Assembly (NCBI GenBank): GCA_017445995.1
Contig: JAFSRT010000007.1
Location: 1-64,000, forward strand
Direction: 5' to 3'
DNA length: 64,000 nt
Source: Clostridia bacterium
Lineage (GTDB): Bacteria > Bacillota > Clostridia > Christensenellales > Borkfalkiaceae
The notes under the pieces are model-generated. The model was not told where the DNA came from. It ran no database searches and saw nothing but the letters and a program-made list of their open reading frames with translations. The translations under genes and the position numbers were made by a program. Below are positions 1 through 64,000 of the stretch, piece after piece; the first letter of the stretch is position 1; each line of letters starts with the position of its first letter.

Positions 1-140
1 CTTTCATCAAAGCTTTAGAAGAATATATTTATTACTACAATAATGAGAGAATATCTCTTAAATTGAAAATGAGTCCGGTTAAATACCGAACTCAATCTCA
101 AATAATTTAATTTTTTGTCTAAACTTTTGGGTTCACATCA
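1..140 (+). mobile_element. Right end of an IS3-family insertion sequence (partial)
   Basis: The window opens inside an insertion sequence: the last codons of an IS3-type transposase are followed, after a short AT tail, by a terminal inverted-repeat-like sequence at about 116-140. Read inward from position 140 it begins TGATGTGAACCCAAAAG, the pattern of IS150-group ends. The left end and any target-site duplication lie outside the window, so completeness cannot be judged. The element ends about 33 bases past the 3' end of lexA, which is convergent to it. Confidence 0.75.
3..110 (+). CDS. IS3-family transposase OrfB, C-terminal end (partial)
   Basis: The frame is open from the window edge and ends in TAA at 108-110. 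The 35 visible residues include ALEEYIYYYNNERI and, shortly after, KMSPVKYR. This is the well-known tail of the DDE integrase domain of IS3/IS150 transposases, in which a YIxYYNxxRI segment precedes a (G)MSPxxYR segment. The usual Gly before MSP is not present, a small deviation. The catalytic DDE residues are upstream of the window. The match to the family tail is strong, but whether the whole gene is intact is unknown. Confidence 0.8.
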   Translation, partial: FIKALEEYIYYYNNERISLKLKMSPVKYRTQSQII

Positions 141-173
141 ACAGCCACGCTTTTATTTATTAAATACGAATTT

Positions 174-767
174 TTAAAACTTTCTAATTAGTCCTTTAAC
201 TTTTCCAAGTATCATAACGTTATCGAAAATCATATCTTCCATATCGTCGTTTTCGGGGTGAAGGATTATTTTGTCCTGCTTTTTAAAAAATCTCTTTACA
301 GTTGCGGAATCTTCTATTAACGCGACGACAATATCGCCGTTTTCGGCGGTTTGCTGTGCGGAAACGATTATCGTATCGTTTTCGTAAATACCGGCGTTTA
401 TCATACTGTTTCCGCGGACTTTAAGTGCAAATTCCGTTTCGCCCGATTCTAATTCTTTCGGGATAGGTATGTACCCGTCAAGATTTTCAACGGCAAATAA
501 AGGTTCGCCCGCGCGAATAGTTCCGACAATAGGAATATTTTTATATAAAACTTTCTCATTATTTAAGGTAATCGTTCTTTTTTTAAGGGGTGATTTTGTT
601 AAAAGTCCTTTTTCTTTAAGTTTTTCTACGTAAGAAAATGCGGTTGCCGTGGATTTTATTCCGCATTTATAACAAATGTCCCGAACGGAAGGGGGAAACC
701 CGTTGTTTTCGGTATAATCCATAATAAAACGGTATACCTGTTCTAATTTAAGATCAATTTTTTTCAT
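174..767 (-). CDS. lexA: LexA repressor, SOS response regulator
   Basis: Represses SOS genes and inactivates itself when RecA filaments form. From the chosen ATG the protein is 197 aa, the family's usual length: a winged-helix N-domain (about 1-70) and an S24 latent-protease domain. Visible key residues are the Ala86-Gly87 cleavage site (RAGEPL), Ser121 (GNSM) and Lys158 (TVKRF). The frame stays open for 13 more codons upstream, but that stretch contains the -10 box, so ATG at 767 is preferred. The promoter overlaps a near-consensus SOS box, as expected for autoregulation. The gene is divergent from the small eight-cysteine gene and convergent with the IS end. Confidence 0.96.
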   Translation of the reverse strand: MKKIDLKLEQVYRFIMDYTENNGFPPSVRDICYKCGIKSTATAFSYVEKLKEKGLLTKSPLKKRTITLNNEKVLYKNIPIVGTIRAGEPLFAVENLDGYIPIPKELESGETEFALKVRGNSMINAGIYENDTIIVSAQQTAENGDIVVALIEDSATVKRFFKKQDKIILHPENDDMEDMIFDNVMILGKVKGLIRKF

Positions 768-773
768 AACGAT

Positions 774-802
774 ATTATAACAAATAAAATTATAAAAGTC
801 AA
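774..802 (-). promoter_or_regulatory. lexA promoter (TTGACT-17-TATAAT), predicted leaderless start
   Basis: Minus-strand -35 TTGACT (797-802), 17-bp spacer and perfect -10 TATAAT (774-779). Only six bases separate the -10 box from the ATG at 767. A transcription start about seven bases past the -10 would fall on the start codon, giving an mRNA without a ribosome-binding site. Confidence 0.75.
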
Positions 803-814
803 ACAAATGTTTGA
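799..814. promoter_or_regulatory. SOS box (LexA operator) over the lexA -35 element
   Basis: TCAAACAAATGTTTGA is a 16-bp dyad with only the two central bases unpaired. Its inner 14 bases match the Bacillus-type SOS consensus CGAACRNRYGTTYG at 13 positions. It overlaps the lexA -35 box and sits about 20 bp upstream of the -35 of the divergent small gene. Confidence 0.8.
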
Positions 815-834
815 ATAATTTTCTGTTAAAATAA

Positions 835-863
835 TTGTTTTCTTTAATAAAATATGTTAAAAT
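835..863 (+). promoter_or_regulatory. Promoter of the eight-cysteine small gene
   Basis: TTGTTT (835-840), 17-bp spacer, TAAAAT (858-863), followed by a Shine-Dalgarno AAGGAAG about seven bases before the ATG at 884. Unlike lexA this transcript has a normal leader. Confidence 0.6.
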
Positions 864-883
864 AGGGTAAAAGGAAGATAATT

Positions 884-1066
884 ATGGCAAAAAAATGTAT
901 TTTATACGATAGAATATGTAATGACTGCGGTGAGTGTGAGATAGACGACGTTTGCGAACTTGACCCGAATAAAAAGTGCGATAACTGTGAAAAGTGTTTG
1001 GAACTTGATAAAAATTATAAAATAATTAAAATAACGAAGATAATAACCGACGAAAACGATAATTAA
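884..1066 (+). CDS. Small eight-cysteine protein of unknown function
   Basis: A 60-residue protein with a good Shine-Dalgarno and its own promoter. It has eight cysteines (positions 5, 12, 15, 18, 24, 32, 35, 38), including two CxxCxxC blocks (12-18 and 32-38) around the motif DPNKKCDNC, and a lysine- and acid-rich tail. The pattern suggests metal binding, either zinc or iron-sulfur, but the spacing is not that of a standard 2[4Fe-4S] ferredoxin. There is no signal peptide or membrane segment. It is divergent from lexA and followed by a strong bidirectional terminator, so it is transcribed alone. The function is not recognised. That it is a real gene is supported by promoter, ribosome-binding site and terminator. 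Confidence 0.75.
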   Translation: MAKKCILYDRICNDCGECEIDDVCELDPNKKCDNCEKCLELDKNYKIIKITKIITDENDN

Positions 1067-1101
1067 AAAATAAAAAGTGGCAATCGCCACTTTTTATTTT
1101 T
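1066..1101. terminator. Bidirectional terminator
   Basis: Ten-base-pair stem AAAAAGTGGC / GCCACTTTTT (1072-1081 with 1086-1095), four-base loop AATC, A-run before and T-run after. It serves both the small gene and the convergent recombinase gene, overlapping the latter's last codons. Confidence 0.85.
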
Positions 1102-2149
1102 TATGCAGAGTTATGCTTTGCGACGCTTTTTTTCTTACGTCCTCGGTTATCGCCGCATAGTGGCGCTTTGTTGTGTTTACGTCTTTATGACCAAGGCAGT
1201 CCGCAACGGCGTAAATATCGCCGGTTTCTCTATAAAGATTAGTGCCGAAGGTACTTCTTAATTTATGCGGTGATATTTTTTTAAGCGGTGTAACTATTAA
1301 AGCATATTTTTTCACTAATTCCTGAACGGCGCGGGTTGAAATACGCTTATTTTGTAAAGAAGTGAATAGGGCGCGTTCGTTATCGGGGATTTCCCTGTTA
1401 TTAGTTCGCTGGTCAAGATAATCCGCTAAAACCGATTTAACTTCGTCGTTAAAAAACAAAACGGCACGGTTTCCGCCCTTTCGGGTTACTATAAAACTGT
1501 TTGTATTTATATCGATATCTGAACAGTCTAACCCGACTAATTCGCTGATACGTATTCCCGTGCCTAAAAACAGGGTAATTATCGCCGTATCGCGAAGTTT
1601 AAGGCTGTTGTGGTAAGAAAACTGCCTTTTAGTAAGCCCTGAACCCGATTCTACGGCGTAAAGAATATCGCTTATTTCGTCTACTTTTTCGTTAGAATCA
1701 AGCCTTATAATCTCTTTTTCGTGAATCTTCGGCATTTCAACCTTGGTCGGCACGTTAGAAGTAAGGGCGTTTTTATTATAGAAATATTTATAAAACGAAC
1801 GAAGAGTGGAAAGTTTACGCGCTTTTCCTGTTGCCGAACACTTTTCTTCCTTGCCGTTTATCGTATAATGATTTAAATAACTTAAAAAATATTCGATATC
1901 GGACGACTCTAATAGGTCAATATCTTTTAAAGATATCTCTTCAATTTTTTTACCGCGAAAAACCTTTTTAGATAAAAAATCGAAAAAAACCCTTAAATCG
2001 TAAACGTAGTTTAAGCGCGAAAGGGGTGAAGTTCTGTTTTCGACGCCGATTAAAAAATCTTCGACGTAATACGGCATAGTCTTTAATATCTGATTTATTC
2101 TGTCGATGCAGTTAATTTCTCTCTTTTCAAAATAAGATCTCTCTTTCAT
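1094..2149 (-). CDS. Tyrosine recombinase, XerC/XerD-like
   Basis: Breaks and rejoins DNA through a 3'-phosphotyrosine. The 351-residue protein has an N-terminal SAM-like core-binding domain (about 25-130) and a C-terminal catalytic domain with all expected residues: Arg200 (GTGIRISEL), Lys224 (TRKGG), His295 and Arg298 (HKLR), His321 (LGHKD) and Tyr331. It is slightly longer than XerC/D (about 300 aa) because of a longer N-terminus and an insert near 150-180. Proximity to lexA rather than to integrated genes argues for a resident Xer-type enzyme rather than a prophage integrase. A -10 box lies six bases before the ATG and no ribosome-binding site is seen. Two dyads shaped like Xer sites lie upstream. 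Whether it is the dif recombinase is not proven. Confidence 0.9.
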   Translation of the reverse strand: MKERSYFEKREINCIDRINQILKTMPYYVEDFLIGVENRTSPLSRLNYVYDLRVFFDFLSKKVFRGKKIEEISLKDIDLLESSDIEYFLSYLNHYTINGKEEKCSATGKARKLSTLRSFYKYFYNKNALTSNVPTKVEMPKIHEKEIIRLDSNEKVDEISDILYAVESGSGLTKRQFSYHNSLKLRDTAIITLFLGTGIRISELVGLDCSDIDINTNSFIVTRKGGNRAVLFFNDEVKSVLADYLDQRTNNREIPDNERALFTSLQNKRISTRAVQELVKKYALIVTPLKKISPHKLRSTFGTNLYRETGDIYAVADCLGHKDVNTTKRHYAAITEDVRKKASQSITLHKK

Positions 2150-2155
2150 ACCGGT

Positions 2156-2184
2156 ATTATATCAAAGATTGCGCAAAAAGTAAA
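2156..2184 (-). promoter_or_regulatory. Recombinase promoter (TTTACT-17-TATAAT), predicted leaderless
   Basis: Minus-strand TTTACT (2179-2184), 17-bp spacer, TATAAT (2156-2161), then ACCGGT and the ATG. The predicted transcription start coincides with the start codon. The promoter spacer and -35 lie inside the first dyad (2169-2196). Confidence 0.7.
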
Positions 2185-2196
2185 TATTTTGCGCAG
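2169..2196. repeat. Dyad 1 on motif TGCGCAAAA, dif-like 11-6-11 layout
   Basis: TGCGCAAAA (2170-2178) and TTTTGCGCA (2187-2195) form a perfect 9-bp inverted repeat. Read as 11-bp arms with a 6-bp centre GTAAAT the arms agree at 9 of 11 positions. It covers the -35 and spacer of the recombinase promoter, so a bound protein would control that promoter. Confidence 0.7.
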
Positions 2197-2322
2197 AATT
2201 ATTTTTCTATGTTTCTAAATTAAAGGACGTAATGGGGAAGATATCAACATTTATACAAGATAAATATCGTTATATTTTTACTTGCTTTTTTACGTATATA
2301 CTATGGGGAATAGATATATAAC

Positions 2323-2350
2323 TATGCGCAAAATAACGCTTTTACGCATA
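2323..2350. repeat. Dyad 2 on motif TGCGCAAAA, dif-like 11-6-11 layout
   Basis: TATGCGCAAAA (2323-2333), six-base centre TAACGC, TTTTACGCATA (2340-2350). The arms are inverted repeats with one mismatch, and the 28-bp 11-6-11 arrangement is that of Xer recombination sites. It repeats the core motif of dyad 1 about 155 bp away. The two centres differ (GTAAAT versus TAACGC). Confidence 0.65.
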
Positions 2351-2681
2351 ATTAAACGCGTTTAAAGTGGAAAAACGATAATTCATATATTTTTTATTTA
2401 TTTTATTATAATTTTTATAAATAATAATTTTTTATAAAATTACATTTTACTTAATAATTTTTATTTTTACGTTAAATCGTTATATTTTTTCTATTAAAAC
2501 GACGTTTTTTTATTTAATACGCTATCTTTTATAAAATCTTACGAAAATTATTTTTTTTACCTATAATGTTATAAATAATTTTTGATTTCTTAAAACATAA
2601 AATCGATAGAAAAAATATAATAATTTTTAATATGATTTTATCTGACATAATAATAAAAATCATATATATTTTGTTTTATTG

Positions 2682-2711
2682 TTGACTATAATATAGATAA
2701 TGTTGTATAAT
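2682..2711 (+). promoter_or_regulatory. Promoter of the padR-like gene
   Basis: TTGACT (2682-2687), 18-bp spacer, TATAAT (2706-2711). The leader is about 25 bases and carries a Shine-Dalgarno AGGGG before the ATG at 2744. Confidence 0.75.
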
Positions 2712-2743
2712 AATATAAAAGTTATGCAATTTTAGGGGTTTTT

Positions 2744-3931
2744 ATGGATAAATCTTCTATAAGTAGTGATTTAATTCGCGGACATATCGATACTATTATC
2801 CTTCATTCATTAAAATCTGGCGATAAGTTTGCGCAACAAATCGGCGACGTTGTTAAAGAAAAAAGCGACGGCGAATATGCAATCAATCAGGCAACTTTAT
2901 ACAGTTCGCTTAAAAGGTTAGAAAAATTAGAATATATTAAAGGCTATTGGCACGATACTATCGGTGGTCGTCGTCGTTATTTTAACTTAACCGAAGCGGG
3001 TAAAAATTATGTTGACGATAATTTATCTAATTGGGCTTTTTCTCGTGCGATTATCGATAAACTTATGGATTATAGCGCACCGTCGGAAATTAAAACCGTT
3101 TACGTAAGTAATAAAGACGTAAAGACTGAACAAATCCCCGTTATAAATAAAATTGAAACAGATAATACCGACGACGTTATAAAAGAAAAAACGGATAAAC
3201 CCATTTTTGACGCCGTTAAAGATGATAAAGACGTTAATTACAGGGCAATTTTAAGCGGGCTTATAAACTACTCTAATAAAACGGTTGAAGAAAATCAGGA
3301 AATATTGCCGATAAACGCGATTGACAGCGAAAAAGTCGTTGAAATCGAACCTACGGTTAAAAACTTTAACGAAGAAATAACGAGTGATTTTACCGCTAAA
3401 AAATATGAAAATTATTCTAGTATAGATTATAAAGACGTAATTGAAATTGCAAAAAAAGATGATTTTTCAATAAGAGTTTCATCGAAAAAATCTATAAAAA
3501 CGGGTCAATTATCGATAAATAAAATAAGGCTTTTTTCTGGATTATCCGTGTTTTTGCTTTCAATTTTGATTATGCTTACCGTTATTACGGCGTATAACGG
3601 CGATTTTTCCGTTAAAAGTTCGTTGCCTATTATTTTATCGTTGATTGCTCTTGCCGTAATTCCAACGGTTTCTTTAGTTTTCTATATTAAAAAACCGCAA
3701 AAATCGGTTAAATCGGTAAACGGGGACGGTATTTTAATCAGCGCGATAGTCGTATTTAATTTGCTTTTAATAACGTTTGCGATAAATATGCTGTTTAATA
3801 ACGATTTTTATAATGCATACAACTTTATCGTTTCCTTTATTTTCCCTGCGATAGTTTATATCGAAATATTTTTATTCTATACCTTTATTTTTGCATATTC
3901 AAAATTGCAAAGATTTAAAGTCAATAATTAG
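2744..3931 (+). CDS. PadR-family regulator fused to a four-helix membrane domain
   Basis: 395 residues. Residues 10-108 form a PadR winged helix: the recognition-helix region reads NQATLYSSLKRLEKLEYI and the wing GGRRRYFNLT. Residues 110-255 are a charged, low-complexity linker. Four hydrophobic segments follow at about 264-284, 294-315, 329-351 and 361-385, ending in a short basic tail. PadR proteins are normally soluble repressors of about 110-180 aa, so this is probably a membrane-anchored one-component sensor, with the DNA-binding domain in the cytoplasm. It stands alone between its own promoter and a terminator, so its target cannot be read from operon context. The inverted repeat at 2631-2664 upstream is a candidate operator. 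Confidence 0.85.
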   Translation: MDKSSISSDLIRGHIDTIILHSLKSGDKFAQQIGDVVKEKSDGEYAINQATLYSSLKRLEKLEYIKGYWHDTIGGRRRYFNLTEAGKNYVDDNLSNWAFSRAIIDKLMDYSAPSEIKTVYVSNKDVKTEQIPVINKIETDNTDDVIKEKTDKPIFDAVKDDKDVNYRAILSGLINYSNKTVEENQEILPINAIDSEKVVEIEPTVKNFNEEITSDFTAKKYENYSSIDYKDVIEIAKKDDFSIRVSSKKSIKTGQLSINKIRLFSGLSVFLLSILIMLTVITAYNGDFSVKSSLPIILSLIALAVIPTVSLVFYIKKPQKSVKSVNGDGILISAIVVFNLLLITFAINMLFNNDFYNAYNFIVSFIFPAIVYIEIFLFYTFIFAYSKLQRFKVNN

Positions 3932-3964
3932 AATATAACGTAATTAGAATATAACTTTAAAATT

Positions 3965-3994
3965 AAAAACGGCGTTTTTACGCCGTTTTTATTA
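3965..3994. terminator. Bidirectional terminator between padR-like gene and rluB
   Basis: Eleven-base-pair stem AAAAACGGCGT / ACGCCGTTTTT (3965-3975 with 3980-3990), TTTT loop. It ends two convergent transcripts. Confidence 0.9.
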
Positions 3995-4015
3995 TACTAA
4001 ATTTATAAAACTTTA

Positions 4016-4720
4016 TTATAAATTGATTAAATAATTTATTTCGAAATCAGTTAGCGCCCGAACTTCGCCACGATTAAGCCCCGATACCGTCAGTTCGCCT
4101 ATTTTAATTCTTTTTAAGAAATCGACGCAGTTATTGACCGCTTCGAACATTTTTCTTACCTGTCTGTTTCTGCCTTCTGTTATCGTTATATGCAGTTTAG
4201 AACCGGCTTTCGTCGTTTCAATTAGTTTAATATTACTTTTTTTCGTTCTTACCCCGTCGATTATAACGCCTGAACGAAGTTTAATTAAATCTTCGTTAGA
4301 TACGGGTTTTTCCGTTTTAACGAGATAAGTTTTCGGTATTTCGTTTTTCGGGTGCGTAAGTTTATAAGTCAGTTCGCCGTCGTTAGTTAAAATCAACAGT
4401 CCTTCCGAATCGTAATCAAGTCTTCCGACAGGAAAAAGCCTTTTGATGTTAGGTGGTAATAAATCCATAACGGTTTTTCTGCCCTTATCGTCTTTAACCG
4501 AAGAAATATAGCCTTTCGGTTTATTCATTATATAATAATCGTATTTTTTAATTACTGAAATAGTTTTGCCTTCTACGACAACGTGGTCGTTATTTATATC
4601 GACGTCGTCGCCGAGTTTTGCCTTTTTTCCGTTAATTAAAACGCTACCGTTTACTATCAATTCGTCTGCTTTTCTACGACTTGCAACGCCTGATTCGGAA
4701 ATAAACTTATTTATTCTCAT
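4016..4720 (-). CDS. rluB: 23S rRNA pseudouridine synthase, RsuA/RluB family
   Basis: Converts a uridine in 23S rRNA (the RluB site near the peptidyl-transferase centre) to pseudouridine. The 234-residue protein starts with an S4 RNA-binding domain (about 1-48), followed by the synthase domain with the family motif GRLDYDSEGLLILTNDG, whose catalytic Asp is Asp102. The conserved GRNRQVRKM segment lies in the C-terminal half. AAGGTG precedes the ATG by five bases. It follows the carboxypeptidase gene by 24 bp, matching the dacB...rluB neighbourhood of Bacillus, but the spmA and spmB genes usually in between are absent. RluB rather than RsuA is inferred from length and context. Confidence 0.9.
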   Translation of the reverse strand: MRINKFISESGVASRRKADELIVNGSVLINGKKAKLGDDVDINNDHVVVEGKTISVIKKYDYYIMNKPKGYISSVKDDKGRKTVMDLLPPNIKRLFPVGRLDYDSEGLLILTNDGELTYKLTHPKNEIPKTYLVKTEKPVSNEDLIKLRSGVIIDGVRTKKSNIKLIETTKAGSKLHITITEGRNRQVRKMFEAVNNCVDFLKRIKIGELTVSGLNRGEVRALTDFEINYLINL

Positions 4721-4744
4721 AAAAACACCTTGAATTTTTCTTTA

Positions 4745-5815
4745 CTATAATATAGTATATATTTTTTCCTGAAAAATCAAGTTATTTTGACAATAAATAT
4801 TAACCTTTCCTATTTCTTCGTCGTTTTTCAACTCGTAATCGACCGATTTAGGATAATCGTACTCTATTTTAACGGCTTTATATTCAATTTCGGTAAGCGG
4901 TATTATAATATCGTTTTTTACGTGTAGACCGACTTTTTTGCCGTAATTATCGATAAAATCTAAAACGTTTTCACTATCGTATAGATTATAATTCTTATAA
5001 TTACTAAATGCGTTTTCCATAAAATTTGAAGAATCTTCAAACATATTAGGACAATTTAAAACGACGCAGATAAGTTCCATATCGTCTCTTTTTGCACTAC
5101 TTACTAAACATCTTCCGGCAACTTTTGTGTAGCCTGTTTTAATGCCTGTTGCTCCTTCGTAATTGCTTAACATTTTATTTTTGTTTATTAAAACCCTGTC
5201 GAAATCCTTATTTGTATTTGGTATAACTTTACGCTTGGTTGAAACAATTGTTCTAAAAGTTTCGTTATTCATAGCGTATGACGATATAAGTGCTAAATCG
5301 TAAGCAGTTGTATAGTGATTTTCATCGTGTAAACCGTGCGGGTTAGTAAAATTACTGTCTGTTGCACCGATTTTTTTTGCCGTTTTATTCATTAATTCGG
5401 CAAAATCTTTAACAGACCCCGAACAATGTTTTGCGAGTGTTTCGGCGCAATCGTTTCCGGAACGCAACATTAAACCGTATAATAAGTCGGAAACCGATAA
5501 TTTTTCGCCTTCTTCTAAATAAATACTCGAACCTTCGATATTCGTCGTATCTTTTGACACGGTTATTATTTCTTCAATATCGCAGTTTTCGATAACGGTT
5601 ATTGCAGTCAGTATTTTCGTCGTACTTGCCATGGGCTTTTTTTCATAAGCGTTATCTTGATATAAAATGCGCTTGCTGTCCTTTTCAATAACGATTTTAG
5701 ACTGTTTATTAGTGGATTTTATTGCATAACTTTTATAACCATTATAATATGTCAGACATAATATAGTTAAAAAAAGCATTATAATTACTAATATTTTAGT
5801 TTTTAGTACTTTCAT
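4745..5815 (-). CDS. dacB: D-alanyl-D-alanine carboxypeptidase (sporulation DacB-like)
   Basis: A low-molecular-weight penicillin-binding protein that trims the terminal D-Ala from peptidoglycan stem peptides outside the membrane. A hydrophobic segment at 7-25 serves as signal or anchor. The active-site motifs are Ser64-x-x-Lys67 (ASTTK), Ser119-Gly-Asn121 and Lys226-Thr-Gly (IKTGY). The 356-residue length and the adjacent rluB point to a DacB-type spore-cortex enzyme. A C-terminal beta domain follows the transpeptidase-like fold. It overlaps gerW by 20 bp. A second paralogue lies at 9677-10864. The specific role in the cortex is inferred from gene order. Confidence 0.88.
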   Translation of the reverse strand: MKVLKTKILVIIMLFLTILCLTYYNGYKSYAIKSTNKQSKIVIEKDSKRILYQDNAYEKKPMASTTKILTAITVIENCDIEEIITVSKDTTNIEGSSIYLEEGEKLSVSDLLYGLMLRSGNDCAETLAKHCSGSVKDFAELMNKTAKKIGATDSNFTNPHGLHDENHYTTAYDLALISSYAMNNETFRTIVSTKRKVIPNTNKDFDRVLINKNKMLSNYEGATGIKTGYTKVAGRCLVSSAKRDDMELICVVLNCPNMFEDSSNFMENAFSNYKNYNLYDSENVLDFIDNYGKKVGLHVKNDIIIPLTEIEYKAVKIEYDYPKSVDYELKNDEEIGKVNIYCQNNLIFQEKIYTIL

Positions 5816-6173
5816 TTAAGTTCTCTATTATCTGCGTTATTTTATCGAGTGCTTTATCGTAAGAATTATCGGCTGAAACCATGCCGTATTCTTCGTTTTT
5901 GTCCCTTATTAAAAACCCCGAAGGTTTAAGTGAGACTATTGCGCCGTTTCCTGCCGAAAACGGCAGTTCTTTGTTTTTACTGAAAATCGTGGTGTTACCG
6001 TATTCACCGCCACCCGATAAAACCATCACGGTTATTTTTGAAAACGGGATTATATATTCGCCGTTTTCCGTTCGGATTTCTTTACCTATTACGGTGTTTA
6101 CGTCCGTTATCGTGTTTAAATTTCTTATTGCCGTTTCCACAACGTCTTTAATTCTGTTTTCTTTTCTTTCCAT
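5796..6173 (-). CDS. gerW: GerW (YtfJ) family sporulation protein
   Basis: A 125-residue protein of the GerW/YtfJ family, made in the forespore of Bacillus and needed for a normal germination response. Family features seen: the N-terminal helix, the hydrophobic segment ITVMVLSGGGEYG, a GNGAIVSLKPSGFLI segment, and a C-terminal stretch predicted helical. It overlaps the end of the DUF2953 gene by 49 bp and the start of dacB by 20 bp, so these genes are translationally coupled. AAAGG lies four bases before the ATG. The family match is clear, but the molecular function is not established in any organism that I know of. Confidence 0.85.
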   Translation of the reverse strand: MERKENRIKDVVETAIRNLNTITDVNTVIGKEIRTENGEYIIPFSKITVMVLSGGGEYGNTTIFSKNKELPFSAGNGAIVSLKPSGFLIRDKNEEYGMVSADNSYDKALDKITQIIENLNESTKN

Positions 6174-6679
6174 TTTGCCTTTATTATCCTTATTATTATT
6201 TTTATTATTGATAAAACTATTATAAGTAGATTGATAACTATCTGTATTTTAACGTCGATTAAAAAAATGTCTTCGTTATCGATTGAAATTAAGTTTTTTG
6301 ATTTTACGTAAGGTTTTTTTATCGTTAAAAAAATCAAGAGTATTTTGTTTATTAAAAGATTATAAAAAATAAAGTAATTATATTTATTAAAGTCCCCGAT
6401 TTCGCTATTTATATCTATTTTTAAAACGTGATAATCTTTTATAATGTCTATATTATTGTTTAACGCTTTAACTATTTTAGCGGTGATTTTTACTTCTTTT
6501 TTACCCTTAATTAAATATAAGCCGTTGCTTTTTGATATAACTAATAATCGGAATATTTTAATAAAAAAAAGTTTAACGATAATTTGATACTTTTTCTTTT
6601 CTACGTCTAAAACGAGATTTATATTGAAAAACAAGGGCAGGACGAGAATAAAAAAGATTGAAATTATTATAAAAAGCAC
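6125..6679 (-). CDS. DUF2953 (YtfI-like) membrane protein
   Basis: 184 residues with a hydrophobic N-terminus (1-20), further hydrophobic stretches near 105-118 and 145-165, and a basic lysine-rich C-terminus. This is the layout of the DUF2953 family (YtfI in Bacillus), which sits next to gerW/ytfJ in many spore-formers, as here. The start is uncertain: the only sensible initiator is GTG at 6679 and no ribosome-binding site precedes it. A strong terminator separates it from scpB, so it should have its own promoter, but none is convincing. Function unknown; a sporulation role is inferred from its partners. Confidence 0.75.
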   Translation of the reverse strand: MLFIIISIFFILVLPLFFNINLVLDVEKKKYQIIVKLFFIKIFRLLVISKSNGLYLIKGKKEVKITAKIVKALNNNIDIIKDYHVLKIDINSEIGDFNKYNYFIFYNLLINKILLIFLTIKKPYVKSKNLISIDNEDIFLIDVKIQIVINLLIIVLSIIKIIIRIIKAKWKEKKTELKTLWKRQ

Positions 6680-6710
6680 AATAGTATTATTTGTAAAATA
6701 TTATTTTATA

Positions 6711-6746
6711 TGCAAAAAAGCCCGCCGAAATAATTTCGGCGGGCTT
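6711..6746 (-). terminator. Terminator after scpB
   Basis: Thirteen-base-pair GC-rich stem AAGCCCGCCGAAA / TTTCGGCGGGCTT (6718-6730 with 6734-6746) with a three-base loop. On the minus strand it is followed by six T. It separates scpAB from the gerW-dacB-rluB unit. Confidence 0.93.
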
Positions 6747-6759
6747 AACTTTTTTTATA

Positions 6760-7476
6760 TTAACCAACGTGGTCTATATCTTCGTTTTTCAAAAAATCAG
6801 GAACTTCTTCTTCACTCATATCGGGAAGTTCAAAATCGTCTTCCACTTTATTATCGGAAGGTTTTTCGGCGTTGTCTTTTTGTTCAATCTCTTCTTCAAC
6901 GTAGACGTCCTTTTTATAGAGATAACTTGCTTCGTCTTTTACGTCGTTTAAGGCGCTTATTTTATTTATCAGTTCGTCGTAATCAGGTAAGTCGTCTAAC
7001 GAAGAAAGTTGAAATCTTTTCAAAAATTCGTCGGTTGTTCCAAATAGTACGGGTTTACCGACAGCGTCCTTTCTGCCGACAGGTTCAATGACGCCGAGTT
7101 CAAGAAGTTTCTGAACGGCGTATTCGCTATTGCCCCTTATTTCTTCTAAATCTATTCTCGTAACCGGTTGTTTATAGGCGATAATCGCCGCAACTTCAAG
7201 CATACTTTTTGAAAGTTCTCTTTCCTTTATCGGGTTTAAAACGGAAGAAACCGCGTCCGCATTTTCGGGATTAGAACAAAACTGCAATTTATTGTTAAAC
7301 AGTAATAATTGAATGCCCGAATCTTTCGAGTATTTTTCCTGCAATTTTTTAACGCAGTTTAAAATGTCCTTTTCGGAAACGCCGAGTTTATCGGCAATAT
7401 CGACTATTGCGACTTTCGTGCCTGAAACGAACACGATAGATTCAATTATATTCGTCAATTTCTCCAAGTTCTTCAT
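6760..7476 (-). CDS. scpB: Segregation and condensation protein B
   Basis: The winged-helix kleisin-partner subunit of the bacterial condensin SMC-ScpA-ScpB, which compacts and segregates the chromosome. The 238 residues carry two winged-helix domains (about 5-165), including the family signature AAIIAYKQPVTRIDLEEIRG. A glutamate-rich acidic tail at about 185-238 is longer than usual. The start overlaps scpA by 35 bp, the classic coupling of these two genes. A strong terminator follows immediately. Identification is secure; the acidic extension has no assigned role. Confidence 0.96.
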   Translation of the reverse strand: MKNLEKLTNIIESIVFVSGTKVAIVDIADKLGVSEKDILNCVKKLQEKYSKDSGIQLLLFNNKLQFCSNPENADAVSSVLNPIKERELSKSMLEVAAIIAYKQPVTRIDLEEIRGNSEYAVQKLLELGVIEPVGRKDAVGKPVLFGTTDEFLKRFQLSSLDDLPDYDELINKISALNDVKDEASYLYKKDVYVEEEIEQKDNAEKPSDNKVEDDFELPDMSEEEVPDFLKNEDIDHVG

Positions 7477-8209
7477 TTCTGTCTTCCCTTAATGATATAG
7501 TTATGTCGTCGAAAACACCGTTCTGAACGACCGATATGTATTGAAGTTTAAGTAATTCCAGCATTGCTTGAAAAGTGGTAATTAGTTCTGAACGGGAATA
7601 TTGATGTTCAAACATTTCGAAAAAACTAACTTCTTTCTTTTCTAAAATAACGTTTTTGATTTCGAAAATCTTATCTTTAACCGTATAAATCTCTTTCGGT
7701 ATTTCTTTTAAGATGTTTTCTTGCTTTTTCTTGTCGTCGATACGCATCAATAACTTTGAAAAAGCGGAAATAAGCCCGTCCAGATTAAAATCGTTATAAA
7801 CAATCTTGACTTCGCCCACCGTTTTATCGGGTTCTTTATAAAACCTGTCCACGTTTTCTTGTGTTTTTAATTTTTCACTCGCTTCTTTTAAGAGTTTATA
7901 CTCTTCAAGTTTTCTTACGAACGCTTCAGGCGAGTTTTCGTCATCGTCAAACTCTTCTATGCGCGGTAAAATAGATTTCGACTTTAATTCTAATAACGTT
8001 GCCGCCATATCGAGATATTCACTCGTTTTATCGATATCCAAAAACTCCGCGTTTTTAATGTATTCTAAAAACTGTGTGGTAACTTCCGAAACGAAAATAT
8101 CTTTAATCTCGATTTTCGCTTCCTTTACTAAATGAAGAAGTAAATCAAGCGGACCTTCAAAATTATCAAGTTTTGTCGAATAATCAACGACGGATTCGAA
8201 CTTATCCAT
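7442..8209 (-). CDS. scpA: Segregation and condensation protein A (kleisin)
   Basis: The kleisin subunit that bridges the SMC heads in the condensin complex. The 255 residues begin with the typical N-terminal segment LDNFEGPLDLLLHLV (about 15-29), followed by the conserved DKTSEYLDMAATLLELKSK helix at about 60-78 and a C-terminal winged helix that binds the SMC head. First gene of a two-gene operon with scpB. It has a clear AGAAGGAG ribosome-binding site and a consensus-like promoter just upstream. Confidence 0.97.
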   Translation of the reverse strand: MDKFESVVDYSTKLDNFEGPLDLLLHLVKEAKIEIKDIFVSEVTTQFLEYIKNAEFLDIDKTSEYLDMAATLLELKSKSILPRIEEFDDDENSPEAFVRKLEEYKLLKEASEKLKTQENVDRFYKEPDKTVGEVKIVYNDFNLDGLISAFSKLLMRIDDKKKQENILKEIPKEIYTVKDKIFEIKNVILEKKEVSFFEMFEHQYSRSELITTFQAMLELLKLQYISVVQNGVFDDITISLREDRNEELGEIDEYN

Positions 8210-8234
8210 AATACTCCTTCTTTAATACTTAATA

Positions 8235-8263
8235 AGTATATAATATAATCGCAAAAAAATCAA
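8235..8263 (-). promoter_or_regulatory. scpAB promoter
   Basis: Minus-strand TTGATT (8258-8263), 17-bp spacer, TATACT (8235-8240). A short leader carries AGAAGGAG before the scpA ATG. Confidence 0.75.
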
Positions 8264-8264
8264 G

Positions 8265-8291
8265 AAAAAAGGCACAAATTGTGCCTTTTTT
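8265..8291. terminator. Terminator after lysA
   Basis: Twelve-base-pair stem AAAAAAGGCACA / TGTGCCTTTTTT (8265-8276 with 8280-8291), three-base loop. It overlaps the last codons of lysA and directly abuts the scpA -35. Confidence 0.88.
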
Positions 8292-9588
8292 ATAAATCAT
8301 TTCTTATTAAATCGTCAAGCGTCTGACCTTTAACTACAAGCCTGTCTTTTCCGTTTTTTATAAATACGACGGGCGGAATAAGGTTTCTGTTATAATTACT
8401 TGCCATCGAGTAGTTATAAGCGCCCGTTGATAAAACCGCGATAGTCTCGCCGTATTTTGCTTTCGGAAGCATAACGTTCTCGGCGATAATATCTCCGCTT
8501 TCGCAACATTTGCCGGCAATCGTATACTTCGTGTCCTTTTTATCTAAAAGCCTTTCCGCGGCTAAAACGGTGTATTTTGCGCCGTATAAAGCAAAACGCG
8601 GATTATCGGACATTCCGCCGTTTACGGCAAGATAATTTTTTATGCCTTTAATCTCTTTCGTATACCCCGCGGAATAAAGCGTTAGTCCCGCTTTGCCGAC
8701 TATCGACCTTCCCGGTTCGAAGATTAAAAACGGCTTTTCTAATCCGTTATTTTTAACTTTAAGTTTTACTTCGTTTATTATCTTTTTAATAAACAGTTGA
8801 TAATCAAAAAGAGTAAACGTCGGGTCGCTATCGATATATTTTATTCCGAATCCCCCGCCAAGATTTAAAACCGAAAACGAATAGTCAAATTCGTCCTTTA
8901 TTTTCTTATAAAAATCAAGCATTATATCGGTTGCCAACAAAAAAGAGTTTTCTTCAAAAATCTGCGACCCGATATGACAATGCAATCCTAAAAGATTAAG
9001 ATTTTTAAGTGCTAAAACGGATTTTATCGCTTCCTTTGCGTCCCCGTTTGAAATCAAAAAGCCGAACTTACTGTCGGGTTTTGCTGTCTGAATATAGTTA
9101 TGAGTATGCGCTTCAACCCCTGGGTTGACCCTTATTAGTACGCCTTGAACCTTTCCTGTTTCACGTGCAATATCGTTTAATAACTGCGCTTCGTAAACCG
9201 AATCCAAAACGATATATTTAACGCCCGTTTTAACGGCGAAAGAAAGTTCTTCTATTGACTTATTATTGCCGTGGAAAATAACTTTTTCCGTGTTAAAACC
9301 GACTGATACCGCGGTATAGAGTTCACCTATTGAAACGGTGTCCGTCCCAAGCCCTAAATTATCCATTATTCTATAAATTTCTTTACACGAAAAGGCTTTC
9401 GACGCGTAAGATATTAAACCTTCGCCGTATTCACTTTTTAAGGTATTAGAAAAGACCGACGCAATTTCTTCGATTTTATTCTGATTGAAAACGTAAAGTG
9501 GCGTTCCGTATTTTTCTTTTAACGATAAAACGTTTACGCCACCTATTTCCATTTGCCCGTTTTCGTTTATTTCATAAGTATTCGTCAT
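8290..9588 (-). CDS. lysA: Diaminopimelate decarboxylase
   Basis: Last step of lysine synthesis: PLP-dependent decarboxylation of meso-diaminopimelate. From ATG 9588 the protein has 432 residues. The frame is open 15 codons further up, but AGGTGA sits four bases before this ATG and the promoter lies upstream of it. Visible are the PLP Lys64 (SYASKAFSC), the HCHIGSQI segment, the GGGFGI glycine loop, the EPGRSIVG phosphate-binding motif and the C-terminal GKCCESGD with the active-site Cys. It is alone between its own promoter and terminator and also regulates the DAP pool for peptidoglycan. Confidence 0.96.
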   Translation of the reverse strand: MTNTYEINENGQMEIGGVNVLSLKEKYGTPLYVFNQNKIEEIASVFSNTLKSEYGEGLISYASKAFSCKEIYRIMDNLGLGTDTVSIGELYTAVSVGFNTEKVIFHGNNKSIEELSFAVKTGVKYIVLDSVYEAQLLNDIARETGKVQGVLIRVNPGVEAHTHNYIQTAKPDSKFGFLISNGDAKEAIKSVLALKNLNLLGLHCHIGSQIFEENSFLLATDIMLDFYKKIKDEFDYSFSVLNLGGGFGIKYIDSDPTFTLFDYQLFIKKIINEVKLKVKNNGLEKPFLIFEPGRSIVGKAGLTLYSAGYTKEIKGIKNYLAVNGGMSDNPRFALYGAKYTVLAAERLLDKKDTKYTIAGKCCESGDIIAENVMLPKAKYGETIAVLSTGAYNYSMASNYNRNLIPPVVFIKNGKDRLVVKGQTLDDLIRNDL

Positions 9589-9604
9589 ATAATCACCTAT
9601 AATT

Positions 9605-9633
9605 ATATTAACAAATATTAAAACAAAAATCAA
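9605..9633 (-). promoter_or_regulatory. lysA promoter with a very short leader
   Basis: Minus-strand TTGATT (9628-9633), 17-bp spacer, TAATAT (9605-9610). The predicted start gives a leader of roughly ten bases that just accommodates AGGTGA. There is no room for a lysine riboswitch. Confidence 0.68.
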
Positions 9634-9676
9634 GGCAAATTATTATATAGAAAAATAAAATCTTTTTATACTTATC

Positions 9677-10864
9677 TTAAATAATCGTTATATTCTTAAC
9701 GATTTTTTTCAAGTTATCAAATATCGTCGCTTTCTCTATTTCCGTTTCGGAAAGAAGATTTATTGACTTAATTAAAACGTTATTTTCATAGACGTTTACC
9801 GAACCTATTTTATCTCCGACTGAAATCGGCGCGGATAAATTATCGAATAACTTATATTCGATATCGAACGCTCTTTGTTCGCCTTTTTTCGATAAAATAT
9901 AAAAGTTTTCTTCTGCTTTACATAATACCGTTTCGGCGTTAGCGTTTTTTACGTCGATATTTATCTCGGCTTTTTCTTCTTTATTTAATACCAACTTATT
10001 TTCGTAATTATTAAACCCGTAATTAAACATCGTTGTAATATCTTTGGTTCTCGTTTTCGTATCGGGTGCGGAAATTACGACCGAAATCAGAGAAAGCCCG
10101 TTTCTTCTTGCGACGCAAGAAAGACAAAATCCCGCTTCGCTTGTATACCCCGTTTTTCCGCCTTCGCAACCTTCGTAAAATCTTATAAGTTTATTCGTGT
10201 TAGTCATTAAAATCTTTTGACCTGACGGGTGAACGAAATCTTCCGTCCAAATCTTACTGTAATCAAAATACTTCTTATGTTTTATTAGTTCCTTAAACAT
10301 AACCGAAACGTCTTTTGCCGTCGAATACTGCCCGTCTTTCGGTAGCCCCGTACAGTTTGAAAAACGCGTGTTGTCCATTTTCAGGGTTTTACATTTTTCG
10401 TTCATCATAGAAATAAACCCTTCTTCGCTACCGCCTATTCTTTCGGCAAGCGCATAGCACGAGTCGTTTGCGGAAGCAACTACTATACTTTTAATAAGTT
10501 CCGATACCATATATTTGCCGTTTGCGACCAAAAATACTTGCGAACCGCCCATTTTACTCGCGTCTTCCGAAACGGTTATATATTCGTTTAACGATAATTT
10601 TTGGCTGTCTATCGCTTCAAAAGTTAAAAGTAAAGTCATAATTTTGCACATACTTGCAATAGGCAGTTTTTCGTTTTCGTTTTTTGAAAAAATAACCGCG
10701 TCGCTTTTTTCGTCCGTTAAATATGCGCTTTTACTTACGATATTTAAGTCGTTTTCCGTGGAAATATTTTGGGCAAAAGCCGACTTTTTAGAAAAAGTCA
10801 TAATTCCGTTTATCGTCAATAAAAACGCAAAAATAATAAAAAATACAGAAAACCTTTTTTTCAT
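9677..10864 (-). CDS. dacF: D-alanyl-D-alanine carboxypeptidase (DacF-like)
   Basis: A second exported serine D,D-carboxypeptidase, 395 residues from the ATG that has AAGGAG five bases upstream; an in-frame GTG two codons earlier is less likely. Signal peptide at 1-31 ending near SAFAQ. Active-site motifs: Ser71-x-x-Lys74 (ASMCK), Ser131-Ala-Asn133 and Lys237-Thr-Gly (GGKTGYT). The C-terminal beta-sandwich domain (about 285-380) is of the PBP5 type. It follows spoIVB by 47 bp, where many relatives have spo0A. DacF enzymes act in the forespore in Bacillus; here that role is inferred from context only. Confidence 0.88.
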   Translation of the reverse strand: MKKRFSVFFIIFAFLLTINGIMTFSKKSAFAQNISTENDLNIVSKSAYLTDEKSDAVIFSKNENEKLPIASMCKIMTLLLTFEAIDSQKLSLNEYITVSEDASKMGGSQVFLVANGKYMVSELIKSIVVASANDSCYALAERIGGSEEGFISMMNEKCKTLKMDNTRFSNCTGLPKDGQYSTAKDVSVMFKELIKHKKYFDYSKIWTEDFVHPSGQKILMTNTNKLIRFYEGCEGGKTGYTSEAGFCLSCVARRNGLSLISVVISAPDTKTRTKDITTMFNYGFNNYENKLVLNKEEKAEINIDVKNANAETVLCKAEENFYILSKKGEQRAFDIEYKLFDNLSAPISVGDKIGSVNVYENNVLIKSINLLSETEIEKATIFDNLKKIVKNITII

Positions 10865-10911
10865 AATCACTCCTTAAAAGTATTTTCTGTATTTTATTAA
10901 AATATATTCAT

Positions 10912-11901
10912 TTATTCGCAATCTTTAAGCATATCGTAAATTGAAATGCCGAAACCGCAGGTCGGGTCGTTGATAAAGACGTGCGTTACCGCTCCAACTA
11001 TCTTTTCGTTCTGAATAATCGGACTACCACTCATACCTTGCACTATACCGTTCGTCGTTGATAATAGCCTTTTATCGGTTATTCTTATCACCATTGAGTT
11101 AGTGTCGTTGTTATTAAAGTTGGTTTTTAATATAGAAATCTTATACCTAACCGGTGCGTTACCGTCTATAGTCGTTAAAATTTCAGCGTCGTCAATAGTG
11201 GCATTTCCGACCGCCATTTTAGTTTCGGAAGATAGTTTTGCGCCCTTTTCTAATTGCCCGTAAACGCCCGTTTTGGTGTTTTTAATTTCGCTTGATAATA
11301 GTTCGGTCGTAAAGTTTCCGTTAAGTTCGCCAGCCTTTCCCCGTTCGCCTTTTTTATATCCCGTTATCGTGGCGTTAAAGATATACCCTTTTTTAACTTC
11401 TATTATATTATTGTTTTCATCTAATATCGGGTGTCCTAATATGGCAATTTTACCGTTTTTAATAAAAGTTGCAGTTCCTATGCCGTTTATCTCGTTTCTT
11501 AAATAAACGCCTAACCTATACTTTCCGTTAATATCTAACGCGGGTTTAATCGTTTTATAAGTTATCGTATCGTCCCTTTTAACTTCGAGAATATAATTAT
11601 CCTTACTGTTTACAGTTTTTTCGATATCGTAAGCGTTGTTTACTTCTTCTTTATTAACCGATAAAATAACGTCGCCCACTTTAAGGTCGATATCTTTTGC
11701 GGGTGATACGTAGCCTTTTTCGGTCAGAACTTCGCTGATACCTATTATATAAGCGCCACGTGTTTGTAAACTTACGCCGACGGGAAAACCGCCTATTATA
11801 AGGCTATCGTCTGCGCTTGCAATATAAAAAGATATATTGCCCGAAAAAACAATAAGAAATAACGACGAAATAAATAAAAATCTTTTTAAGTGTTTTACCA
11901 T
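10912..11901 (-). CDS. spoIVB: SpoIVB peptidase, forespore signalling protease
   Basis: A serine peptidase (family S55) secreted by the forespore into the intermembrane space, where it triggers pro-sigma-K processing. The start is set at ATG 11901, because the longer frame would run through the recN terminator. The 329 residues show a signal/anchor helix (8-29), a PDZ domain (about 55-118) and the peptidase domain with His157 (LGHPIL), Asp276 (ITDKRL) and Ser291 (GMSGSP). It follows recN, as in most spore-formers. A sporulation promoter is expected in 11902-11940, but I could not pick a convincing one. Confidence 0.94.
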   Translation of the reverse strand: MVKHLKRFLFISSLFLIVFSGNISFYIASADDSLIIGGFPVGVSLQTRGAYIIGISEVLTEKGYVSPAKDIDLKVGDVILSVNKEEVNNAYDIEKTVNSKDNYILEVKRDDTITYKTIKPALDINGKYRLGVYLRNEINGIGTATFIKNGKIAILGHPILDENNNIIEVKKGYIFNATITGYKKGERGKAGELNGNFTTELLSSEIKNTKTGVYGQLEKGAKLSSETKMAVGNATIDDAEILTTIDGNAPVRYKISILKTNFNNNDTNSMVIRITDKRLLSTTNGIVQGMSGSPIIQNEKIVGAVTHVFINDPTCGFGISIYDMLKDCE

Positions 11902-11937
11902 AGTATTTAGCGTTTGTAGAATTAAAAAAAATATACG

Positions 11938-11966
11938 AAAAAAGCACGGTAAGATTTTTACCGTGC
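11938..11966 (-). terminator. Terminator after recN
   Basis: Nine-base-pair stem GCACGGTAA / TTACCGTGC (11944-11952 with 11958-11966), five-base loop, followed on the minus strand by six T. It isolates spoIVB from the argR-recN unit and decides the spoIVB start. Confidence 0.88.
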
Positions 11967-11996
11967 AATTTAACAATAATATATAAAAAAATTAAA

Positions 11997-13694
11997 TTAA
12001 ATATCGTTTTTATAGGCGTTTGCTTCCAAAAGTAGTTCAATAGCGTGTTTTTTAGACGTTTCGCTTTTTATATCTCCACCCGTTAGCCTTATTATTTCGT
12101 CAATTTTTTCTTCATAATTTAACGTTTTTACAGTCGTTAAAGTTTTACCGTTTACAGTTTCTTTTACGATTAAAACGTTGGTATCTGCCATTACGGAAAT
12201 CTGCGGTAAGTGCGTTATCGCGATTATCTGAACGTCCTTTGCTATCTTATCGAACTTCCGCGCGACGACTTTTGCGATTTTTCCGCTGATACCGGCGTCG
12301 ATTTCGTCGAAAATAAACGTGCCTATCGTGTTATGTTTTGCCGTTTGCGCTTTTATTGCAAGCATAAACCTGCTCATTTCGCCACCGCTTATTATTTCCG
12401 ACATAGGTTTTTTAGGTTCGCCAAGATTTGCCGAGAAATTAAATTCGATTTTATCTATTCCGTTTGCATTAAAAGTACATTGAGAAATAGACGGTAAATC
12501 GGAAAAAACAACTTCGAACTGCGCGTTTTCCATACCTAAATCTTTAAGTTCACCTATTATGTTATCGGAAAAAGTTTTAGCCGTTTTCTTTCTTATATCG
12601 GAAAGTTTAAGATAGTTTGAGTAAAGATTTTCTTCCGTAATTTTCTTTTTATCTAAAAGTTCCTTCGCTATATCGTCGAAGTTCATTAGCGTTTGTTTTT
12701 CGGCTTTTGCCTTTTCTAAAAACGCCGTTATTTCTACATAGTTCTCACCGTATTTTTTCTTTAACGATTTAATTACGTTAAGTCGTTCTTCAACGGTGTT
12801 CGGGTCGTAATCTAACGTGTCGAAATTATCTATTAAAGAAGACGAAGTTTCTCCGATATCGTCTATTTCCGCGATAACGCCCGATAATCTTTCATAGAGT
12901 TCAGAATAGGATTTATCGAAGTTAATAATAGACGACATTGACCTTTCGGCATTTGAAATAACGTCTAAAATACCGCCTTCACCCTTTATACTTTCCTTAA
13001 CGGCGTTAAGCGACAACGATATTTTTTCCTGATTTAAGAGTTTTTTTCTTATTTCAATTAACTCTTCTTCTTCACCTTCTTTTAAGTCGGCTTTTTCAAT
13101 TTCGTTTATCTGATAAGTTAAAATATCGATTTTCGTTTCTCTGTCCGCTTTATTCCCGCCTAACTCGTTAAGTTTTGCCTTTATTTCGTTATAGACCGAT
13201 AAATCGGCTTTAATTTCGTTTTTTATAGTAAAATTTTCGCTTTCTGACAGCGAATCGATAAGTTTTAACTGATTATTTTCGTTCAGTAAATAAAAATGTT
13301 CGCTTTGCCCATGAACGTCGACTAAAAGAGACGAAAACCTTTTCAGCATAGAAATAGTTGCCGTATTGCCGTTGATTTTTACAGTCGATTTGCCGTCGAT
13401 ATTAAACTTACGTGTAATTATCAGCGCGTCTTCTTCTTCAAAATCGAACTCTTTTAATAAACTATTTATTTCAACGTTATTAGTAATATCGAATTCGACT
13501 GAAACGGAACACTCGTTTTCTCCGTTTCTTATTATTGATTTTTCAGCTTTTGCACCCAAAACGAAATTAAGCGAGTCGATAATAACCGACTTGCCTGCAC
13601 CCGTTTCGCCGGATAGAACGTTCAATCCTTTATTGAAAGGTATTTCGGCGTATTCAATTAGCGCAATGTTTTTTATCGTGAGTGAAACTAACAT
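11997..13694 (-). CDS. recN: DNA repair protein RecN
   Basis: An SMC-like ATPase that gathers broken DNA ends before recombinational repair. The 565 residues contain the Walker A GETGAGKS at 29-36, long coiled-coil arms (about 150-370), the ABC signature ISGGEMSRFMLAIK and the Walker B segment FIFDEIDAGISG near the C-terminus, followed by the IAITHLPQISVMA switch. It starts one base after the argR stop, so the two are coupled. No SOS box is seen at this gene. Length and motifs are standard. Confidence 0.97.
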   Translation of the reverse strand: MLVSLTIKNIALIEYAEIPFNKGLNVLSGETGAGKSVIIDSLNFVLGAKAEKSIIRNGENECSVSVEFDITNNVEINSLLKEFDFEEEDALIITRKFNIDGKSTVKINGNTATISMLKRFSSLLVDVHGQSEHFYLLNENNQLKLIDSLSESENFTIKNEIKADLSVYNEIKAKLNELGGNKADRETKIDILTYQINEIEKADLKEGEEEELIEIRKKLLNQEKISLSLNAVKESIKGEGGILDVISNAERSMSSIINFDKSYSELYERLSGVIAEIDDIGETSSSLIDNFDTLDYDPNTVEERLNVIKSLKKKYGENYVEITAFLEKAKAEKQTLMNFDDIAKELLDKKKITEENLYSNYLKLSDIRKKTAKTFSDNIIGELKDLGMENAQFEVVFSDLPSISQCTFNANGIDKIEFNFSANLGEPKKPMSEIISGGEMSRFMLAIKAQTAKHNTIGTFIFDEIDAGISGKIAKVVARKFDKIAKDVQIIAITHLPQISVMADTNVLIVKETVNGKTLTTVKTLNYEEKIDEIIRLTGGDIKSETSKKHAIELLLEANAYKNDI

Positions 13695-13695
13695 T

Positions 13696-14139
13696 TTATA
13701 AACTCTTTAAAAATTTAACCAAAGCGTCGGCTGACGCGTTGTTTTTTGAAATAATTAAAACGGTATCGTCTCCCGCTATCGTACCTATTATCTGCGGAAG
13801 ATTCATTTTGTCGATGGCGATACAGGCAGAACCCGCGTTACCTACCATCGTTTTTAATACGACGAGATTATTAGCCGATTGTATAGATACGGTAAAACTT
13901 TTAAGAAGATTAATTATGTTTTCCGGTATTTCGTTTGACTGTTCGATTTTGGCGTATTTAAACTTTTTCTTTATTCCTTCGATTTTAATAAGCCCTAAAT
14001 CTTTAACGTCGCGCGATATCGTCGCTTGCGAAACGTTATAGCCCTTGTCTATTAAAACGGCAGTTAATTCTTCCTGCGTATCTATTTCGTTTTCGCTTAT
14101 TATTTTTAATATTAAATCTAATCTTTTATTTTTCTGCAT
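13696..14139 (-). CDS. argR: Arginine repressor ArgR/AhrC
   Basis: Arginine-sensing transcription factor, active as a hexamer. The 147 residues carry an N-terminal winged helix (about 1-70) with the signature VSQATISRDVKDLGLIK and a C-terminal arginine-binding oligomerisation domain with GTIAGDDTVLII near 120-131. It overlaps nadK by one base (ATGA) and lies just before recN. This tlyA-argR-recN order is typical of Firmicutes. It may regulate arginine genes elsewhere, since none occur in the window. Confidence 0.95.
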   Translation of the reverse strand: MQKNKRLDLILKIISENEIDTQEELTAVLIDKGYNVSQATISRDVKDLGLIKIEGIKKKFKYAKIEQSNEIPENIINLLKSFTVSIQSANNLVVLKTMVGNAGSACIAIDKMNLPQIIGTIAGDDTVLIISKNNASADALVKFLKSL

Positions 14140-14954
14140 CAGTCTTTCTCCGTGCTGGCAAGTTTTTTAACGACTTTCTTATAAAAATTAGTCGTTTTCC
14201 GCCTTAAAAATACAATCGGCGTTTTAGATTTCGACACGATTACTTCATTGTTTTCATAAAGTTTTTGAATAAACTTTCCGTCGATAAAAAGTCCCGCAAC
14301 GCTTCCCGTATTGATTTTAGCGACGAGTTTAGAGTCCGCCGAATAAATTATCGGACGTTGAGAGAGTGTGTGCGCGGAAATCGGCGTTAATGAAAGCGCG
14401 TTTATACCCGGTGCTAAAATAGCACCGCCCGCAGAAAGCGAGTAAGCAGTTGAACCCGTTGGCGTGCTAATAATAATCCCGTCCCCGTTAATATCTGCTA
14501 TATCGACGTTATCGATGGTGATTTTTATGCTTGCTATAATTCCGACGTTCTTTTCGTCGTATATTCTCTGGATTACGCAATCGTTAAGCGCAACGAATTT
14601 TTCGCCGTTAATTTCCGAAATAAGCGCAATACGTTTTTCTGCAATTAAAAGATTTTCTTTTAAAGTCTTAACTGCAAGTTCCGTTTCGTCCTTTTCAAAC
14701 TCGGTTAAAAATCCTATCTTCCCCGCGTTGATACCGATTATCGGAATACCGTTAGCGTTTGCAAATTCCGATAAATATAAAATCGTTCCGTCCCCGCCGA
14801 GAACGAAAATAACGTCCGCCGAAATGTTCTTTTTTAAATCTTCGTCGGAAAGAAGTGAATAATCGATATTATAATCGGTTAAACTTTTTTTCAGTTGGTT
14901 GCACCACGTATTTGATGCGTCTTTTTCTTTGTTTACGTAAATTAGTGCTTTCAT
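14139..14954 (-). CDS. nadK: NAD kinase
   Basis: Phosphorylates NAD to NADP with ATP or polyphosphate. The 271 residues show the GGDGT nucleotide-binding motif at 53-57, the conserved LNDCVIQR segment (normally NE, here ND), the glycine-rich TPTGSTAYSLSAGG segment and the C-terminal beta-rich domain. It sits between tlyA and argR, a frequent clostridial position. A consensus promoter lies in the 65-bp gap upstream, with the -10 box eight bases before the ATG and no ribosome-binding site, so it may be translated from a leaderless mRNA. Confidence 0.95.
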   Translation of the reverse strand: MKALIYVNKEKDASNTWCNQLKKSLTDYNIDYSLLSDEDLKKNISADVIFVLGGDGTILYLSEFANANGIPIIGINAGKIGFLTEFEKDETELAVKTLKENLLIAEKRIALISEINGEKFVALNDCVIQRIYDEKNVGIIASIKITIDNVDIADINGDGIIISTPTGSTAYSLSAGGAILAPGINALSLTPISAHTLSQRPIIYSADSKLVAKINTGSVAGLFIDGKFIQKLYENNEVIVSKSKTPIVFLRRKTTNFYKKVVKKLASTEKD

Positions 14955-14962
14955 ATTTTTTT

Positions 14963-14991
14963 ATTATAACATTTATAATTTATAATTACAA
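14963..14991 (-). promoter_or_regulatory. nadK promoter (TTGTAA-17-TATAAT), predicted leaderless
   Basis: Minus-strand TTGTAA (14986-14991), 17-bp spacer, perfect TATAAT (14963-14968), then eight A/T bases and the ATG. A start about seven bases past the -10 leaves zero to two leader bases. Confidence 0.68.
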
Positions 14992-15019
14992 TATTTTTTG
15001 CATAAAATACTGAATATTT

Positions 15020-15781
15020 TTAAAAATTATATTTATCTAAATTAAACGGCTTTATATCGGAATTTTTTTGACATAATACTAAAAATTCTCTGTTTTTTTT
15101 ATCGGAAACAGGCGCGGTTGTAAAGTTAATCGGAATAAGCCCGTTTTCTATTGCCGACTGAAAAATCTTTTTGCAAGCGTTTTCGTGATATACGGCGTTT
15201 TTTATTATTCCATTTTTAAACCTTATTCTTTCGTCGTTTTCAAATTGCGGTTTTATTAAAAGAATAAGGTGCTTTTTATCGTCCAAAAGATTTTTTATAA
15301 CAGGAATAATAATTGACGCAGATATAAAAGAAAGGTCGGCTGTTATAATGTCTGCCGTAACAGAAAAATCGCTTTTATTTAACAGTTTTGCATTTTTAAT
15401 TACGGGTATTACCCTATCGTCGTTTTTTAAGGTCGAGTGTAAAAGTTCGTCGTTTAAATCGACTGCAAAAACTTTTTTCGTGCCGTTTTTTAAAAGGCAG
15501 TCGGTAAATCCCCCCGTGCTTGCGCCGATATCGATTGCAATCTTATCTTTTACGCTGAACGAAAAATCTTTAAGCGCTTTAGAAAGTTTATATCCGCCGA
15601 GAGAAACAAAGGTTTCTTTCGCGCGGATTTCTATATCGTGGGCAATATTCTCGTTTATTTCGTAAGACGGCTTGTCGATAAGAAGTCCGTTTACTATAAC
15701 TTCACCGCGTTCTATCGCCTGTTTTGATTTCGTTCTCGAATCGAAATATTTGTTTACGAATAAATAGTTGTCTAATCTCAT
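15020..15781 (-). CDS. tlyA: TlyA-family rRNA 2'-O-methyltransferase
   Basis: A putative S-adenosylmethionine-dependent 2'-O-methyltransferase of rRNA; in Mycobacterium TlyA methylates 16S and 23S rRNA. The 253 residues combine an N-terminal S4 RNA-binding domain (1-62) with an FtsJ/RrmJ-like Rossmann methyltransferase containing AIDIGASTGGFTDCLL (about 80-95) and the catalytic-region KPQFE segment. It corresponds to yqxC of Bacillus, which lies at the same place before argR-recN. No Shine-Dalgarno precedes the ATG, and the ispA end hairpin lies 14-37 bases upstream. The biological target in this organism is not known. Confidence 0.9.
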   Translation of the reverse strand: MRLDNYLFVNKYFDSRTKSKQAIERGEVIVNGLLIDKPSYEINENIAHDIEIRAKETFVSLGGYKLSKALKDFSFSVKDKIAIDIGASTGGFTDCLLKNGTKKVFAVDLNDELLHSTLKNDDRVIPVIKNAKLLNKSDFSVTADIITADLSFISASIIIPVIKNLLDDKKHLILLIKPQFENDERIRFKNGIIKNAVYHENACKKIFQSAIENGLIPINFTTAPVSDKKNREFLVLCQKNSDIKPFNLDKYNF

Positions 15782-15794
15782 TTTTTATAAACAA

Positions 15795-15818
15795 AATAAC
15801 ACAATTTCTTGTGTTATT
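15795..15818 (-). terminator. Hairpin at the end of ispA, possible weak terminator
   Basis: Perfect ten-base-pair stem AATAACACAA / TTGTGTTATT with a four-base loop. It overlaps the ispA stop codon and is followed on the minus strand by a broken T-run, so termination may be partial. Confidence 0.55.
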
Positions 15819-16689
15819 TCTTTCTGTTGTATAGTTTCGTGGTAAACTCCGATAAAAATTCAGAGTTATTAACGCATTCTAAAATATAAAGGCATCTTTC
15901 ATAATACTCTTCCGCCTGCGCTTTCGCACCGTCAAGCCCGAAAATCTTTATCGAAGTCAGTTTGTTTTCTTCTTTATCTTTATGCGGTGTTTTTCCTAAT
16001 ACGCTTAAACTGCTTTCTTCGTCTAAAATATCGTCAGTAATCTGAAAGAGTATTCCGAGATTCATTGCAAACTCTTTTAATTCGTAATAATACTTATTGT
16101 TTGCTAAAATTGACGGAACAAGTACCGAACACATAATAAGTTTAGACGTTTTATTGATATAGATATTCAATAAATCGTTTTCCGTGCCTTCCTGATTGTT
16201 AAACGCCATATCGCCGACTTGCCCCGCAATCATACCCGAAGCACCCGCGCAGTTCGTAATAATCCGCATTGCTTTTATATCGTTTTGATTGCTATCGTTT
16301 TTATTAAGGCACAGTTCAAACGCCGTATTTAAAAGCGCGTCGCCGATTAAAACGCCCATTGCTTCGCCGTATTTTTTATGCGTCGAAAGTTTTCCGCGCC
16401 TGTAATCGTCGTTATCCATACACGGCAAATCGTCGTGTACTAACGAATAACTGTGAATAAACTCTATCGCAAGACAATAGTTTAGAACTTTATCTCGGCT
16501 AATACCAAGCATATCTGCAACGGCAAGGCATAAAACGGGTCTTATTCTTTTCCCGCCGTCCGCAACCGCGTATTTCATAGGTTCAAAAATCTCGCGGGGA
16601 ATATTTCCATCGTTGCGTAAAAAATACTTGTCTAAATATATCTTGAAATTATTAAGATAATTATCGTATATATCTTCGTATCCTAACAA
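15814..16689 (-). CDS. ispA: Polyprenyl (farnesyl) diphosphate synthase
   Basis: Condenses isopentenyl diphosphate with allylic diphosphates to make farnesyl (or geranyl) diphosphate, feeding undecaprenyl phosphate and quinone synthesis. The 291 residues include the first Asp-rich motif DDLPCMDNDD (about 87-96), the second DDILDEE, and a KT motif (INKTSKL). The CMD insertion in the first motif is typical of bacterial FPP synthases. It overlaps folD by seven bases. The dxs and xseAB genes that accompany ispA in Bacillus are not here. Confidence 0.94.
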   Translation of the reverse strand: MLGYEDIYDNYLNNFKIYLDKYFLRNDGNIPREIFEPMKYAVADGGKRIRPVLCLAVADMLGISRDKVLNYCLAIEFIHSYSLVHDDLPCMDNDDYRRGKLSTHKKYGEAMGVLIGDALLNTAFELCLNKNDSNQNDIKAMRIITNCAGASGMIAGQVGDMAFNNQEGTENDLLNIYINKTSKLIMCSVLVPSILANNKYYYELKEFAMNLGILFQITDDILDEESSLSVLGKTPHKDKEENKLTSIKIFGLDGAKAQAEEYYERCLYILECVNNSEFLSEFTTKLYNRKK

Positions 16690-17534
16690 GGTTTTCTCCT
16701 TTTAGCAGAGTTTAACGTATTTAAAATAAGCATTGAAATAGTCATAGGACCGACCCCACCCGGAACGGGCGTTATGTAAGACGCTTTTTTAGATACGTTA
16801 TCAAAGTCCACGTCCCCTTTAATACCTTCTTCCGTCCTGTTTATGCCGACGTCAATTACCACCGCGCCGTCCTTTACCATATCTTCTTTTATGAAATTAG
16901 GTTTTCCTATCGCGGAAACGAGAATATCGGCGGTTTTAGTTATTTCTTTTAAGTTTTCGGTTTTACTGTGGCAAATGGTTACCGTGCAGTTTTCTTGTAA
17001 TAATAAAATCGACATCGGTTTGCCGACGATATTGCTTCTGCCGACAACAACCGCGTTTTTGCCCGATAGTTCTATGCCGTACTTTTTAAGCATAGTAATA
17101 ACGCCGTAAGGCGTGCAAGAAATCGTCGTTTCTTCGCCTAAAAGCAGTTTGCCTACGTTTTCCGCCTTAAACCCGTCCACGTCCTTTTCTGCCGGTATTA
17201 AATCCAAAATCGCTCTTTCGTTTATACCTTTCGGCAACGGCAACTGAACCAAAATCCCGTCCACCCCGTCGTCGTTTGCAAGGGTAATTATTAGTTCTTT
17301 TATTTCTTCTTCCGTTGCTGTTTCGGGTAAAATATAAGATAATGATTTCATACCCACGTATTCGGTCGCTTTAATTTTGTTTTTTACGTAAACGGAAGAC
17401 GCGGGATCGTTCCCGACAAGAATAACCGCAAGAGTTATCTGGCGGTTGGTTTTTTGAAAATATTCATTGACCTTTTCTTTTATTTCGTCTTTTATTTCGG
17501 CCGATAATTTTTTCCCGTCGATTAAAATTGCCAT
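16683..17534 (-). CDS. folD: Bifunctional methylenetetrahydrofolate dehydrogenase/cyclohydrolase
   Basis: Interconverts 5,10-methylene-, methenyl- and 10-formyl-tetrahydrofolate with NADP in one-carbon metabolism. The 283 residues contain the substrate-site segment with YVKNK (Lys near 54), the GILVQLPLP motif and the KDVDGF segment, the Rossmann motif VVGRSNIVGKP and the C-terminal PVPGGVGPMT signature. It starts one base from the nusB stop and overlaps ispA, in a compact housekeeping operon. Standard length and motifs. Confidence 0.97.
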   Translation of the reverse strand: MAILIDGKKLSAEIKDEIKEKVNEYFQKTNRQITLAVILVGNDPASSVYVKNKIKATEYVGMKSLSYILPETATEEEIKELIITLANDDGVDGILVQLPLPKGINERAILDLIPAEKDVDGFKAENVGKLLLGEETTISCTPYGVITMLKKYGIELSGKNAVVVGRSNIVGKPMSILLLQENCTVTICHSKTENLKEITKTADILVSAIGKPNFIKEDMVKDGAVVIDVGINRTEEGIKGDVDFDNVSKKASYITPVPGGVGPMTISMLILNTLNSAKRRKPC

Positions 17535-17535
17535 T

Positions 17536-17925
17536 TTATTTACCCTTTACGTATTCCGCTAATATTCCGTTGACAAAGTTTGTGCTTTTTTCTGTCGAGT
17601 ATTTAGAAGATAAGTTTACGGCTTCGTTGATTGCAACGGCAATAGGCGTGTCGAAACGGTCTAATTCCGCCATACCGATAATAAGCGCGCATTTATCTAA
17701 ACTTAAAATTCTGTTTATCTTAAATCCTATCGATAATTCCGATATTTTATTAAGATATTTTTCGGTGTCCGATAAAGAATATTCTAAAAGTTTATCGGCA
17801 AAATCCGAGTCGTCCTTTGACAGATTGTTTTCTTTTTTCAAAATAGTAAAAAGCTCCTCATTATCGTTATTGAAGAGCTTGGAATATAAAGTTTTAAATA
17901 CAATTTCCCTTGCAAGACTTCTCAT
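17536..17925 (-). CDS. nusB: Transcription antitermination factor NusB
   Basis: An RNA-binding antitermination factor that acts with NusE at boxA sites, mainly in rRNA operons. The 129-residue all-helical protein starts with the family pattern RxxA(R)xxxFxxLY (here LAREIVFKTLYSK) and ends with the conserved VNxxLxxYxK tail (VNGILAEYVKGK). It follows asp23 by five bases and precedes folD, the usual Firmicutes arrangement. Confidence 0.94.
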   Translation of the reverse strand: MRSLAREIVFKTLYSKLFNNDNEELFTILKKENNLSKDDSDFADKLLEYSLSDTEKYLNKISELSIGFKINRILSLDKCALIIGMAELDRFDTPIAVAINEAVNLSSKYSTEKSTNFVNGILAEYVKGK

Positions 17926-17930
17926 ACGTG

Positions 17931-18338
17931 TTATTCCTTATTTATCGTCGTGGCTTCCTGACCGTTATCTTCTTGCGGTGTATTTTCTTCCGCCGTAATC
18001 TTATCGTTAAAGGTAATACCGTTTACGAAAATATTGACGTTTGCAATCTTATTTTCAGTCATAGATTCTACGTTGTGCCTTATTGAATCCTGTATCTTAT
18101 AAGCCATTTCAGAAATCGATTGGTTATAATTGATTTTAACGTTTACGTCAACGGTTATCTCGTTTTTCGTTGTCTTAATGCGGATAGATCTGCTTTGATT
18201 ATTCCCGTAAGTCGGAGAGATAAGCGAAACGTCTTCAAGTTCCGCAATGGACAACAAAACGATATTTTCTATAATATGTTCGCTGTAAGTAATTTTACTT
18301 TCAGGTTGCTTTTTGGTAAGTTTTTTGAATTTTTTCAT
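17931..18338 (-). CDS. yqhY: Asp23/Gls24 (DUF322) envelope stress protein, YqhY-like
   Basis: A 135-residue member of the Asp23 family. The core runs from about 17 to 105: it starts YSEHIIENIVLLSIAELEDV, contains an IRIKTTKNEITVDVNVKINYNQSI beta-rich segment and ends in VNIFVNGITF. A basic N-terminus and an acidic C-terminal tail flank it. In Bacillus YqhY is linked to lipid synthesis control, and the gene sits beside accBC and nusB. Here acc genes are absent and it lies between spoIIIAH and nusB. A weak promoter and the ribosome-binding site AGGGTGG precede it. The molecular role is uncertain. Confidence 0.9.
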   Translation of the reverse strand: MKKFKKLTKKQPESKITYSEHIIENIVLLSIAELEDVSLISPTYGNNQSRSIRIKTTKNEITVDVNVKINYNQSISEMAYKIQDSIRHNVESMTENKIANVNIFVNGITFNDKITAEENTPQEDNGQEATTINKE

Positions 18339-18370
18339 TAAAAAGAACCACCCTGTCTAATCTTACGTAT

Positions 18371-18399
18371 ATTTTACCACATATTTCTCTGTTTGCATA
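18371..18399 (-). promoter_or_regulatory. Possible asp23-nusB promoter
   Basis: Minus-strand TATGCA (18394-18399), 17-bp spacer, TAAAAT (18371-18376) in the 69-bp gap after spoIIIAH. The -35 is a poor match. A promoter here is plausible because downstream genes are needed in vegetative growth while spoIIIA is sporulation-specific. Confidence 0.4.
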
Positions 18400-18407
18400 G
18401 TGTTTTT

Positions 18408-18887
18408 TTAAGAAATAGGTATAATTTTTACGTTTTCAGGTGAAACGTTGCACTCTTCCTGTATTATCGTATAAATTAAGATTGCGTCGTCGGCACTTAA
18501 ATTTTCGCTTTTCGTTATTACGTTTATATTATTCGTTTCAAGACCTATGCATACAACCGTGTCCGAAAACCCGTATGCTTTTATAAGGTTTTCAAGATAC
18601 ATTTCCTGTTCTGATATTTTAGTTAAATTAGTTTTCATTGTAAGCGCGGTAGATAATTCGTCGGGCATACTTTCAGAAGACGCAATGATATTGTCTAACT
18701 GTAATAATTCTTCGTTTCTTGACGATAGTCTTTCCGTTCTGTACTGTTCGAAGTAATTTGCGGAAGTCTGCGCAACGGGTTCGGTTATGCTTATGCCGTC
18801 GTTAGTTAAAATGAAGTTAAAAACGGCGGTAATAGCGAGTAGTGCGACCATTGACGTTAAAATGATAATCTTTTTTTTCTTTGACAT
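18408..18887 (-). CDS. spoIIIAH: Stage III sporulation protein AH
   Basis: The mother-cell half of the SpoIIIAH-SpoIIQ channel linking mother cell and forespore. The 159-residue protein has one N-terminal membrane anchor (7-27) and an extracytoplasmic YscJ/FliF-like ring-forming domain at about 85-159. It is shorter than the Bacillus protein (about 218 aa), lacking much of the linker before the ring domain, as in many Clostridia. It is the last gene of the spoIIIA operon, 19 bp after spoIIIAG, with its own ribosome-binding site AGGAGAA. Confidence 0.9.
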   Translation of the reverse strand: MSKKKKIIILTSMVALLAITAVFNFILTNDGISITEPVAQTSANYFEQYRTERLSSRNEELLQLDNIIASSESMPDELSTALTMKTNLTKISEQEMYLENLIKAYGFSDTVVCIGLETNNINVITKSENLSADDAILIYTIIQEECNVSPENVKIIPIS

Positions 18888-18906
18888 ATTTTTCTCCTAT
18901 ATAAAA

Positions 18907-19407
18907 TTATTTTTTTGTCAGTATTTCTATCTGATTTACTTCGATATCTAAAAGCGAAATCGTCGCGCGCTGTATTTTATTGTATACGGCGATATTTTTT
19001 GCGCCTTCGCAGATTATAAGAACACCCGTGATTTTCGGATAAACTTCCTTTATCGGAACGGTTTTGCCGTTTACTATTATCGGCGTTTCTTCTATTTCCG
19101 TTTCCCCCGAACCTTCTTTTATAACCGACTTTTTTGCAAGTACGGTTTCCATGCCCGAATCGACGGCAATTATTACGTCAACGTCCCCCGCGCCTTCCAC
19201 CTTGCTTAAAACGGTTTTAAGTTTGCTCTCTAAACCGTTTATATAGTTTAATACGACGTCCGTTTCCGTTTCTTTCTTTTTTACGTTCCCCGAAAAGAAA
19301 AATACGACTAAAATTAAAATCACTAAAACGCCGACTAAAACGTATTGCAGTTTTTTATTGTTTTTAATTTTTTCTATAAAGTTTTTTTTAATATTTTCTT
19401 TATTCAT
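18907..19407 (-). CDS. spoIIIAG: Stage III sporulation protein AG
   Basis: Forms a large ring in the mother-cell membrane as part of the SpoIIIA feeding-tube apparatus. The 166 residues show a basic N-terminus, a membrane segment at about 23-42 and a ring-building domain with the conserved LSKVEGAGDVDVIIAVDSG segment (about 71-90) and GVLIICEGA (about 127-135). The insertion between these that forms the beta-triangle in Bacillus is short. It overlaps spoIIIAF by eight bases. Confidence 0.92.
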   Translation of the reverse strand: MNKENIKKNFIEKIKNNKKLQYVLVGVLVILILVVFFFSGNVKKKETETDVVLNYINGLESKLKTVLSKVEGAGDVDVIIAVDSGMETVLAKKSVIKEGSGETEIEETPIIVNGKTVPIKEVYPKITGVLIICEGAKNIAVYNKIQRATISLLDIEVNQIEILTKK

Positions 19408-19885
19408 AAATTATGATAATATCCTTATCGACGAGTAGAAAACAAGAAATATAATTTTTAATTTCTTCAATAATATTTATATTGTTGTTTTCCGCTATTA
19501 TTACTTTTTTATTTAATTTAACCGATATTTTTTTATAAACTACTTTATAATCTTTATCGGTTTCATAATCAAAATAGACTTCCCCGTTCAGGTTTTTACT
19601 TTTAAGATAGGTTTTAATAACTTTTTTATTGTATTCCAACTTATTTTCAATCGAATAGTTTAAGTAATCGGTGTTAAGGTTTTCTTCCGTTTTGTAAGCG
19701 GTATCTATCGTGATTGAAAAATCTTCCCTATTAAAATAGTTTATTATAGGTAAAATAACGGTAAGTCCCACGATTACGTTTACGCATAGTATTATCGTTT
19801 TAGAAGTCTTTCCGCTTGGAATAACAGATATAATCAGGCAGGATAAAATTGCAACGGAAATAACCGAAATAAGATATTCTTTCAT
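19400..19885 (-). CDS. spoIIIAF: Stage III sporulation protein AF
   Basis: A membrane component of the SpoIIIA complex. The 161 residues have two N-terminal membrane helices (about 4-22 and 28-48) and a soluble ring-forming-like domain at about 85-160. Both neighbours overlap it by a few bases, so the order AE-AF-AG is intact. Sequence conservation in AF is low, so the assignment rests on length, membrane layout and its place in the operon. Confidence 0.9.
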   Translation of the reverse strand: MKEYLISVISVAILSCLIISVIPSGKTSKTIILCVNVIVGLTVILPIINYFNREDFSITIDTAYKTEENLNTDYLNYSIENKLEYNKKVIKTYLKSKNLNGEVYFDYETDKDYKVVYKKISVKLNKKVIIAENNNINIIEEIKNYISCFLLVDKDIIIIYE

Positions 19886-21024
19886 ACGATAAAGTTGGCG
19901 GAAATAACGAGAAGTAAAAGAGTTATAAAGGTCATTACGCCCGTAATTATAAGCGTAATATTTAGGTAAGTTATTCCTGTAGAAAAAGACGAAATTACGT
20001 TAGATATTTCCTTATTGTTTAACGTTTCTGCGATGGCGGAAACAAGTTTTAGTATTAAAGACAAAACAGCAAGATTTATTATCGGGTTTATAAGTATTTC
20101 AATAATAAAGAAAAGGCCTATTAGCCCTATTGAGTTTTTAATTAGCGTACTTCCCGCGACGAAAAAATCTATACCACCGCCTAAAAATCCGCCGATAATC
20201 GGTACGGAGTTTGATAGCGCGTACTTTGTTATCTTAAAAGAGATGCCGTCAAACGAGTTGGACGCTATCCCTTGCGCCGTTATAAAGATGCCGAAAACGG
20301 CAACGGTTATTCCGATTATCCATTTATAAACCGATTTTAAAAGGTCTGTATATTTTGAAAAGGAAATATTACTTGAAACGTTCGATAAAACGCCGAAAAC
20401 GATTATTAAAAGTATAATCGGAAGCAGTATTATCATTACGTTATTAAGTATTAAATCGGATAGAATATTAACAATCGGTTTATATATGCCGGCGGAAGCG
20501 TGTCCACCCGACGCAATCATTAAAGTTAGGATTACGGGAGACATAATCTCGTTTAATTCCGACAGTATTTTAATAACGTTTTTAACTTTTTTAATAACGG
20601 ATATTACGCTTGTTGAAAGTATTATTACAACCGATAAAACAGATATTAAATTGACTATGTTTTTAACGCCGTTATCCTGATCGGTTTTAACGTTATTTAT
20701 TAGCGAAACGAATATTATTAAAGAAATAATTAAGATAAAGTTTTTAATCTCTAATTTAAAGTTTTTACCTATAATTTCAATAACGTATTTGTAAACGTTA
20801 TCTGCGCTACTGTCAAAGTTGCCTTTTAAGACGTTAGTTAAAAGAAGATTAAAGTCGATATTTTCAGAGTTTTCGTCGATTAGTCGGCTTATTTCAGACA
20901 AATCTAATATTTCTAATTGTTCGTCTATCGTTTCGTTAAGGTTTTCGGCTTTTACCGTAAAAGTTTTACCTGAAAAACATAAAAACGGAATAAATATTAA
21001 AACCAACAAAATAAGTTTTTTCAT
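19882..21024 (-). CDS. spoIIIAE: Stage III sporulation protein AE
   Basis: The largest membrane protein of the SpoIIIA apparatus, related to export-gate components of type III secretion. The 380 residues begin with a cleavable-looking signal (1-26), a soluble segment to about 90, and then about seven to eight membrane helices, including the conserved glycine-rich segment NSVPIIGGFLGGGIDFF. It overlaps spoIIIAD and spoIIIAF by four bases each. Identification is firm. Confidence 0.94.
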   Translation of the reverse strand: MKKLILLVLIFIPFLCFSGKTFTVKAENLNETIDEQLEILDLSEISRLIDENSENIDFNLLLTNVLKGNFDSSADNVYKYVIEIIGKNFKLEIKNFILIISLIIFVSLINNVKTDQDNGVKNIVNLISVLSVVIILSTSVISVIKKVKNVIKILSELNEIMSPVILTLMIASGGHASAGIYKPIVNILSDLILNNVMIILLPIILLIIVFGVLSNVSSNISFSKYTDLLKSVYKWIIGITVAVFGIFITAQGIASNSFDGISFKITKYALSNSVPIIGGFLGGGIDFFVAGSTLIKNSIGLIGLFFIIEILINPIINLAVLSLILKLVSAIAETLNNKEISNVISSFSTGITYLNITLIITGVMTFITLLLLVISANFIV

Positions 21025-21398
21025 AATAGACTTAAAATTACGTTATAAAAAGAATAAATAACGGGAAAAGCGACTGATAAAATAATAAGTTTTCCCAAAA
21101 TAACTAATTTATTTGAAAGCGATTTTAACCCGAAATCTTCTAAAATATCCGACGCGAACTCTACGGTAAACCCTATTCCCGTGATTTTAAGTATAACTTC
21201 TATTATTCCGCTGTCGATATTAGCCGATTCAAACAGTCGGTTAATAAAACTAATCGTATCTTCGAGATAAAATATTATTTTTGAAATAAGCATCAGGCTT
21301 GCTATTACGGTCGTTAATATCGCAAGTTCGCTGTTTATACTTTTTAGATACATTATTATACCGGCAAAAAGTATCGCCGTTATTACGATTTTTATCAT
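21021..21398 (-). CDS. spoIIIAD: Stage III sporulation protein AD
   Basis: A 125-residue membrane protein with about four hydrophobic segments, homologous to SpoIIIAC. The conserved segment VILKITGIGFTVEFASDILEDFG is seen near 65-90. With AC and AE it probably forms the membrane gate of the mother cell-forespore channel. It overlaps AE by four bases and touches AC. Confidence 0.92.
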   Translation of the reverse strand: MIKIVITAILFAGIIMYLKSINSELAILTTVIASLMLISKIIFYLEDTISFINRLFESANIDSGIIEVILKITGIGFTVEFASDILEDFGLKSLSNKLVILGKLIILSVAFPVIYSFYNVILSLL

Positions 21399-21610
21399 TA
21401 AAACAAGTTAAAAATAGTGCGTATCGAGTCGAAAAGTTCGCTTACCATATTGATTACGAAGGTTAAAACTATAACAAGCCCCGCAATGGATACGAGTGTC
21501 GCTATTTCGTCCCTGTCGCTTTTTTTTAATATCTGAACGATTACCGTTATAAGTATGCCTATTCCCGCTATCTTAAAAATAATATCAATGTTCATATCAA
21601 ATAATAACAA
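21398..21610 (-). CDS. spoIIIAC: Stage III sporulation protein AC
   Basis: A 70-residue protein with two membrane helices (about 7-25 and 34-62) separated by the charged turn KKSDRDEIATL, the standard SpoIIIAC layout. It overlaps the end of spoIIIAB by 14 bases and meets spoIIIAD at one shared base. The full AB-AC-AD order supports the call. Confidence 0.92.
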   Translation of the reverse strand: MLLFDMNIDIIFKIAGIGILITVIVQILKKSDRDEIATLVSIAGLVIVLTFVINMVSELFDSIRTIFNLF

Positions 21611-22055
21611 TAAAAATCAATAATCCGATTAAAAACCCCATTTTGATATAGAGTTTTTTATACTTTTTTTCTTCCTTTTCCGCAGTTTCGTATTTTTCGG
21701 TCAGATACTTTTTAGTAAACGTTATAAGTTCTAACTGACCCGCCTTGTCCGTTTTACCGACTTTTTCTGAATACTCAAAAAAATAGTCGTTTTCGTCTTT
21801 ACTCAAAAAGGCGATTTTTTCTTTCTTATCGTTTACGATTTTATCTTCTAAAACCCTATAAAAATATATGTCTTTATCTGACTTTTCAATAATACTTAAA
21901 AGGGTGTTATTTAAAAAAGAAACTTCGTTTTCCAAATTAGAGTTAAATTGTCGATAGTATTTATAAAAATCCTTTTTTTCGGTGTACTTAAATGATAGCC
22001 TGAACCCGATAAAAGTTGAAATTATTATTGAAATTATTCCGAAAGCGACGTTCAT
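21597..22055 (-). CDS. spoIIIAB: Stage III sporulation protein AB
   Basis: A 152-residue protein with an N-terminal membrane helix (2-20), a long helical cytoplasmic or intermembrane region (about 25-130) resembling GspF-type secretion proteins, and a C-terminal hydrophobic segment (about 135-152). In Bacillus SpoIIIAB is compared with type II secretion inner-membrane components. It overlaps spoIIIAA by four bases and spoIIIAC by 14. Confidence 0.9.
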   Translation of the reverse strand: MNVAFGIISIIISTFIGFRLSFKYTEKKDFYKYYRQFNSNLENEVSFLNNTLLSIIEKSDKDIYFYRVLEDKIVNDKKEKIAFLSKDENDYFFEYSEKVGKTDKAGQLELITFTKKYLTEKYETAEKEEKKYKKLYIKMGFLIGLLIFIVII

Positions 22056-22888
22056 ATTTCTTTCATATCTTTATCAAATGTTTTATCGATAATGCCGATA
22101 GAATCCCTTCTTAAAACAAAATACCTGCAAAATAGCCCGTCAATAAACTCTTTTTTATCTTTTAAGTTTGAAATACTGTCGGCGTGAATTGTTGCAATAA
22201 CTTTTATTCCCGAAGAAATCGCGCTACCGACAAACCGCCAGTCTGAATCGGATATCAGTTCGTCCGTTAAAACGATATCGGGCGACATTGACCTTAACGC
22301 GTAATTAAAGGCAAAATATTTGTTGGAAAAAGAGATTTTATCTATATTTTCGCCCGAAATTACGGAAAATTCGCCCCTTTCGTCTATTATTAAAATATTT
22401 TTATTTAGCGATTTATTAAGTTTTATCGCAAGGTCTTTAACTATTGTCGTTTTTCCGCAAAAGGGCGGTGCGATAATAAGCGAATTATAAACGGAATTAT
22501 TATCTATTATTTTAGAGAACACACCGTCCGAACAGCCGGAAATAAGATGTGGAATACGAATATTTACAGAACTAATATTTTTAATGGTAATAATATTATC
22601 GCCTTGATACACGCATTGTCCGCAAATGCCTATCCGTACCCCGTTTTTTGTCGTTATAAATCCGTTTTTAATATAGTCGTTATAAGCGTAAACAGATTTC
22701 TCGGTTACCGTGTTGATTATAAAATCTATATCGTCTTTTTTGCATATATAATCGGACAAAACCCTTCTTGTCCCCATATAATTTACCGTGATTTTATAAT
22801 TTTCACGAAGTCTTATTTCATAGATTTTCTCTGTCAATAAGTCCCTTATTGCGTTTAAAACTCCGTTTGATAAAAAGGATAAATCCAT
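22052..22888 (-). CDS. spoIIIAA: Stage III sporulation protein AA, secretion-type ATPase
   Basis: The ATPase of the SpoIIIA apparatus, related to type II/IV secretion ATPases. The 278 residues contain the Walker A APPFCGKTT (about 141-149), the DERGEFS acidic segment, the MSPDIVLTDEL Walker B-like segment and the ATIHADS motif. It is slightly shorter than the roughly 300 residues of Bacillus. First gene of the operon. No Shine-Dalgarno precedes the ATG, and TATATT lies seven bases upstream of it without a clear -35. A sigma-E promoter is expected but I did not find one. Confidence 0.94.
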   Translation of the reverse strand: MDLSFLSNGVLNAIRDLLTEKIYEIRLRENYKITVNYMGTRRVLSDYICKKDDIDFIINTVTEKSVYAYNDYIKNGFITTKNGVRIGICGQCVYQGDNIITIKNISSVNIRIPHLISGCSDGVFSKIIDNNSVYNSLIIAPPFCGKTTIVKDLAIKLNKSLNKNILIIDERGEFSVISGENIDKISFSNKYFAFNYALRSMSPDIVLTDELISDSDWRFVGSAISSGIKVIATIHADSISNLKDKKEFIDGLFCRYFVLRRDSIGIIDKTFDKDMKEI

Positions 22889-22921
22889 TTACTATAATAT
22901 ATTAAGAGTATTTTTTTTTAG

Positions 22922-22985
22922 AACAAAAAAACCGTAGAAAAAACTACGGTTTAAAAATAAATAAGCCACTATTAAAGTGGCTTAT
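22922..22985 (-). terminator. Tandem terminators after the ispH-rpsA fusion gene
   Basis: Two hairpins: ATAAGCCACT / AGTGGCTTAT (22961-22970 with 22976-22985) and then AAACCGTAG / CTACGGTTT (22929-22937 with 22944-22952), the second followed on the minus strand by seven T. They insulate spoIIIA from read-through. Confidence 0.88.
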
Positions 22986-23004
22986 CTTATAATCTACAAT
23001 TAAA

Positions 23005-25131
23005 TTAGTCTTTATTTATCATTTCGGCAATGGAAACGTCGCCCGACGCGTCGTCTTTCCATTCTCTCAATTCTTCTTCGGCATTTTCTTCCGTCTTTTT
23101 AGCACGCTTTTTGCCTTTTGCTTTTTTATCTTCGCCGTCTTCCGCGTTTTCTTGCGGTTCTTCAGGAAGAAGTGCTTTAATTGAAAGCGTTATTTTTTCC
23201 TTTTCAGGGTTGATATCTAAAATCTTCGCTTCAACTTCCTGTCCTTCCGTTAAAGCGGTAACAGGATTTTCAAGCCATTTATTAGAAATCTGGGAAACGT
23301 GAACGAGTCCGTCGATTCCTTTTTCGATTTCAACGAAAGCGCCGAAAGGAACTATTCTTACTACTTTACCTTTAATTACGTCGCCAACTGCGTATTTTTC
23401 GGAAACTAAATCCCAAGGTCTCGGTTGTAATTGTTTATAACCTATCGAAACGCGTTTGTTTTCGGTATCGATTTTCAAAATCTTGAATTCGTATTCTTTA
23501 CCGATTTCCAAAACGTCCGCACAATTTTTACAGCCCGTCCACGAAAGGTCTGAAATATGAGCAAGACAATCAAAACCGTTTACCGATACGAAAGCGCCGA
23601 AATTAGTAAATCTTAACGGTGTGCCGAGAACAACGTCGCCTTCCTGAATATTATCGAAAAACTCCGCTTCTTTTTCCGCCCTTTCAGCGTCTCTTATTGC
23701 CTTTTCTGCTTCTAAAATCGTTCTTTGAGAACCAACGATTTGTTTTCTTATTCCTTTCGATTCAACCTTTTCGGCTTTAAGTCTTAACTTTTTGCCTACG
23801 TATTTTTCAAGGTCTTTAACAAAACCTATTCTGATTTGAGAAGACGGAACGAAAACCTGATAAGAACCGAATTTACCGATTAAACCGCCTTTATTAGTCG
23901 ATTCAATAACCGCTTCGAAGATTTTACCGTTTTTGATTTCTTCGATTTCCGCTTCTTCGGCAAGTATTTTAGCCATAGCCTTTTCGGAAAATCTCATAGG
24001 ATTTTTACCAACGACCATAACCCTTATTTCGTCGCCAACCTTAAAGTTTTCTTTTACAAAATCGGAAATCAACTCTTCTTTCGGAAGTTCGAAATCAGAT
24101 TTTATATCTTTAAGAGAAATCGTTAAGCCTTCGTCTTTAACCGACGATATTTTAGCAGTAACAACTTGTTTTACTCTGAAATTCTTGTTGGTTTTGATAC
24201 TGTTAAACGCTTTTTCCATTTCTGATTTAACTTCTTTCTGTTCAACCGGTGTATCTTGCTTTGCATCTACATCAATTTCGTTTGTGATAACTTCTTCTGT
24301 AATTTTCTCCATGTTTTGGACAACCTCTTGGAATTGTTCTATCGGCGTCGAAGCGCCTAAAACAACCCCTACCTTCCTTTTATTTTTTAATATTTTATAA
24401 TCAAAATCGCTTGGATCGATTATTCTATAGGTATCGCGACAATTTTTTTTGCAGATTTCAAAAAGTTCCTGCGTGTTGTTGCTGTTTTTTCCGCCGATTA
24501 CGATTGTCGCGTCGCAAATCGCGGAAAGCATAAACGCTTCTTTCTGGCGTTTTGTTGTAGTATAACAAATTGTATTGAAAATATCAAGCATTTTAGGGGT
24601 ATTATACTTAATTTTTTTAATAATTTCATTAAATTTTACTTCAGAATAGGTAGTTTGAACTACTATACAGATTTTTTCCGACGTTATTTCGTTTATTTTA
24701 TCTACGTCGTCGGTTATTACCGCATTATTGTCGCACCATCCGTTTATTCCTATTACTTCGGGGTGTTTTTCGTTGCCGATAATGACTATCGTATACCCGT
24801 TTTTATAATGGTCAAGCACCTTTTTTTGTATATCCTGAACGAACGGGCAAGTACAATCTATAATTTTAACGCCTTTTCCCGTAGCAAAATCGTAAGTGCT
24901 TTTCGGTTCACCGTGCGTTCTTATTACCAACGTATCATTATCGGAAAAGTCGTGTTCAAAAAGGCTATAAATCGTCTTTATTCCCTTTTCTTTTAAGTTT
25001 TCTATAACCTTTTCGTTATGTATGATATCGCCGAGAATAAAGTTGTTTTCGCCCGATAATTTCATTGTTTCGTCGATAGCGCGTTTAACCCCGAAACAAA
25101 ATCCGCTGTGTTTTGCTTTAATTATTTCCAT
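23005..25131 (-). CDS. ispH: IspH-ribosomal protein S1 fusion
   Basis: A two-part protein of 708 residues. Residues 1-285 are 4-hydroxy-3-methylbut-2-enyl diphosphate reductase, the last enzyme of the MEP isoprenoid pathway, with iron-sulfur ligands Cys12 (GFCFGVKRA), Cys95 (TCPFV) and Cys189 (NTICYTT), and substrate-site His38, His73, His123 and Glu125. Residues about 315-660 are four S1 RNA-binding repeats, the last two closest to canonical S1 (GAFVSV, GAFVEI). A lysine/acid-rich tail ends the protein. This fusion is known in Clostridia. It ends a five-gene operon from proC and makes isoprenoid precursors used by ispA. Confidence 0.96.
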   Translation of the reverse strand: MEIIKAKHSGFCFGVKRAIDETMKLSGENNFILGDIIHNEKVIENLKEKGIKTIYSLFEHDFSDNDTLVIRTHGEPKSTYDFATGKGVKIIDCTCPFVQDIQKKVLDHYKNGYTIVIIGNEKHPEVIGINGWCDNNAVITDDVDKINEITSEKICIVVQTTYSEVKFNEIIKKIKYNTPKMLDIFNTICYTTTKRQKEAFMLSAICDATIVIGGKNSNNTQELFEICKKNCRDTYRIIDPSDFDYKILKNKRKVGVVLGASTPIEQFQEVVQNMEKITEEVITNEIDVDAKQDTPVEQKEVKSEMEKAFNSIKTNKNFRVKQVVTAKISSVKDEGLTISLKDIKSDFELPKEELISDFVKENFKVGDEIRVMVVGKNPMRFSEKAMAKILAEEAEIEEIKNGKIFEAVIESTNKGGLIGKFGSYQVFVPSSQIRIGFVKDLEKYVGKKLRLKAEKVESKGIRKQIVGSQRTILEAEKAIRDAERAEKEAEFFDNIQEGDVVLGTPLRFTNFGAFVSVNGFDCLAHISDLSWTGCKNCADVLEIGKEYEFKILKIDTENKRVSIGYKQLQPRPWDLVSEKYAVGDVIKGKVVRIVPFGAFVEIEKGIDGLVHVSQISNKWLENPVTALTEGQEVEAKILDINPEKEKITLSIKALLPEEPQENAEDGEDKKAKGKKRAKKTEENAEEELREWKDDASGDVSIAEMINKD

Positions 25132-25147
25132 ATTTTTCCTTTAATTT

Positions 25148-26371
25148 TTAGCAGTTTTCCCCCGCCGTATACCCCGTTGAAAAGGCAATCTGTAAATTAA
25201 AACCGCCCGTAAAAGCGTCCACGTCCAAAACTTCGCCCGCAAAGAATAATCCGGAAATTATTTTACTTTCCATTGTTTTCGGGTTAATTTCCTTAACCGA
25301 AACCCCGCCGGACGTAATAACCGCTTCGTCGATAGGTCGTAAATTTTTAACTTTCATCGTAAAATTTTTAAGGTTTTTAATAAGTTTGTCCCTTTTTTCA
25401 ACCGTGATAGCGTTGCAAACGGTATCCTTTTTGATTTCCGAGCGTTTTAATACTTCGTCAATGAGATTTTTAGGAAGTAAACTTCTCATAACGTTTTTAA
25501 TTTCTTTTGTTGAGTTAAAAGAAAACTCTTTTATAATGCGTTTTTCTAACGTTTCGTAAGAAAGCGCGGGCTTAAAATCGATACTTAATAAAAGGGATTT
25601 TAGGTCTAACCTGTTAATTAAAGCGGAAAGAGTTAAAATAAGCGGACCGGATACCCCGAAATGAGTAAAAAGCATTTCGCCTTGTTCGGAAAAGATTTTT
25701 TTATCGTTATTAAAAGCCGAAAGCCTAACGTTTTTAAGAGAAATACCCTGAAAATCTTTATAATAATCCCCGATTAGTTCAATGCCGACTAACGACGGTT
25801 TTGTATCGATTACAGTATGTCCGACGCTTTTTGCGAACATATATCCGTCCCCCGTGCTACCCGTTAAGGGATAAGAAAGTCCGCCCGTACATACGACAAC
25901 CGAATCGCACTTAATTTTTTTTCCGCCCTTTATTAAAACGCCGATAACAGCGTTATTTTCCGTCAAAATCTTTTCCACTTCGGTGTTAAACAAAAACTTC
26001 ACTCCGAATTTTTGACAGATTTTTTCTAACGTTTTCGTAACGTCGCTTGCCTTATCGCTTTCGGGGAAAACCCTGTTTCCGCGTTCGGTTTTAAGTTTTA
26101 AGCCGTTGTTTTCAAAAAACGATATAGTATCGCTTGGCGAAAAATTATTTATCGCGCCGTATAAAAACTTATGATTATTGACGACGTTTTCTAAAAAAGT
26201 ATTGCTATCGGTATTGTTCGATAGATTACACCTGCCTTTTCCCGTGATGTAAATCTTTTTACCGCACTTTTCGTTTTTTTCAAGTACCAGAACTTCGTTT
26301 CCTTTTTCACTTGCTTTAATCGCCGTAAAAAGTCCGCTTGCTCCTGCCCCTATTACTATAGTTTTTTTCAT
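25148..26371 (-). CDS. FAD-dependent oxidoreductase of the HI0933/YhiN family
   Basis: A flavoprotein of unknown reaction. From the MKKTIVIG start the 407 residues show the dinucleotide-binding GAGASGLFTAI at about 8-18 followed by LVLEKNEKCGKK, the family GKGRCNLSN segment (about 45-53), an internal VVCTGGLSYP segment, and the C-terminal VITSGGVSVKEI...GLFFAGEVLDVDAFTGGFNLQ pattern with 20-residue blocks typical of the family. Another ATG lies four codons upstream; neither has a good ribosome-binding site. It lies between a TMEM64 protein and ispH-rpsA. Confidence 0.9.
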   Translation of the reverse strand: MKKTIVIGAGASGLFTAIKASEKGNEVLVLEKNEKCGKKIYITGKGRCNLSNNTDSNTFLENVVNNHKFLYGAINNFSPSDTISFFENNGLKLKTERGNRVFPESDKASDVTKTLEKICQKFGVKFLFNTEVEKILTENNAVIGVLIKGGKKIKCDSVVVCTGGLSYPLTGSTGDGYMFAKSVGHTVIDTKPSLVGIELIGDYYKDFQGISLKNVRLSAFNNDKKIFSEQGEMLFTHFGVSGPLILTLSALINRLDLKSLLLSIDFKPALSYETLEKRIIKEFSFNSTKEIKNVMRSLLPKNLIDEVLKRSEIKKDTVCNAITVEKRDKLIKNLKNFTMKVKNLRPIDEAVITSGGVSVKEINPKTMESKIISGLFFAGEVLDVDAFTGGFNLQIAFSTGYTAGENC

Positions 26372-26412
26372 TATGTCTATCATAAAGATAAGTATTTTCG
26401 CCTTTATTTTAC

Positions 26413-27324
26413 TTATCTTTTCCTTTTCTTAAATATTTTAATTTCGTCGCTGTGTTTCGATATATAAATTGACGCCGTAACAAGAAGAAAAATAATTATA
26501 CACCATATAATTATTCCCCACCAAGTATTATAAGGAATCAGACTGTTGTTTATCGAATAACAAGCGACGAATACGCCCGTTATTCTCGTTAAAAATATCA
26601 TTACGATATAAAAAGAAAAACTAATAGTCGTAAGTCCCGCGACAAAACATAAAACGTCGTCGGGGAAAAACGGCAATAAAAACATAAAAGTTAATATAAC
26701 CTTATCTTTTCCCTTTATTGATTTCAGCCACTTATCGAGCGGTTTTTTTCCGACTATCCACGTCGCGACTTTATACCCGAATATTCTGCCGACGATAAAT
26801 GCGACGATTGAACCCGATATAATGCCGATACAGGAATAAACAGCCGACTTAAAAGCGCCGAATAAAATTACTCCGGCACCTATCGTTATAAACGACGGTA
26901 TGGGCAGTAATACTACCTGTAAAAATTGTATCAGAATAAAAATGATTGCAGAAACGCCGTTAAACGACGATATATAAGACCTTAAATCTTCAATCGAATC
27001 GATTTTATCAAAAAGTCCCGTTATTTTAAATAAAAACAACAGAAAAATAACGAATAATACGCTTATCGATACTATAAAGAAAAGTTTATATAAAACTTCT
27101 TTATCAAGAAACAAAAGTAAAACCGATAAAATAGTTATCGCGGTAATAACGCTTACCGTTATTGATGAAATAAGGGTTTTATTGTTAAATAAAAATCCGC
27201 TATCGTACTTTTCCAAAAACAAAAGAAATAAGACGATACTTAAAATGCCGAATATAATATTTAATACGGTAAAACAAACGGTTTTCAGGTTGTTTTTATA
27301 CTGCATATAAATATTATATTTCAA
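26413..27324 (-). CDS. TVP38/TMEM64 (DedA-like) membrane protein
   Basis: 303 residues with six to eight hydrophobic helices. The core VTT/SNARE-associated domain is at about 130-260: it includes the PIPSFITIGAGVILFGAFKSAVYS loop-helix segment, the glycine-rich GSIVAFIVGRIFG, and the LPFFPDDVLCFVAGLT motif with its conserved proline, aspartates and glycine. Such proteins belong to the DedA/TMEM41/TMEM64 group, proposed as lipid scramblases or transporters. The N-terminal 100 residues add three membrane segments. The gene is 18 bp after rnhA. No specific substrate can be inferred. Confidence 0.88.
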   Translation of the reverse strand: MKYNIYMQYKNNLKTVCFTVLNIIFGILSIVLFLLFLEKYDSGFLFNNKTLISSITVSVITAITILSVLLLFLDKEVLYKLFFIVSISVLFVIFLLFLFKITGLFDKIDSIEDLRSYISSFNGVSAIIFILIQFLQVVLLPIPSFITIGAGVILFGAFKSAVYSCIGIISGSIVAFIVGRIFGYKVATWIVGKKPLDKWLKSIKGKDKVILTFMFLLPFFPDDVLCFVAGLTTISFSFYIVMIFLTRITGVFVACYSINNSLIPYNTWWGIIIWCIIIFLLVTASIYISKHSDEIKIFKKRKR

Positions 27325-27342
27325 AAGAATTAAAATAATCTA

Positions 27343-27780
27343 TTAAACGAGTTTTTTATATTCATTTACGGCAATTTTATCGCAACGGTTATTGTATTCG
27401 TTATCAGCATGCCCCTTAACTTTAATAAACTCAACGAGATGCGTTTCTAATAATCCGTATAACGTTTGCCATAAGTCGACGTTTTTAACTTCTTTTTTGG
27501 ATGCTGTTTTCCAACCGTTTTTAATCCAGTCGGTTATCCAGCCTTGCCTGAACGCTTCCACGACGTAGGCGGAATCGCTGTATAGTTTAACCGAACAAGG
27601 CACTTTTAAGGCTTGTAGCCCCTTTATTACGGCGAGAAGTTCCATACGGTTGTTCGTTGTGTCTTTTTCCGAACCTGAAACAACTTTTTCCTTTTTACCG
27701 TATATTAAAATCGCACAGTATCCGCCGTTTCCGGGATTTCCAGAACAGGCACCGTCGGTGTAAATAATTACTTCTTTCAT
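27343..27780 (-). CDS. rnhA: Ribonuclease HI
   Basis: Cleaves RNA in RNA-DNA hybrids. The 145 residues include all four catalytic acids: the Asp of [11 protein letters not shown] (about 8), the Glu of NRMELLAV (about 48), the Asp of YSDSAYV and the Asp of NRCDKIA, along with the [10 protein letters not shown] handle region. No N-terminal hybrid-binding domain is present. It overlaps proC by one base (ATGA type). Confidence 0.96.
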
Positions 27781-28586
27781 TATAAACTTTCTAATTCCTT
27801 TGATCTTTTTATACAGGACTCTACGGCTTTTTCCGTAATCTTTAAAAGATTATCGTTTTCAAACGAATTCATTGCTTCAATAGTCGTTCCGCCTTTACTG
27901 CAAACCGCGTTTATTAATTCTTCTATCGATTTATCTTTATTATTGAAAATCATTTCCGCACTACCTTTCATTGTCGATACGACAAGATTTTTTGCCGTTT
28001 CAAAGGAAAGTCCGTTTTTAACGCCCGCGTCAATTATTCCTTTGACGAAAAGATAGAAATAAGCAGGCGAACTGCCGGATATTCCCGTTACCGCGTTTAA
28101 TAATTCTTCATCAACTTCTTCAACCTTTGCAAAAGACGTAAATATACTTTTTATAAAGGCTTTTTCGCTATCTAACGTATAATCTTTTAAATCGATTGCA
28201 ACCGCCCCGCAACCTATCGAACAAGGAGTGTTCGGCATACATCTTGCAATCTTTGCACCTTTAATAACCGCACTGATTTTACCTTTTTTAACGCCCGCCA
28301 TAATTGAAATAAAGTTGTTGCACGACGTATCTTTTATTTCTTCTAAAACGGCGTTAAGATTTTGCGGTTTTATTGCGAATAAAACGTATTCTGAATTGTC
28401 GCATAAAAACTTGTTGTCTTGTGTGGTATTTACCCCTGTCTGCTTAATTTTATTTAAGGCGTCAAGAGAAATATCGCTTACAATCACGTTTTTATTTTTG
28501 ATGATTTTAGATTTAATTATACCCTTTATAATCGACGAAGACATAAATCCTGCCCCGATTATACCTATTTTATATTTCTTTTTCAT
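27780..28586 (-). CDS. proC: Pyrroline-5-carboxylate reductase
   Basis: Last step of proline synthesis, reducing pyrroline-5-carboxylate with NAD(P)H. The 268 residues contain the Rossmann motif [12 protein letters not shown] (about 8-19), the FAIKPQ segment, the RCMPNTPC motif (about 114-121) and the C-terminal signature from [14 protein letters not shown] to the KGGTTIEAM segment. First gene of the operon with rnhA, the TMEM64 gene, the flavoprotein and ispH-rpsA. TGAGGT lies seven bases before the ATG. Divergent from tRNA-Trp. Confidence 0.96.
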
Positions 28587-28605
28587 ATTTTAACCTCAAA
28601 AATAA

Positions 28606-28634
28606 TTGACAATACCTGACTTTTATAATATAAT
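28606..28634 (+). promoter_or_regulatory. tRNA-Trp promoter, perfect consensus
   Basis: TTGACA (28606-28611), 17-bp spacer, TATAAT (28629-28634). The predicted start is about six bases before the mature tRNA. It overlaps the upstream region of the divergent proC gene. Confidence 0.92.
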
Positions 28635-28646
28635 CTTATTGTTTTT

Positions 28647-28721
28647 AGGGGAGTGGCTCAACGGTAGAGTAGTGGTCTCCAAAACCATAGGTTGCGTGTT
28701 CGAATCGCGTCTCCCCTGCCA
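28647..28721 (+). tRNA. trnW: tRNA-Trp (anticodon CCA)
   Basis: Acceptor stem AGGGGAG pairs with CTCCCCT, followed by discriminator G and an encoded CCA. The anticodon stem GTGGT / ACCAT encloses the loop CTCCAAA with anticodon CCA. The T-arm GCGTGTTCGAATCGCGT carries the TTCGAAT loop. The D-arm contains GGCTCAACGGTAGAG. It stands alone with a perfect promoter and a terminator. Confidence 0.97.
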
Positions 28722-28723
28722 GT

Positions 28724-28758
28724 TGCAATCGCATTCTAATATGCGGTTGCATTTTTTT
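28724..28758 (+). terminator. Terminator after tRNA-Trp
   Basis: Eleven-base-pair stem TGCAATCGCAT / ATGCGGTTGCA (28724-28734 with 28741-28751, one G-T pair), six-base loop, then seven T. Confidence 0.9.
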
Positions 28759-28761
28759 ATA

Positions 28762-28870
28762 CACATGCAACCTATTCCATAGGTTGCTGACTGCTCCGTA
28801 AAACTACGCAGGACTTGTCCGTTGTGAAAGCCTATAAAAGCCGTCTGAATCGCGTATCCCTTTCATCAAT
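28762..28870 (+). other. GC-richer structured patch with pieces of the tRNA-Trp 3' half
   Basis: By my count 44 of the 90 bases 28771-28860 are G or C, well above the flanking AT-rich DNA. It contains GCAACCTAT-TCC-ATAGGTTGC, CGTA-AAAC-TACG and GGAC-TT-GTCC hairpins. Two words of the tRNA are repeated in order: CCATAGGTTGC (28685-28695 in the tRNA, 28777-28787 here) and GAATCGCGT (28702-28710 and 28847-28855), but 59 bases apart instead of six. It could be a decayed tRNA duplicate, an old integration scar or a small RNA. No coding frame fits. Confidence 0.45.
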
Positions 28871-28900
28871 AAATTTGGTTATTTATTTTATTATTATATC

Positions 28901-28942
28901 AAAAAAAATAAAAGGTGGCAATATTTTACCATCTTTTATTTT
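28901..28942 (-). terminator. Terminator after the DUF2156 gene
   Basis: Fourteen-base-pair stem (28905-28918 with 28929-28942, one G-T pair) followed on the minus strand by a T-run. Confidence 0.85.
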
Positions 28943-28945
28943 ATA

Positions 28946-29818
28946 TTATTTTTTGATAGTAATCGTATATTTTTCAAGTAATTTAATCGGGTGATATGAA
29001 AGTTTTGATTTTTGTAATCCTAAATCGTTCATATCTTCTTCCCTATTTATATATAAGGCGTTATCTGAATATTTTTTCGCAAAATTATAAACAAGCGTTT
29101 GATACGCGCCTTTTATATCTTTTCGCGCCTTTTCAATATGAATATATATAGTGTCGTTTATTTTTTCCGCAAGAGAAAAACCGAAAATTATATTATTACA
29201 AGTTAAATACGAACCAAAAAAGTTATAAGTTTCAAAATTATTTAAAACTTCCAAAACCTTTTTTTCTTCTTCGATTTCATATGCCGAAGCGTTGTAATCA
29301 ACTTTATAATCGTTTTTTAAGAATTCTGCTAATAACGGCACGTTTTCGCCCGTTATACCGATAAACTTATAATCGGGATATGCCCTATTAAACTGGTGAA
29401 TCAGATTTCTTTGCGGTGAATATTTTTTACCCGAAAACAAGGCTAAATCTTCCGCTTTATATAAATAATCGAAAAATCCCCGTTCTTCCTTTACGGTATA
29501 TTTAAGATGGTTTTCTTCTAACAAGAAAAAATAGTCCGACGGGTAAACGCAAAAATTAATTTCATTATCGGAAAGCGAGTTTATTAAATATTTAAAATCC
29601 GACTTAACGTCTTTTGAAAGCGGAAGAAAATAATAACAATCACCGTTAAAATACTGCCTTAAATACAGACACTCGCCATTTATCGCGAACTCAGTATTAA
29701 AATAATCTTTCCACATAAATAAACCGCCGACGGTAAAATCGCATATTCTACTATCATTGTAATTAAAAAACGGTTTAATAATATTTAAGTCTTTTATTGT
29801 AATTTTTTGAAAATTCAT
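28946..29818 (-). CDS. DUF2156 family protein
   Basis: 290 residues with the two-lobed GNAT-like fold expected of DUF2156, the domain also found at the C-terminus of phosphatidylglycerol lysyltransferases. Family features are the early FxxGGLFMWKDYF segment (about 29-41), the central RNLIHQFNRAYPDY segment (about 137-150), and the C-terminal YINREEDMNDLGLQKSKLSYHPIKLLEKY pattern, read in two blocks. No membrane helices. A typical role would be transfer of an aminoacyl or acyl group, but the substrate is unknown. Single gene with its own terminator; AAAGG is the likely ribosome-binding site. Confidence 0.87.
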   Translation of the reverse strand: MNFQKITIKDLNIIKPFFNYNDSRICDFTVGGLFMWKDYFNTEFAINGECLYLRQYFNGDCYYFLPLSKDVKSDFKYLINSLSDNEINFCVYPSDYFFLLEENHLKYTVKEERGFFDYLYKAEDLALFSGKKYSPQRNLIHQFNRAYPDYKFIGITGENVPLLAEFLKNDYKVDYNASAYEIEEEKKVLEVLNNFETYNFFGSYLTCNNIIFGFSLAEKINDTIYIHIEKARKDIKGAYQTLVYNFAKKYSDNALYINREEDMNDLGLQKSKLSYHPIKLLEKYTITIKK

Positions 29819-29861
29819 TTAGTGCCTTTAACCGAAAACGTAATTTCACGGTTTTTATCTT

Positions 29862-29876
29862 TTATGTCTGACATAA
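29862..29876. repeat. 15-bp perfect dyad, candidate operator
   Basis: TTATGTCTGACATAA lies 44-58 bases upstream of the DUF2156 start. The inner 13 bases recur once at 5748-5760 inside dacB, and the half-site TCTGACATAATAA recurs at 2641-2653 upstream of the padR-like gene. Confidence 0.45.
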
Positions 29877-30076
29877 TAAATCGTATTTTTATTAGAAAAT
29901 ATATAATAATTCATTAAATAAAATTAAAAACGTTTGATTTATTTTATCTTTTTAATTATTATATCATTTTTTATCTAAAAAGTAAAATAAATCGATTAGT
30001 CGAATAATATTTCGTCCCTTTTTTTACTTTTTGTGAGAAAAATAAAGACGAAAATTAAAATTGATATTTATATTAT

Positions 30077-30105
30077 TTGACTATATTATATAATTATACT
30101 ATAAT
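30077..30105 (+). promoter_or_regulatory. leuS promoter
   Basis: TTGACT (30077-30082), 17-bp spacer, TATAAT (30100-30105). The leader is about 32 bases with CGGAGG as ribosome-binding site, too short for a T-box. Confidence 0.85.
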
Positions 30106-30143
30106 AATCTTGATATTTTTTGAAGAAATCGGAGGCTTCTTTA

Positions 30144-32579
30144 ATGGACATTAAGAAAATCGAAAAGAAATGGCAAGCAATTTGGGAAAAAGAAAAGTTA
30201 AACACTTTTAATCCAAAAAACGTTGATAAAAAATATTACTGTTTAGAAATGTTTTCCTATCCGTCTGCCGCTAAACTTCATTTAGGGCATTGGTACAACT
30301 ACGGCCCTACCGACAGTTTTGTAAGATATAAAAAAATGAAGGGCTATGAAGTTTTTCAACCGATGGGATTTGACGCGTTTGGTCTTCCTGCTGAAAATTA
30401 CGCGATAAAAACGGGTATTCACCCGAAAGATTCCACAGAAAAAAATATTGCGAATATGGAACAGACTCTTCGCGAAATGGGTGCAATGTTCGACTGGAAC
30501 GCCGAAATTAAAACCTGTAACGAAGATTATTATAAATGGACGCAATGGCTCTTTTTAAAACTCTATGAAAAGGGTTTGGCATACAGAAAAGAAGCGCCTG
30601 TAAACTGGTGTCCGTCATGTAAAACCGTTCTTGCTAACGAACAGGTTGTAAACGGCGTCTGCGAAAGATGCGGTTCACAAGTTGTAAAAAAAGATTTAAC
30701 TCAATGGTTTTTTAAGATTACCGAGTATGCGGAAGAACTTTTGCAAGACCTTGATAAACTCGACTGGCCTGAAAAAACGAAACTTATGCAGAAAAACTGG
30801 ATAGGAAAATCAACGGGCGGAGAAATCGAGTTTTCCACCGAAAGCGGTGATAGTTTCAAGGTGTTTACGACAAGGGCGGATACTCTATTCGGCGTTTCTT
30901 ACGTCGTTTTAGCGCCTGAACACCCACTCGTTAAAAAACTTACTACGAAAGCGCAATTAAAAGCCGTTGAAAACTATATCGAAGAAACGTCAAAAACTAA
31001 CGAAATAGACAGACTTTCCACTTCGCGTGAAAAGACGGGCGTGTTTATCGGTGCTTATGCAATTAACCCGATTAACAATAAAAAAGTCCCTATTTACGCT
31101 GCCGATTACGTTCTCTATTCTTACGGAACGGGCGCGGTTATGGGCGTGCCTGCGCACGACGAAAGAGACTATGCTTTCGCTATTAAATATAATCTTCCTA
31201 TCACTCGCACGATTAAAGGCGTAAACTGCAACGACGAACTGCCCTTCTGTGATGACGGAATAGTTATAAACAGCGTCGGTTTTGACGGGCTTACGAGTGA
31301 AGAAGCGAGAAAATCTATTATAAATACCCTTGTAAAAGTCGGTAAAGGCGCGCATAAAACTAATTACAGATTACGCGACTGGCTTATTTCCCGTCAGCGT
31401 TATTGGGGCGCACCTATCCCTGTTATTCATTGCGATAAATGTGGCGCTGTTCCCGTGCCTTATAAGGATTTACCTGTTAAACTACCTTACGACGTTGAGT
31501 TTAAGCCGGACGGTGAATCTCCGCTTAAAAAACACGAAGGGTTTATGAACGTTAAATGCCCTGTCTGCGGTGGTCCTGCGCACAGAGACCCCGACACTTT
31601 GGACACTTTCGTTTGTTCGAGTTGGTATTATTTAAGATACCCTGATTCTAAAAACGCCGAAATGCCTTTCGACCCTGAAATAATTAACAAAATGCTTCCT
31701 GTAGATAAATACGTCGGCGGTGCGGAACACGCTTGTATGCACCTTCTTTACGCAAGATTTATTACGAAAGCGTTGAGAGATATGGGCTACTTGAAGTTTG
31801 ACGAACCTTTTACTTCTCTCGTTCATCAGGGCGTTATTTTAGGTCCTGACGGGCTTCGTATGAGTAAGTCGAAAGGAAATATTATTGCGCCTGACCCGTA
31901 CGTTCAGAAATACGGTGCGGACGTGTTAAGGCTTTACCTTATGTTCGGGTTTTCTTATACCGAAGGCGGTCCGTGGAGTGAAGACGGTATTAAGGCGATA
32001 GTAAAGTTCCTTGACAGGATTGAAAGATTAGTCGTTAAGTATAAAGATATAAAATCGAAAGAAACTATAATAGGCAAGGACGAAAAAGAACTGTTATACG
32101 CGACGAACTACGCTATAAAGAACGTCGATAAAGATATGGAAGCCTTTTCTTTCAATACCGCCGTTGCAAGACTTATGGAATTATTAAACGCGCTTTATAA
32201 ATACGACGGACTTGAAAAACAAAACGTTACTTTATTTAAAGAGTGCTTAACGAAGTTCTTGTTGCTTCTTGCACCTTGCGCACCTCATTTTACCGAAGAA
32301 TTATGGGAAATATCTGGCAATAAAAAATCCGTTTTCTATTCCGAATACCCTATTTGCGACGAAAAATGCCTTGTGTTAGACGAAGTTGAAATTGCGGTTC
32401 AGATAAACAGCAAAATCAAAACGAAAATTATGATTCCGTCTTCAGCAACTAACGAAGAAATCGAAAAAATCGTTTTATCGGACGACAAAGTCAGCGCGGA
32501 AGTAAACGGTAAAGAAATTAAAAAAGTTATTATAATTCCGAAGAGATTAGTAAATATTTTAGTAAATATTATTGTATAA
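30144..32579 (+). CDS. leuS: Leucyl-tRNA synthetase
   Basis: Charges tRNA-Leu. The ATG at 30144 is chosen because GGAGG lies eight bases upstream; an upstream in-frame TTG would place the ribosome-binding site inside the gene. The 811 residues include the HIGH-type motif HLGH (46-49), zinc-knuckle cysteines (CPSC...CERC near 155-180 and CDKC...CPVC further on), the CP1 editing domain, and the MSKS loop preceded by Arg at about 572-576. The C-terminal domain is of the bacterial type. It shares a transcript with the P-type ATPase, whose start is 13 bases after the stop. Confidence 0.97.
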
Positions 32580-32591
32580 GGTAACGCCTTT

Positions 32592-35015
32592 ATGAAAAAA
32601 CAGAACGTATTTTCTATTGAACGGTTTAACCCCGATTATAAAGTCGGCTTAACCGAAGAACAATTAAATAGCAGAATACAAAATAATCTTGTAAATCAAA
32701 ACACGAAAAAATACTCGAAATCGGTTTTATCGATTTTCTTGGGTAATCTTTTCACGTTCTTTAATTTATTAGGTTTTATCGTGGCTGTCGCCCTTATTTA
32801 CGTCGGCGCGCCTATCGTTGATTTTTTCTTTTGCGTTATATTTATTGCTAACATTTTAATCGGGATTATTCAGGAATTAAGGGCTAAAAAATCTATCGAT
32901 AAATTGACCCTTATTTCCGAAAAAACGATAAAAGTAGTCAGAAACAGTCAGATTTGCGATATTATGTCAAAAGATATCGTATTAGACGATATAATTCTTT
33001 TAGGTTTAGGCTCGCAGATTCCGACCGACTGTATCGTTGTAAACGGCGAAATCGAAGTAAACGAATCTTTACTTACGGGCGAATCCGTGCCTGTAAAAAA
33101 GAAAGTCGGAGACCCTATTTTTGCCGGTAGTTTTATAACAACCGGTTCTTGTTATGCCCGTGCGGAAAAAGTCGGGCGCGAAAATTACGTTGAAAAACTT
33201 TCCGAAAAGGCAAAAAAATATAAAAAACCTTACTCGGAACTTATGTCTTCGCTTAAAATCATTATTTCAGTTATCGGCGTTATAATCGTTCCGCTTGCTA
33301 CAGCGTTTATTTATAAATCGCTTGATTCTTCGTTATACGATTCTATTCGCGGAACGTCCACTCTCGTTATCGGTCTTATACCTTCCGGGCTGTTTTTACT
33401 TACCAGTATGGCGCTTGCCGTCGGCGTAATAAAACTTGCTAAACACCACACTCTCGTTCAGGACCTTTATTCACTTGAAATGTTAGCGAGAGTAGATACT
33501 ATCTGTTTCGATAAAACGGGTACTATTACCGACGGGAAAATGAACGTTAAAGACGTTATCGAGTTGATAAGTTTCAAAAAATACTCGGTAAACGATATTT
33601 TCGGGTCTATGCTATTCGCTCTTAAAGACGAAAATCAGACGGCAATAGCACTTAAAAATTATTTTGGACTGAACGACTTGTTAAAACCGAAAGAAATAAT
33701 GCCGTTCAATTCGCAAAGAAAATTATCGGCTGTTTCTTTTTCGAGAAACGGAACTTACGCGTTCGGTGCGCCCGAATATATTTTATCTAAAAAAGATTAC
33801 GCTAAAATCAGAAATCAGGTAAATCAATACGCAAAAATCGGTTACCGTGTAATAATTCTCGCGTCATCACCAAAAAGTATTGAAAATGACGTTTTACCTA
33901 ACGATTTTAACCCTATAGCTATCGTATTGATTGTTGACAATATCCGTGAAGACGCGATTTCAACTATAAACTGGTTTAAAAATAACAACGTTGATATTAA
34001 GGTAATATCGGGTGATAACCCTATTACCGTTTCGGAAATATCGAAAAGAGTCGGCATTGAAAATGCCGGAAATTATATCAGTTTAGAAGGTTTATCGGAA
34101 AACGAAGTATACGACTCGGCAAATAAATACACGGTTTTCGGCAGGGTTTCTCCTGAACAGAAAGCCATTTTAATTAAAGCGCTTAAAGCGGCGGGACATA
34201 CGACCGCTATGACGGGCGACGGTGTAAACGATATTCTCGCTTTAAAAGAAGCCGATTGCGCAATCACGGTTGCATCGGGTAGCGACGCGGCGAGAAACGT
34301 ATCAAACATAGTTTTAACCGATAATAACTTTAATTCTCTTCCGAAGGTCGTTTTCGAAGGCAGAAGAGTTATAAACAATATTCAGAGTACCGCGTCTTTA
34401 TACCTTATGAAGACGGTATTTACTCTGTTTATCGCTCTGTTTACTCTGTTTTTGCCTTTCTATAAGAACTATCCTTTCCAACTCCCGCATATGTTTATGC
34501 TTGAAATGTTTATTATCGGGCTACCTTCTTTCTTTTTATCGTTACAGTCAAACGACGCGCTTGTTAGCGGTAGGTTTTTGCCTGCGGTTATCAGAAAGGC
34601 GTTTCCGTGCGCAATACTTATGCTACTTAACGTCGTGTTTATAGAAATATTCAGGTTGACACTCGGTACTTTTACAACTAACGTCTATATAACTATGGAA
34701 GTTTACGCGTTTTCTTCCGCGGGACTGATTTGCTTATATAATATTTGTAAACCGCTCAATAAGTTCAGGGGAATACTCTTTTCTGCCTCACTTATCTGTA
34801 TGCTTATTATAATGCTCTTTCTAATTATGAACGGTATTTCAAGTCCGGTTGGTTATATTTTAGTTCCTATGTCCGATATATCTTCTTATTGGCATCATAT
34901 TTTGATTATTATAAATATTATTCTTCTCGACTTGCCTATTATGAAACTATTTAATATTATCTTTAATAAAAACGACGGAAAAGTTACGAATAAGGTAAGA
35001 AAGAAAACGGTATAA
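32592..35015 (+). CDS. P-type cation ATPase (Exp7/CaxP-like)
   Basis: An ion pump of 807 residues. Motifs seen: the actuator TGES (162-165), the phosphorylated Asp307 in DKTGT, and the hinge TGDGVND (541-547). Eight to ten membrane helices, including pairs near 46-95, 223-280 and six at the C-terminus. The fourth-helix PEGL motif of calcium pumps is PSGL here (264-267), as in the Exp7 group; in Streptococcus a member (CaxP) exports calcium. There is no N-terminal metal-binding domain, so copper or cadmium is unlikely. Calcium or magnesium transport is an inference. It sits behind leuS with only a moderate ribosome-binding site. Confidence 0.88.
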   Translation: MKKQNVFSIERFNPDYKVGLTEEQLNSRIQNNLVNQNTKKYSKSVLSIFLGNLFTFFNLLGFIVAVALIYVGAPIVDFFFCVIFIANILIGIIQELRAKKSIDKLTLISEKTIKVVRNSQICDIMSKDIVLDDIILLGLGSQIPTDCIVVNGEIEVNESLLTGESVPVKKKVGDPIFAGSFITTGSCYARAEKVGRENYVEKLSEKAKKYKKPYSELMSSLKIIISVIGVIIVPLATAFIYKSLDSSLYDSIRGTSTLVIGLIPSGLFLLTSMALAVGVIKLAKHHTLVQDLYSLEMLARVDTICFDKTGTITDGKMNVKDVIELISFKKYSVNDIFGSMLFALKDENQTAIALKNYFGLNDLLKPKEIMPFNSQRKLSAVSFSRNGTYAFGAPEYILSKKDYAKIRNQVNQYAKIGYRVIILASSPKSIENDVLPNDFNPIAIVLIVDNIREDAISTINWFKNNNVDIKVISGDNPITVSEISKRVGIENAGNYISLEGLSENEVYDSANKYTVFGRVSPEQKAILIKALKAAGHTTAMTGDGVNDILALKEADCAITVASGSDAARNVSNIVLTDNNFNSLPKVVFEGRRVINNIQSTASLYLMKTVFTLFIALFTLFLPFYKNYPFQLPHMFMLEMFIIGLPSFFLSLQSNDALVSGRFLPAVIRKAFPCAILMLLNVVFIEIFRLTLGTFTTNVYITMEVYAFSSAGLICLYNICKPLNKFRGILFSASLICMLIIMLFLIMNGISSPVGYILVPMSDISSYWHHILIIINIILLDLPIMKLFNIIFNKNDGKVTNKVRKKTV

Positions 35016-35028
35016 CAATATAAACAAA

Positions 35029-35065
35029 TAAAAAAAGATTATCGAACCGATAATCTTTTTTTTAT
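35029..35065. terminator. Bidirectional terminator between P-type ATPase gene and galM
   Basis: Stem GATTATCG / CGATAATC (35037-35044 with 35048-35055) extended by A-T pairs, AAC loop, with A- and T-runs on the two sides. Confidence 0.92.
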
Positions 35066-35077
35066 TTTAATCTTTAA

Positions 35078-36088
35078 TTATTTTTTAATTGAAAACCTAT
35101 ATTCCGTTTTACTGTAAAACTTATCGTCTTTATTTAAAATCGGAGACTTAAAGTTTTCATGATTTATAGCGTTAGGATAAAACTGTGATTCAAGGCAAAA
35201 TCCCGCATATTTTTTATAGTCTGATTTACCTTTAACTAAAACGATAAGATTTCCCGAATAAAACTGAACGCCGTGCAGGTCGGTATAGCAGTCCATTTGT
35301 ATTCCCGTTTTCTCTGAATATACCGTGGCAAAATGGCTGTCTTTAATACAAAAATTATGGTCGTATCCACCTTCAATCGCCAACTGTTCGTCGTCGCAAT
35401 TTATATCTCTACCTATTTTTTTAGGCACGTTAAAATCAAACGGAGTATTTAATACGCTTCTTATTTCACCCGTCGGAATATAGTTTTTGGTAATAGGCAG
35501 ATAATAATCGGCGTTAATTTTCATAACGTTATCTAATATTGACCCGTCGCTTTCCCCGTTTAGGTTAAAGTACGTATGGTTTGTCGGATTAAATAGCGTT
35601 GTTCCGTCGCTTTCCCCGAAATATTCGATTATTAAATCGGATTTTTTAACGGTGTATTTTACGGTAAAATTAAGATTAGAAGGATACCCTTCTTCCATAT
35701 CGGGACTAAAATATTTAAGCGTTAGAGTGTTGTTTTCCGCTTTATAATCAAAGATTTTTTTATCGAAACCTTCTATTCCGCCGTGAAGATGGGAAATACC
35801 GTCTTCGTTTTTATTTAACTGATAATTTTTGCCGTTTAAGGAAAAAATGCCGTCTTTTATTCTATTCCCGCACCTACCGACAACAACGCCCATATATCCC
35901 GAATTAACCATATTGTCAGTTCCGATTACACCTAATGCAACGTCGACCGTTTTTCCTTTTTTATCTGGTACTAAAATAGATAAAACGGTTCCGCCAAGCG
36001 TTGATATTTTAACTTCTATGTCGTCTTTAATAGTAAAATTATAGACGTCTTGTCCTTTGTATTTTTCATAATATTCTTTTTTAATCAT
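35078..36088 (-). CDS. galM: Aldose 1-epimerase (mutarotase)
   Basis: Interconverts alpha and beta anomers of glucose and related sugars. The 336 residues show the substrate-binding GRCGNRI segment (about 72-78), the catalytic-site His of NPTNHTYFNL (about 168-177) and the GYDHNFCI segment (about 228-235); the catalytic Glu is expected in LESQFYPNAIN near the C-terminus. No signal peptide. It is four bases downstream of the GH3 gene, so the beta-glucose released by that enzyme can be converted to the anomer used by kinases. Confidence 0.93.
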   Translation of the reverse strand: MIKKEYYEKYKGQDVYNFTIKDDIEVKISTLGGTVLSILVPDKKGKTVDVALGVIGTDNMVNSGYMGVVVGRCGNRIKDGIFSLNGKNYQLNKNEDGISHLHGGIEGFDKKIFDYKAENNTLTLKYFSPDMEEGYPSNLNFTVKYTVKKSDLIIEYFGESDGTTLFNPTNHTYFNLNGESDGSILDNVMKINADYYLPITKNYIPTGEIRSVLNTPFDFNVPKKIGRDINCDDEQLAIEGGYDHNFCIKDSHFATVYSEKTGIQMDCYTDLHGVQFYSGNLIVLVKGKSDYKKYAGFCLESQFYPNAINHENFKSPILNKDDKFYSKTEYRFSIKK

Positions 36089-36092
36089 AAAT

Positions 36093-38765
36093 TTACTTAT
36101 AAATCTTTATTTCAACCGTCGTGTCGCACTCAACGTAAAGATTCATCCCCTTTTTAATATAGATTTTTAACGACGTTTTATTTATTTTTCCGTCCGTTCC
36201 CGCGCAAACAAGCGGAATCGGTTCGCTTATTGTACCGAGATAGATTAAAATCGTGTGCTGTTTTAAGACGTCGCCTTCAAAATAGTAGTATATTTCGCAA
36301 TTATAAAATCCGTCGTCTAAATCGGTTTTTATTACCTTCTTTTTAGCGTCGCGATAACGTTTTTCCATTTCTTCACAATACACCGAAGGAACTTTTGATA
36401 AATCTTTTTTAAATACTAAAGTCTTTTCGGTAGTATCGTCGTCAGGTAGTTTCCCGAGACCTTTTTTATACGTTAAAGTGTTTATCGCAAAGTTAATTAT
36501 ATTGATAGCCGAACGCTGTAATTCCGCTAACGTCAAATAACCGCTATCAAGCGCCGATTTAACGTCGTCGTCGTTTTTAACGGTGTCGGAAACGGGCATA
36601 TAAACGTCGTTTTGCGCTTTTACCATTGTCGCTATATTATGCTTTCCGAAAGATTTATCAATCGGGCTGTCGATATTTGTCCACCAGTCGGACATAACGA
36701 AACCCTGATAATTCCACTCGTTTCTTAAAATTGCCGTCGTTAAATCGTAACTTCCCGCCGTGGCAATACCGTTTACCCTGTTGTAAGAAGTCATAATCGC
36801 CTTTACGTATCCGCTTTTAACCGCGATTTCAAAAGGTTTAAGATAGATTTCCCTTAACGCCCTTTCAGATAAAACTTCGTTTTCGGCGTATCTGTTTGTT
36901 TCTTGCGAGTTTACCGCAAAATGTTTAAGCGTACAGAAAACACCGTTATCAGAAAAGCCTTTTGCAACGGCGGTCGCGAACTCGCCGTCTAAAAAGGTAT
37001 CTTCCGAAAAATATTCGAAGTTTCTTCCGCACAGCGGACTTCTATGAATATTTATTCCCGGTGCTAATACGACGTCTACCCCGTAAGAGAGTAATTCGCG
37101 TGCAAATCCCGAAAAGATTTCGGTAAGAATTTCCGTATTCCAAGTTGCTGAAAGAAGTGTTCCCGACGGAATACATGTCGCAGGTGCGCCCCCTTCCAAA
37201 CGGATTCCGCTCGGCCCGTCGCAACAAGTGATAACGGGAAGACCCAAATCGTTCCATTTTTTTGTCAATCCGCCGAAACAACTTGCAGTTCCCGTTGCGG
37301 ACGCTTTCGGGCTTGACATACCTTCGCCTTTAACGAGATATGAAAGTTCAAGCGCGTTAAATTGTGCGATAAAGTCGGTTATACTCGCTTTTTTTTCGGC
37401 AACGTCCGATAACTTTATTCCTTTATCGCCCGTATACGGTACTTCTTTTGGTAGATTGTTTTTTATTCTCTCACTTAAATCGTATTCCCTTTCTTTTACC
37501 GCTTCGTAAATCGGTTTACCGTTATTATTTACTAATCGGTTAAACTTAACCGTCGGCGCTAAACATTGAGAAAGTTTTTTAATAAGTATCGTTGTATCAA
37601 TCTTAAAATCAAAAACCTTTTCAATATCTTTTACGTTTTTGCCAACGAAAACCGTATACGTCCCGTCTTCTAAAACGTAAGAAAACGGATATTCGGTTTT
37701 ACCCGAATCGTCGTAGGAAGCAAATTGAGTTAAATTAAAAGATAACGATAAAGTCTCTTTTTCGCCCGACTTTAACATTTTGGTTTTCTTAAACGCAACG
37801 AGTGTATATTTAGGTTTGCCGAGTTTTCCGTTAGGAATTGATAAATATACTTCTACAACGTCCTTTCCGTTAAAATCGCCGGTATTTGTAACTTCAACGT
37901 CTAAATCGATTATATAATCGGTCTTTTTATAAGATATTACCTTTTGAGAAAAAGTCGTATAATTTAAGCCGTAGCCAAAAGGGTATAAAACTTTTTCAGG
38001 TGCAAAAGTTTCGAAATATTTATAGCCTACGTAAATATCTTCGGTATGAATATTAGTCGTTTCGTCGCCGAAATCGTTGTAGCACGGGTAATCGGAAAGC
38101 GAGTAAGCAATCGTATCGTTAAGTCTTCCGCTTGGCGGTATTTCGCCCGTTAAAGCCTTAACGGTGCCAAGTCCGCCTTCCTGTCCGCCTTGCCAGATAT
38201 ATGCAACGCACTTTAAGTCGAACTTTTTAACGAAGTTCATATCGATAACGTTTCCGCTGTTTATTAAAACAATAAGGTTTTTATAGTGTTTTTTTAAGAT
38301 AGCAAGGTTTTGTTCTTCAACGTCGGTTAAAAACCAGTTGCCCTTTTCTTCCTTACAGTCAAAACATTCGCCGCTAATTCGAGAAATAATATAAATCGCT
38401 TTATTAGTCCTTTTTTTTGCGTCTATAATTAAATCTTTACTTATTTCAGGCTGAACCTGACTTGTAGGAAATTCCCACCCGTCGCCTATATCGAACGGGT
38501 TTTTTTCTATGTAATCTTTATAAAAACTACTTACCGTTTCGTCGACGTAATTTACCTTACTTAATTCGTCGTGGATATTTCTTATATACGGGCAGTTCAC
38601 TCTTCCGCCCGACCCCGTTCCGCTTTTTAAGTATTCGAACTGCGCTCTGCCGAAAAGTGCGATTTTATCGTCTTTTTTTAACGGCAATGAACCGTCGTTT
38701 TGAAGTAGTGTAAAACCTTCCGCAACGGCATTTACGCAACTTTCTATAAATAATCCGTTATCCAT
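36093..38765 (-). CDS. Glycoside hydrolase family 3, domain-swapped beta-glucosidase type
   Basis: A cytoplasmic GH3 enzyme of 890 residues with permuted domain order. The alpha/beta sandwich and fibronectin-III-like parts come first (about 15-390), and the catalytic TIM barrel comes last (about 460-780). The nucleophile is Asp693 in VMSDWW, and substrate-contact motifs are DGPSGIR (Asp516) and LKHFAVN. This order is known from rumen Clostridia beta-glucosidases. The start is ATG 38765 with AGGG five bases upstream; an in-frame GTG two codons earlier overlaps that site. No signal peptide, so it acts on imported beta-glucosides or xylosides. Confidence 0.9.
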   Translation of the reverse strand: MDNGLFIESCVNAVAEGFTLLQNDGSLPLKKDDKIALFGRAQFEYLKSGTGSGGRVNCPYIRNIHDELSKVNYVDETVSSFYKDYIEKNPFDIGDGWEFPTSQVQPEISKDLIIDAKKRTNKAIYIISRISGECFDCKEEKGNWFLTDVEEQNLAILKKHYKNLIVLINSGNVIDMNFVKKFDLKCVAYIWQGGQEGGLGTVKALTGEIPPSGRLNDTIAYSLSDYPCYNDFGDETTNIHTEDIYVGYKYFETFAPEKVLYPFGYGLNYTTFSQKVISYKKTDYIIDLDVEVTNTGDFNGKDVVEVYLSIPNGKLGKPKYTLVAFKKTKMLKSGEKETLSLSFNLTQFASYDDSGKTEYPFSYVLEDGTYTVFVGKNVKDIEKVFDFKIDTTILIKKLSQCLAPTVKFNRLVNNNGKPIYEAVKEREYDLSERIKNNLPKEVPYTGDKGIKLSDVAEKKASITDFIAQFNALELSYLVKGEGMSSPKASATGTASCFGGLTKKWNDLGLPVITCCDGPSGIRLEGGAPATCIPSGTLLSATWNTEILTEIFSGFARELLSYGVDVVLAPGINIHRSPLCGRNFEYFSEDTFLDGEFATAVAKGFSDNGVFCTLKHFAVNSQETNRYAENEVLSERALREIYLKPFEIAVKSGYVKAIMTSYNRVNGIATAGSYDLTTAILRNEWNYQGFVMSDWWTNIDSPIDKSFGKHNIATMVKAQNDVYMPVSDTVKNDDDVKSALDSGYLTLAELQRSAINIINFAINTLTYKKGLGKLPDDDTTEKTLVFKKDLSKVPSVYCEEMEKRYRDAKKKVIKTDLDDGFYNCEIYYYFEGDVLKQHTILIYLGTISEPIPLVCAGTDGKINKTSLKIYIKKGMNLYVECDTTVEIKIYK

Positions 38766-38825
38766 ATACACCCTGTATTTTTTATTTATCGTTTAATACT
38801 GAAATTATTTGTTTTCATAACAGAA

Positions 38826-38852
38826 AATAAAGGCATAACGGTCTGCTATGCC
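38826..38852 (-). terminator. Possible terminator after acpP
   Basis: Six-base-pair stem GGCATA / TATGCC (38832-38837 with 38847-38852), nine-base loop, then a T-rich run on the minus strand. Modest strength. Confidence 0.5.
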
Positions 38853-38873
38853 CATTTTCATATTTAATTATAA

Positions 38874-39104
38874 TTATTGTTTATTGTCGATTAAGTCGAC
38901 GATATCTTTTACGGTAACGAGTTTAGTCGCTTCTTCTTCAGGTACAACGATACCGAATTCTTCTTCAAAAGTCATAAGCATTTCAACAACGTCGAGTGAG
39001 TCCGCACCCAAGTCCTTAACGATTTCCGAATTAACGCTTATTTCGTTCGTTTGTTTGTTTAACTGTTTTGCAATCAAGTCGATTACTTTTTCTGCTGTCG
39101 TCAT
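38874..39104 (-). CDS. acpP: Acyl carrier protein
   Basis: Carries growing acyl chains on a phosphopantetheine arm. A 76-residue acidic four-helix protein; Ser36 in GADSLDVVE is the attachment site. AGGAGA precedes the ATG. It lies 38 bp after glgP with no terminator in between, so it may share the glycogen operon transcript, an unusual place for acpP, which commonly sits with fab genes or rnc. A second acpP elsewhere in the genome is possible. Confidence 0.95.
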   Translation of the reverse strand: MTTAEKVIDLIAKQLNKQTNEISVNSEIVKDLGADSLDVVEMLMTFEEEFGIVVPEEEATKLVTVKDIVDLIDNKQ

Positions 39105-39142
39105 AATTTTTCTCCTAAATATATATTAATTTTTATTTTATT

Positions 39143-41566
39143 TTACTTAATACTTTTTAAGTTCCAAATATTGTCGGCGTATTCTCTTATACTTCTGTCC
39201 GCCGCAAAAATACCCGCTGACGCAATATTAAATAAACTCTTTTTAGCCCATTCGGTTTTATCTTTATACACTTCGTCGGCAACCTTATGAATATCGCAAA
39301 AAGAACCGAAATCCGCAAGACACATATACGGGTCCGCAACAGGACTGCCTGTTAATAAATATTTAGCAATATCGGAAAAGGACTGACCGTTAAAGCCTTC
39401 GTTTAACGCTGAAATAATCTTTTCTAACTTAATATTATTTGAATAATATTGCGAAGCGTCGTACCCCTGTTTCCAGAGTTTATCGACTTCATGCGCCGTT
39501 AAACCGAAAATAAATATATTATCGTCGCCACACGCTTCCTTCATTTCGACGTTCGCGCCGTCCAAAGTGCCGATTGTTAATGCGCCGTTAATCATAAACT
39601 TCATATTTCCCGTTCCGCTCGCTTCTTTACCCGCAAGAGAAATCTGCTCGGATATTTCGGAAGCCGGCATAAGTTTTTCCGCCATGGAAACGCAATAATC
39701 TTCCATATAAACGACGTTTAATTTTTTATTGATTAAAGGATGCTTTCTGATGTCTTCGGATAAGCAACAGATAAGTTTTATTATCTGTTTTGCAAAATAG
39801 TACCCCGGTGCCGCTTTCGCCCCGAAAATAAACGTTTTCGGCTGAACGGGAAGGTCAGGATTTTCTTTAAGGTCGATATAAAGCGAAATAATGTAAAGCG
39901 CGTTTAATAACTGCCTTTTATATTCGTGCAAACGTTTTGCCTGAACGTCGAAAAGCGAATCGGGGTCGATATCGAAACCTTGCGTTTTTTTCGCGTATTC
40001 GCAAAACTGCAATTTTTTAATCTTTTTGATTTCGTTTAACCTGTTTAATACCGTTTTATCCTTTGCAAATTTCTTGAATAAGGATAATTTAGACGCGTCT
40101 AAAACGTAGCCGTCGCCGATACAATCGTTTAAGAGTTCGCAGAGTTCAGGGTTGGACTGACAAAGCCATCTTCTGTGCGCGATACCGTTAGTAACGTTAG
40201 TAAACTTATCAGGCCATACGTCGTGAAAGTCTTTAAATATACTGTTTTTAATAATTTCAGAGTGCAGTGCCGAAACGCCGTTTACTTTATGCGACGCAAT
40301 AACCGAAAGGTTCGCCATTTTTATTTGGTTATGAGAGAAAATACTCATCCTGTCGATTTTGTCCCAGTCCCCCGGGAACTTCTGCCACATTTCGGCGCAA
40401 AATCTTTCGTTGATTTCCTTTAATATCATATAGATACGCGGTAATCTTCTCTGAATTAAGTCTTCGTTCCATTTTTCAAGCGCTTCACTCATAACGGTGT
40501 GGTTAGTGTAAGCAACCGTTCTCGTTACGATACTCCAAGCGTCGTCCCAAGAAAATCCGTTTTCGTCGATTAAAATACGCATAAGTTCAGGAATACAAAG
40601 TGCCGGATGCGTGTCGTTAATATGGATTGCCGCTTTATCAGGAAGAGTTGATAGTGAACCGTATCTGTGTTTATGGTCCTTAACGATATCCTGTAAAGCC
40701 GCGGATACCAACATATATTGCTGTTTAAGTCTTAACGATTTGCCTTCGAAGTGATTGTCGGAAGGATATAAAACTTTTGAAATAAGGTCGGCTTCGTTAT
40801 CTTCCTGCATACTTCTCATATAATCGCCTTGCGAGAAGGTTTTCATATCGAAATCGCGGATATTCTGCGCTTTCCACAGTCTTAAAACGGAAACCGCTTC
40901 GCTATCTTTACCCGAAATCATCATATCGTAAGCAACGGCTTCTATTTCCTTTGCGTCGACGTGTTCGATTGTTAAACCCTTATCTGTCCAATGTTCTTTT
41001 ATATAACCGTCGAATTTGATTTTATAGGTTTTATCAAGTCTCGGTGTAAGCCAAACTTCGCCACCCGGTAGCCAGATATCAGGAAGTTCGAGTTGCCAAC
41101 CGTCAACTATCTTTTGCTTAAATAAACCGTATTCATACCTTATCGAATAGCCCATTGCAGGGTAGTTCTGCGACGCCAACGCGTCCATAAAGCAAGCGGC
41201 AAGTCTTCCTAAACCGCCGTTGCCAAGCCCCGCGTCGGGTTCGATTTCGTATAATTCTTCAAGCGAACAGTTAAAGTCTTTTTTAAGCGCGGAATTAAAC
41301 GCATCCTGAACGCTTAAATTATAAGTATTGTTTTTAAGTGATTGCCCAAGCAAGAACTCCATGCAAAGGTAATAAACTCTCTTACCGCCTTTATTACGGT
41401 ATTTCTTGTTGAAAGCACTTCTCGTCTGTAAAAGAATATCGCGAACGCACATTACGACCGCTTTATAAATCTGTTCTTTCGACGCTTCTTTTTCGGTAAC
41501 GCCGAAATAGTTAGAAAGTTTGCTTTTAATAAGCGAAGTCGCTTCTTTCTCGGTAAAATTAGTCAT
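39143..41566 (-). CDS. glgP: Glycogen phosphorylase
   Basis: Releases glucose 1-phosphate from glycogen or maltodextrin ends with phosphate. The 807 residues include the early motifs CMEFLLGQSL and EPDAGLGNGGLGRLAACFMDAL (about 109-130, in two blocks), the HINDTHPAL segment, the VQAKRLHEYKRQ segment and the PLP-binding Lys656 in GTGNMKFMING. Last glg gene of the operon. Allosteric sites of the animal enzyme are not expected. Whether it prefers glycogen or maltodextrin cannot be told, but its operon with glgB, C, D and A favours glycogen. Confidence 0.96.
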   Translation of the reverse strand: MTNFTEKEATSLIKSKLSNYFGVTEKEASKEQIYKAVVMCVRDILLQTRSAFNKKYRNKGGKRVYYLCMEFLLGQSLKNNTYNLSVQDAFNSALKKDFNCSLEELYEIEPDAGLGNGGLGRLAACFMDALASQNYPAMGYSIRYEYGLFKQKIVDGWQLELPDIWLPGGEVWLTPRLDKTYKIKFDGYIKEHWTDKGLTIEHVDAKEIEAVAYDMMISGKDSEAVSVLRLWKAQNIRDFDMKTFSQGDYMRSMQEDNEADLISKVLYPSDNHFEGKSLRLKQQYMLVSAALQDIVKDHKHRYGSLSTLPDKAAIHINDTHPALCIPELMRILIDENGFSWDDAWSIVTRTVAYTNHTVMSEALEKWNEDLIQRRLPRIYMILKEINERFCAEMWQKFPGDWDKIDRMSIFSHNQIKMANLSVIASHKVNGVSALHSEIIKNSIFKDFHDVWPDKFTNVTNGIAHRRWLCQSNPELCELLNDCIGDGYVLDASKLSLFKKFAKDKTVLNRLNEIKKIKKLQFCEYAKKTQGFDIDPDSLFDVQAKRLHEYKRQLLNALYIISLYIDLKENPDLPVQPKTFIFGAKAAPGYYFAKQIIKLICCLSEDIRKHPLINKKLNVVYMEDYCVSMAEKLMPASEISEQISLAGKEASGTGNMKFMINGALTIGTLDGANVEMKEACGDDNIFIFGLTAHEVDKLWKQGYDASQYYSNNIKLEKIISALNEGFNGQSFSDIAKYLLTGSPVADPYMCLADFGSFCDIHKVADEVYKDKTEWAKKSLFNIASAGIFAADRSIREYADNIWNLKSIK

Positions 41567-41595
41567 GTTTTAACTCCTGTAAAAAATATATTAGT

Positions 41596-43086
41596 TTATT
41601 TATTATACATATTTTCGTATTCGATAGAGGATTTATTCCACGAAAAGTCGGAACTCATAGCGTTGTTTTGAACTTTCTTCCAACTTTCTTTATTATAGAA
41701 AGTTTTAATTGCTTCGTTAATTGTATAAAGCATATCGTGAGCGTTGTAATCGTGGAAGGTAAAGCCGTTGCCTACCCCTTCGTAAAACGCCTTTATACTG
41801 TCGTTAAGTCCGCCTGTTTCCCTTACTACCGAAACCGTGCCGTAGCGCGACGCTATCATTTGAGAAAGCCCGCAAGGTTCCATTTTGGACGGCATAAGGA
41901 AAATATCGGCGCCCGAATAAATCTTTCTCGATAAGTCCTGATTATAAGCGATTATAGAAACGCATTTGCCTTTATAATTATACGCGACGTGATTGAAATA
42001 GTTTTCATAAGATATTTCGCCTTTGCCGAGAATAATTACCTGAACGTCTTGTTTTAACAGGTCTTCTATGGTGCAACGCACTAAGTCGAGACCCTTATGC
42101 GATACGAGACGGGAAATTATAGCGATAATAGGCACGTCTGACCTTACCGGAAGAGAAAGCATTTTTTGTAATTCTTCTTTACAAACCGCTTTACCGGATA
42201 AGTCCTTTTCGTCGTAATTCTTAAATAGGTATTTATCGGTTTTCGGATTATAATAATCGTAGTCGATACCGTTCAGAATACCGAATAATTTATGTTCGTT
42301 TCTGATTATAATGTTTTCAAGCCCGTGTGCAAAATAGGCGTTCTTTATTTCAGAAGCGTACGTTGGGCTAACGGTTGATACGATATCGCACATTTCGATT
42401 GCGCCTTTCATTAAGTTTACGTTTCCGTCAAACTCGATAAACGCGCGTAAATTCTGAGAAAAACCGAACAGGTCTTCGTAAGTATCGATACCGAAAACGC
42501 CCTGATACTCAATATTGTGAATTGTGAAAACCGCTTTAATTCTTCTGAACTTTTCGTCGCCGTAATAGATACCTTTAAGGTAGATTATCGACGCTGCCGT
42601 CTGCCAGTCGTTGCAGTTAATTACGTCGGGATAAATATCTAATCGGGCAATCGTGTCGAGAGCCGCGCGAGAGAAAAACGCGTATCTTTCTCCGTCGTCG
42701 TAAAACCCGTAAATATTTCCTTCTCTCTTAAAGTAATATTCGTTATCTAAAAAGTAATACTTTACCCCGTCCTGTTCGTAAGAGAAAACGCCGCAGTATT
42801 GCCATCTCCAACCGACGGAAACGTTAAAATTCGTTATATAAGTAAACTTCGACTTAAATTCGTCCGAAATATTGCTGTATAACGGCAAAATAACGCTGAC
42901 TTCGTAATTGCCACGTTTTGCAAGCGCTTTCGGAAGCGAACCCATAACGTCCGCAAGCCCACCCGTCGCAATAAAAGGCGCACATTCAGAGCCAAGGAAT
43001 ATAACTTTCTTTTTATCAGGAATTTCTTCCTTAATTTTTACGGCTGTTTTTTTCGTTGTAGTTTTTACTGTGTTTTTCTTTTCCAT
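41596..43086 (-). CDS. glgA: Glycogen synthase (ADP-glucose type)
   Basis: Extends alpha-1,4-glucan from ADP-glucose (GT5). The 496 residues start with a basic 27-residue extension (lysine/threonine-rich) not usual in GlgA, then the GT-B fold. The ADP-glucose loop reads FIATGGLADV, with Ala where most GlgA proteins have Lys (KTGGL or KVGGL). The second conserved segment SRLVSHKGLDL and the C-terminal PSKMEPCGLSQ with its Glu are present. It is 25 bp after glgD and 29 bp before glgP. The enzyme is probably active, but the Lys to Ala change deserves testing. Confidence 0.93.
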   Translation of the reverse strand: MEKKNTVKTTTKKTAVKIKEEIPDKKKVIFLGSECAPFIATGGLADVMGSLPKALAKRGNYEVSVILPLYSNISDEFKSKFTYITNFNVSVGWRWQYCGVFSYEQDGVKYYFLDNEYYFKREGNIYGFYDDGERYAFFSRAALDTIARLDIYPDVINCNDWQTAASIIYLKGIYYGDEKFRRIKAVFTIHNIEYQGVFGIDTYEDLFGFSQNLRAFIEFDGNVNLMKGAIEMCDIVSTVSPTYASEIKNAYFAHGLENIIIRNEHKLFGILNGIDYDYYNPKTDKYLFKNYDEKDLSGKAVCKEELQKMLSLPVRSDVPIIAIISRLVSHKGLDLVRCTIEDLLKQDVQVIILGKGEISYENYFNHVAYNYKGKCVSIIAYNQDLSRKIYSGADIFLMPSKMEPCGLSQMIASRYGTVSVVRETGGLNDSIKAFYEGVGNGFTFHDYNAHDMLYTINEAIKTFYNKESWKKVQNNAMSSDFSWNKSSIEYENMYNK

Positions 43087-43111
43087 AATTCACCTTATCA
43101 ATATTTTTTAT

Positions 43112-44224
43112 CTAAATCATTATACCTTTACTGATGTAGAACGGATGATTTTCGCTACCCGACAAAATCTTTTTATCGCGTATTACAACGTTTTTATCGG
43201 TAATAATGCAGTTTAACATTGCGTTTTCTCCGATAACGGTATCTTGCATTACGATACTGTTTTTGATAACCGCACCGCGCGCTACCTTTACGTTTCTGAA
43301 TATGATGCTGTTTTCGATATGTCCTTCAATTATACAGCCGTCCGCAATCATAGAGTTTTTAACTACGGCGTTGTTGCCGTATTTTGTAGGCGCTGAATCT
43401 CTGATTTTTGTAAATACACTTCTGTCGCCGAACAATTCGTGGCTTATTTCAGGGTTTAATATGTCCATATTGCTTTGATAGTACGCTTGAAGGGACGTGA
43501 TACCCGCATAGTAGCCTTCGTGTTTATATCCTATAATGTTCATACTCTTTAAGTTATTTACGATAACGTCGGTAGTAAATCTATGCTTATTTCTTGCAAT
43601 CGCGTCCAAAACGATACTCTGTAAAAGAGATTTTTTAAGAATAAACACGTTAGTAAACACGTTAATTTTTTTATTGTGTTCAGGGATTTTATATTCAAGC
43701 CCTACAACCCTATTATCGTTTATTTGAAGGGAAGTAACCGCTTCTTCGGATATTACGTCAGTCATTTTTTCTTTATAAACGAGAGTGATATCCGCCCTGT
43801 TTCTTATGTGGTATTCTATAATTTCGTTAAAGTTAAGTCTTGCTATCGTATCGCAGTCGGTCATAACGACGTAATCTTCGTCTGCCCTTTCGATAAAGTT
43901 AATAGCGCCTTTTAAGGCTTCTAACCTTGAATTATAGATACTGTCGTTTCCAAGATCGGAAAATGGCGGAAGGAAAATGATACCGCCGTCTTTTCTCGCT
44001 AAATCCCAGTCTTTACCGCTTCCTACGTGGTCCATAAGCGACTGATAGTTGTTTTTTGTTATGATACCTACCGTATCGATACCCGAGTTTACGAGATTTG
44101 AAAGCGGAAAATCTATAAGCCTGTATCTGCCCGCGAAAGGAATAGAACCCATAGTTCTTATTCTTACGAGTTCGGGAACGTTTATATCGTGAATATTAGT
44201 AAATATTATTCCAACGGCTTTCAT
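43112..44224 (-). CDS. glgD: GlgD, regulatory subunit of ADP-glucose pyrophosphorylase
   Basis: In Firmicutes GlgD pairs with GlgC to form the full-activity ADP-glucose pyrophosphorylase. The 370 residues resemble GlgC, but the catalytic N-terminal signature GGxGxRLxxLT is replaced by the GlgD version (IIFTNIHDINVPELVRIRTMGSIPF, seen in pieces over residues 6-31), so it is probably a non-catalytic partner. C-terminal left-handed beta-helix repeats are at about 285-350. It overlaps glgC by one base, which couples synthesis of the two subunits. Confidence 0.94.
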   Translation of the reverse strand: MKAVGIIFTNIHDINVPELVRIRTMGSIPFAGRYRLIDFPLSNLVNSGIDTVGIITKNNYQSLMDHVGSGKDWDLARKDGGIIFLPPFSDLGNDSIYNSRLEALKGAINFIERADEDYVVMTDCDTIARLNFNEIIEYHIRNRADITLVYKEKMTDVISEEAVTSLQINDNRVVGLEYKIPEHNKKINVFTNVFILKKSLLQSIVLDAIARNKHRFTTDVIVNNLKSMNIIGYKHEGYYAGITSLQAYYQSNMDILNPEISHELFGDRSVFTKIRDSAPTKYGNNAVVKNSMIADGCIIEGHIENSIIFRNVKVARGAVIKNSIVMQDTVIGENAMLNCIITDKNVVIRDKKILSGSENHPFYISKGIMI

Positions 44225-45429
44225 TATTTATTACCCCCATTAGATACGTCTTTATCTATCATTGCACCGCCTTCGACAACGGCGTCCGATACGACGATTA
44301 AGTTTCTTCCGACAACCGCAATACCTTTATTGCTTTCTTTCGGTTCGCCGACTTTTGCGTTCGCGCAGATTACCGTGTTTTCGTCGATAATCGAATATTC
44401 GATTTTAGCGCCTTCTTCGATTGTTACGTCGGACATAATAATACTGTTTTTAACCGACGCGCCTTCTTTAACGATAACCGAACTTGCCAAAATCGAGTTT
44501 TCTACGTCGCCGTATATTTCGCAACCGGACATTATAATACTGTTGGTAACCTTTGCGCCGTCCTTAATGTAGTGCGGTGGCGCAAGCGGGCTTCTCGACT
44601 GTATTTTCCATGAATTATCGGTAACGTCGAACTTCGGCGAGTCGCCGAGTAAGTCCATATTCGCTTCGTAAAGCGAATCAATCGTTCCAACGTCTTTCCA
44701 GTAGCCCTTAAACTCGTAAGCCATCATCTTTTCGCCATTTTTTAACATTTTAGGCAAAATATCTTTACCGAAATCGTTAGACGAGTTCGGGTCGGAATTA
44801 TCTTCTTCCAGATATTTAAAGAGTTTTTGCGCGGTAAAAATGTAAATACCCATAGACGCTAAAGTCGATTTCGGTTGTTTCGGCTTTTCTTCAAATTCGT
44901 AAATCGAATTATCGGGATTAGTGTTTAATATACCGAAACGCGACGCTTCTTCCTTCGGAACGTCGATAGCGGCAATCGTACAATCCGCACCGTTTAAGAT
45001 ATGATAGTTAAGCATTGTCGAATAATTCATTTTATAAATATGGTCGCCCGATAAAATAAGAATATAATCGGGATTAAACTGTTTCATAAAATGCATATTC
45101 TGATAAATTGCGTTTGCAGTTCCCTTATACCAGTCTGACGAGTGTTTTCCTTGATACGGCGACAAAATATGTATTCCGCCGAACGCCCTGTCAAGGTCCC
45201 ACGGTTGCCCGTTTCCGATATAATCGTTTAATAAAAGCGGTTGATACTGCGTTAAAACACCGACGGTATCGATACCCGAATTGACGCAGTTTGAAAGCGG
45301 AAAGTCTATAATTCTGTATTTTCCGCCGAAAGAAACGGCAGGTTTTGCAATATTATTCGTTAAAGCATAAAGTCTGCTACCCTGTCCGCCTGCAAGAAGC
45401 ATTGCAACGCATTTCTTCTTCCTTATCAT
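44224..45429 (-). CDS. glgC: Glucose-1-phosphate adenylyltransferase
   Basis: Makes ADP-glucose from ATP and glucose 1-phosphate, the committed step of glycogen synthesis. The 401 residues carry the nucleotide-binding motif [14 protein letters not shown] (about 11-24) and the [16 protein letters not shown] segment, the SGDHIYKM Mg-binding region, the glucose-1-phosphate-site FEEKPKQP and a C-terminal beta-helix with hexapeptide repeats (about 295-370). Third gene of the operon, directly followed by glgD. Confidence 0.96.
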
Positions 45430-45444
45430 ATAATTCTCCTTAAA

Positions 45445-47352
45445 TTATTTATTTTCTTCTTTTTCTTTTATAAAATACATACCCGTAAATTTAGGTAGTT
45501 TTATTAAAAACGAATTATCTTTGCCGTGCGACGGCTTTTTAACGGTTTTATAAGATTTTGTTCTGACCGTTCCCGTTCCGCCGTACTTTAAGTCATCCGA
45601 ATTAAATATAAGTTTATATTTTCCCTTTATAGCGCCAAGCCTATACGACGCAAAATCTTTACCTGAGAAATTGACGATAAATAATATCGCGTTTTTATCT
45701 TTATCGAATCTGTAAAAGGCTAAAACGTTGTTGTCCCGTTCGTCGACGGAAACCCAATTAAACCCGTCCCACGAATCTTCGATTTCAAAAAAAGGTTTAT
45801 TTTCTTTATAGATTTTATTAAGGTCTTTATTGAATATTTGCAGTTTTTTATGATTTTCATACTTGGTCATAAAAAACTCTAAACCTTCGTTCTCGTTCCA
45901 TTCTTTAAACTGCCCGTATTCGTTGCCCATAAAGTTAAGTTTTTTTCCGGGGTGCGCGAACATATAGCATAAAAATGCGCGTAAATTAGCGAATTTCGTT
46001 TCGATATCCCCCGGCATTTTATCTAAAAGCGATTTTTTGCCGTGCACCACTTCGTCGTGCGAGATAGGTAAAACAAAGTTTTCCGCAAACGCATAGAACA
46101 TCGAGAAAGTCATTTTATTATGGTTTCCCGAACGGAAATACGGGTCGCATTGCATATAGGATAAAACATCGTTCATCCAGCCCATATTCCATTTGAAATT
46201 AAATCCTAATCCGCCTACGCTTGCAGGTTTGGTGATAAGCGGAAAAGCCGTGCTTTCTTCCGCAATCATCATAACGTTAGGGAACTGCGCGAAAACGACG
46301 GTGTTTAACGTTTTGAAAAAGTCTATTGCTTCGAGATTATAGTTTCCGCCGTTTCTGTTCGGTATCCACTCGCCCGCTTTTCTGTCGAAATCGAGATAAA
46401 GCATAGATGCAACCGCGTCAACACGAAGACCGTCGATATGGAACTTTTTAAGAAGGAAAATAGCGTTCGAGATTAAAAAACTTTTAACTTCGTTTTTGCC
46501 CCAGTCGAAAAGTCTTGTACCCCAAGTTTTATGTTCGATTTTGTCCCAAGTGCCGTATTCGTAGCAAGGTGTTCCGTCAAACTCGTATAAACCGTGTTCG
46601 TCTTTCGGGAAATGCCCCGGCACCCAGTCGACTATTACCGCGATACCGTGTTTATGGAATTCGTCGATAAGACCCATAAAATCTTTCGGCGTTCCGAAAC
46701 GGGAAGTTATCGAATAATACCCCGTAACCTGATAGCCCCAAGACCCGTCGAACGGATATTCGGAAACAGGCATAAACTCTACGTGGGTATACCCCATATC
46801 GACGACGTATTTAACTAATTCGGAAGATAATTCCTTATAAGTGTAATAACTTCCGTCGTCATGTTTTTTCCAGGACGCAAGATTCAGTTCGTAGATATTA
46901 ACGGGCTTATCGTAATAAGGCGTTTTATTTTTTAAGTATTCGCCGTCTTGCCAAGCGTACCCTTCTAAATCGTAGATTTTCGACGCGGTACAAGGCGGAA
47001 CTTCCGAATAAAATGCGTACGGGTCTGCTTTTAATACCGTTTTTCCGTTATTATTTACCGCAAACTTGTATTTATCGTATTCGTTTAAGCCTTCGATAAA
47101 CAACTCGAAAATACCGCCGTCTGAAATCCTTTTCATAACGTTCGCGGAATTATTCCAGCCGTTAAAATCTCCGACAACCGAAACGCTTTCGGCTTTCGGC
47201 GCCCAAGTCCTGAATACAACGCCTTTTACGTCGTTTTTTTTGGTAAGATGCGCACCTAATAAGTCGTATGCGTCGTAATTAGTTCCCTGATGGAATAAAT
47301 ATACGGGAAAATCTTCACTATTCTGTTTTTCTTGTCGTTTTATTTTTTCCAT
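45445..47352 (-). CDS. glgB: 1,4-alpha-glucan branching enzyme (GH13)
   Basis: Forms alpha-1,6 branches in glycogen. The 635 residues comprise a CBM48 domain (about 20-125, with DFNGWN), the GH13 barrel and a C-terminal beta domain. Catalytic residues are the nucleophile Asp312 (GLRVDAVAS), acid/base Glu365 (IAEES) and Asp433 (SHDEV). The N-terminus is of the short type. It lies 25 bp after pgi and 15 bp before glgC, with the other glg genes downstream. Confidence 0.96.
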   Translation of the reverse strand: MEKIKRQEKQNSEDFPVYLFHQGTNYDAYDLLGAHLTKKNDVKGVVFRTWAPKAESVSVVGDFNGWNNSANVMKRISDGGIFELFIEGLNEYDKYKFAVNNNGKTVLKADPYAFYSEVPPCTASKIYDLEGYAWQDGEYLKNKTPYYDKPVNIYELNLASWKKHDDGSYYTYKELSSELVKYVVDMGYTHVEFMPVSEYPFDGSWGYQVTGYYSITSRFGTPKDFMGLIDEFHKHGIAVIVDWVPGHFPKDEHGLYEFDGTPCYEYGTWDKIEHKTWGTRLFDWGKNEVKSFLISNAIFLLKKFHIDGLRVDAVASMLYLDFDRKAGEWIPNRNGGNYNLEAIDFFKTLNTVVFAQFPNVMMIAEESTAFPLITKPASVGGLGFNFKWNMGWMNDVLSYMQCDPYFRSGNHNKMTFSMFYAFAENFVLPISHDEVVHGKKSLLDKMPGDIETKFANLRAFLCYMFAHPGKKLNFMGNEYGQFKEWNENEGLEFFMTKYENHKKLQIFNKDLNKIYKENKPFFEIEDSWDGFNWVSVDERDNNVLAFYRFDKDKNAILFIVNFSGKDFASYRLGAIKGKYKLIFNSDDLKYGGTGTVRTKSYKTVKKPSHGKDNSFLIKLPKFTGMYFIKEKEENK

Positions 47353-47377
47353 AACCTATAAATATCGTTTTATTTTT

Positions 47378-48808
47378 TTAACAAAAATATTCCGGATTTT
47401 TCTTCGGTGAATTGTCCATTTCTTTTTTGGTGTTTTCATAACCTTTTCTTCCGAAAAGTGCGTAAGTCGCGTTTTTACCGCCTTCTACACCCGGTTGATT
47501 AAAGGTGTCGATATTAAGCATTGCACCGCAATAAGCAGTTTCAAGTTCGAACATAAATAAAAGTTCGCCCAAGGTAAACGCGTTGATTTCAGGAAGTAAA
47601 ACGGTGTAATTCAATCTGTTAGCCGTTGTAAGCGCGTATTCCGTCGCTACCCTTTCGGTGTTTATTAGTTCACCCATAGTGTGCCCTGATAAAAAGGCAA
47701 CGTCCGGAATATTATCGCAACCGTTAGGGATTTCAACGTTAGTTCTGAAGTTTTTAACGCCTAAAATGGTGATGACCTTATCAAACGGCCCTTCCCTGTA
47801 TAACTGAACCTGAGAGTGCTGGTCGGTAACGCCAAGCGCTTTAACAGGCGTTTGACCTACGTTTACGACGTTTCCGTCTCTGTCAACAGATTTTCCGAGA
47901 CTTTCGCCCCAAAGTTGACAATACCAGTCGGCAATATATTTAAGCCCGTCGCTATAAGGCATCATTACCGATATATTTTTGCCTTTTTTCATAGCAAGAC
48001 ATTCTAAAAGTGCGGACATTAAAGCAGGATTTTTTCTAACGTCTTTATTTTTACAAACCTTGTCCATATATCCTGCGCCCGCGAGTAATTGTTTAATATC
48101 TATACCGACTACCGCGGCAGGCAATAATCCGACAGGACATAACTCGGAAAATCTTCCGCCAACCCCGTCCGGAATATAGAAGGTTTTAAGCCCTTCTTCT
48201 TTTGCGATTTTTATTAAGTTGCCTTTTGAAAGAGACGTCGTCGCTATCATATGGTCTTTTGCGTTTTTGCCGTATTTTTTCTTTAAGATATCCATAATAA
48301 TCAGATATTGCGACATCGTTTCGCTCGTTCCACCGCTTTTCGTTATAACGTTAAAACAGGTTTTATCTAAATTTAGAACGTCTAAAAGTGCCTGCATCCT
48401 TTCAGGGTCTACGTTGTCTTCAACGTAAAGTTTAGGGAACTTTCTTACTGATTTAGGAAGTTCGTTGTGCTTTAAATGGCAAAGCGCCTGAAAAACCGAA
48501 ATAGGTCCGAGTGCCGAACCGCCGATACCTAATACTACGAAATTATCAAATTTTTTCTTTATATCTTTTGCCGTCGCGATAATATCGTTTACGATTTCCT
48601 TTTGATTATAAGGAAGTTCCGTCCAACCCATCATACCTTCGCCACGGTGTTCTTTAACGTAATTAAAAGCAAAAGAAGAAAGTTTTTTGTTATCGTTAAA
48701 ATCTTTAACGGTAAATCCTTCTTTCTCTCCGACGTATTCCGCCATCATATTGTTGTAATCAAGCGTTAAAGACATACTTTTGCACCACTCTTTGTTCTTA
48801 TAATTCAT
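47378..48808 (-). CDS. pgi: Glucose-6-phosphate isomerase
   Basis: Interconverts glucose 6-phosphate and fructose 6-phosphate. The 476 residues include the sugar-phosphate-binding GIGGSALGP segment (about 97-105), NVITKSGGTSET (about 153-164), the GGRFSELCPVG segment with the catalytic Arg, and the active-site Glu in the YREGPFDKVI region. The ATG at 48808 has AAGGAG eight bases upstream; a Met further in is not needed. It heads the glg operon behind a near-consensus promoter, so flux from gluconeogenic fructose 6-phosphate to glycogen is transcribed as one unit. Confidence 0.95.
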   Translation of the reverse strand: MNYKNKEWCKSMSLTLDYNNMMAEYVGEKEGFTVKDFNDNKKLSSFAFNYVKEHRGEGMMGWTELPYNQKEIVNDIIATAKDIKKKFDNFVVLGIGGSALGPISVFQALCHLKHNELPKSVRKFPKLYVEDNVDPERMQALLDVLNLDKTCFNVITKSGGTSETMSQYLIIMDILKKKYGKNAKDHMIATTSLSKGNLIKIAKEEGLKTFYIPDGVGGRFSELCPVGLLPAAVVGIDIKQLLAGAGYMDKVCKNKDVRKNPALMSALLECLAMKKGKNISVMMPYSDGLKYIADWYCQLWGESLGKSVDRDGNVVNVGQTPVKALGVTDQHSQVQLYREGPFDKVITILGVKNFRTNVEIPNGCDNIPDVAFLSGHTMGELINTERVATEYALTTANRLNYTVLLPEINAFTLGELLFMFELETAYCGAMLNIDTFNQPGVEGGKNATYALFGRKGYENTKKEMDNSPKKNPEYFC

Positions 48809-48849
48809 ATAACCGTCTCCTTTTTTACATACTAATTTAATATATATAT

Positions 48850-48878
48850 AATATATAACAATAAAAAATAATTGTCAA
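48850..48878 (-). promoter_or_regulatory. Promoter of the pgi-glg operon
   Basis: Minus-strand TTGACA (48873-48878), 17-bp spacer, TATATT (48850-48855). The leader of about 35 bases ends in AAGGAG. Confidence 0.85.
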
Positions 48879-48924
48879 TAATTATTAAAAATTTATTACA
48901 ATATTTACCATTTTTTATTGCATA

Positions 48925-48945
48925 TTTTGTGCAATCCGCACAAAA
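48925..48945. repeat. Inverted repeat upstream of the pgi promoter
   Basis: TTTTGTGC-AATCC-GCACAAAA, a perfect 8-bp dyad about 47 bp upstream of the pgi -35 and just past the valS terminator. It may be a second weak terminator or a regulator site for the glycogen operon. Confidence 0.55.
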
Positions 48946-48950
48946 AAGCG

Positions 48951-48984
48951 TAAAAAAAGTCCGCTACCCTTTCGGTGCGGACTG
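48951..48984 (-). terminator. Terminator after valS
   Basis: Stem AGTCCGC / GCGGACT (48959-48965 with 48978-48984), followed by seven T on the minus strand. Confidence 0.88.
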
Positions 48985-49004
48985 AAAAACTATAATAAAC
49001 AAAC

Positions 49005-51632
49005 TTAACCTTTAAGTTCTTTCATTTGTTTTAAGAGTTTTTCTCTCATATCAATATACTTATTGAGTTTTTCTCTTTCGCTGTCAACAAGTTGTTTTGG
49101 CGCTTTCTCTAAAAATCCGTTGTTGGATAATTTTCCGCTTGCCCTTTTAATTTCGTTTTCAACGTCAAAAAGTTCTTTTTCTATTCTAATAATCTCTTTT
49201 TCAAAATCAACGAGTTCGCCGAGCGGAATAAAAAGTTCAAAACCGTTAATAACCTGTGAAACGGTCTTTTCTGTCAACTGATTTTTATCTTCTATTATTT
49301 CAATCTTATCAACGCCCGCTAATTTTTCAATATAAATAGAGCCGTTTTTAATAGTCGACTTACGATCGGTTTTAATAAACAGATTTACCTTTTTAGAAGG
49401 ACTTGCCCCTACTTTTTGCTTAACGTTTCTAACCGATTTAATAATTTCTTTAATAGGGTCTATTTCCGATTGCGCTTTAACGTAATTGAACTTCGCGTTA
49501 TATCTCGGGAAAGACGCAAGCATCAAAGGACCTTCTGTATTCGGTAAACTCTTATAAATCTTTTCCGTAATAAACGGAACGAACGGATGCAACAACTTTA
49601 ATACTTCGCCTAAAACGTATATTAAAACGCTTATTGTATAATTGCGACGAACATCGTCGTCCCCGTATAAATACGGTTTCGTTAATTCAATATACCAGTC
49701 GCAGAAATCGTTCCAAACGAAATCGTAAAGGTTGGCAAGCGCAATACCCATTTCGTATTTTTCCATACAAATAGTAACGTTTTTAACCGTTTTATTGAGT
49801 TTCGTTATAATCCATTTATCGGCGGAATTGAGTTTAACTTCGCCTATCGGATATATCGTTTTATCTTCCGAGTTTAAGATAACGAATCTCGACGCGTTCC
49901 AGATTTTATTCATAAAGTTTCTTGCGCCTTCGATTTTTTCGTCGGAAAATCTCATATCGCTACCGACCGAAACGCCGTTAATTAAAGAAAACCTTAACGT
50001 ATCCGCGCCGTATTTTGAAATAATTTCCGTCGGGTCGATACCGTTGCCTAACGACTTACTCATTTTTCTGCCCTGCGAATCGCGGACTAAACCGTGAATT
50101 AAAACGTCCTTAAACGGTATTCTATTCATATGTTCAAGCCCCGAGAAAATCATACGTGCTACCCAGAAGAAAATAATATCGTACCCCGTAACCAAAACGT
50201 CGGTCGGATAGAAATATTTTAAGTCTTCGGTATTGTCGGGATATCCAAGCGTCGAGAACGGCCAAAGCGCCGAAGAAAACCAAGTATCCAAAACGTCTTC
50301 GTCCTGCTTGATATTTTTGCCGCCGCATTTAGTACAAACTTTAACGTCTTCTTTGCTGATTATCATTTCACCGCAGTCCTGACAGTAGTAAGCGGGTATT
50401 CTGTGCCCCCACCACAGTTGACGGGAAATACACCAGTCTTTGATGTTTTCCATCCAATTAAAATAAATCTTTGAAAACCTGTCGGGAACAAAACGAACGC
50501 TTTTTTTCCTTACTACGTCGATAGCAGGTTTTGCAAGCGGTTCCATTTTAACGAACCATTGTTTTGAAACAATAGGTTCTACCGTGTGATTACATCTGTA
50601 ACAATGCCCTACGCTATGGTGTAAAGGTTCGATTTTAACTAAAAGACCTAAATCTTTAAGTTCGTTAACTACCTTTTCGCGACAGGTAAGCGCCGGCATA
50701 CCGTTGTATTTGCCCGCTTTTTCGTTCATAGTTCCGTCGTCGTTCATAACTTTTACTACTTCGAGATTATGGCGAAGCCCTACTTCAAAGTCGTTCGGGT
50801 CGTGCGCAGGCGTGATTTTTACCGCACCGGTACCGAATTCAAGTTCAACGTATTCGTCGGCAACGACGGGTATTTCTTTGTTGATTAAAGGTAAAATAAG
50901 AGTTTTACCCACGTATTTTGCAAATCTTTTATCTTTAGGATTAACTGCAACCGCCGTGTCGCCGAACATTGTTTCAGGACGGGACGTTGCGACGGTAATA
51001 AAATCTTCGCCGTCTTTAATCGGGTAGTTTATATACCAAAGGTGGCTGTCTTCTTCAACGTACTCTACTTCCGCGTCGGAAAGCGCAGTCTTACAGTCGG
51101 GACACCAGTTGATTATTCTGTCGCCCCTATAAATCAGACCTTTATTATATAAGTTTACGAAAACTTCCTTAACGGCTTTAGAACACTTTTCGTCCATGGT
51201 AAAGGCAAGCCTTGACCAGTCGCAAGACGAACCCAAGGTTTTAAGTTGTTCTATTATTCTTCCGCCGTACTGTTCCTTCCAAGCCCAAGCGCGTTTTAAA
51301 AATCCTTCTCTGCCGATATCGTTTTTAGTAACGCCTTCTTTTGCCATCTGTTCAACGATTTTAACTTCGGTAGCGATAGACGCGTGATCCGTTCCCGGAA
51401 GCCAGAGAGCGCTGTAACCCTGCATCCTTTTAAACCTTATTAAAGTATCCTGCAAAGTTTCGTCAAGCGCGTGCCCCATGTGGAGTTGCCCGGTAATATT
51501 TGGGGGCGGTATAACTATGGTGAACGGAAGTTTTTCCGAATCTATTTTTGCTTTGAAATATCCGTTATTTTCCCATTCTTCGTAAATTTCTTTTTCAAAT
51601 TCAGAAGGGTTATAGGATTTTGACATATCCAT
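49005..51632 (-). CDS. valS: Valyl-tRNA synthetase
   Basis: Charges tRNA-Val and edits mischarged threonine. The 875 residues contain HMGH (51-54) after the PPPNITG segment, the CP1 editing domain with [15 protein letters not shown], a zinc-binding CQDCG...CTKCGG pair, the KMSKS loop near residue 521, and a C-terminal coiled-coil arm (about 805-875) typical of ValRS. ATG 51632 has AAGGAG eight bases upstream. Monocistronic, with a perfect-consensus promoter and a leader of about 30 bases, so no T-box. Confidence 0.97.
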
Positions 51633-51667
51633 AGCAATTTCTCCTTAATAAAAAATATGCAAAAGTT

Positions 51668-51696
51668 ATTATACAAAAAATGATATAAATTGTCAA
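51668..51696 (-). promoter_or_regulatory. valS promoter, perfect consensus
   Basis: Minus-strand TTGACA (51691-51696), 17-bp spacer, TATAAT (51668-51673). Confidence 0.92.
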
Positions 51697-51752
51697 TTAT
51701 AATTCCTAAATCATATTATATTTTATAGATAAAATTTTTTAGGAGAAAAAGT

Positions 51753-52742
51753 ATGAAAAAAATTATTACAATTTTACTGTCGTTCGTGCTTATTCTTTCC
51801 GTTTTTTCGGGCTGTAAAAAAGAAGAAAGCATTAAAACGATAGAACTTAACGAAGTTACTCACTCGGTATTCTATACCCCACTTTACGTAGCCATAGAAA
51901 AAGGTTATTTTGAAGAAGAAAACCTTAAAATTAACCTGACGAACGGCGGTGGCGCGGACAATTCAATGACCGCTATACTTTCAAAGAGTGCCGACATTGC
52001 GCTTATGGGTCCGGAAACGGTAGTTTACGTTCATAATCAGGGCAAAAAAGACGCGCCGAAAGTATTCGGACAATTAACACAAAAAGACGGGTCTTTCCTT
52101 GTGTCAAGAAACGAAGAACCTGATTTTAAGTGGGAAAATCTTGTCGGAAAAGAAATATTAGCAGGTAGAAAAGGCGGTGTTCCCGCAATGACTTTTGAAT
52201 ACGTTATGAAGGAAATGGGATATATTAACGGCGTTGATTATAATCTTAATTTCGACGTTCAGTTTAACCTTATGACAAGCGCATTTTTATCGGGTACTGC
52301 CGACTATTGTACCGTTTTCGAACCAACCGCTTCGGAATATCAACAGGAAGGAAAATGGCATATCGTTGCAAGCGTAGGAGAACAGGGCGGTGAAATACCT
52401 TATACTTCCTTTATCGCATTAGACAGTTATATAAACAACAATAAAGACACGATAAAATCGTTTATTAAAGCAATAAAGAAAGCGTACGATTTTATAAACG
52501 GTAACAGCGAACACGCCGTTGCGGAAGCGATTATAAAACAGTTCCCTTCAACGACAATCAACTCGGTTGAAACGTCGATTAAAAGTTATAAAAAGATAAA
52601 CGCTTGGCGACCAAACTTCCAGATGACGCCTGAAAGTTTCGACAGGCTACAAAATATTATGATAAACGCAAACGAACTATCAACGAAAATCGATTTCAAC
52701 AGCGTTGTGGATAACAGTTTGGCAAAAGAAATATTCGGTTAA
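51753..52742 (+). CDS. ABC importer substrate-binding lipoprotein (NMT1/SsuA-like)
   Basis: A 329-residue solute-binding protein. It has a lipoprotein signal peptide with the lipobox FSGC (Cys20), so it is anchored on the outer face of the membrane. The fold is the NMT1/THI5-like type used for thiamine precursors, sulfonates, nitrate or taurine, with typical segments TPLYVAIEKGYFEEENL, LSKSADIALMGPE and AGRKGGVPAMTFEYV. AGGAGA precedes the ATG. It heads a three-gene importer with the ATPase and permease. No TPP or SAM riboswitch fits in the short gap to valS, so the substrate cannot be inferred from regulation. Confidence 0.9.
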   Translation: MKKIITILLSFVLILSVFSGCKKEESIKTIELNEVTHSVFYTPLYVAIEKGYFEEENLKINLTNGGGADNSMTAILSKSADIALMGPETVVYVHNQGKKDAPKVFGQLTQKDGSFLVSRNEEPDFKWENLVGKEILAGRKGGVPAMTFEYVMKEMGYINGVDYNLNFDVQFNLMTSAFLSGTADYCTVFEPTASEYQQEGKWHIVASVGEQGGEIPYTSFIALDSYINNNKDTIKSFIKAIKKAYDFINGNSEHAVAEAIIKQFPSTTINSVETSIKSYKKINAWRPNFQMTPESFDRLQNIMINANELSTKIDFNSVVDNSLAKEIFG

Positions 52743-52743
52743 A

Positions 52744-53487
52744 ATGAAAGACGTACTAAAGTTTAAGAACGTTTCATTAACGTATCAGACGGCAAATGAC
52801 GAAATAAAAGCGATAGACGACCTTTCTTTTTCGGTAAAAGACGGAGAATTCGTTTCGATAATAGGACCTTCGGGCTGTGGTAAATCCACTATTCTCTCGC
52901 TAATCGCAGGTTTAATTAGCCCAACGAAAGGAACGATTGAAAAAAGCAACGACGACGTCGGATATATGCTTCAAAAGGACGAATTGTTCGGTTGGCGCAC
53001 CGTTATAAAAAACGTGTATTTACCGCTTGAAATCAAAAAAATAAACGATAAAGAAAAAAAAGAATACGCCGACCATTTATTAAATAAATACGGCTTAAAA
53101 AAGTTTATTAACAGTTATCCGAACGAGTTGTCAGGCGGTATGCGTCAACGGGTAGCACTAATAAGAACTCTCGTTTTTAATCCGTCGCTACTACTTTTAG
53201 ACGAACCTTTTTCGGCACTCGATTATCAAACGCGCCTATCGGTTTGCGACGACGTTTATAAAATTATTAAAGAAGAAAAAAAGACGGCTATCCTTGTAAC
53301 TCACGATATAAGCGAAGCGATATCTATGTCCGATAAGATTATAATTTTATCGAAAAGGCCGTGTTCTGTTAAAAACGTTATATACACCCATCTTGACGGG
53401 GATACCCCGTTTTTCAAAAGAGAAAGTAAAAACTTTACCGTTTACTTCAATAAAATCTGGAATGAATTAACTTATGAAAAAAACTAA
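52744..53487 (+). CDS. ABC importer ATPase (SsuB/TauB-like)
   Basis: A 247-residue ATP-binding subunit with Walker A GPSGCGKST (about 40-48), the Q-loop region MLQKDELFGWRTV, the signature LSGGMRQR, Walker B LLLLDEPFSAL and the H-loop Asp-His ILVTHD. The ATG two bases after the lipoprotein stop is chosen over an in-frame upstream ATG inside that gene. It overlaps the permease by 14 bases. The group serves NMT1-type importers. Confidence 0.94.
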   Translation: MKDVLKFKNVSLTYQTANDEIKAIDDLSFSVKDGEFVSIIGPSGCGKSTILSLIAGLISPTKGTIEKSNDDVGYMLQKDELFGWRTVIKNVYLPLEIKKINDKEKKEYADHLLNKYGLKKFINSYPNELSGGMRQRVALIRTLVFNPSLLLLDEPFSALDYQTRLSVCDDVYKIIKEEKKTAILVTHDISEAISMSDKIIILSKRPCSVKNVIYTHLDGDTPFFKRESKNFTVYFNKIWNELTYEKN

Positions 53488-54274
53488 TTATTCTGCCGAA
53501 AGGCAAAAATATCTTTTAGGGAAAAAGAAAAACAAAATATTTATTATAAGTTGCAGAATACTGATACTTATAGCGATACTATCCCTTTGGGAAATACTTG
53601 CAACCCTAAACGTTATCGACGCGTTTATTACAAGTTCTCCGTCGAAAATCATAACGACGGCAAAAAAACTCTTTGCCGAAAACAACCTGACTTATCATAT
53701 GTCGATTACCTTATATGAAACTTTTATGGGATTTATGATTTCGGCAATATTCGGATACCTTATCGCACTTTTACTATGGTGGTCCGAAAACCTTCGTAAC
53801 GTTTTAGAACCGTATATCGTTGTATTAAACAGCCTTCCTAAAATTGCATTAGGTCCTATAATTATAGTTTGGTTCGGTGCCGGAATAAAATCCATTATTT
53901 TTATGACGATAATTATAGGAATAATCGTTTCTATAATCACGATGTTAAACGGATTTATCGCGACCGACAACAACAAAATACTGCTACTTAAAACTATGGG
54001 CGCAAGTAAGTTTCAGATACTTAATAAACTCGTTATTCCAAGTAGCGTAAAAACTTTTATAAGTATGCTGAAAATAAACGTCGGGCTATCGTGGATAGGG
54101 TCTATTATGGGCGAATATTTGGTATCGAAAGCGGGGCTTGGCTACCTTATCGTTTACGGCGGTCAGGTGTTTAAGTTAGACCTTGTTATGACTGCAACCG
54201 TAATACTTTGTTTTATGGCAACGGTTATGTACCTTATCGTCGCCTTTATTGAAAAAAAGATTTCTAAATCTTAA
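53474..54274 (+). CDS. ABC importer permease (SsuC-like)
   Basis: A 266-residue membrane protein of the BPD-transport inner-membrane family with six helices (first at about 25-42). The ATPase-contact EAA loop is seen in LLKTMGASKFQILNKLVIPSS at about 172-192, read in parts. A lysine-rich N-terminus precedes the first helix. It forms the channel of the importer whose other two subunits lie upstream, and is followed by a strong bidirectional terminator. Confidence 0.93.
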   Translation: MKKTNYSAERQKYLLGKKKNKIFIISCRILILIAILSLWEILATLNVIDAFITSSPSKIITTAKKLFAENNLTYHMSITLYETFMGFMISAIFGYLIALLLWWSENLRNVLEPYIVVLNSLPKIALGPIIIVWFGAGIKSIIFMTIIIGIIVSIITMLNGFIATDNNKILLLKTMGASKFQILNKLVIPSSVKTFISMLKINVGLSWIGSIMGEYLVSKAGLGYLIVYGGQVFKLDLVMTATVILCFMATVMYLIVAFIEKKISKS

Positions 54275-54289
54275 ATAAATATAATAAAT

Positions 54290-54322
54290 AAGTCCGTTTT
54301 AGTTTTTACTTAAAACGGACTT
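54290..54322. terminator. Bidirectional terminator between importer and spoIVA
   Basis: Twelve-base-pair stem AAGTCCGTTTTA / TAAAACGGACTT (54290-54301 with 54311-54322), nine-base loop, T-rich both ways. Confidence 0.88.
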
Positions 54323-54337
54323 TAATTTTTTATTAAA

Positions 54338-55813
54338 TTATAAGAGAATACAGATTATACCGCCCTTATTTTCGTTTACTATTTTAGTAACGGTTTTCCG
54401 CATTTTTACCTGCGCTTCTTTCGGCATCGAGTTGACTTTACTCGATATTCCTTCGTTCACTAAATCGTGAAGACTTTTTCCGAACATATTAGTTTCCCAG
54501 ATATTATTCGGGTTATCTTCAAACTGGTTCATTAAGTATTTAACCATATCTTCTCCCTGCTTTTCCGTGCCGACGGTCGGTGAAACTTCGGTGTTTACGT
54601 CCACTTTCATTATGTGTAAACTCGGTGCCGACGCTTTAAGTTTAACGCCGAAACTTCTCCCTTGCTTAACAAGTTGCGGTTCTTCCAAATTCATTTCGGA
54701 AACGGACGGTAATACTACGCCGTATCCGTTTTCTTCGGCATCATTTAGCGCCGACTTTATTTTTTCGTATTTTTTCTTTTCTTTTGAGAAAGTTTTTATA
54801 TAGTTAATAAGCGAATATTCGTCGTTGATTTCAGTTTCGCACTCGTCGGATAAAACTTTATAGAAAAGTTCATTTTTAACTGCCAAATCGAAAAATAGTT
54901 CGCCCGTTGAGAGATTTACATTCTTTAACGTTAAACCGTCGCAAAAATCTAATTCTTCGGTGCAATCGGAAAAATTGACGTAATCGCACATTTTATTGAC
55001 GTTTAAGGACGCTTCTTTAAGGGTTTTAACGGCTTTTTCTATATATAAATTATTTTCGCTCATGGAATTAAGCCAAGACGGAAGATTGATATTTATATTG
55101 TTTATCGGAAATTCCATTAAAACTTTTTCTATTATAACCCCGATATCTTCCGCGCTCATTTCTTTAACGTTCACGCATACAGTCGATACTGAATATTTAC
55201 TTTCTAATTCGCTTGCAAGTTTTTGGGTAGTAGACGCGTTCGGATTAGCAGAGTTAAGAACGATTACGAAAGGTTTTTTTGACGTTTTAAGTTCATTTAC
55301 TACTCTTTCTTCGGCTTTAATATAATTTTCTCTCTTTATATCGCCGAAACTTCCGTCGGTAAATACCGCTATTCCTATCGAAGAATAATCGTTTATAACT
55401 TTATCCGTACCGAACTCCGACGCTTTATTAAACGGCATTTCTTCGTCAGACCACGGCGTTTTAATATATCTTTCCTTATCGTTTTCGGAAGTTATCGCAC
55501 CGTCGACTATGTATCCTACGCAATCGACAAGCCTGATTTTTGCGCTTACTTTATTTTTAAATTGAACTTTAACCGCCGACTGCGGAACGAATTTCGGTTG
55601 CGTTGTCATAACCATTTTGCCGTCCCCTGATTGCGGTAAGTCGTCTATCGAAATATTTTTTTGTAATTTATTACTGATATTCGGAATAACGATTTTTTCC
55701 ATAAAGTTTCTTATAAACGTCGATTTACCCGTTCTTACAGGTCCTACAACGCCTATAAATATATCGCCGTTAGTCCTTTCTGATATATCTTTATATATAT
55801 CGAATTTTTCCAT
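54338..55813 (-). CDS. spoIVA: Stage IV sporulation protein A, coat morphogenetic ATPase
   Basis: Polymerises with ATP into the basement layer of the spore coat around the forespore. The 491 residues begin EKFDIYKDISERTNGDI, with the Walker A GPVRTGKST at about 22-30, and end in the strongly conserved GGIICILL tail that directs surface assembly. ATG 55813 has GGGAGG seven bases upstream; the longer frame begins inside that site. A near-consensus sigma-E promoter precedes it. It lies downstream of der-plsY, the classic location. Confidence 0.97.
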   Translation of the reverse strand: MEKFDIYKDISERTNGDIFIGVVGPVRTGKSTFIRNFMEKIVIPNISNKLQKNISIDDLPQSGDGKMVMTTQPKFVPQSAVKVQFKNKVSAKIRLVDCVGYIVDGAITSENDKERYIKTPWSDEEMPFNKASEFGTDKVINDYSSIGIAVFTDGSFGDIKRENYIKAEERVVNELKTSKKPFVIVLNSANPNASTTQKLASELESKYSVSTVCVNVKEMSAEDIGVIIEKVLMEFPINNININLPSWLNSMSENNLYIEKAVKTLKEASLNVNKMCDYVNFSDCTEELDFCDGLTLKNVNLSTGELFFDLAVKNELFYKVLSDECETEINDEYSLINYIKTFSKEKKKYEKIKSALNDAEENGYGVVLPSVSEMNLEEPQLVKQGRSFGVKLKASAPSLHIMKVDVNTEVSPTVGTEKQGEDMVKYLMNQFEDNPNNIWETNMFGKSLHDLVNEGISSKVNSMPKEAQVKMRKTVTKIVNENKGGIICILL

Positions 55814-55841
55814 AAAAAAACCTCCCATACATTACAAAAAT

Positions 55842-55870
55842 AATATATGAGAGATAATTTTTTAATATGC
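55842..55870 (-). promoter_or_regulatory. Sigma-E type promoter of spoIVA
   Basis: Minus-strand -35 GCATATT (55864-55870) and -10 TCATATATT (55842-55850) with a 13-base spacer. The Bacillus consensus is KMATATT-14-KCATACANT: the -35 matches fully and the -10 differs at one position. This agrees with the known sigma-E control of spoIVA. Confidence 0.7.
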
Positions 55871-55876
55871 TATAAA

Positions 55877-56617
55877 TTATATTTTATTGTTTTCTTCCAT
55901 TTTTTTCTCTTTCATCTTAACGACCATCGCTTTAATTGAAGTCGGGTGTTCGTCGCCCGATAACATTCTGTCGATATTTTTGCGGTGCGCAAAACAAGTG
56001 AGAAAACAGATAAGGAATATAAATATATTCGTAAGTAAATATAATATCAGATAAGATTTATTAACAAAATTGCCGTAATAAATATATAATCTTATACTAC
56101 CGCTTATCGCCGAAGGAATTATCGCGATAAAAGACCCCATTGCACCGAATTCGGTAAAATAAATAAAAGCCACGGCGGCAACGAGAGACATTATAATAAT
56201 AACGACCCAAAGCCCGTGAACGGCTTCGCAGACTATAAACACGCCGATAGACGACGCGATACCTTTACCGCCTTTAAACTTCAATAAAACGGGATATATA
56301 TGCCCTAAAACGACGGAAAATCCGCAAAGGTATATAGAAAACTCCGAAACGGGGAAATTAGACGATTTAAAGTATTGATTATGAAATACGAAAAAAGCGA
56401 CTAATACGGGTATTGCGCCCTTTAAGATATCGAGAAAGAAAGTCAAAAGACCTAATTTCAGCCCGAAGTTTCTGCTCATATTCAAAGTTCCGGGGTTACC
56501 GCTTCCCATTTCGCGAATATTCTGTTTTTTGATTTTGGAAATTATAATTGCCCAGTTACAGTTGCCCATAAAGTAAGATAATATCGGCAATATTATAATT
56601 AGTGCAATATTAGTCAT
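55877..56617 (-). CDS. plsY: Glycerol-3-phosphate acyltransferase PlsY
   Basis: Membrane enzyme that transfers acyl from acyl-phosphate to glycerol 3-phosphate, the first step of phospholipid synthesis. The 246 residues have about five to seven membrane helices and the three family motifs: GSGNPGTLN (about 38-46), KFKGGKGIASSIG (about 113-125) and the later region near HRKNIDRML. It has a longer lysine-rich C-terminus than usual. It overlaps der by eight bases. Confidence 0.94.
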   Translation of the reverse strand: MTNIALIIILPILSYFMGNCNWAIIISKIKKQNIREMGSGNPGTLNMSRNFGLKLGLLTFFLDILKGAIPVLVAFFVFHNQYFKSSNFPVSEFSIYLCGFSVVLGHIYPVLLKFKGGKGIASSIGVFIVCEAVHGLWVVIIIMSLVAAVAFIYFTEFGAMGSFIAIIPSAISGSIRLYIYYGNFVNKSYLILYLLTNIFIFLICFLTCFAHRKNIDRMLSGDEHPTSIKAMVVKMKEKKMEENNKI

Positions 56618-57926
56618 CGTCGTCCCTTTCTCTTATAACGAGTTTAATCGGCGTTCCCGAAAAATCGAACGCTTTTCTCAAACAGTTTTCTAAATACCGT
56701 TTATATGAAAAGTGCATTAAGTTCTGTTCGTTTACAAAGAACACGAAAGTCGGCGGATTAACGCCGTTTTGAGTTACGAATTTGATTTTTAAGCGTTTAC
56801 CGTTAAAGGAAGGCGGTTCGCTTGCCCTTACGCAATCTAAAACAAGGTCGTTAAGTTGTCCCGTCGTTATTCTTCTTCTCGAGTTTTCTAAAACCCTGTC
56901 CGCTATATCGAGTATTTTATCGGTGCGTTGTCCTGTTAGGCAGGAAACGAAAATCGGTTGAAAATAATCCATAAACTTTAAGTCTTCCTTCATTTTTTCG
57001 GTAAACTTGTTTATCGTGTTGGTATCCTTTTCAATCGTGTCCCACTTATTCATTACGATTACGGACGGTTTTCCCTGTTCGTGAACGTATCCGCAAATTT
57101 TTATATCCTGTTCGGTAAGCCCTTCGTTTACGTCAATCATAATAACGCAAACGTCGGCACGGCGTATCGCCCCTAACGCCCTTAATACGCTGTAATATTC
57201 TAAATCTTCTTCGACTTTTTTCTTCTTTCTTATTCCGGCGGTATCGATAATCATATATTTTTTATCTTTATAGGTAAAAGGCGTATCGATAGCGTCTCTC
57301 GTCGTTCCCGCAATATCGGAAACGATAGTTCTATTGTACCCTAAAATCTTATTGCAAAGGCTGGATTTTCCCGCGTTGGGTTTTCCGACGATAGCAAGTT
57401 TTATATACTCGTCGCTATAGTTATTCCCTTCGTCGCCGATTAAAGATACGACCGCGTCCAAAAGATCGCCTATTCCCGTTCCGTGTTCGGATGAAATACC
57501 GTAAGGTTCGCCAAGACCCAAATTATAGAATTCGTAAAGTTTATTCGGGTCGTAATTATCGAGTTTATTAACTGCAAGTAAAACCGGTTTTCCCGACTTA
57601 CGGAGTTTATTAGCAACGTCTTCGTCGGCTGAACTAAGCCCCGATTTCGCGTCGGTAAACAAAATGATAACGTCCGCCGTTTCAATCGCAATTTCCGCCT
57701 GTTTTTGTATGTGTTTCCACATTTTATCGGTCGATTTTAATTCTAATCCGCCCGTATCTACAAGCGTGAAAAATTTGCCGTTCCACTCTGCGTCGGCATA
57801 TAATCTGTCTCGGGTTACCCCCGGGAAATTTTCCACTATTGATATTTTTCTGCCGACAACCTTATTAAAAAACGTTGATTTTCCGACGTTAGGTCTGCCG
57901 ACTATCGCCACTAATTTATTTGCCAC
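56610..57926 (-). CDS. der: Ribosome assembly GTPase Der (EngA)
   Basis: A double-G-domain GTPase needed for 50S ribosome maturation. The 438 residues contain two complete G domains: GRPNVGKST (about 10-18) with NKLD, and GKPNAGKSS (about 184-192) with NKWD. A C-terminal KH-like domain (about 350-438) includes PPTFVFFVN. Translation starts at GTG. AAGGA lies about ten bases upstream. It is coupled to plsY downstream. Confidence 0.97.
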   Translation of the reverse strand: MANKLVAIVGRPNVGKSTFFNKVVGRKISIVENFPGVTRDRLYADAEWNGKFFTLVDTGGLELKSTDKMWKHIQKQAEIAIETADVIILFTDAKSGLSSADEDVANKLRKSGKPVLLAVNKLDNYDPNKLYEFYNLGLGEPYGISSEHGTGIGDLLDAVVSLIGDEGNNYSDEYIKLAIVGKPNAGKSSLCNKILGYNRTIVSDIAGTTRDAIDTPFTYKDKKYMIIDTAGIRKKKKVEEDLEYYSVLRALGAIRRADVCVIMIDVNEGLTEQDIKICGYVHEQGKPSVIVMNKWDTIEKDTNTINKFTEKMKEDLKFMDYFQPIFVSCLTGQRTDKILDIADRVLENSRRRITTGQLNDLVLDCVRASEPPSFNGKRLKIKFVTQNGVNPPTFVFFVNEQNLMHFSYKRYLENCLRKAFDFSGTPIKLVIRERDDDD

Positions 57927-57942
57927 GGTATTTAATTCCTTT

Positions 57943-58212
57943 TTAAATAATCCAGATTAAAATCGAAACGAGAAAAACTATCGACATACAAACGTAATAT
58001 ACGATTTTAAGCCAGTTTTTCCTGTTAATTACGTAATTATAGCAAGAATAACCGAAAACGAATAAAATACACAGGTTTTTTACGTCGTCTAAAATCTTCG
58101 CTATCGTGCTCGTTTCTTTATTTGCAATTATGGATACTATTTCCAAAACGGTAATTATCATTAAACCTATAAAGGAAAAAAATCCTATTAAACTTTTATG
58201 ATTGTCTTTCAT
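57943..58212 (-). CDS. Small membrane protein of unknown function
   Basis: 89 residues with three hydrophobic segments (about 7-29, 44-60 and 68-89) and a loop NRKNWLK between the last two. The ribosome-binding site region GGAGAAGGA is strong. It lies between rluD (15 bp) and der (16 bp) in an unbroken minus-strand run, so it is co-transcribed with them. I recognise no family. It may be a lineage-specific protein; coding is supported by its start signal and tight spacing. Confidence 0.65.
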   Translation of the reverse strand: MKDNHKSLIGFFSFIGLMIITVLEIVSIIANKETSTIAKILDDVKNLCILFVFGYSCYNYVINRKNWLKIVYYVCMSIVFLVSILIWII

Positions 58213-58227
58213 TGTCCTTCTCCGTTA

Positions 58228-59133
58228 TTATTTTTCTTTTAATTTTTTTAATACTTCGGTGAAATAAGTCGGCAATTCGCACTCGAATTCGCATTGTTTA
58301 TTCGTTGTTGGATGAATAAATATAAGTTTTTTTGCGTGAAGTAATTGCCCGTTTAACTTAAACTTCTGATTTTTAAAGCCGTATTCTGCGTCGCCGACAA
58401 CGGGGTGTCCTATATATTTTGCGTGTACTCTTATCTGATGCGTTCTGCCCGTTAAAAGCGAAAACTCGCAAAGCGTGTAGTTTTCAAACCTTTTGATAAC
58501 CTTATAATCGGTTATCGCCTTTCTGCCCGTTTTCCCTACCGCCATTTTCGTTCGGTCTTTCTGGTTTCTCGTAATAAAGGTTTCTATTCTTCCGCAATCT
58601 GATTTAACTTCGCCTTCTAAAAGCGCGTAATAAATCCTTCGGCAGGTTTTGTTTTCAAGTTGCTTTGCAAGCGCGATATGGCTTTTATCGTTTTTGGCAA
58701 CTACGAGTAGACCAGAAGTGTTTTTATCTATTCTATGCACGATCCCCGGTCTTATAACACCGTTTATGCCCGATAAATTGTCTAAATGATAAAGAAGTGC
58801 GTTTACAAGCGTATTTTCCCCCGTGCCGTTTCCGGAGTGAACGACAAGCCCTTGCGGTTTATTTATAACCGCCAAATCTTCGTCCTGATAAACGATATCG
58901 ATATCGATATTAACGGGTTTTACGTCGAGAGTAGTATTTTCCTTAATATTTAAAGTTATTTCGTCGTTTAACTTAACGGTTTTATTGCATTTACAAGGCT
59001 TACCGTTAAGAAAAAGCGCACCGCTATCCGCAAGTTTTTTTATAAACGAACGGGAATAATCGGTGTTTTCACTTAAAAACAAATCTATTCTTTTATCGGC
59101 GTTATTCTGAACTTTTATTATCTTCGTTTCCAT
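58228..59133 (-). CDS. rluD: 23S rRNA pseudouridine synthase, RluD family
   Basis: Modifies uridines in 23S rRNA (RluD type acts on helix 69). The 301 residues have an N-terminal S4 domain (about 12-75) and the synthase domain with the motif HRIDKNTSGLLVVAKND, whose Asp (about 139) is catalytic, and GRTHQIRVH near the C-terminus. It starts inside lspA, overlapping it by 32 bases, the usual lspA-rluD pairing. Exact target inferred from family. Confidence 0.92.
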   Translation of the reverse strand: METKIIKVQNNADKRIDLFLSENTDYSRSFIKKLADSGALFLNGKPCKCNKTVKLNDEITLNIKENTTLDVKPVNIDIDIVYQDEDLAVINKPQGLVVHSGNGTGENTLVNALLYHLDNLSGINGVIRPGIVHRIDKNTSGLLVVAKNDKSHIALAKQLENKTCRRIYYALLEGEVKSDCGRIETFITRNQKDRTKMAVGKTGRKAITDYKVIKRFENYTLCEFSLLTGRTHQIRVHAKYIGHPVVGDAEYGFKNQKFKLNGQLLHAKKLIFIHPTTNKQCEFECELPTYFTEVLKKLKEK

Positions 59134-59698
59134 CTTTATTTTGTGCGGTTTCCTTTTGTTTTTTTGAAAAAACCGCGTTTTCGTCTAAAAAGAAAAAGTG
59201 AATAATAAGTAAAATTAGCCCGACTGACAAAAAAGTGTCCGCAAGGTTAAACACGGCAAACGGCGTAAACGAACCTATTTCAATCGTTAAAAAGTCAACG
59301 ACCCCGCCGTAAGCAAGTCTGTCAATAAGGTTTCCTATTGCCCCCGCAATAATGAATATTACGGCGACTTTCATAAACGTATAATTTTTCTTTACGGAAT
59401 AATAGTATAGGTAAATAAAACCTATAATAGCAATAAAAGTCAAGATTATAAAAAAGGTTTGTCGCCACGATAATCCGCCTAAAAATCCGTAAGCGGCGGC
59501 GTCGTTTAGCGGAACGGATTTAAAGTAGAAAAAACCTTTAATAACGACGATAGTAGACCCGACGCTAAAACCCTTGTTTTCGCGTAAGTCTTTAAAAAAT
59601 ATTTTCGTCGTCTGGTCTAACGATATTAAAAATAATATCAGGCATATAAAGGCGATTTCGATTATTATTCGTTTCCGATTAGCCCCAACTCTTTGCAT
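59102..59698 (-). CDS. lspA: Lipoprotein signal peptidase (signal peptidase II)
   Basis: Cleaves signal peptides of lipoproteins ahead of the lipidated Cys; an aspartic protease in the membrane. The 198 residues have four membrane helices. Catalytic Asp residues lie in GNLIDRLAYGGVVDF and FAVFNLADTFLSVG. The third conserved motif, normally NxGAAxG, reads NDAAAYG here. A hydrophilic 25-residue C-terminal tail is unusual but overlaps rluD. GGAGG lies four bases before the ATG. It processes proteins such as the lipoprotein at 51753. Confidence 0.93.
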   Translation of the reverse strand: MQRVGANRKRIIIEIAFICLILFLISLDQTTKIFFKDLRENKGFSVGSTIVVIKGFFYFKSVPLNDAAAYGFLGGLSWRQTFFIILTFIAIIGFIYLYYYSVKKNYTFMKVAVIFIIAGAIGNLIDRLAYGGVVDFLTIEIGSFTPFAVFNLADTFLSVGLILLIIHFFFLDENAVFSKKQKETAQNKDGNEDNKSSE

Positions 59699-60267
59699 AT
59701 TTCCTCCAATTTAAGGTCTTTTGGGTATAATACTTCGTTAAGGTCGAACCCGTTATCCGAAGCGACTGCGTTTTCGCTGTCTTTTCCGCTTTTTTTAGTT
59801 TTTACTGCGGGTTTAGTATCGATTAAACCGTTTATTTTAGCGTATTTTTCCGATGACGATACCTTTTCCGATAAAATAAGGTCTAATTCGTTTAATACTT
59901 TCTGAATTTTATCGAGTTCTTTATCAACGGGATAAGTTTTCATAATCAAGGTAAAATAGTCGCGGAACTTTTTTGAAAAGTTTTTGATTTTATTTATTTC
60001 CGCGTCGTACTTAAAGTTTACTTCCTTTTCGTTCTCGTCCAAAACTGATTTTGCCTTATTTAAGGCGTAAAAAACCTGCGAATCTTTGTCCTGATAATTC
60101 AAAACTTCGCTTTGAAGTTTTTTATTATCGGCTATAAGTTCGCTGATTTTATCCTTTTGTTCAAACAAAATACTTTCGTATTCTTTTGCATTATTATCTA
60201 AAAGTTCTTTAACTTCTAATTTTTTGTACTTTCTCTTTTTAAGTTCCAACTTTTTACCTATAATCAT
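59665..60267 (-). CDS. Coiled-coil protein, possibly DivIVA-like
   Basis: A 200-residue, highly charged protein. Residues about 8-100 are predicted long helices with heptad-like spacing (for example SELIADNKKLQSEVL), followed by a second helical stretch to 140 and a lysine/serine linker, ending LEEICKELGLIG. There is no membrane segment. In several Firmicutes divIVA lies just upstream of lspA and rluD (with ileS), and the early coiled coil fits, but the DivIVA membrane-binding N-terminus is not clear. It overlaps pncB by four bases and lspA by 34. Function inferred weakly from context. Confidence 0.6.
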   Translation of the reverse strand: MIIGKKLELKKRKYKKLEVKELLDNNAKEYESILFEQKDKISELIADNKKLQSEVLNYQDKDSQVFYALNKAKSVLDENEKEVNFKYDAEINKIKNFSKKFRDYFTLIMKTYPVDKELDKIQKVLNELDLILSEKVSSSEKYAKINGLIDTKPAVKTKKSGKDSENAVASDNGFDLNEVLYPKDLKLEEICKELGLIGNE

Positions 60268-61709
60268 TCTGCACCGCGGATTTCCGTCAGCATATCGCGT
60301 TTTAATTCATACAATTTATCAGATAAGTCCACCTTAAATAAATGCGGACTGTCAAGCCTTTTGTATTCGTCCCAGAAACTGTCGAGTTCAACTTTTGCAT
60401 ACTCTTTAATCTCTTTTAAGGACGGCAGTTTATAGACTAATTTTCCGTCGATAATGATTTCTTTCTGTAATTTTTTTACGGTATAATTTTCAAAAGTAAT
60501 TTTTTTCCATCTTTCGGTCTGGTGTGTTAACGTAAGCGGTTTACTTTCGACGATATCTTCTTCACTTCTTAAAAAGATACAGTCGGCTTCGGCTTTGCCC
60601 GTCGCTTTATCGTAAACCCTGTAAATATTCTTAAAGCCCGGGTTCGTTATCTTTGCAGTATTATTTGAAACTTTGATTTTCGGTATTTCGTTGCCGTTTT
60701 CGTCGTAAACCGCCGATAGTTTATAAACCCCGCCGAGTGCAGGCATATCGGCACTTGTAATAAGTTTCGTTCCTACGCCCCATAGATTGATTTTCGCACC
60801 CTGATTTTTAAGCGAGTTAATTGAATATTCGTCTAAATCTCCCGACGCGCAAATTTTAGCGTTCGGATAGCCCGCATCGTCAAGCATCTTTCTCGCTTCT
60901 TTACTTAAATACGCAAGGTCGCCCGAGTCTAACCTTATTCCTTTAGGTTCGTGCCCCTGACTTCTTAAATAATCGAAAACTTTAATAGCGTTAGGAACAC
61001 CGCTTCTTAAAGTATCGTAAGTATCGACTAACAAAAGCGTGTTGTCGGGATATACTTTTGCATATTCCATAAACGCGGTGTATTCGTCCTTAAAGTTCAT
61101 AACCCAACTGTGTGCGTGCGTTCCGGAAACGGGAATATCGAACATTTTACCCGCTAAAACGTTTGACGTAGACGAACAACCGCCGATAACCGCCGCCCTT
61201 GCCCCGTAAATGCCCGCGTCGGGCGCTTGGGCGCGACGGAGACCGAATTCCATAATAGCGTCCCCTTTACTTGCATAATTTATTTTAGCGGACTTGGTTG
61301 CGATAAGCGTTTGAAAGTTAATTATATTTAATATAGCCGTTTCAATCAACTGCGCCTGCATAATCGGTGCTTTAACGGTCAGTATCGGTTCGCCGGGGAA
61401 AACTATCGTTCCTTCCGGAACGGCGTAAATATTACCCGTAAACTTAAAATCTTTTAAATATTCGATAAACTTATCGGAAAAAATATTAAGGCTTTTAAGA
61501 TAAGATATTTCTTCTTCGCCGAAATGAAGATTTAATATATAATCGACAACCTGTTCAAGACCGCAAGCGATTGAGTAGGTTATCATACCGTTTTGGCGGA
61601 AAAATACGTCGAAGACGGCGATTTCATCCTTTCTTCCGTGCTGTAAATATCCGTTCATCATTGTAAGTTGATATAAATCGGTTAAAAGCGTTAGATTTCT
61701 GGTTTGCAT
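60264..61709 (-). CDS. pncB: Nicotinate phosphoribosyltransferase
   Basis: Salvages nicotinate to nicotinate mononucleotide for NAD synthesis. The 481 residues begin with the family start TLLTDLYQLTMMNGY (about 7-21), contain VFFRQNGM, the EFGLRRAQAPD segment, the phosphorylatable His in SGTHAHSWVM (about 195-204) and the DTYDTLRSGVPNA phosphoribosyl-binding region, followed by KGIRLDSGDL. It heads the run with the coiled-coil protein, lspA and rluD behind its own promoter. Together with nadK it supports NAD(P) supply. Confidence 0.95.
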   Translation of the reverse strand: MQTRNLTLLTDLYQLTMMNGYLQHGRKDEIAVFDVFFRQNGMITYSIACGLEQVVDYILNLHFGEEEISYLKSLNIFSDKFIEYLKDFKFTGNIYAVPEGTIVFPGEPILTVKAPIMQAQLIETAILNIINFQTLIATKSAKINYASKGDAIMEFGLRRAQAPDAGIYGARAAVIGGCSSTSNVLAGKMFDIPVSGTHAHSWVMNFKDEYTAFMEYAKVYPDNTLLLVDTYDTLRSGVPNAIKVFDYLRSQGHEPKGIRLDSGDLAYLSKEARKMLDDAGYPNAKICASGDLDEYSINSLKNQGAKINLWGVGTKLITSADMPALGGVYKLSAVYDENGNEIPKIKVSNNTAKITNPGFKNIYRVYDKATGKAEADCIFLRSEEDIVESKPLTLTHQTERWKKITFENYTVKKLQKEIIIDGKLVYKLPSLKEIKEYAKVELDSFWDEYKRLDSPHLFKVDLSDKLYELKRDMLTEIRGAE

Positions 61710-61742
61710 ATTTTCTCCGTTTTATAAATAATAATTTTAATA

Positions 61743-61771
61743 AGTATAACATAATAATATTTTTTTGTAAA
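61743..61771 (-). promoter_or_regulatory. pncB promoter
   Basis: Minus-strand TTTACA (61766-61771), 17-bp spacer, TATACT (61743-61748). A leader of about 30 bases ends in GGAGA. Confidence 0.72.
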
Positions 61772-61806
61772 TTATTTTTATAAATTAACGGCAAATTAAA
61801 TAACAA

Positions 61807-61844
61807 AAAAACCGCGTAATTTTCGTTGAAATTACGCGGTTTTT
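61807..61844. terminator. Terminator after glmM
   Basis: Sixteen-base-pair stem (61807-61822 with 61829-61844) centred on ACCGCGTAAT / ATTACGCGGT, six-base loop, T-run on the minus strand. Confidence 0.93.
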
Positions 61845-61857
61845 GATTTTTTATCGT

Positions 61858-63177
61858 TTAATTCATTTCGTTTATTGCGACTACTTTTCCTACTACTTCG
61901 TTTGCAATTCTTTCGTTTAACTCTGCGTCCTGACTTTCAACCATAACCCTGATTTTAGGTTCTGTTCCGGATGCGCGTAGCATTATTCTGCCCTTGCCTT
62001 CGAGTTCTGCGTTAAACTTCGCTATTTCTTTTATTATGTCTTCGTTATTCATAATTCTGAACTTATCTTTTACGATTACGTTCTTATTTGATTGCGGGTA
62101 AAGTTTAACGTCAAGCGCTTCCGAGAAAGTCTTATTCTCGCTTAAAATCATATTCGCAACTGTAATTGCCGAAAGCATACCGTCGCCCGTTGTTGCAACG
62201 TCTTTTAATATTATGTGTCCGCTCTGTTCTCCGCCTATCGACAAGTCTTTTTCGAGAAGTTTCATTAAAACGTATTTATCGCCGATATCCGTCCTTATTA
62301 AATCAAGCCCTTCTTTTTTTAACGCTATTTCTATCGCCATATTCGTATGACTCGTTCCGACAACGGCGTTTCCTTTTAATAATCCTGTCTTTTTATAGTA
62401 TTTTGCAAGTCCGTAGATTATCATATCGCCGTCTATAATATTGCCTTTTTCGTCGACCGCTATTAACCTGTCTGCGTCCCCGTCGAAAGAAAAACCGACG
62501 TCGGCGCGGTATTTTAATACTTTTTTAGCAAGAGACTGCGGATATAACGCACCGCAGTTTTTATTGATTTTCAGCCCGTCGTTCATACAGTTGGTTGCAA
62601 TTACCGTTGCGCCTAACGCTCTGAAAACTTCGGGCGCGATTCTGTGCGAAGCACCGAAAGCGCAATCTAAAACTATCGTTAAACCTTTAAGCGATTTTTT
62701 GCTTGCGTTAATTAAAAAGTTTTTATAGGTTTTAACCAGATTAAAGTTCTGTTCATAACTTCCTATGTCCGGAAAATCGTTAGTTTTTTCATGAATAAAA
62801 CAACGTTCAATTCTTTCTTCTTCCTTGTCGCCGAGTTTGTAACCTTCGGACCCGAAAACCTTAATTCCGTTATATTCTCCGCTGTTGTGCGAAGCGCTTA
62901 TAACTACGCCGTAATCGGCTTTATATTCCTTGGTAATATAGGCTATCCCCGGCGTCGGACAAACGCCGATATCGATTACTTTTGCGCCCGCTTTCATTGC
63001 CCCACAAGCAAGCCCCGCAGTTAAATAACTGTTCGATATTCTCGTATCCGAACCGACGATTATAGTCGGTTTATGTTTAAGCATACCGAGTGCGTTCCCT
63101 ATTTTCGACGCTATTTCAAGCGTTAAATCTTCGTTTACAATACCGCGAAGCCCGTCTGTTCCGAAATATAAACCCAT
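61858..63177 (-). CDS. glmM: Phosphoglucosamine mutase
   Basis: Converts glucosamine 6-phosphate to glucosamine 1-phosphate for UDP-GlcNAc synthesis. The 439 residues start with the family signature FGTDGLRG. They carry the active Ser96 in the ISASHNSGEYNG loop (usually TASHNP), the metal loop DGDADR (about 238-243), the GlmM sugar-binding GGEQSGHI and the phosphate-binding RASGTEPKIRVM. The start codon is next to the stop of the GlmU acetyltransferase gene, so the two consecutive enzymes are coupled. Confidence 0.96.
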   Translation of the reverse strand: MGLYFGTDGLRGIVNEDLTLEIASKIGNALGMLKHKPTIIVGSDTRISNSYLTAGLACGAMKAGAKVIDIGVCPTPGIAYITKEYKADYGVVISASHNSGEYNGIKVFGSEGYKLGDKEEERIERCFIHEKTNDFPDIGSYEQNFNLVKTYKNFLINASKKSLKGLTIVLDCAFGASHRIAPEVFRALGATVIATNCMNDGLKINKNCGALYPQSLAKKVLKYRADVGFSFDGDADRLIAVDEKGNIIDGDMIIYGLAKYYKKTGLLKGNAVVGTSHTNMAIEIALKKEGLDLIRTDIGDKYVLMKLLEKDLSIGGEQSGHIILKDVATTGDGMLSAITVANMILSENKTFSEALDVKLYPQSNKNVIVKDKFRIMNNEDIIKEIAKFNAELEGKGRIMLRASGTEPKIRVMVESQDAELNERIANEVVGKVVAINEMN

Positions 63178-63831
63178 TTACTTTTTCTCCTTTACTTCTT
63201 TAAGATAATTATGCGCCCTGTTTTCCTTTACAATCTGGCGTACCCTTCCTATAACGAAATCGTCGGTATGAACGTCTTCCGTTATCGTCGTTCCCGCACA
63301 GATATAGGAATTACTTTCTATATTTACAGGGGCGATTATATTACAATTACTACCTATAAAACAGTTGTCGCCGACCGTCGTTCTGTTTTTAGTTCTTCCG
63401 TTATAATTAACGAAAATCGCACCGCAACCTATATTACAGTTTTTGCCGATATCCGCGTCTCCTACGTATGCCAAATGGTTTGCCTTCGTCCCGTTGTCTA
63501 TTACTGCGTTTTTAATTTCAACGAAATCGCCGATATGAACGTCGTTTTTAAGTTCCGCTTTCGGTCTTAACCTTGCAAACGGACCTATCTGACAATTATC
63601 ACCCGTCTTCGCGTCGTCAATCTGGCTGTGATTTACGACGGTGTTTGCACCGATATAACTGTTTTTAATGTAGTTATTAGGAAGAATTACAACCCCGTCT
63701 TCTATAACGGTGTCGCCTTCTATTCTGTTATTTTCATAGATAGTAACGTTGTTTCCGATTTTAACCGTTTTATCGATAAAAACCGATTTTTTGTCCACTA
63801 AAACAAAATTTTTACCGTGATTTATTTTCAT
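63178..63831 (-). CDS. GlmU acetyltransferase domain as a separate protein
   Basis: 217 residues matching only the C-terminal left-handed beta-helix half of GlmU, which acetylates glucosamine 1-phosphate with acetyl-CoA. Conserved pieces: IGPFARLRP (about 82-90), the EIKNAVI-GTKANHLAYVGD region with the catalytic His (about 118), GAIFVNYNGRTKNRT and IIAPVNI. The N-terminal uridylyltransferase domain, normally about 230 residues, is absent. It has not simply been cut off: a perfect promoter and a GGGGG ribosome-binding site lie just upstream of the ATG. UDP transfer must be done by another protein. Followed directly by glmM. Confidence 0.9.
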   Translation of the reverse strand: MKINHGKNFVLVDKKSVFIDKTVKIGNNVTIYENNRIEGDTVIEDGVVILPNNYIKNSYIGANTVVNHSQIDDAKTGDNCQIGPFARLRPKAELKNDVHIGDFVEIKNAVIDNGTKANHLAYVGDADIGKNCNIGCGAIFVNYNGRTKNRTTVGDNCFIGSNCNIIAPVNIESNSYICAGTTITEDVHTDDFVIGRVRQIVKENRAHNYLKEVKEKK

Positions 63832-63865
63832 TTTTGCCCCCTTTAAGTACTAAAATTGTAAATTT

Positions 63866-63894
63866 ATTATATCTTAATTTGTAATTTATGTCAA
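63866..63894 (-). promoter_or_regulatory. Promoter of the glmU acetyltransferase-glmM operon, perfect consensus
   Basis: Minus-strand TTGACA (63889-63894), 17-bp spacer, TATAAT (63866-63871). The leader is about 28 bases. It shows that the short glmU gene begins here. Confidence 0.92.
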
Positions 63895-64000
63895 GTTTTT
63901 TATTAAAAATATAAGAATTTTTTCAAAAACACGCATTTTTCTATAAATAAAATTTCATAAATCAGGGTTAAAATTATTTCTAATTTTGGGGGTAATATTT

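Follow-up and report, generated by a model that had tools for sequence, protein, structure and literature searches.

The dif site is the place at which a bacterium separates dimeric chromosomes before cell division, and dif systems with a single recombinase have been described in streptococci and lactococci, in Helicobacter and Campylobacter, in the Legionellales and in archaea. A literature search with partial coverage of subscription papers, and hence of limited evidential weight, returned no single-Xer system from the Clostridia. The locus considered here lies in a 64,000-nucleotide stretch of DNA from a Clostridia bacterium, the whole of which is termed the window. Its dyad at 2323–2350, taken together with the gene at 1094–2149, would represent the chromosomal dif of a single-recombinase Xer system and the only recombinase of that system, a reading to which we assign a probability of roughly 0.9 on the strength of comparative sequence analysis.

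The XerS/difSL system of streptococci and lactococci shares with this locus a single recombinase of about 351–356 aa and a site that is both adjacent to its gene and located at the terminus, and XerS is also the best-scoring NCBIfam model for the window enzyme (211.9 bits). Nevertheless, this score misses the XerS cut-off of 267, identity to the Bacilli XerS proteins (L245–L252) is about 30%, and the enzyme belongs to a separate clostridial clade of 54 rows (support 99/95), whose placement is limited by long branches. The clostridial proteins further display HKLRST in place of HKLRH and a one-residue insertion before the catalytic tyrosine, while difSL is a 31-bp site with an 11-bp centre and unequal arms (PMC5357621), in contrast to the symmetric 11-6-11 arrangement of the window site. 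Site and enzyme would thus work like XerS/difSL but fall outside its defining score, clade and site geometry. Adjacency to the gene is no argument against a dif, for dif and xer are also neighbours in the single-recombinase systems of XerS and XerH (PMC5357621).

XerH/difH of Helicobacter and Campylobacter likewise combines a single recombinase with a site near the gene and the terminus, but the difH arms are AGTTATGAAAA and AAAAGTTTGA (PMC5357621, PMC2731167). The XerL/dif system of the Legionellales also has one recombinase and a strongly palindromic site near the terminus; in Legionella pneumophila, however, more than 400 kb separates xerL from dif (PMC9765430). With XerCD/dif the locus shares the 11-6-11 geometry, whereas the window arms are near-identical and no XerC/XerD pair was found in its own genome. 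The motif TGCGCA(A/T)AA resembles the XerC arm of the Escherichia coli dif.

The recombinase and its lineage

The gene at 1094–2149 (minus strand) codes for a 351-aa protein that domain and NCBIfam models, the tree and the alignment identify as a single Xer tyrosine recombinase of an XerS-like clostridial clade. It combines a Phage_integrase domain (3e-32) with a SAM-like N-terminal domain, scores 143–160 with the XerC, XerA and XerD models, and retains in alignment the full catalytic set of Arg, Lys, His-x-x-Arg, His and Tyr. Its own genome, which is 95.6% complete, yields five PF00589 matches; as the four others look like phage- or ICE-type integrases or fragments thereof, it is the only Xer-type enzyme seen, and no second Xer recombinase was found among the five. 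The same genome also codes for a translocase with an FtsK gamma domain (79.9 bits).

None of 61 genomes from relatives passes the XerD cut-off, one that 10 of 14 control genomes fail to reach as well. Some members of the order (G040, G044 and G054) do carry an XerD-like protein scoring 207–280 bits, below the cut-off, and a single enzyme is therefore not universal in the order. A further assembly (G023, contigs C5 and C73) holds a pair of xer genes with one dif apiece, reflecting either a mixture of strains or a genuine duplication.

In a tree of 69 proteins, with long branches and only four XerD-like rows, the window recombinase groups with the 54 clostridial proteins and is separate from those of Bacilli that score above the XerS cut-off. 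The clade appears nearest to, yet outside, streptococcal XerS, the long branches limiting how exactly the relation can be read. The sequence around the extra residue is LGHKDVNTTKxHYAA in most clostridial rows, and this residue is absent from the Bacilli XerS rows compared. Among relatives that bear a name, Candidatus Borkfalkia and further MAGs of Christensenellales type come closest, which makes Christensenellales the probable order. Across the class, a protein of this kind (E ≤1e-40 to the XerS model) is present in 72 of 293 sampled Clostridia genomes and 53 of 180 genera, and none of the 293 passes the XerS cut-off. The present reading would add this clade to the single-recombinase dif systems, with a near-perfectly symmetric site in the order of the window; such a site served by one enzyme would furnish a clean test of what sets the order in which strands are exchanged if both arms are almost equal.

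As for the neighbourhood, a cysteine-rich 60-aa ORF without Pfam or NCBIfam match lies between lexA and xer (884–1066, plus strand). On the other side of the site, a PadR-type regulator with a long hydrophobic C-terminal region (2744–3931, plus strand) is a conserved neighbour common to G017, G001 and G053; as far as known, it is not part of the mechanism.

The second dyad as a candidate chromosomal dif

The dyad at 2323–2350, to which no strand is assigned, reads TATGCGCAAAA-TAACGC-TTTTACGCATA and lies in an intergenic region. The first-pass annotation had described it as a 28-bp 11-6-11 arrangement with arms matching at 10 of 11 positions and had proposed that it is a Xer-type site lying ahead of a tyrosine recombinase gene; inspection of the sequence bears out the description exactly, and the present analysis supports the proposal as well. 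The bases just outside the arms point to a 14-6-14 consensus spanning 2320–2353. On the gene strand the window centre is GCGTTA, which differs from the genus consensus GCCGTG at three of the six positions, a point against the dif reading.

Palindromy by itself was rejected as evidence for a site, since a dyad of at least 10/11 arises in 16% of shuffles of the AT-rich spacer, a figure that also lends what plausibility there is to the dyads being chance palindromes in AT-rich DNA. When at least three G/C per arm are demanded, such dyads appear in 3 of 2000 shuffles. The pattern is unique in the window (expectation 0.01) and in the 1.19-Mb genome at up to one mismatch. A chance origin of the second dyad is refuted by its order-wide conservation, its covariation, its single copy and the zero count of control matches, and as an account of the dyads chance has a negligible probability.

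The comparison with sister genomes that had been proposed shows strong conservation of the second dyad. The same dyad lies upstream of the recombinase gene in relatives, typically at 70–700 bp and at 2–3 kb in one group. A scan of the 61 genomes, counting the gene at E ≤1e-20 and the dyad at up to two mismatches, recovered the gene in 44, the dyad in 41 and both in 40 (by reading the two tables against each other); that is, 40 of the 44 gene-bearing relatives have the dyad as against one of the 17 gene-less ones (G015, a weak match), with 0–1 control matches per genome at this tolerance. The gene without the dyad occurs in G016, where it is truncated at a contig end, and in G046, G049 and G057, of which the last three count against the dif reading. 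This association does not count as independent evidence, because neighbours may be lost together, as may happen in incomplete assemblies; the position of the site relative to the terminus, unlike co-occurrence with the gene, does.

The strict motif was found in 101 of 198 sampled genomes of the order and, among the matches listed, exactly once per positive genome, with a control count of 0. The aligned sites are sharp-edged, information falling outside AWC-TATKCGYAAAA-N6-TTTTRCGMATA-GWT. The two arms vary together, with matches at 806 of 896 arm positions where shuffling gives 730 on average and 759 at most; the test is inflated by related sequences, yet several of the alternatives recur across different families. 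A rule by which the 6-bp centre would always point the same way with respect to the gene was considered and rejected, as its orientation is opposite in different families. Two other Clostridia loci with this enzyme, L218 (−64) and L220 (−88), have beside the gene a dyad with different arms, TATCGGATAAA-TATCTG-TTTTTCCGATA. In the group whose dif is 2–3 kb away from xer, the DNA just right of dif often contains an inverted repeat of the type GCATAATAGC...GCTATTATGTTA (L077, L082, L085, L086, L088, L098, L101, L102, L106, L110, L113, L115).

In relatives the site is located at the replication terminus. The maximum of cumulative GC skew lies 4.3 kb from it in G011, 2.1 kb in G029 and 3.7 kb in G044, and in all three both skew and coding strand flip across it. 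In two single-contig genomes, with skew sampled at 20 places each, the sign turns from plus to minus inside the 40-kb interval that holds the site (2,270,629 in G123; 771,591 in G191); it turns from minus to plus between 0.86 and 0.97 Mb in G123, the antipode of the site being at 0.99, and between 2.27 and 2.40 Mb in G191, with the antipode at 2.26. In G038 the skew maximum is at 50 kb, the site at 64 kb and the gene at 118 kb, so that the maximum is 14 kb from the site and 68 kb from the gene; from these distances it follows that the site tracks the terminus rather than the gene. The genome of the window itself displays negative skew on the right side of the site; as the contig starts at base 1 of the window, the left replichore is invisible there and the terminus position is taken from relatives. 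The contig begins within what by eye is the end of an IS3-type transposase gene (window 1–110), which may explain an assembly break near the terminus. The site could serve as a practical terminus marker in uncultured gut bacteria.

A single copy in the genome, opposite the origin, had been named as the mark of a dif, and the genome search together with the relatives returns that answer, which gives no support to the earlier leaning toward a mainly regulatory arrangement. The view that the second dyad is merely an operator for the recombinase's own gene can point to its location upstream of that gene and to about 11 members of the genus in which the site starts 0–15 bp from the predicted transcription start, a distance at which binding of the recombinase would affect transcription. 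Such a role alone would leave unaccounted for the location at the terminus opposite the origin, its retention there in G038 with the gene 54 kb off, its place beside padR in G053 with the gene on a different contig, the 2–3 kb separating it from the gene in one group, and a provirus inserted in it (see below); we regard this view as very improbable.

With 2323–2350 as the chromosomal dif, the mechanism may be pictured as follows. An odd number of crossovers yields a chromosome dimer; two copies of the recombinase would bind the near-identical arms of each dif, and the two dif sites would come together in a synapse at the septum, with FtsK probably in control. The dimer would then be resolved through exchange of strands over the 6-bp centre. 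The first dyad (2170–2195) would serve not for recombination but as an operator, by which the enzyme may reduce transcription of its own gene.

The promoter dyad and possible autoregulation

The first dyad, the proposed operator at 2170–2195 (no strand assigned), is made up of two TGCGCAAAA half-sites, at 2170–2178 and 2187–2195, set 8 bp apart around the −35 box of the predicted recombinase promoter (2156–2184, minus strand). By inspection, the −35 element TTTACT (2179–2184) falls in the 8-bp gap between the half-sites, the 17-bp spacer (2162–2178) contains one of them, and the −10 element TATAAT occupies 2156–2161, with the predicted transcription start at about the ATG (2149–2147). Thus, at the level of sequence, the dyad overlaps the promoter of the recombinase's own gene, and the earlier placement of it (as 2169–2196) over the −35 and spacer is upheld. 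In the window (2147–2161), as in L012 and L015, the −10 box ends 6–7 bases before the recombinase ATG, and a leaderless transcript is predicted.

The first-pass annotation had reported the motif as an inverted pair at both places. Both pairs are indeed present, but the half-sites of the first are 8 bp apart, a different geometry, and when it is forced into 11-6-11 its arms match at 9 of 11 positions; a view of the two dyads as one kind of site finds no support. The half-site sequence common to both might suggest that they recombine with each other, inverting or deleting 2169–2350. Their centres differ, as had been rightly held against a simple exchange, and so do their gap lengths; the first dyad is not conserved and the segment contains no gene. 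Nothing further favours such a switch, and the sequence gives no hint of a segment that inverts or is deleted; we consider it extremely unlikely.

Sister species do not keep the first dyad as a whole, and what they retain is one half-site at its promoter position: the half-site at 2187–2195 recurs there in L012, L013 and L030, that at 2170–2178 is seen in the window only, and the complete arrangement is confined to the window, with one 8-bp-gap analogue in L053. Between dif and the start codon, nine exact half-sites occur in 6 of 22 genus loci as against a shuffled mean of 0.45 (maximum 4 in 2000), the relatedness of the species causing the shuffles to overstate significance. In L011, L012, L013 and L030 the half-site stands just before the −35 box. 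In about 11 other genus members, the consensus promoter ends 0–15 bp before dif, which covers the predicted start.

These patterns are consistent with the recombinase site playing both roles, with dif doubling as the operator where the promoter abuts it, and a separate promoter-proximal half-site or dyad taking over where dif lies further upstream, as in the window. Its support comes from the excess of half-sites, their position before the −35 box and the overlap of dif with the predicted start; against it are about five genus loci with neither arrangement, promoters that are themselves predicted, and the shared ancestry that weakens the half-site count. We give it slightly under an even chance. 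The first dyad probably serves as an operator for autoregulation rather than as a site of recombination, and we infer autoregulation by the recombinase from these features. No account of XerS autoregulation was found in the literature search, where the partial coverage of subscription papers makes this weak evidence. A broader and more tentative proposal, possible rather than probable, is that a large part of the Clostridia resolves dimers by a single recombinase, whose lineage would be separate from those of XerS, XerH, XerL and XerCD, with its half-site used both for dif and for an operator that sets the level of the enzyme. The operator would be dif itself where this lies at the transcription start, or else an additional half-site, or a dyad with 8-bp spacing, by the −35 box.

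Viruses at the site

Viruses that integrate at dif through the host Xer enzymes include CTXphi and gokushoviruses (PMC7062461, PMC3091885, PMC3089051). In G017, the padR contig runs into a perfect dif and then into unrelated DNA, while the xer contig bears AAAGGGTAAAA-GCCGTG-TTTTGCGCATA 125 bp upstream of the gene, with its centre and one arm in common with the perfect dif. The insert, which is split by a contig break such that its two ends are not joined in the assembly, codes for a rolling-circle Rep (Rep_OBD, 1.3e-15), small hydrophobic proteins and a membrane-anchored P-loop protein that we read as Zot-like; the latter has no Pfam match and matches weakly a PHROG of unknown function. By its gene layout, the insert is an inovirus-like provirus in dif with att-type junctions. 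In a row on the viral contig L170 lie lexA, an xer that belongs to this clade (54%), the dyad, and a microvirus with a capsid protein (Phage_F, 2.4e-116) and a replication protein. Both cases parallel CTXphi and the gokushoviruses, the difference being that here the site is that of a single recombinase and of Clostridia. The recombinase is probably exploited by small integrase-less viruses for entry into the chromosome at dif, and the site may offer an entry point for tracing such viruses.

The hybrid site left by the provirus at −125 in G017, and a degenerate dyad at −124 in G001, at the xer end of a Rep_1 element, raise the question of whether the first dyad of the window began as a second dif that has since decayed, left behind when a virus or plasmid once inserted between dif and the gene. 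Its gap of 8 rather than 6 bp, the retention of one half at this promoter position by three sister species that lack any element, and the lack of gene remnants in 2197–2322 speak against such an origin, which we deem unlikely. In G001 itself, xer and dif are separated by a 3.4-kb stretch that encodes a sigma-like protein and a Rep_1 replication protein (L203:10800–14350).

The strict motif was also recovered in 20 IMG/VR contigs, with the reversed control in 0, and at least seven of these show it in the vicinity of a terminase gene (assigned from PHROG matches or by eye). The terminase-linked phage contigs may use the single-Xer enzyme of the host. Tailed-phage contigs with the strict motif near the large terminase gene are L152, L153, L158, L159, L161, L163, L165 and L166; the motif is often between the small and large terminase subunits, and no Xer gene is present on those stretches. 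In L151, L154, L155, L164 and L167, the motif is near short, mutually similar-looking genes (dUTPase-like by eye), and the centres are mostly GGATAG or its complement.
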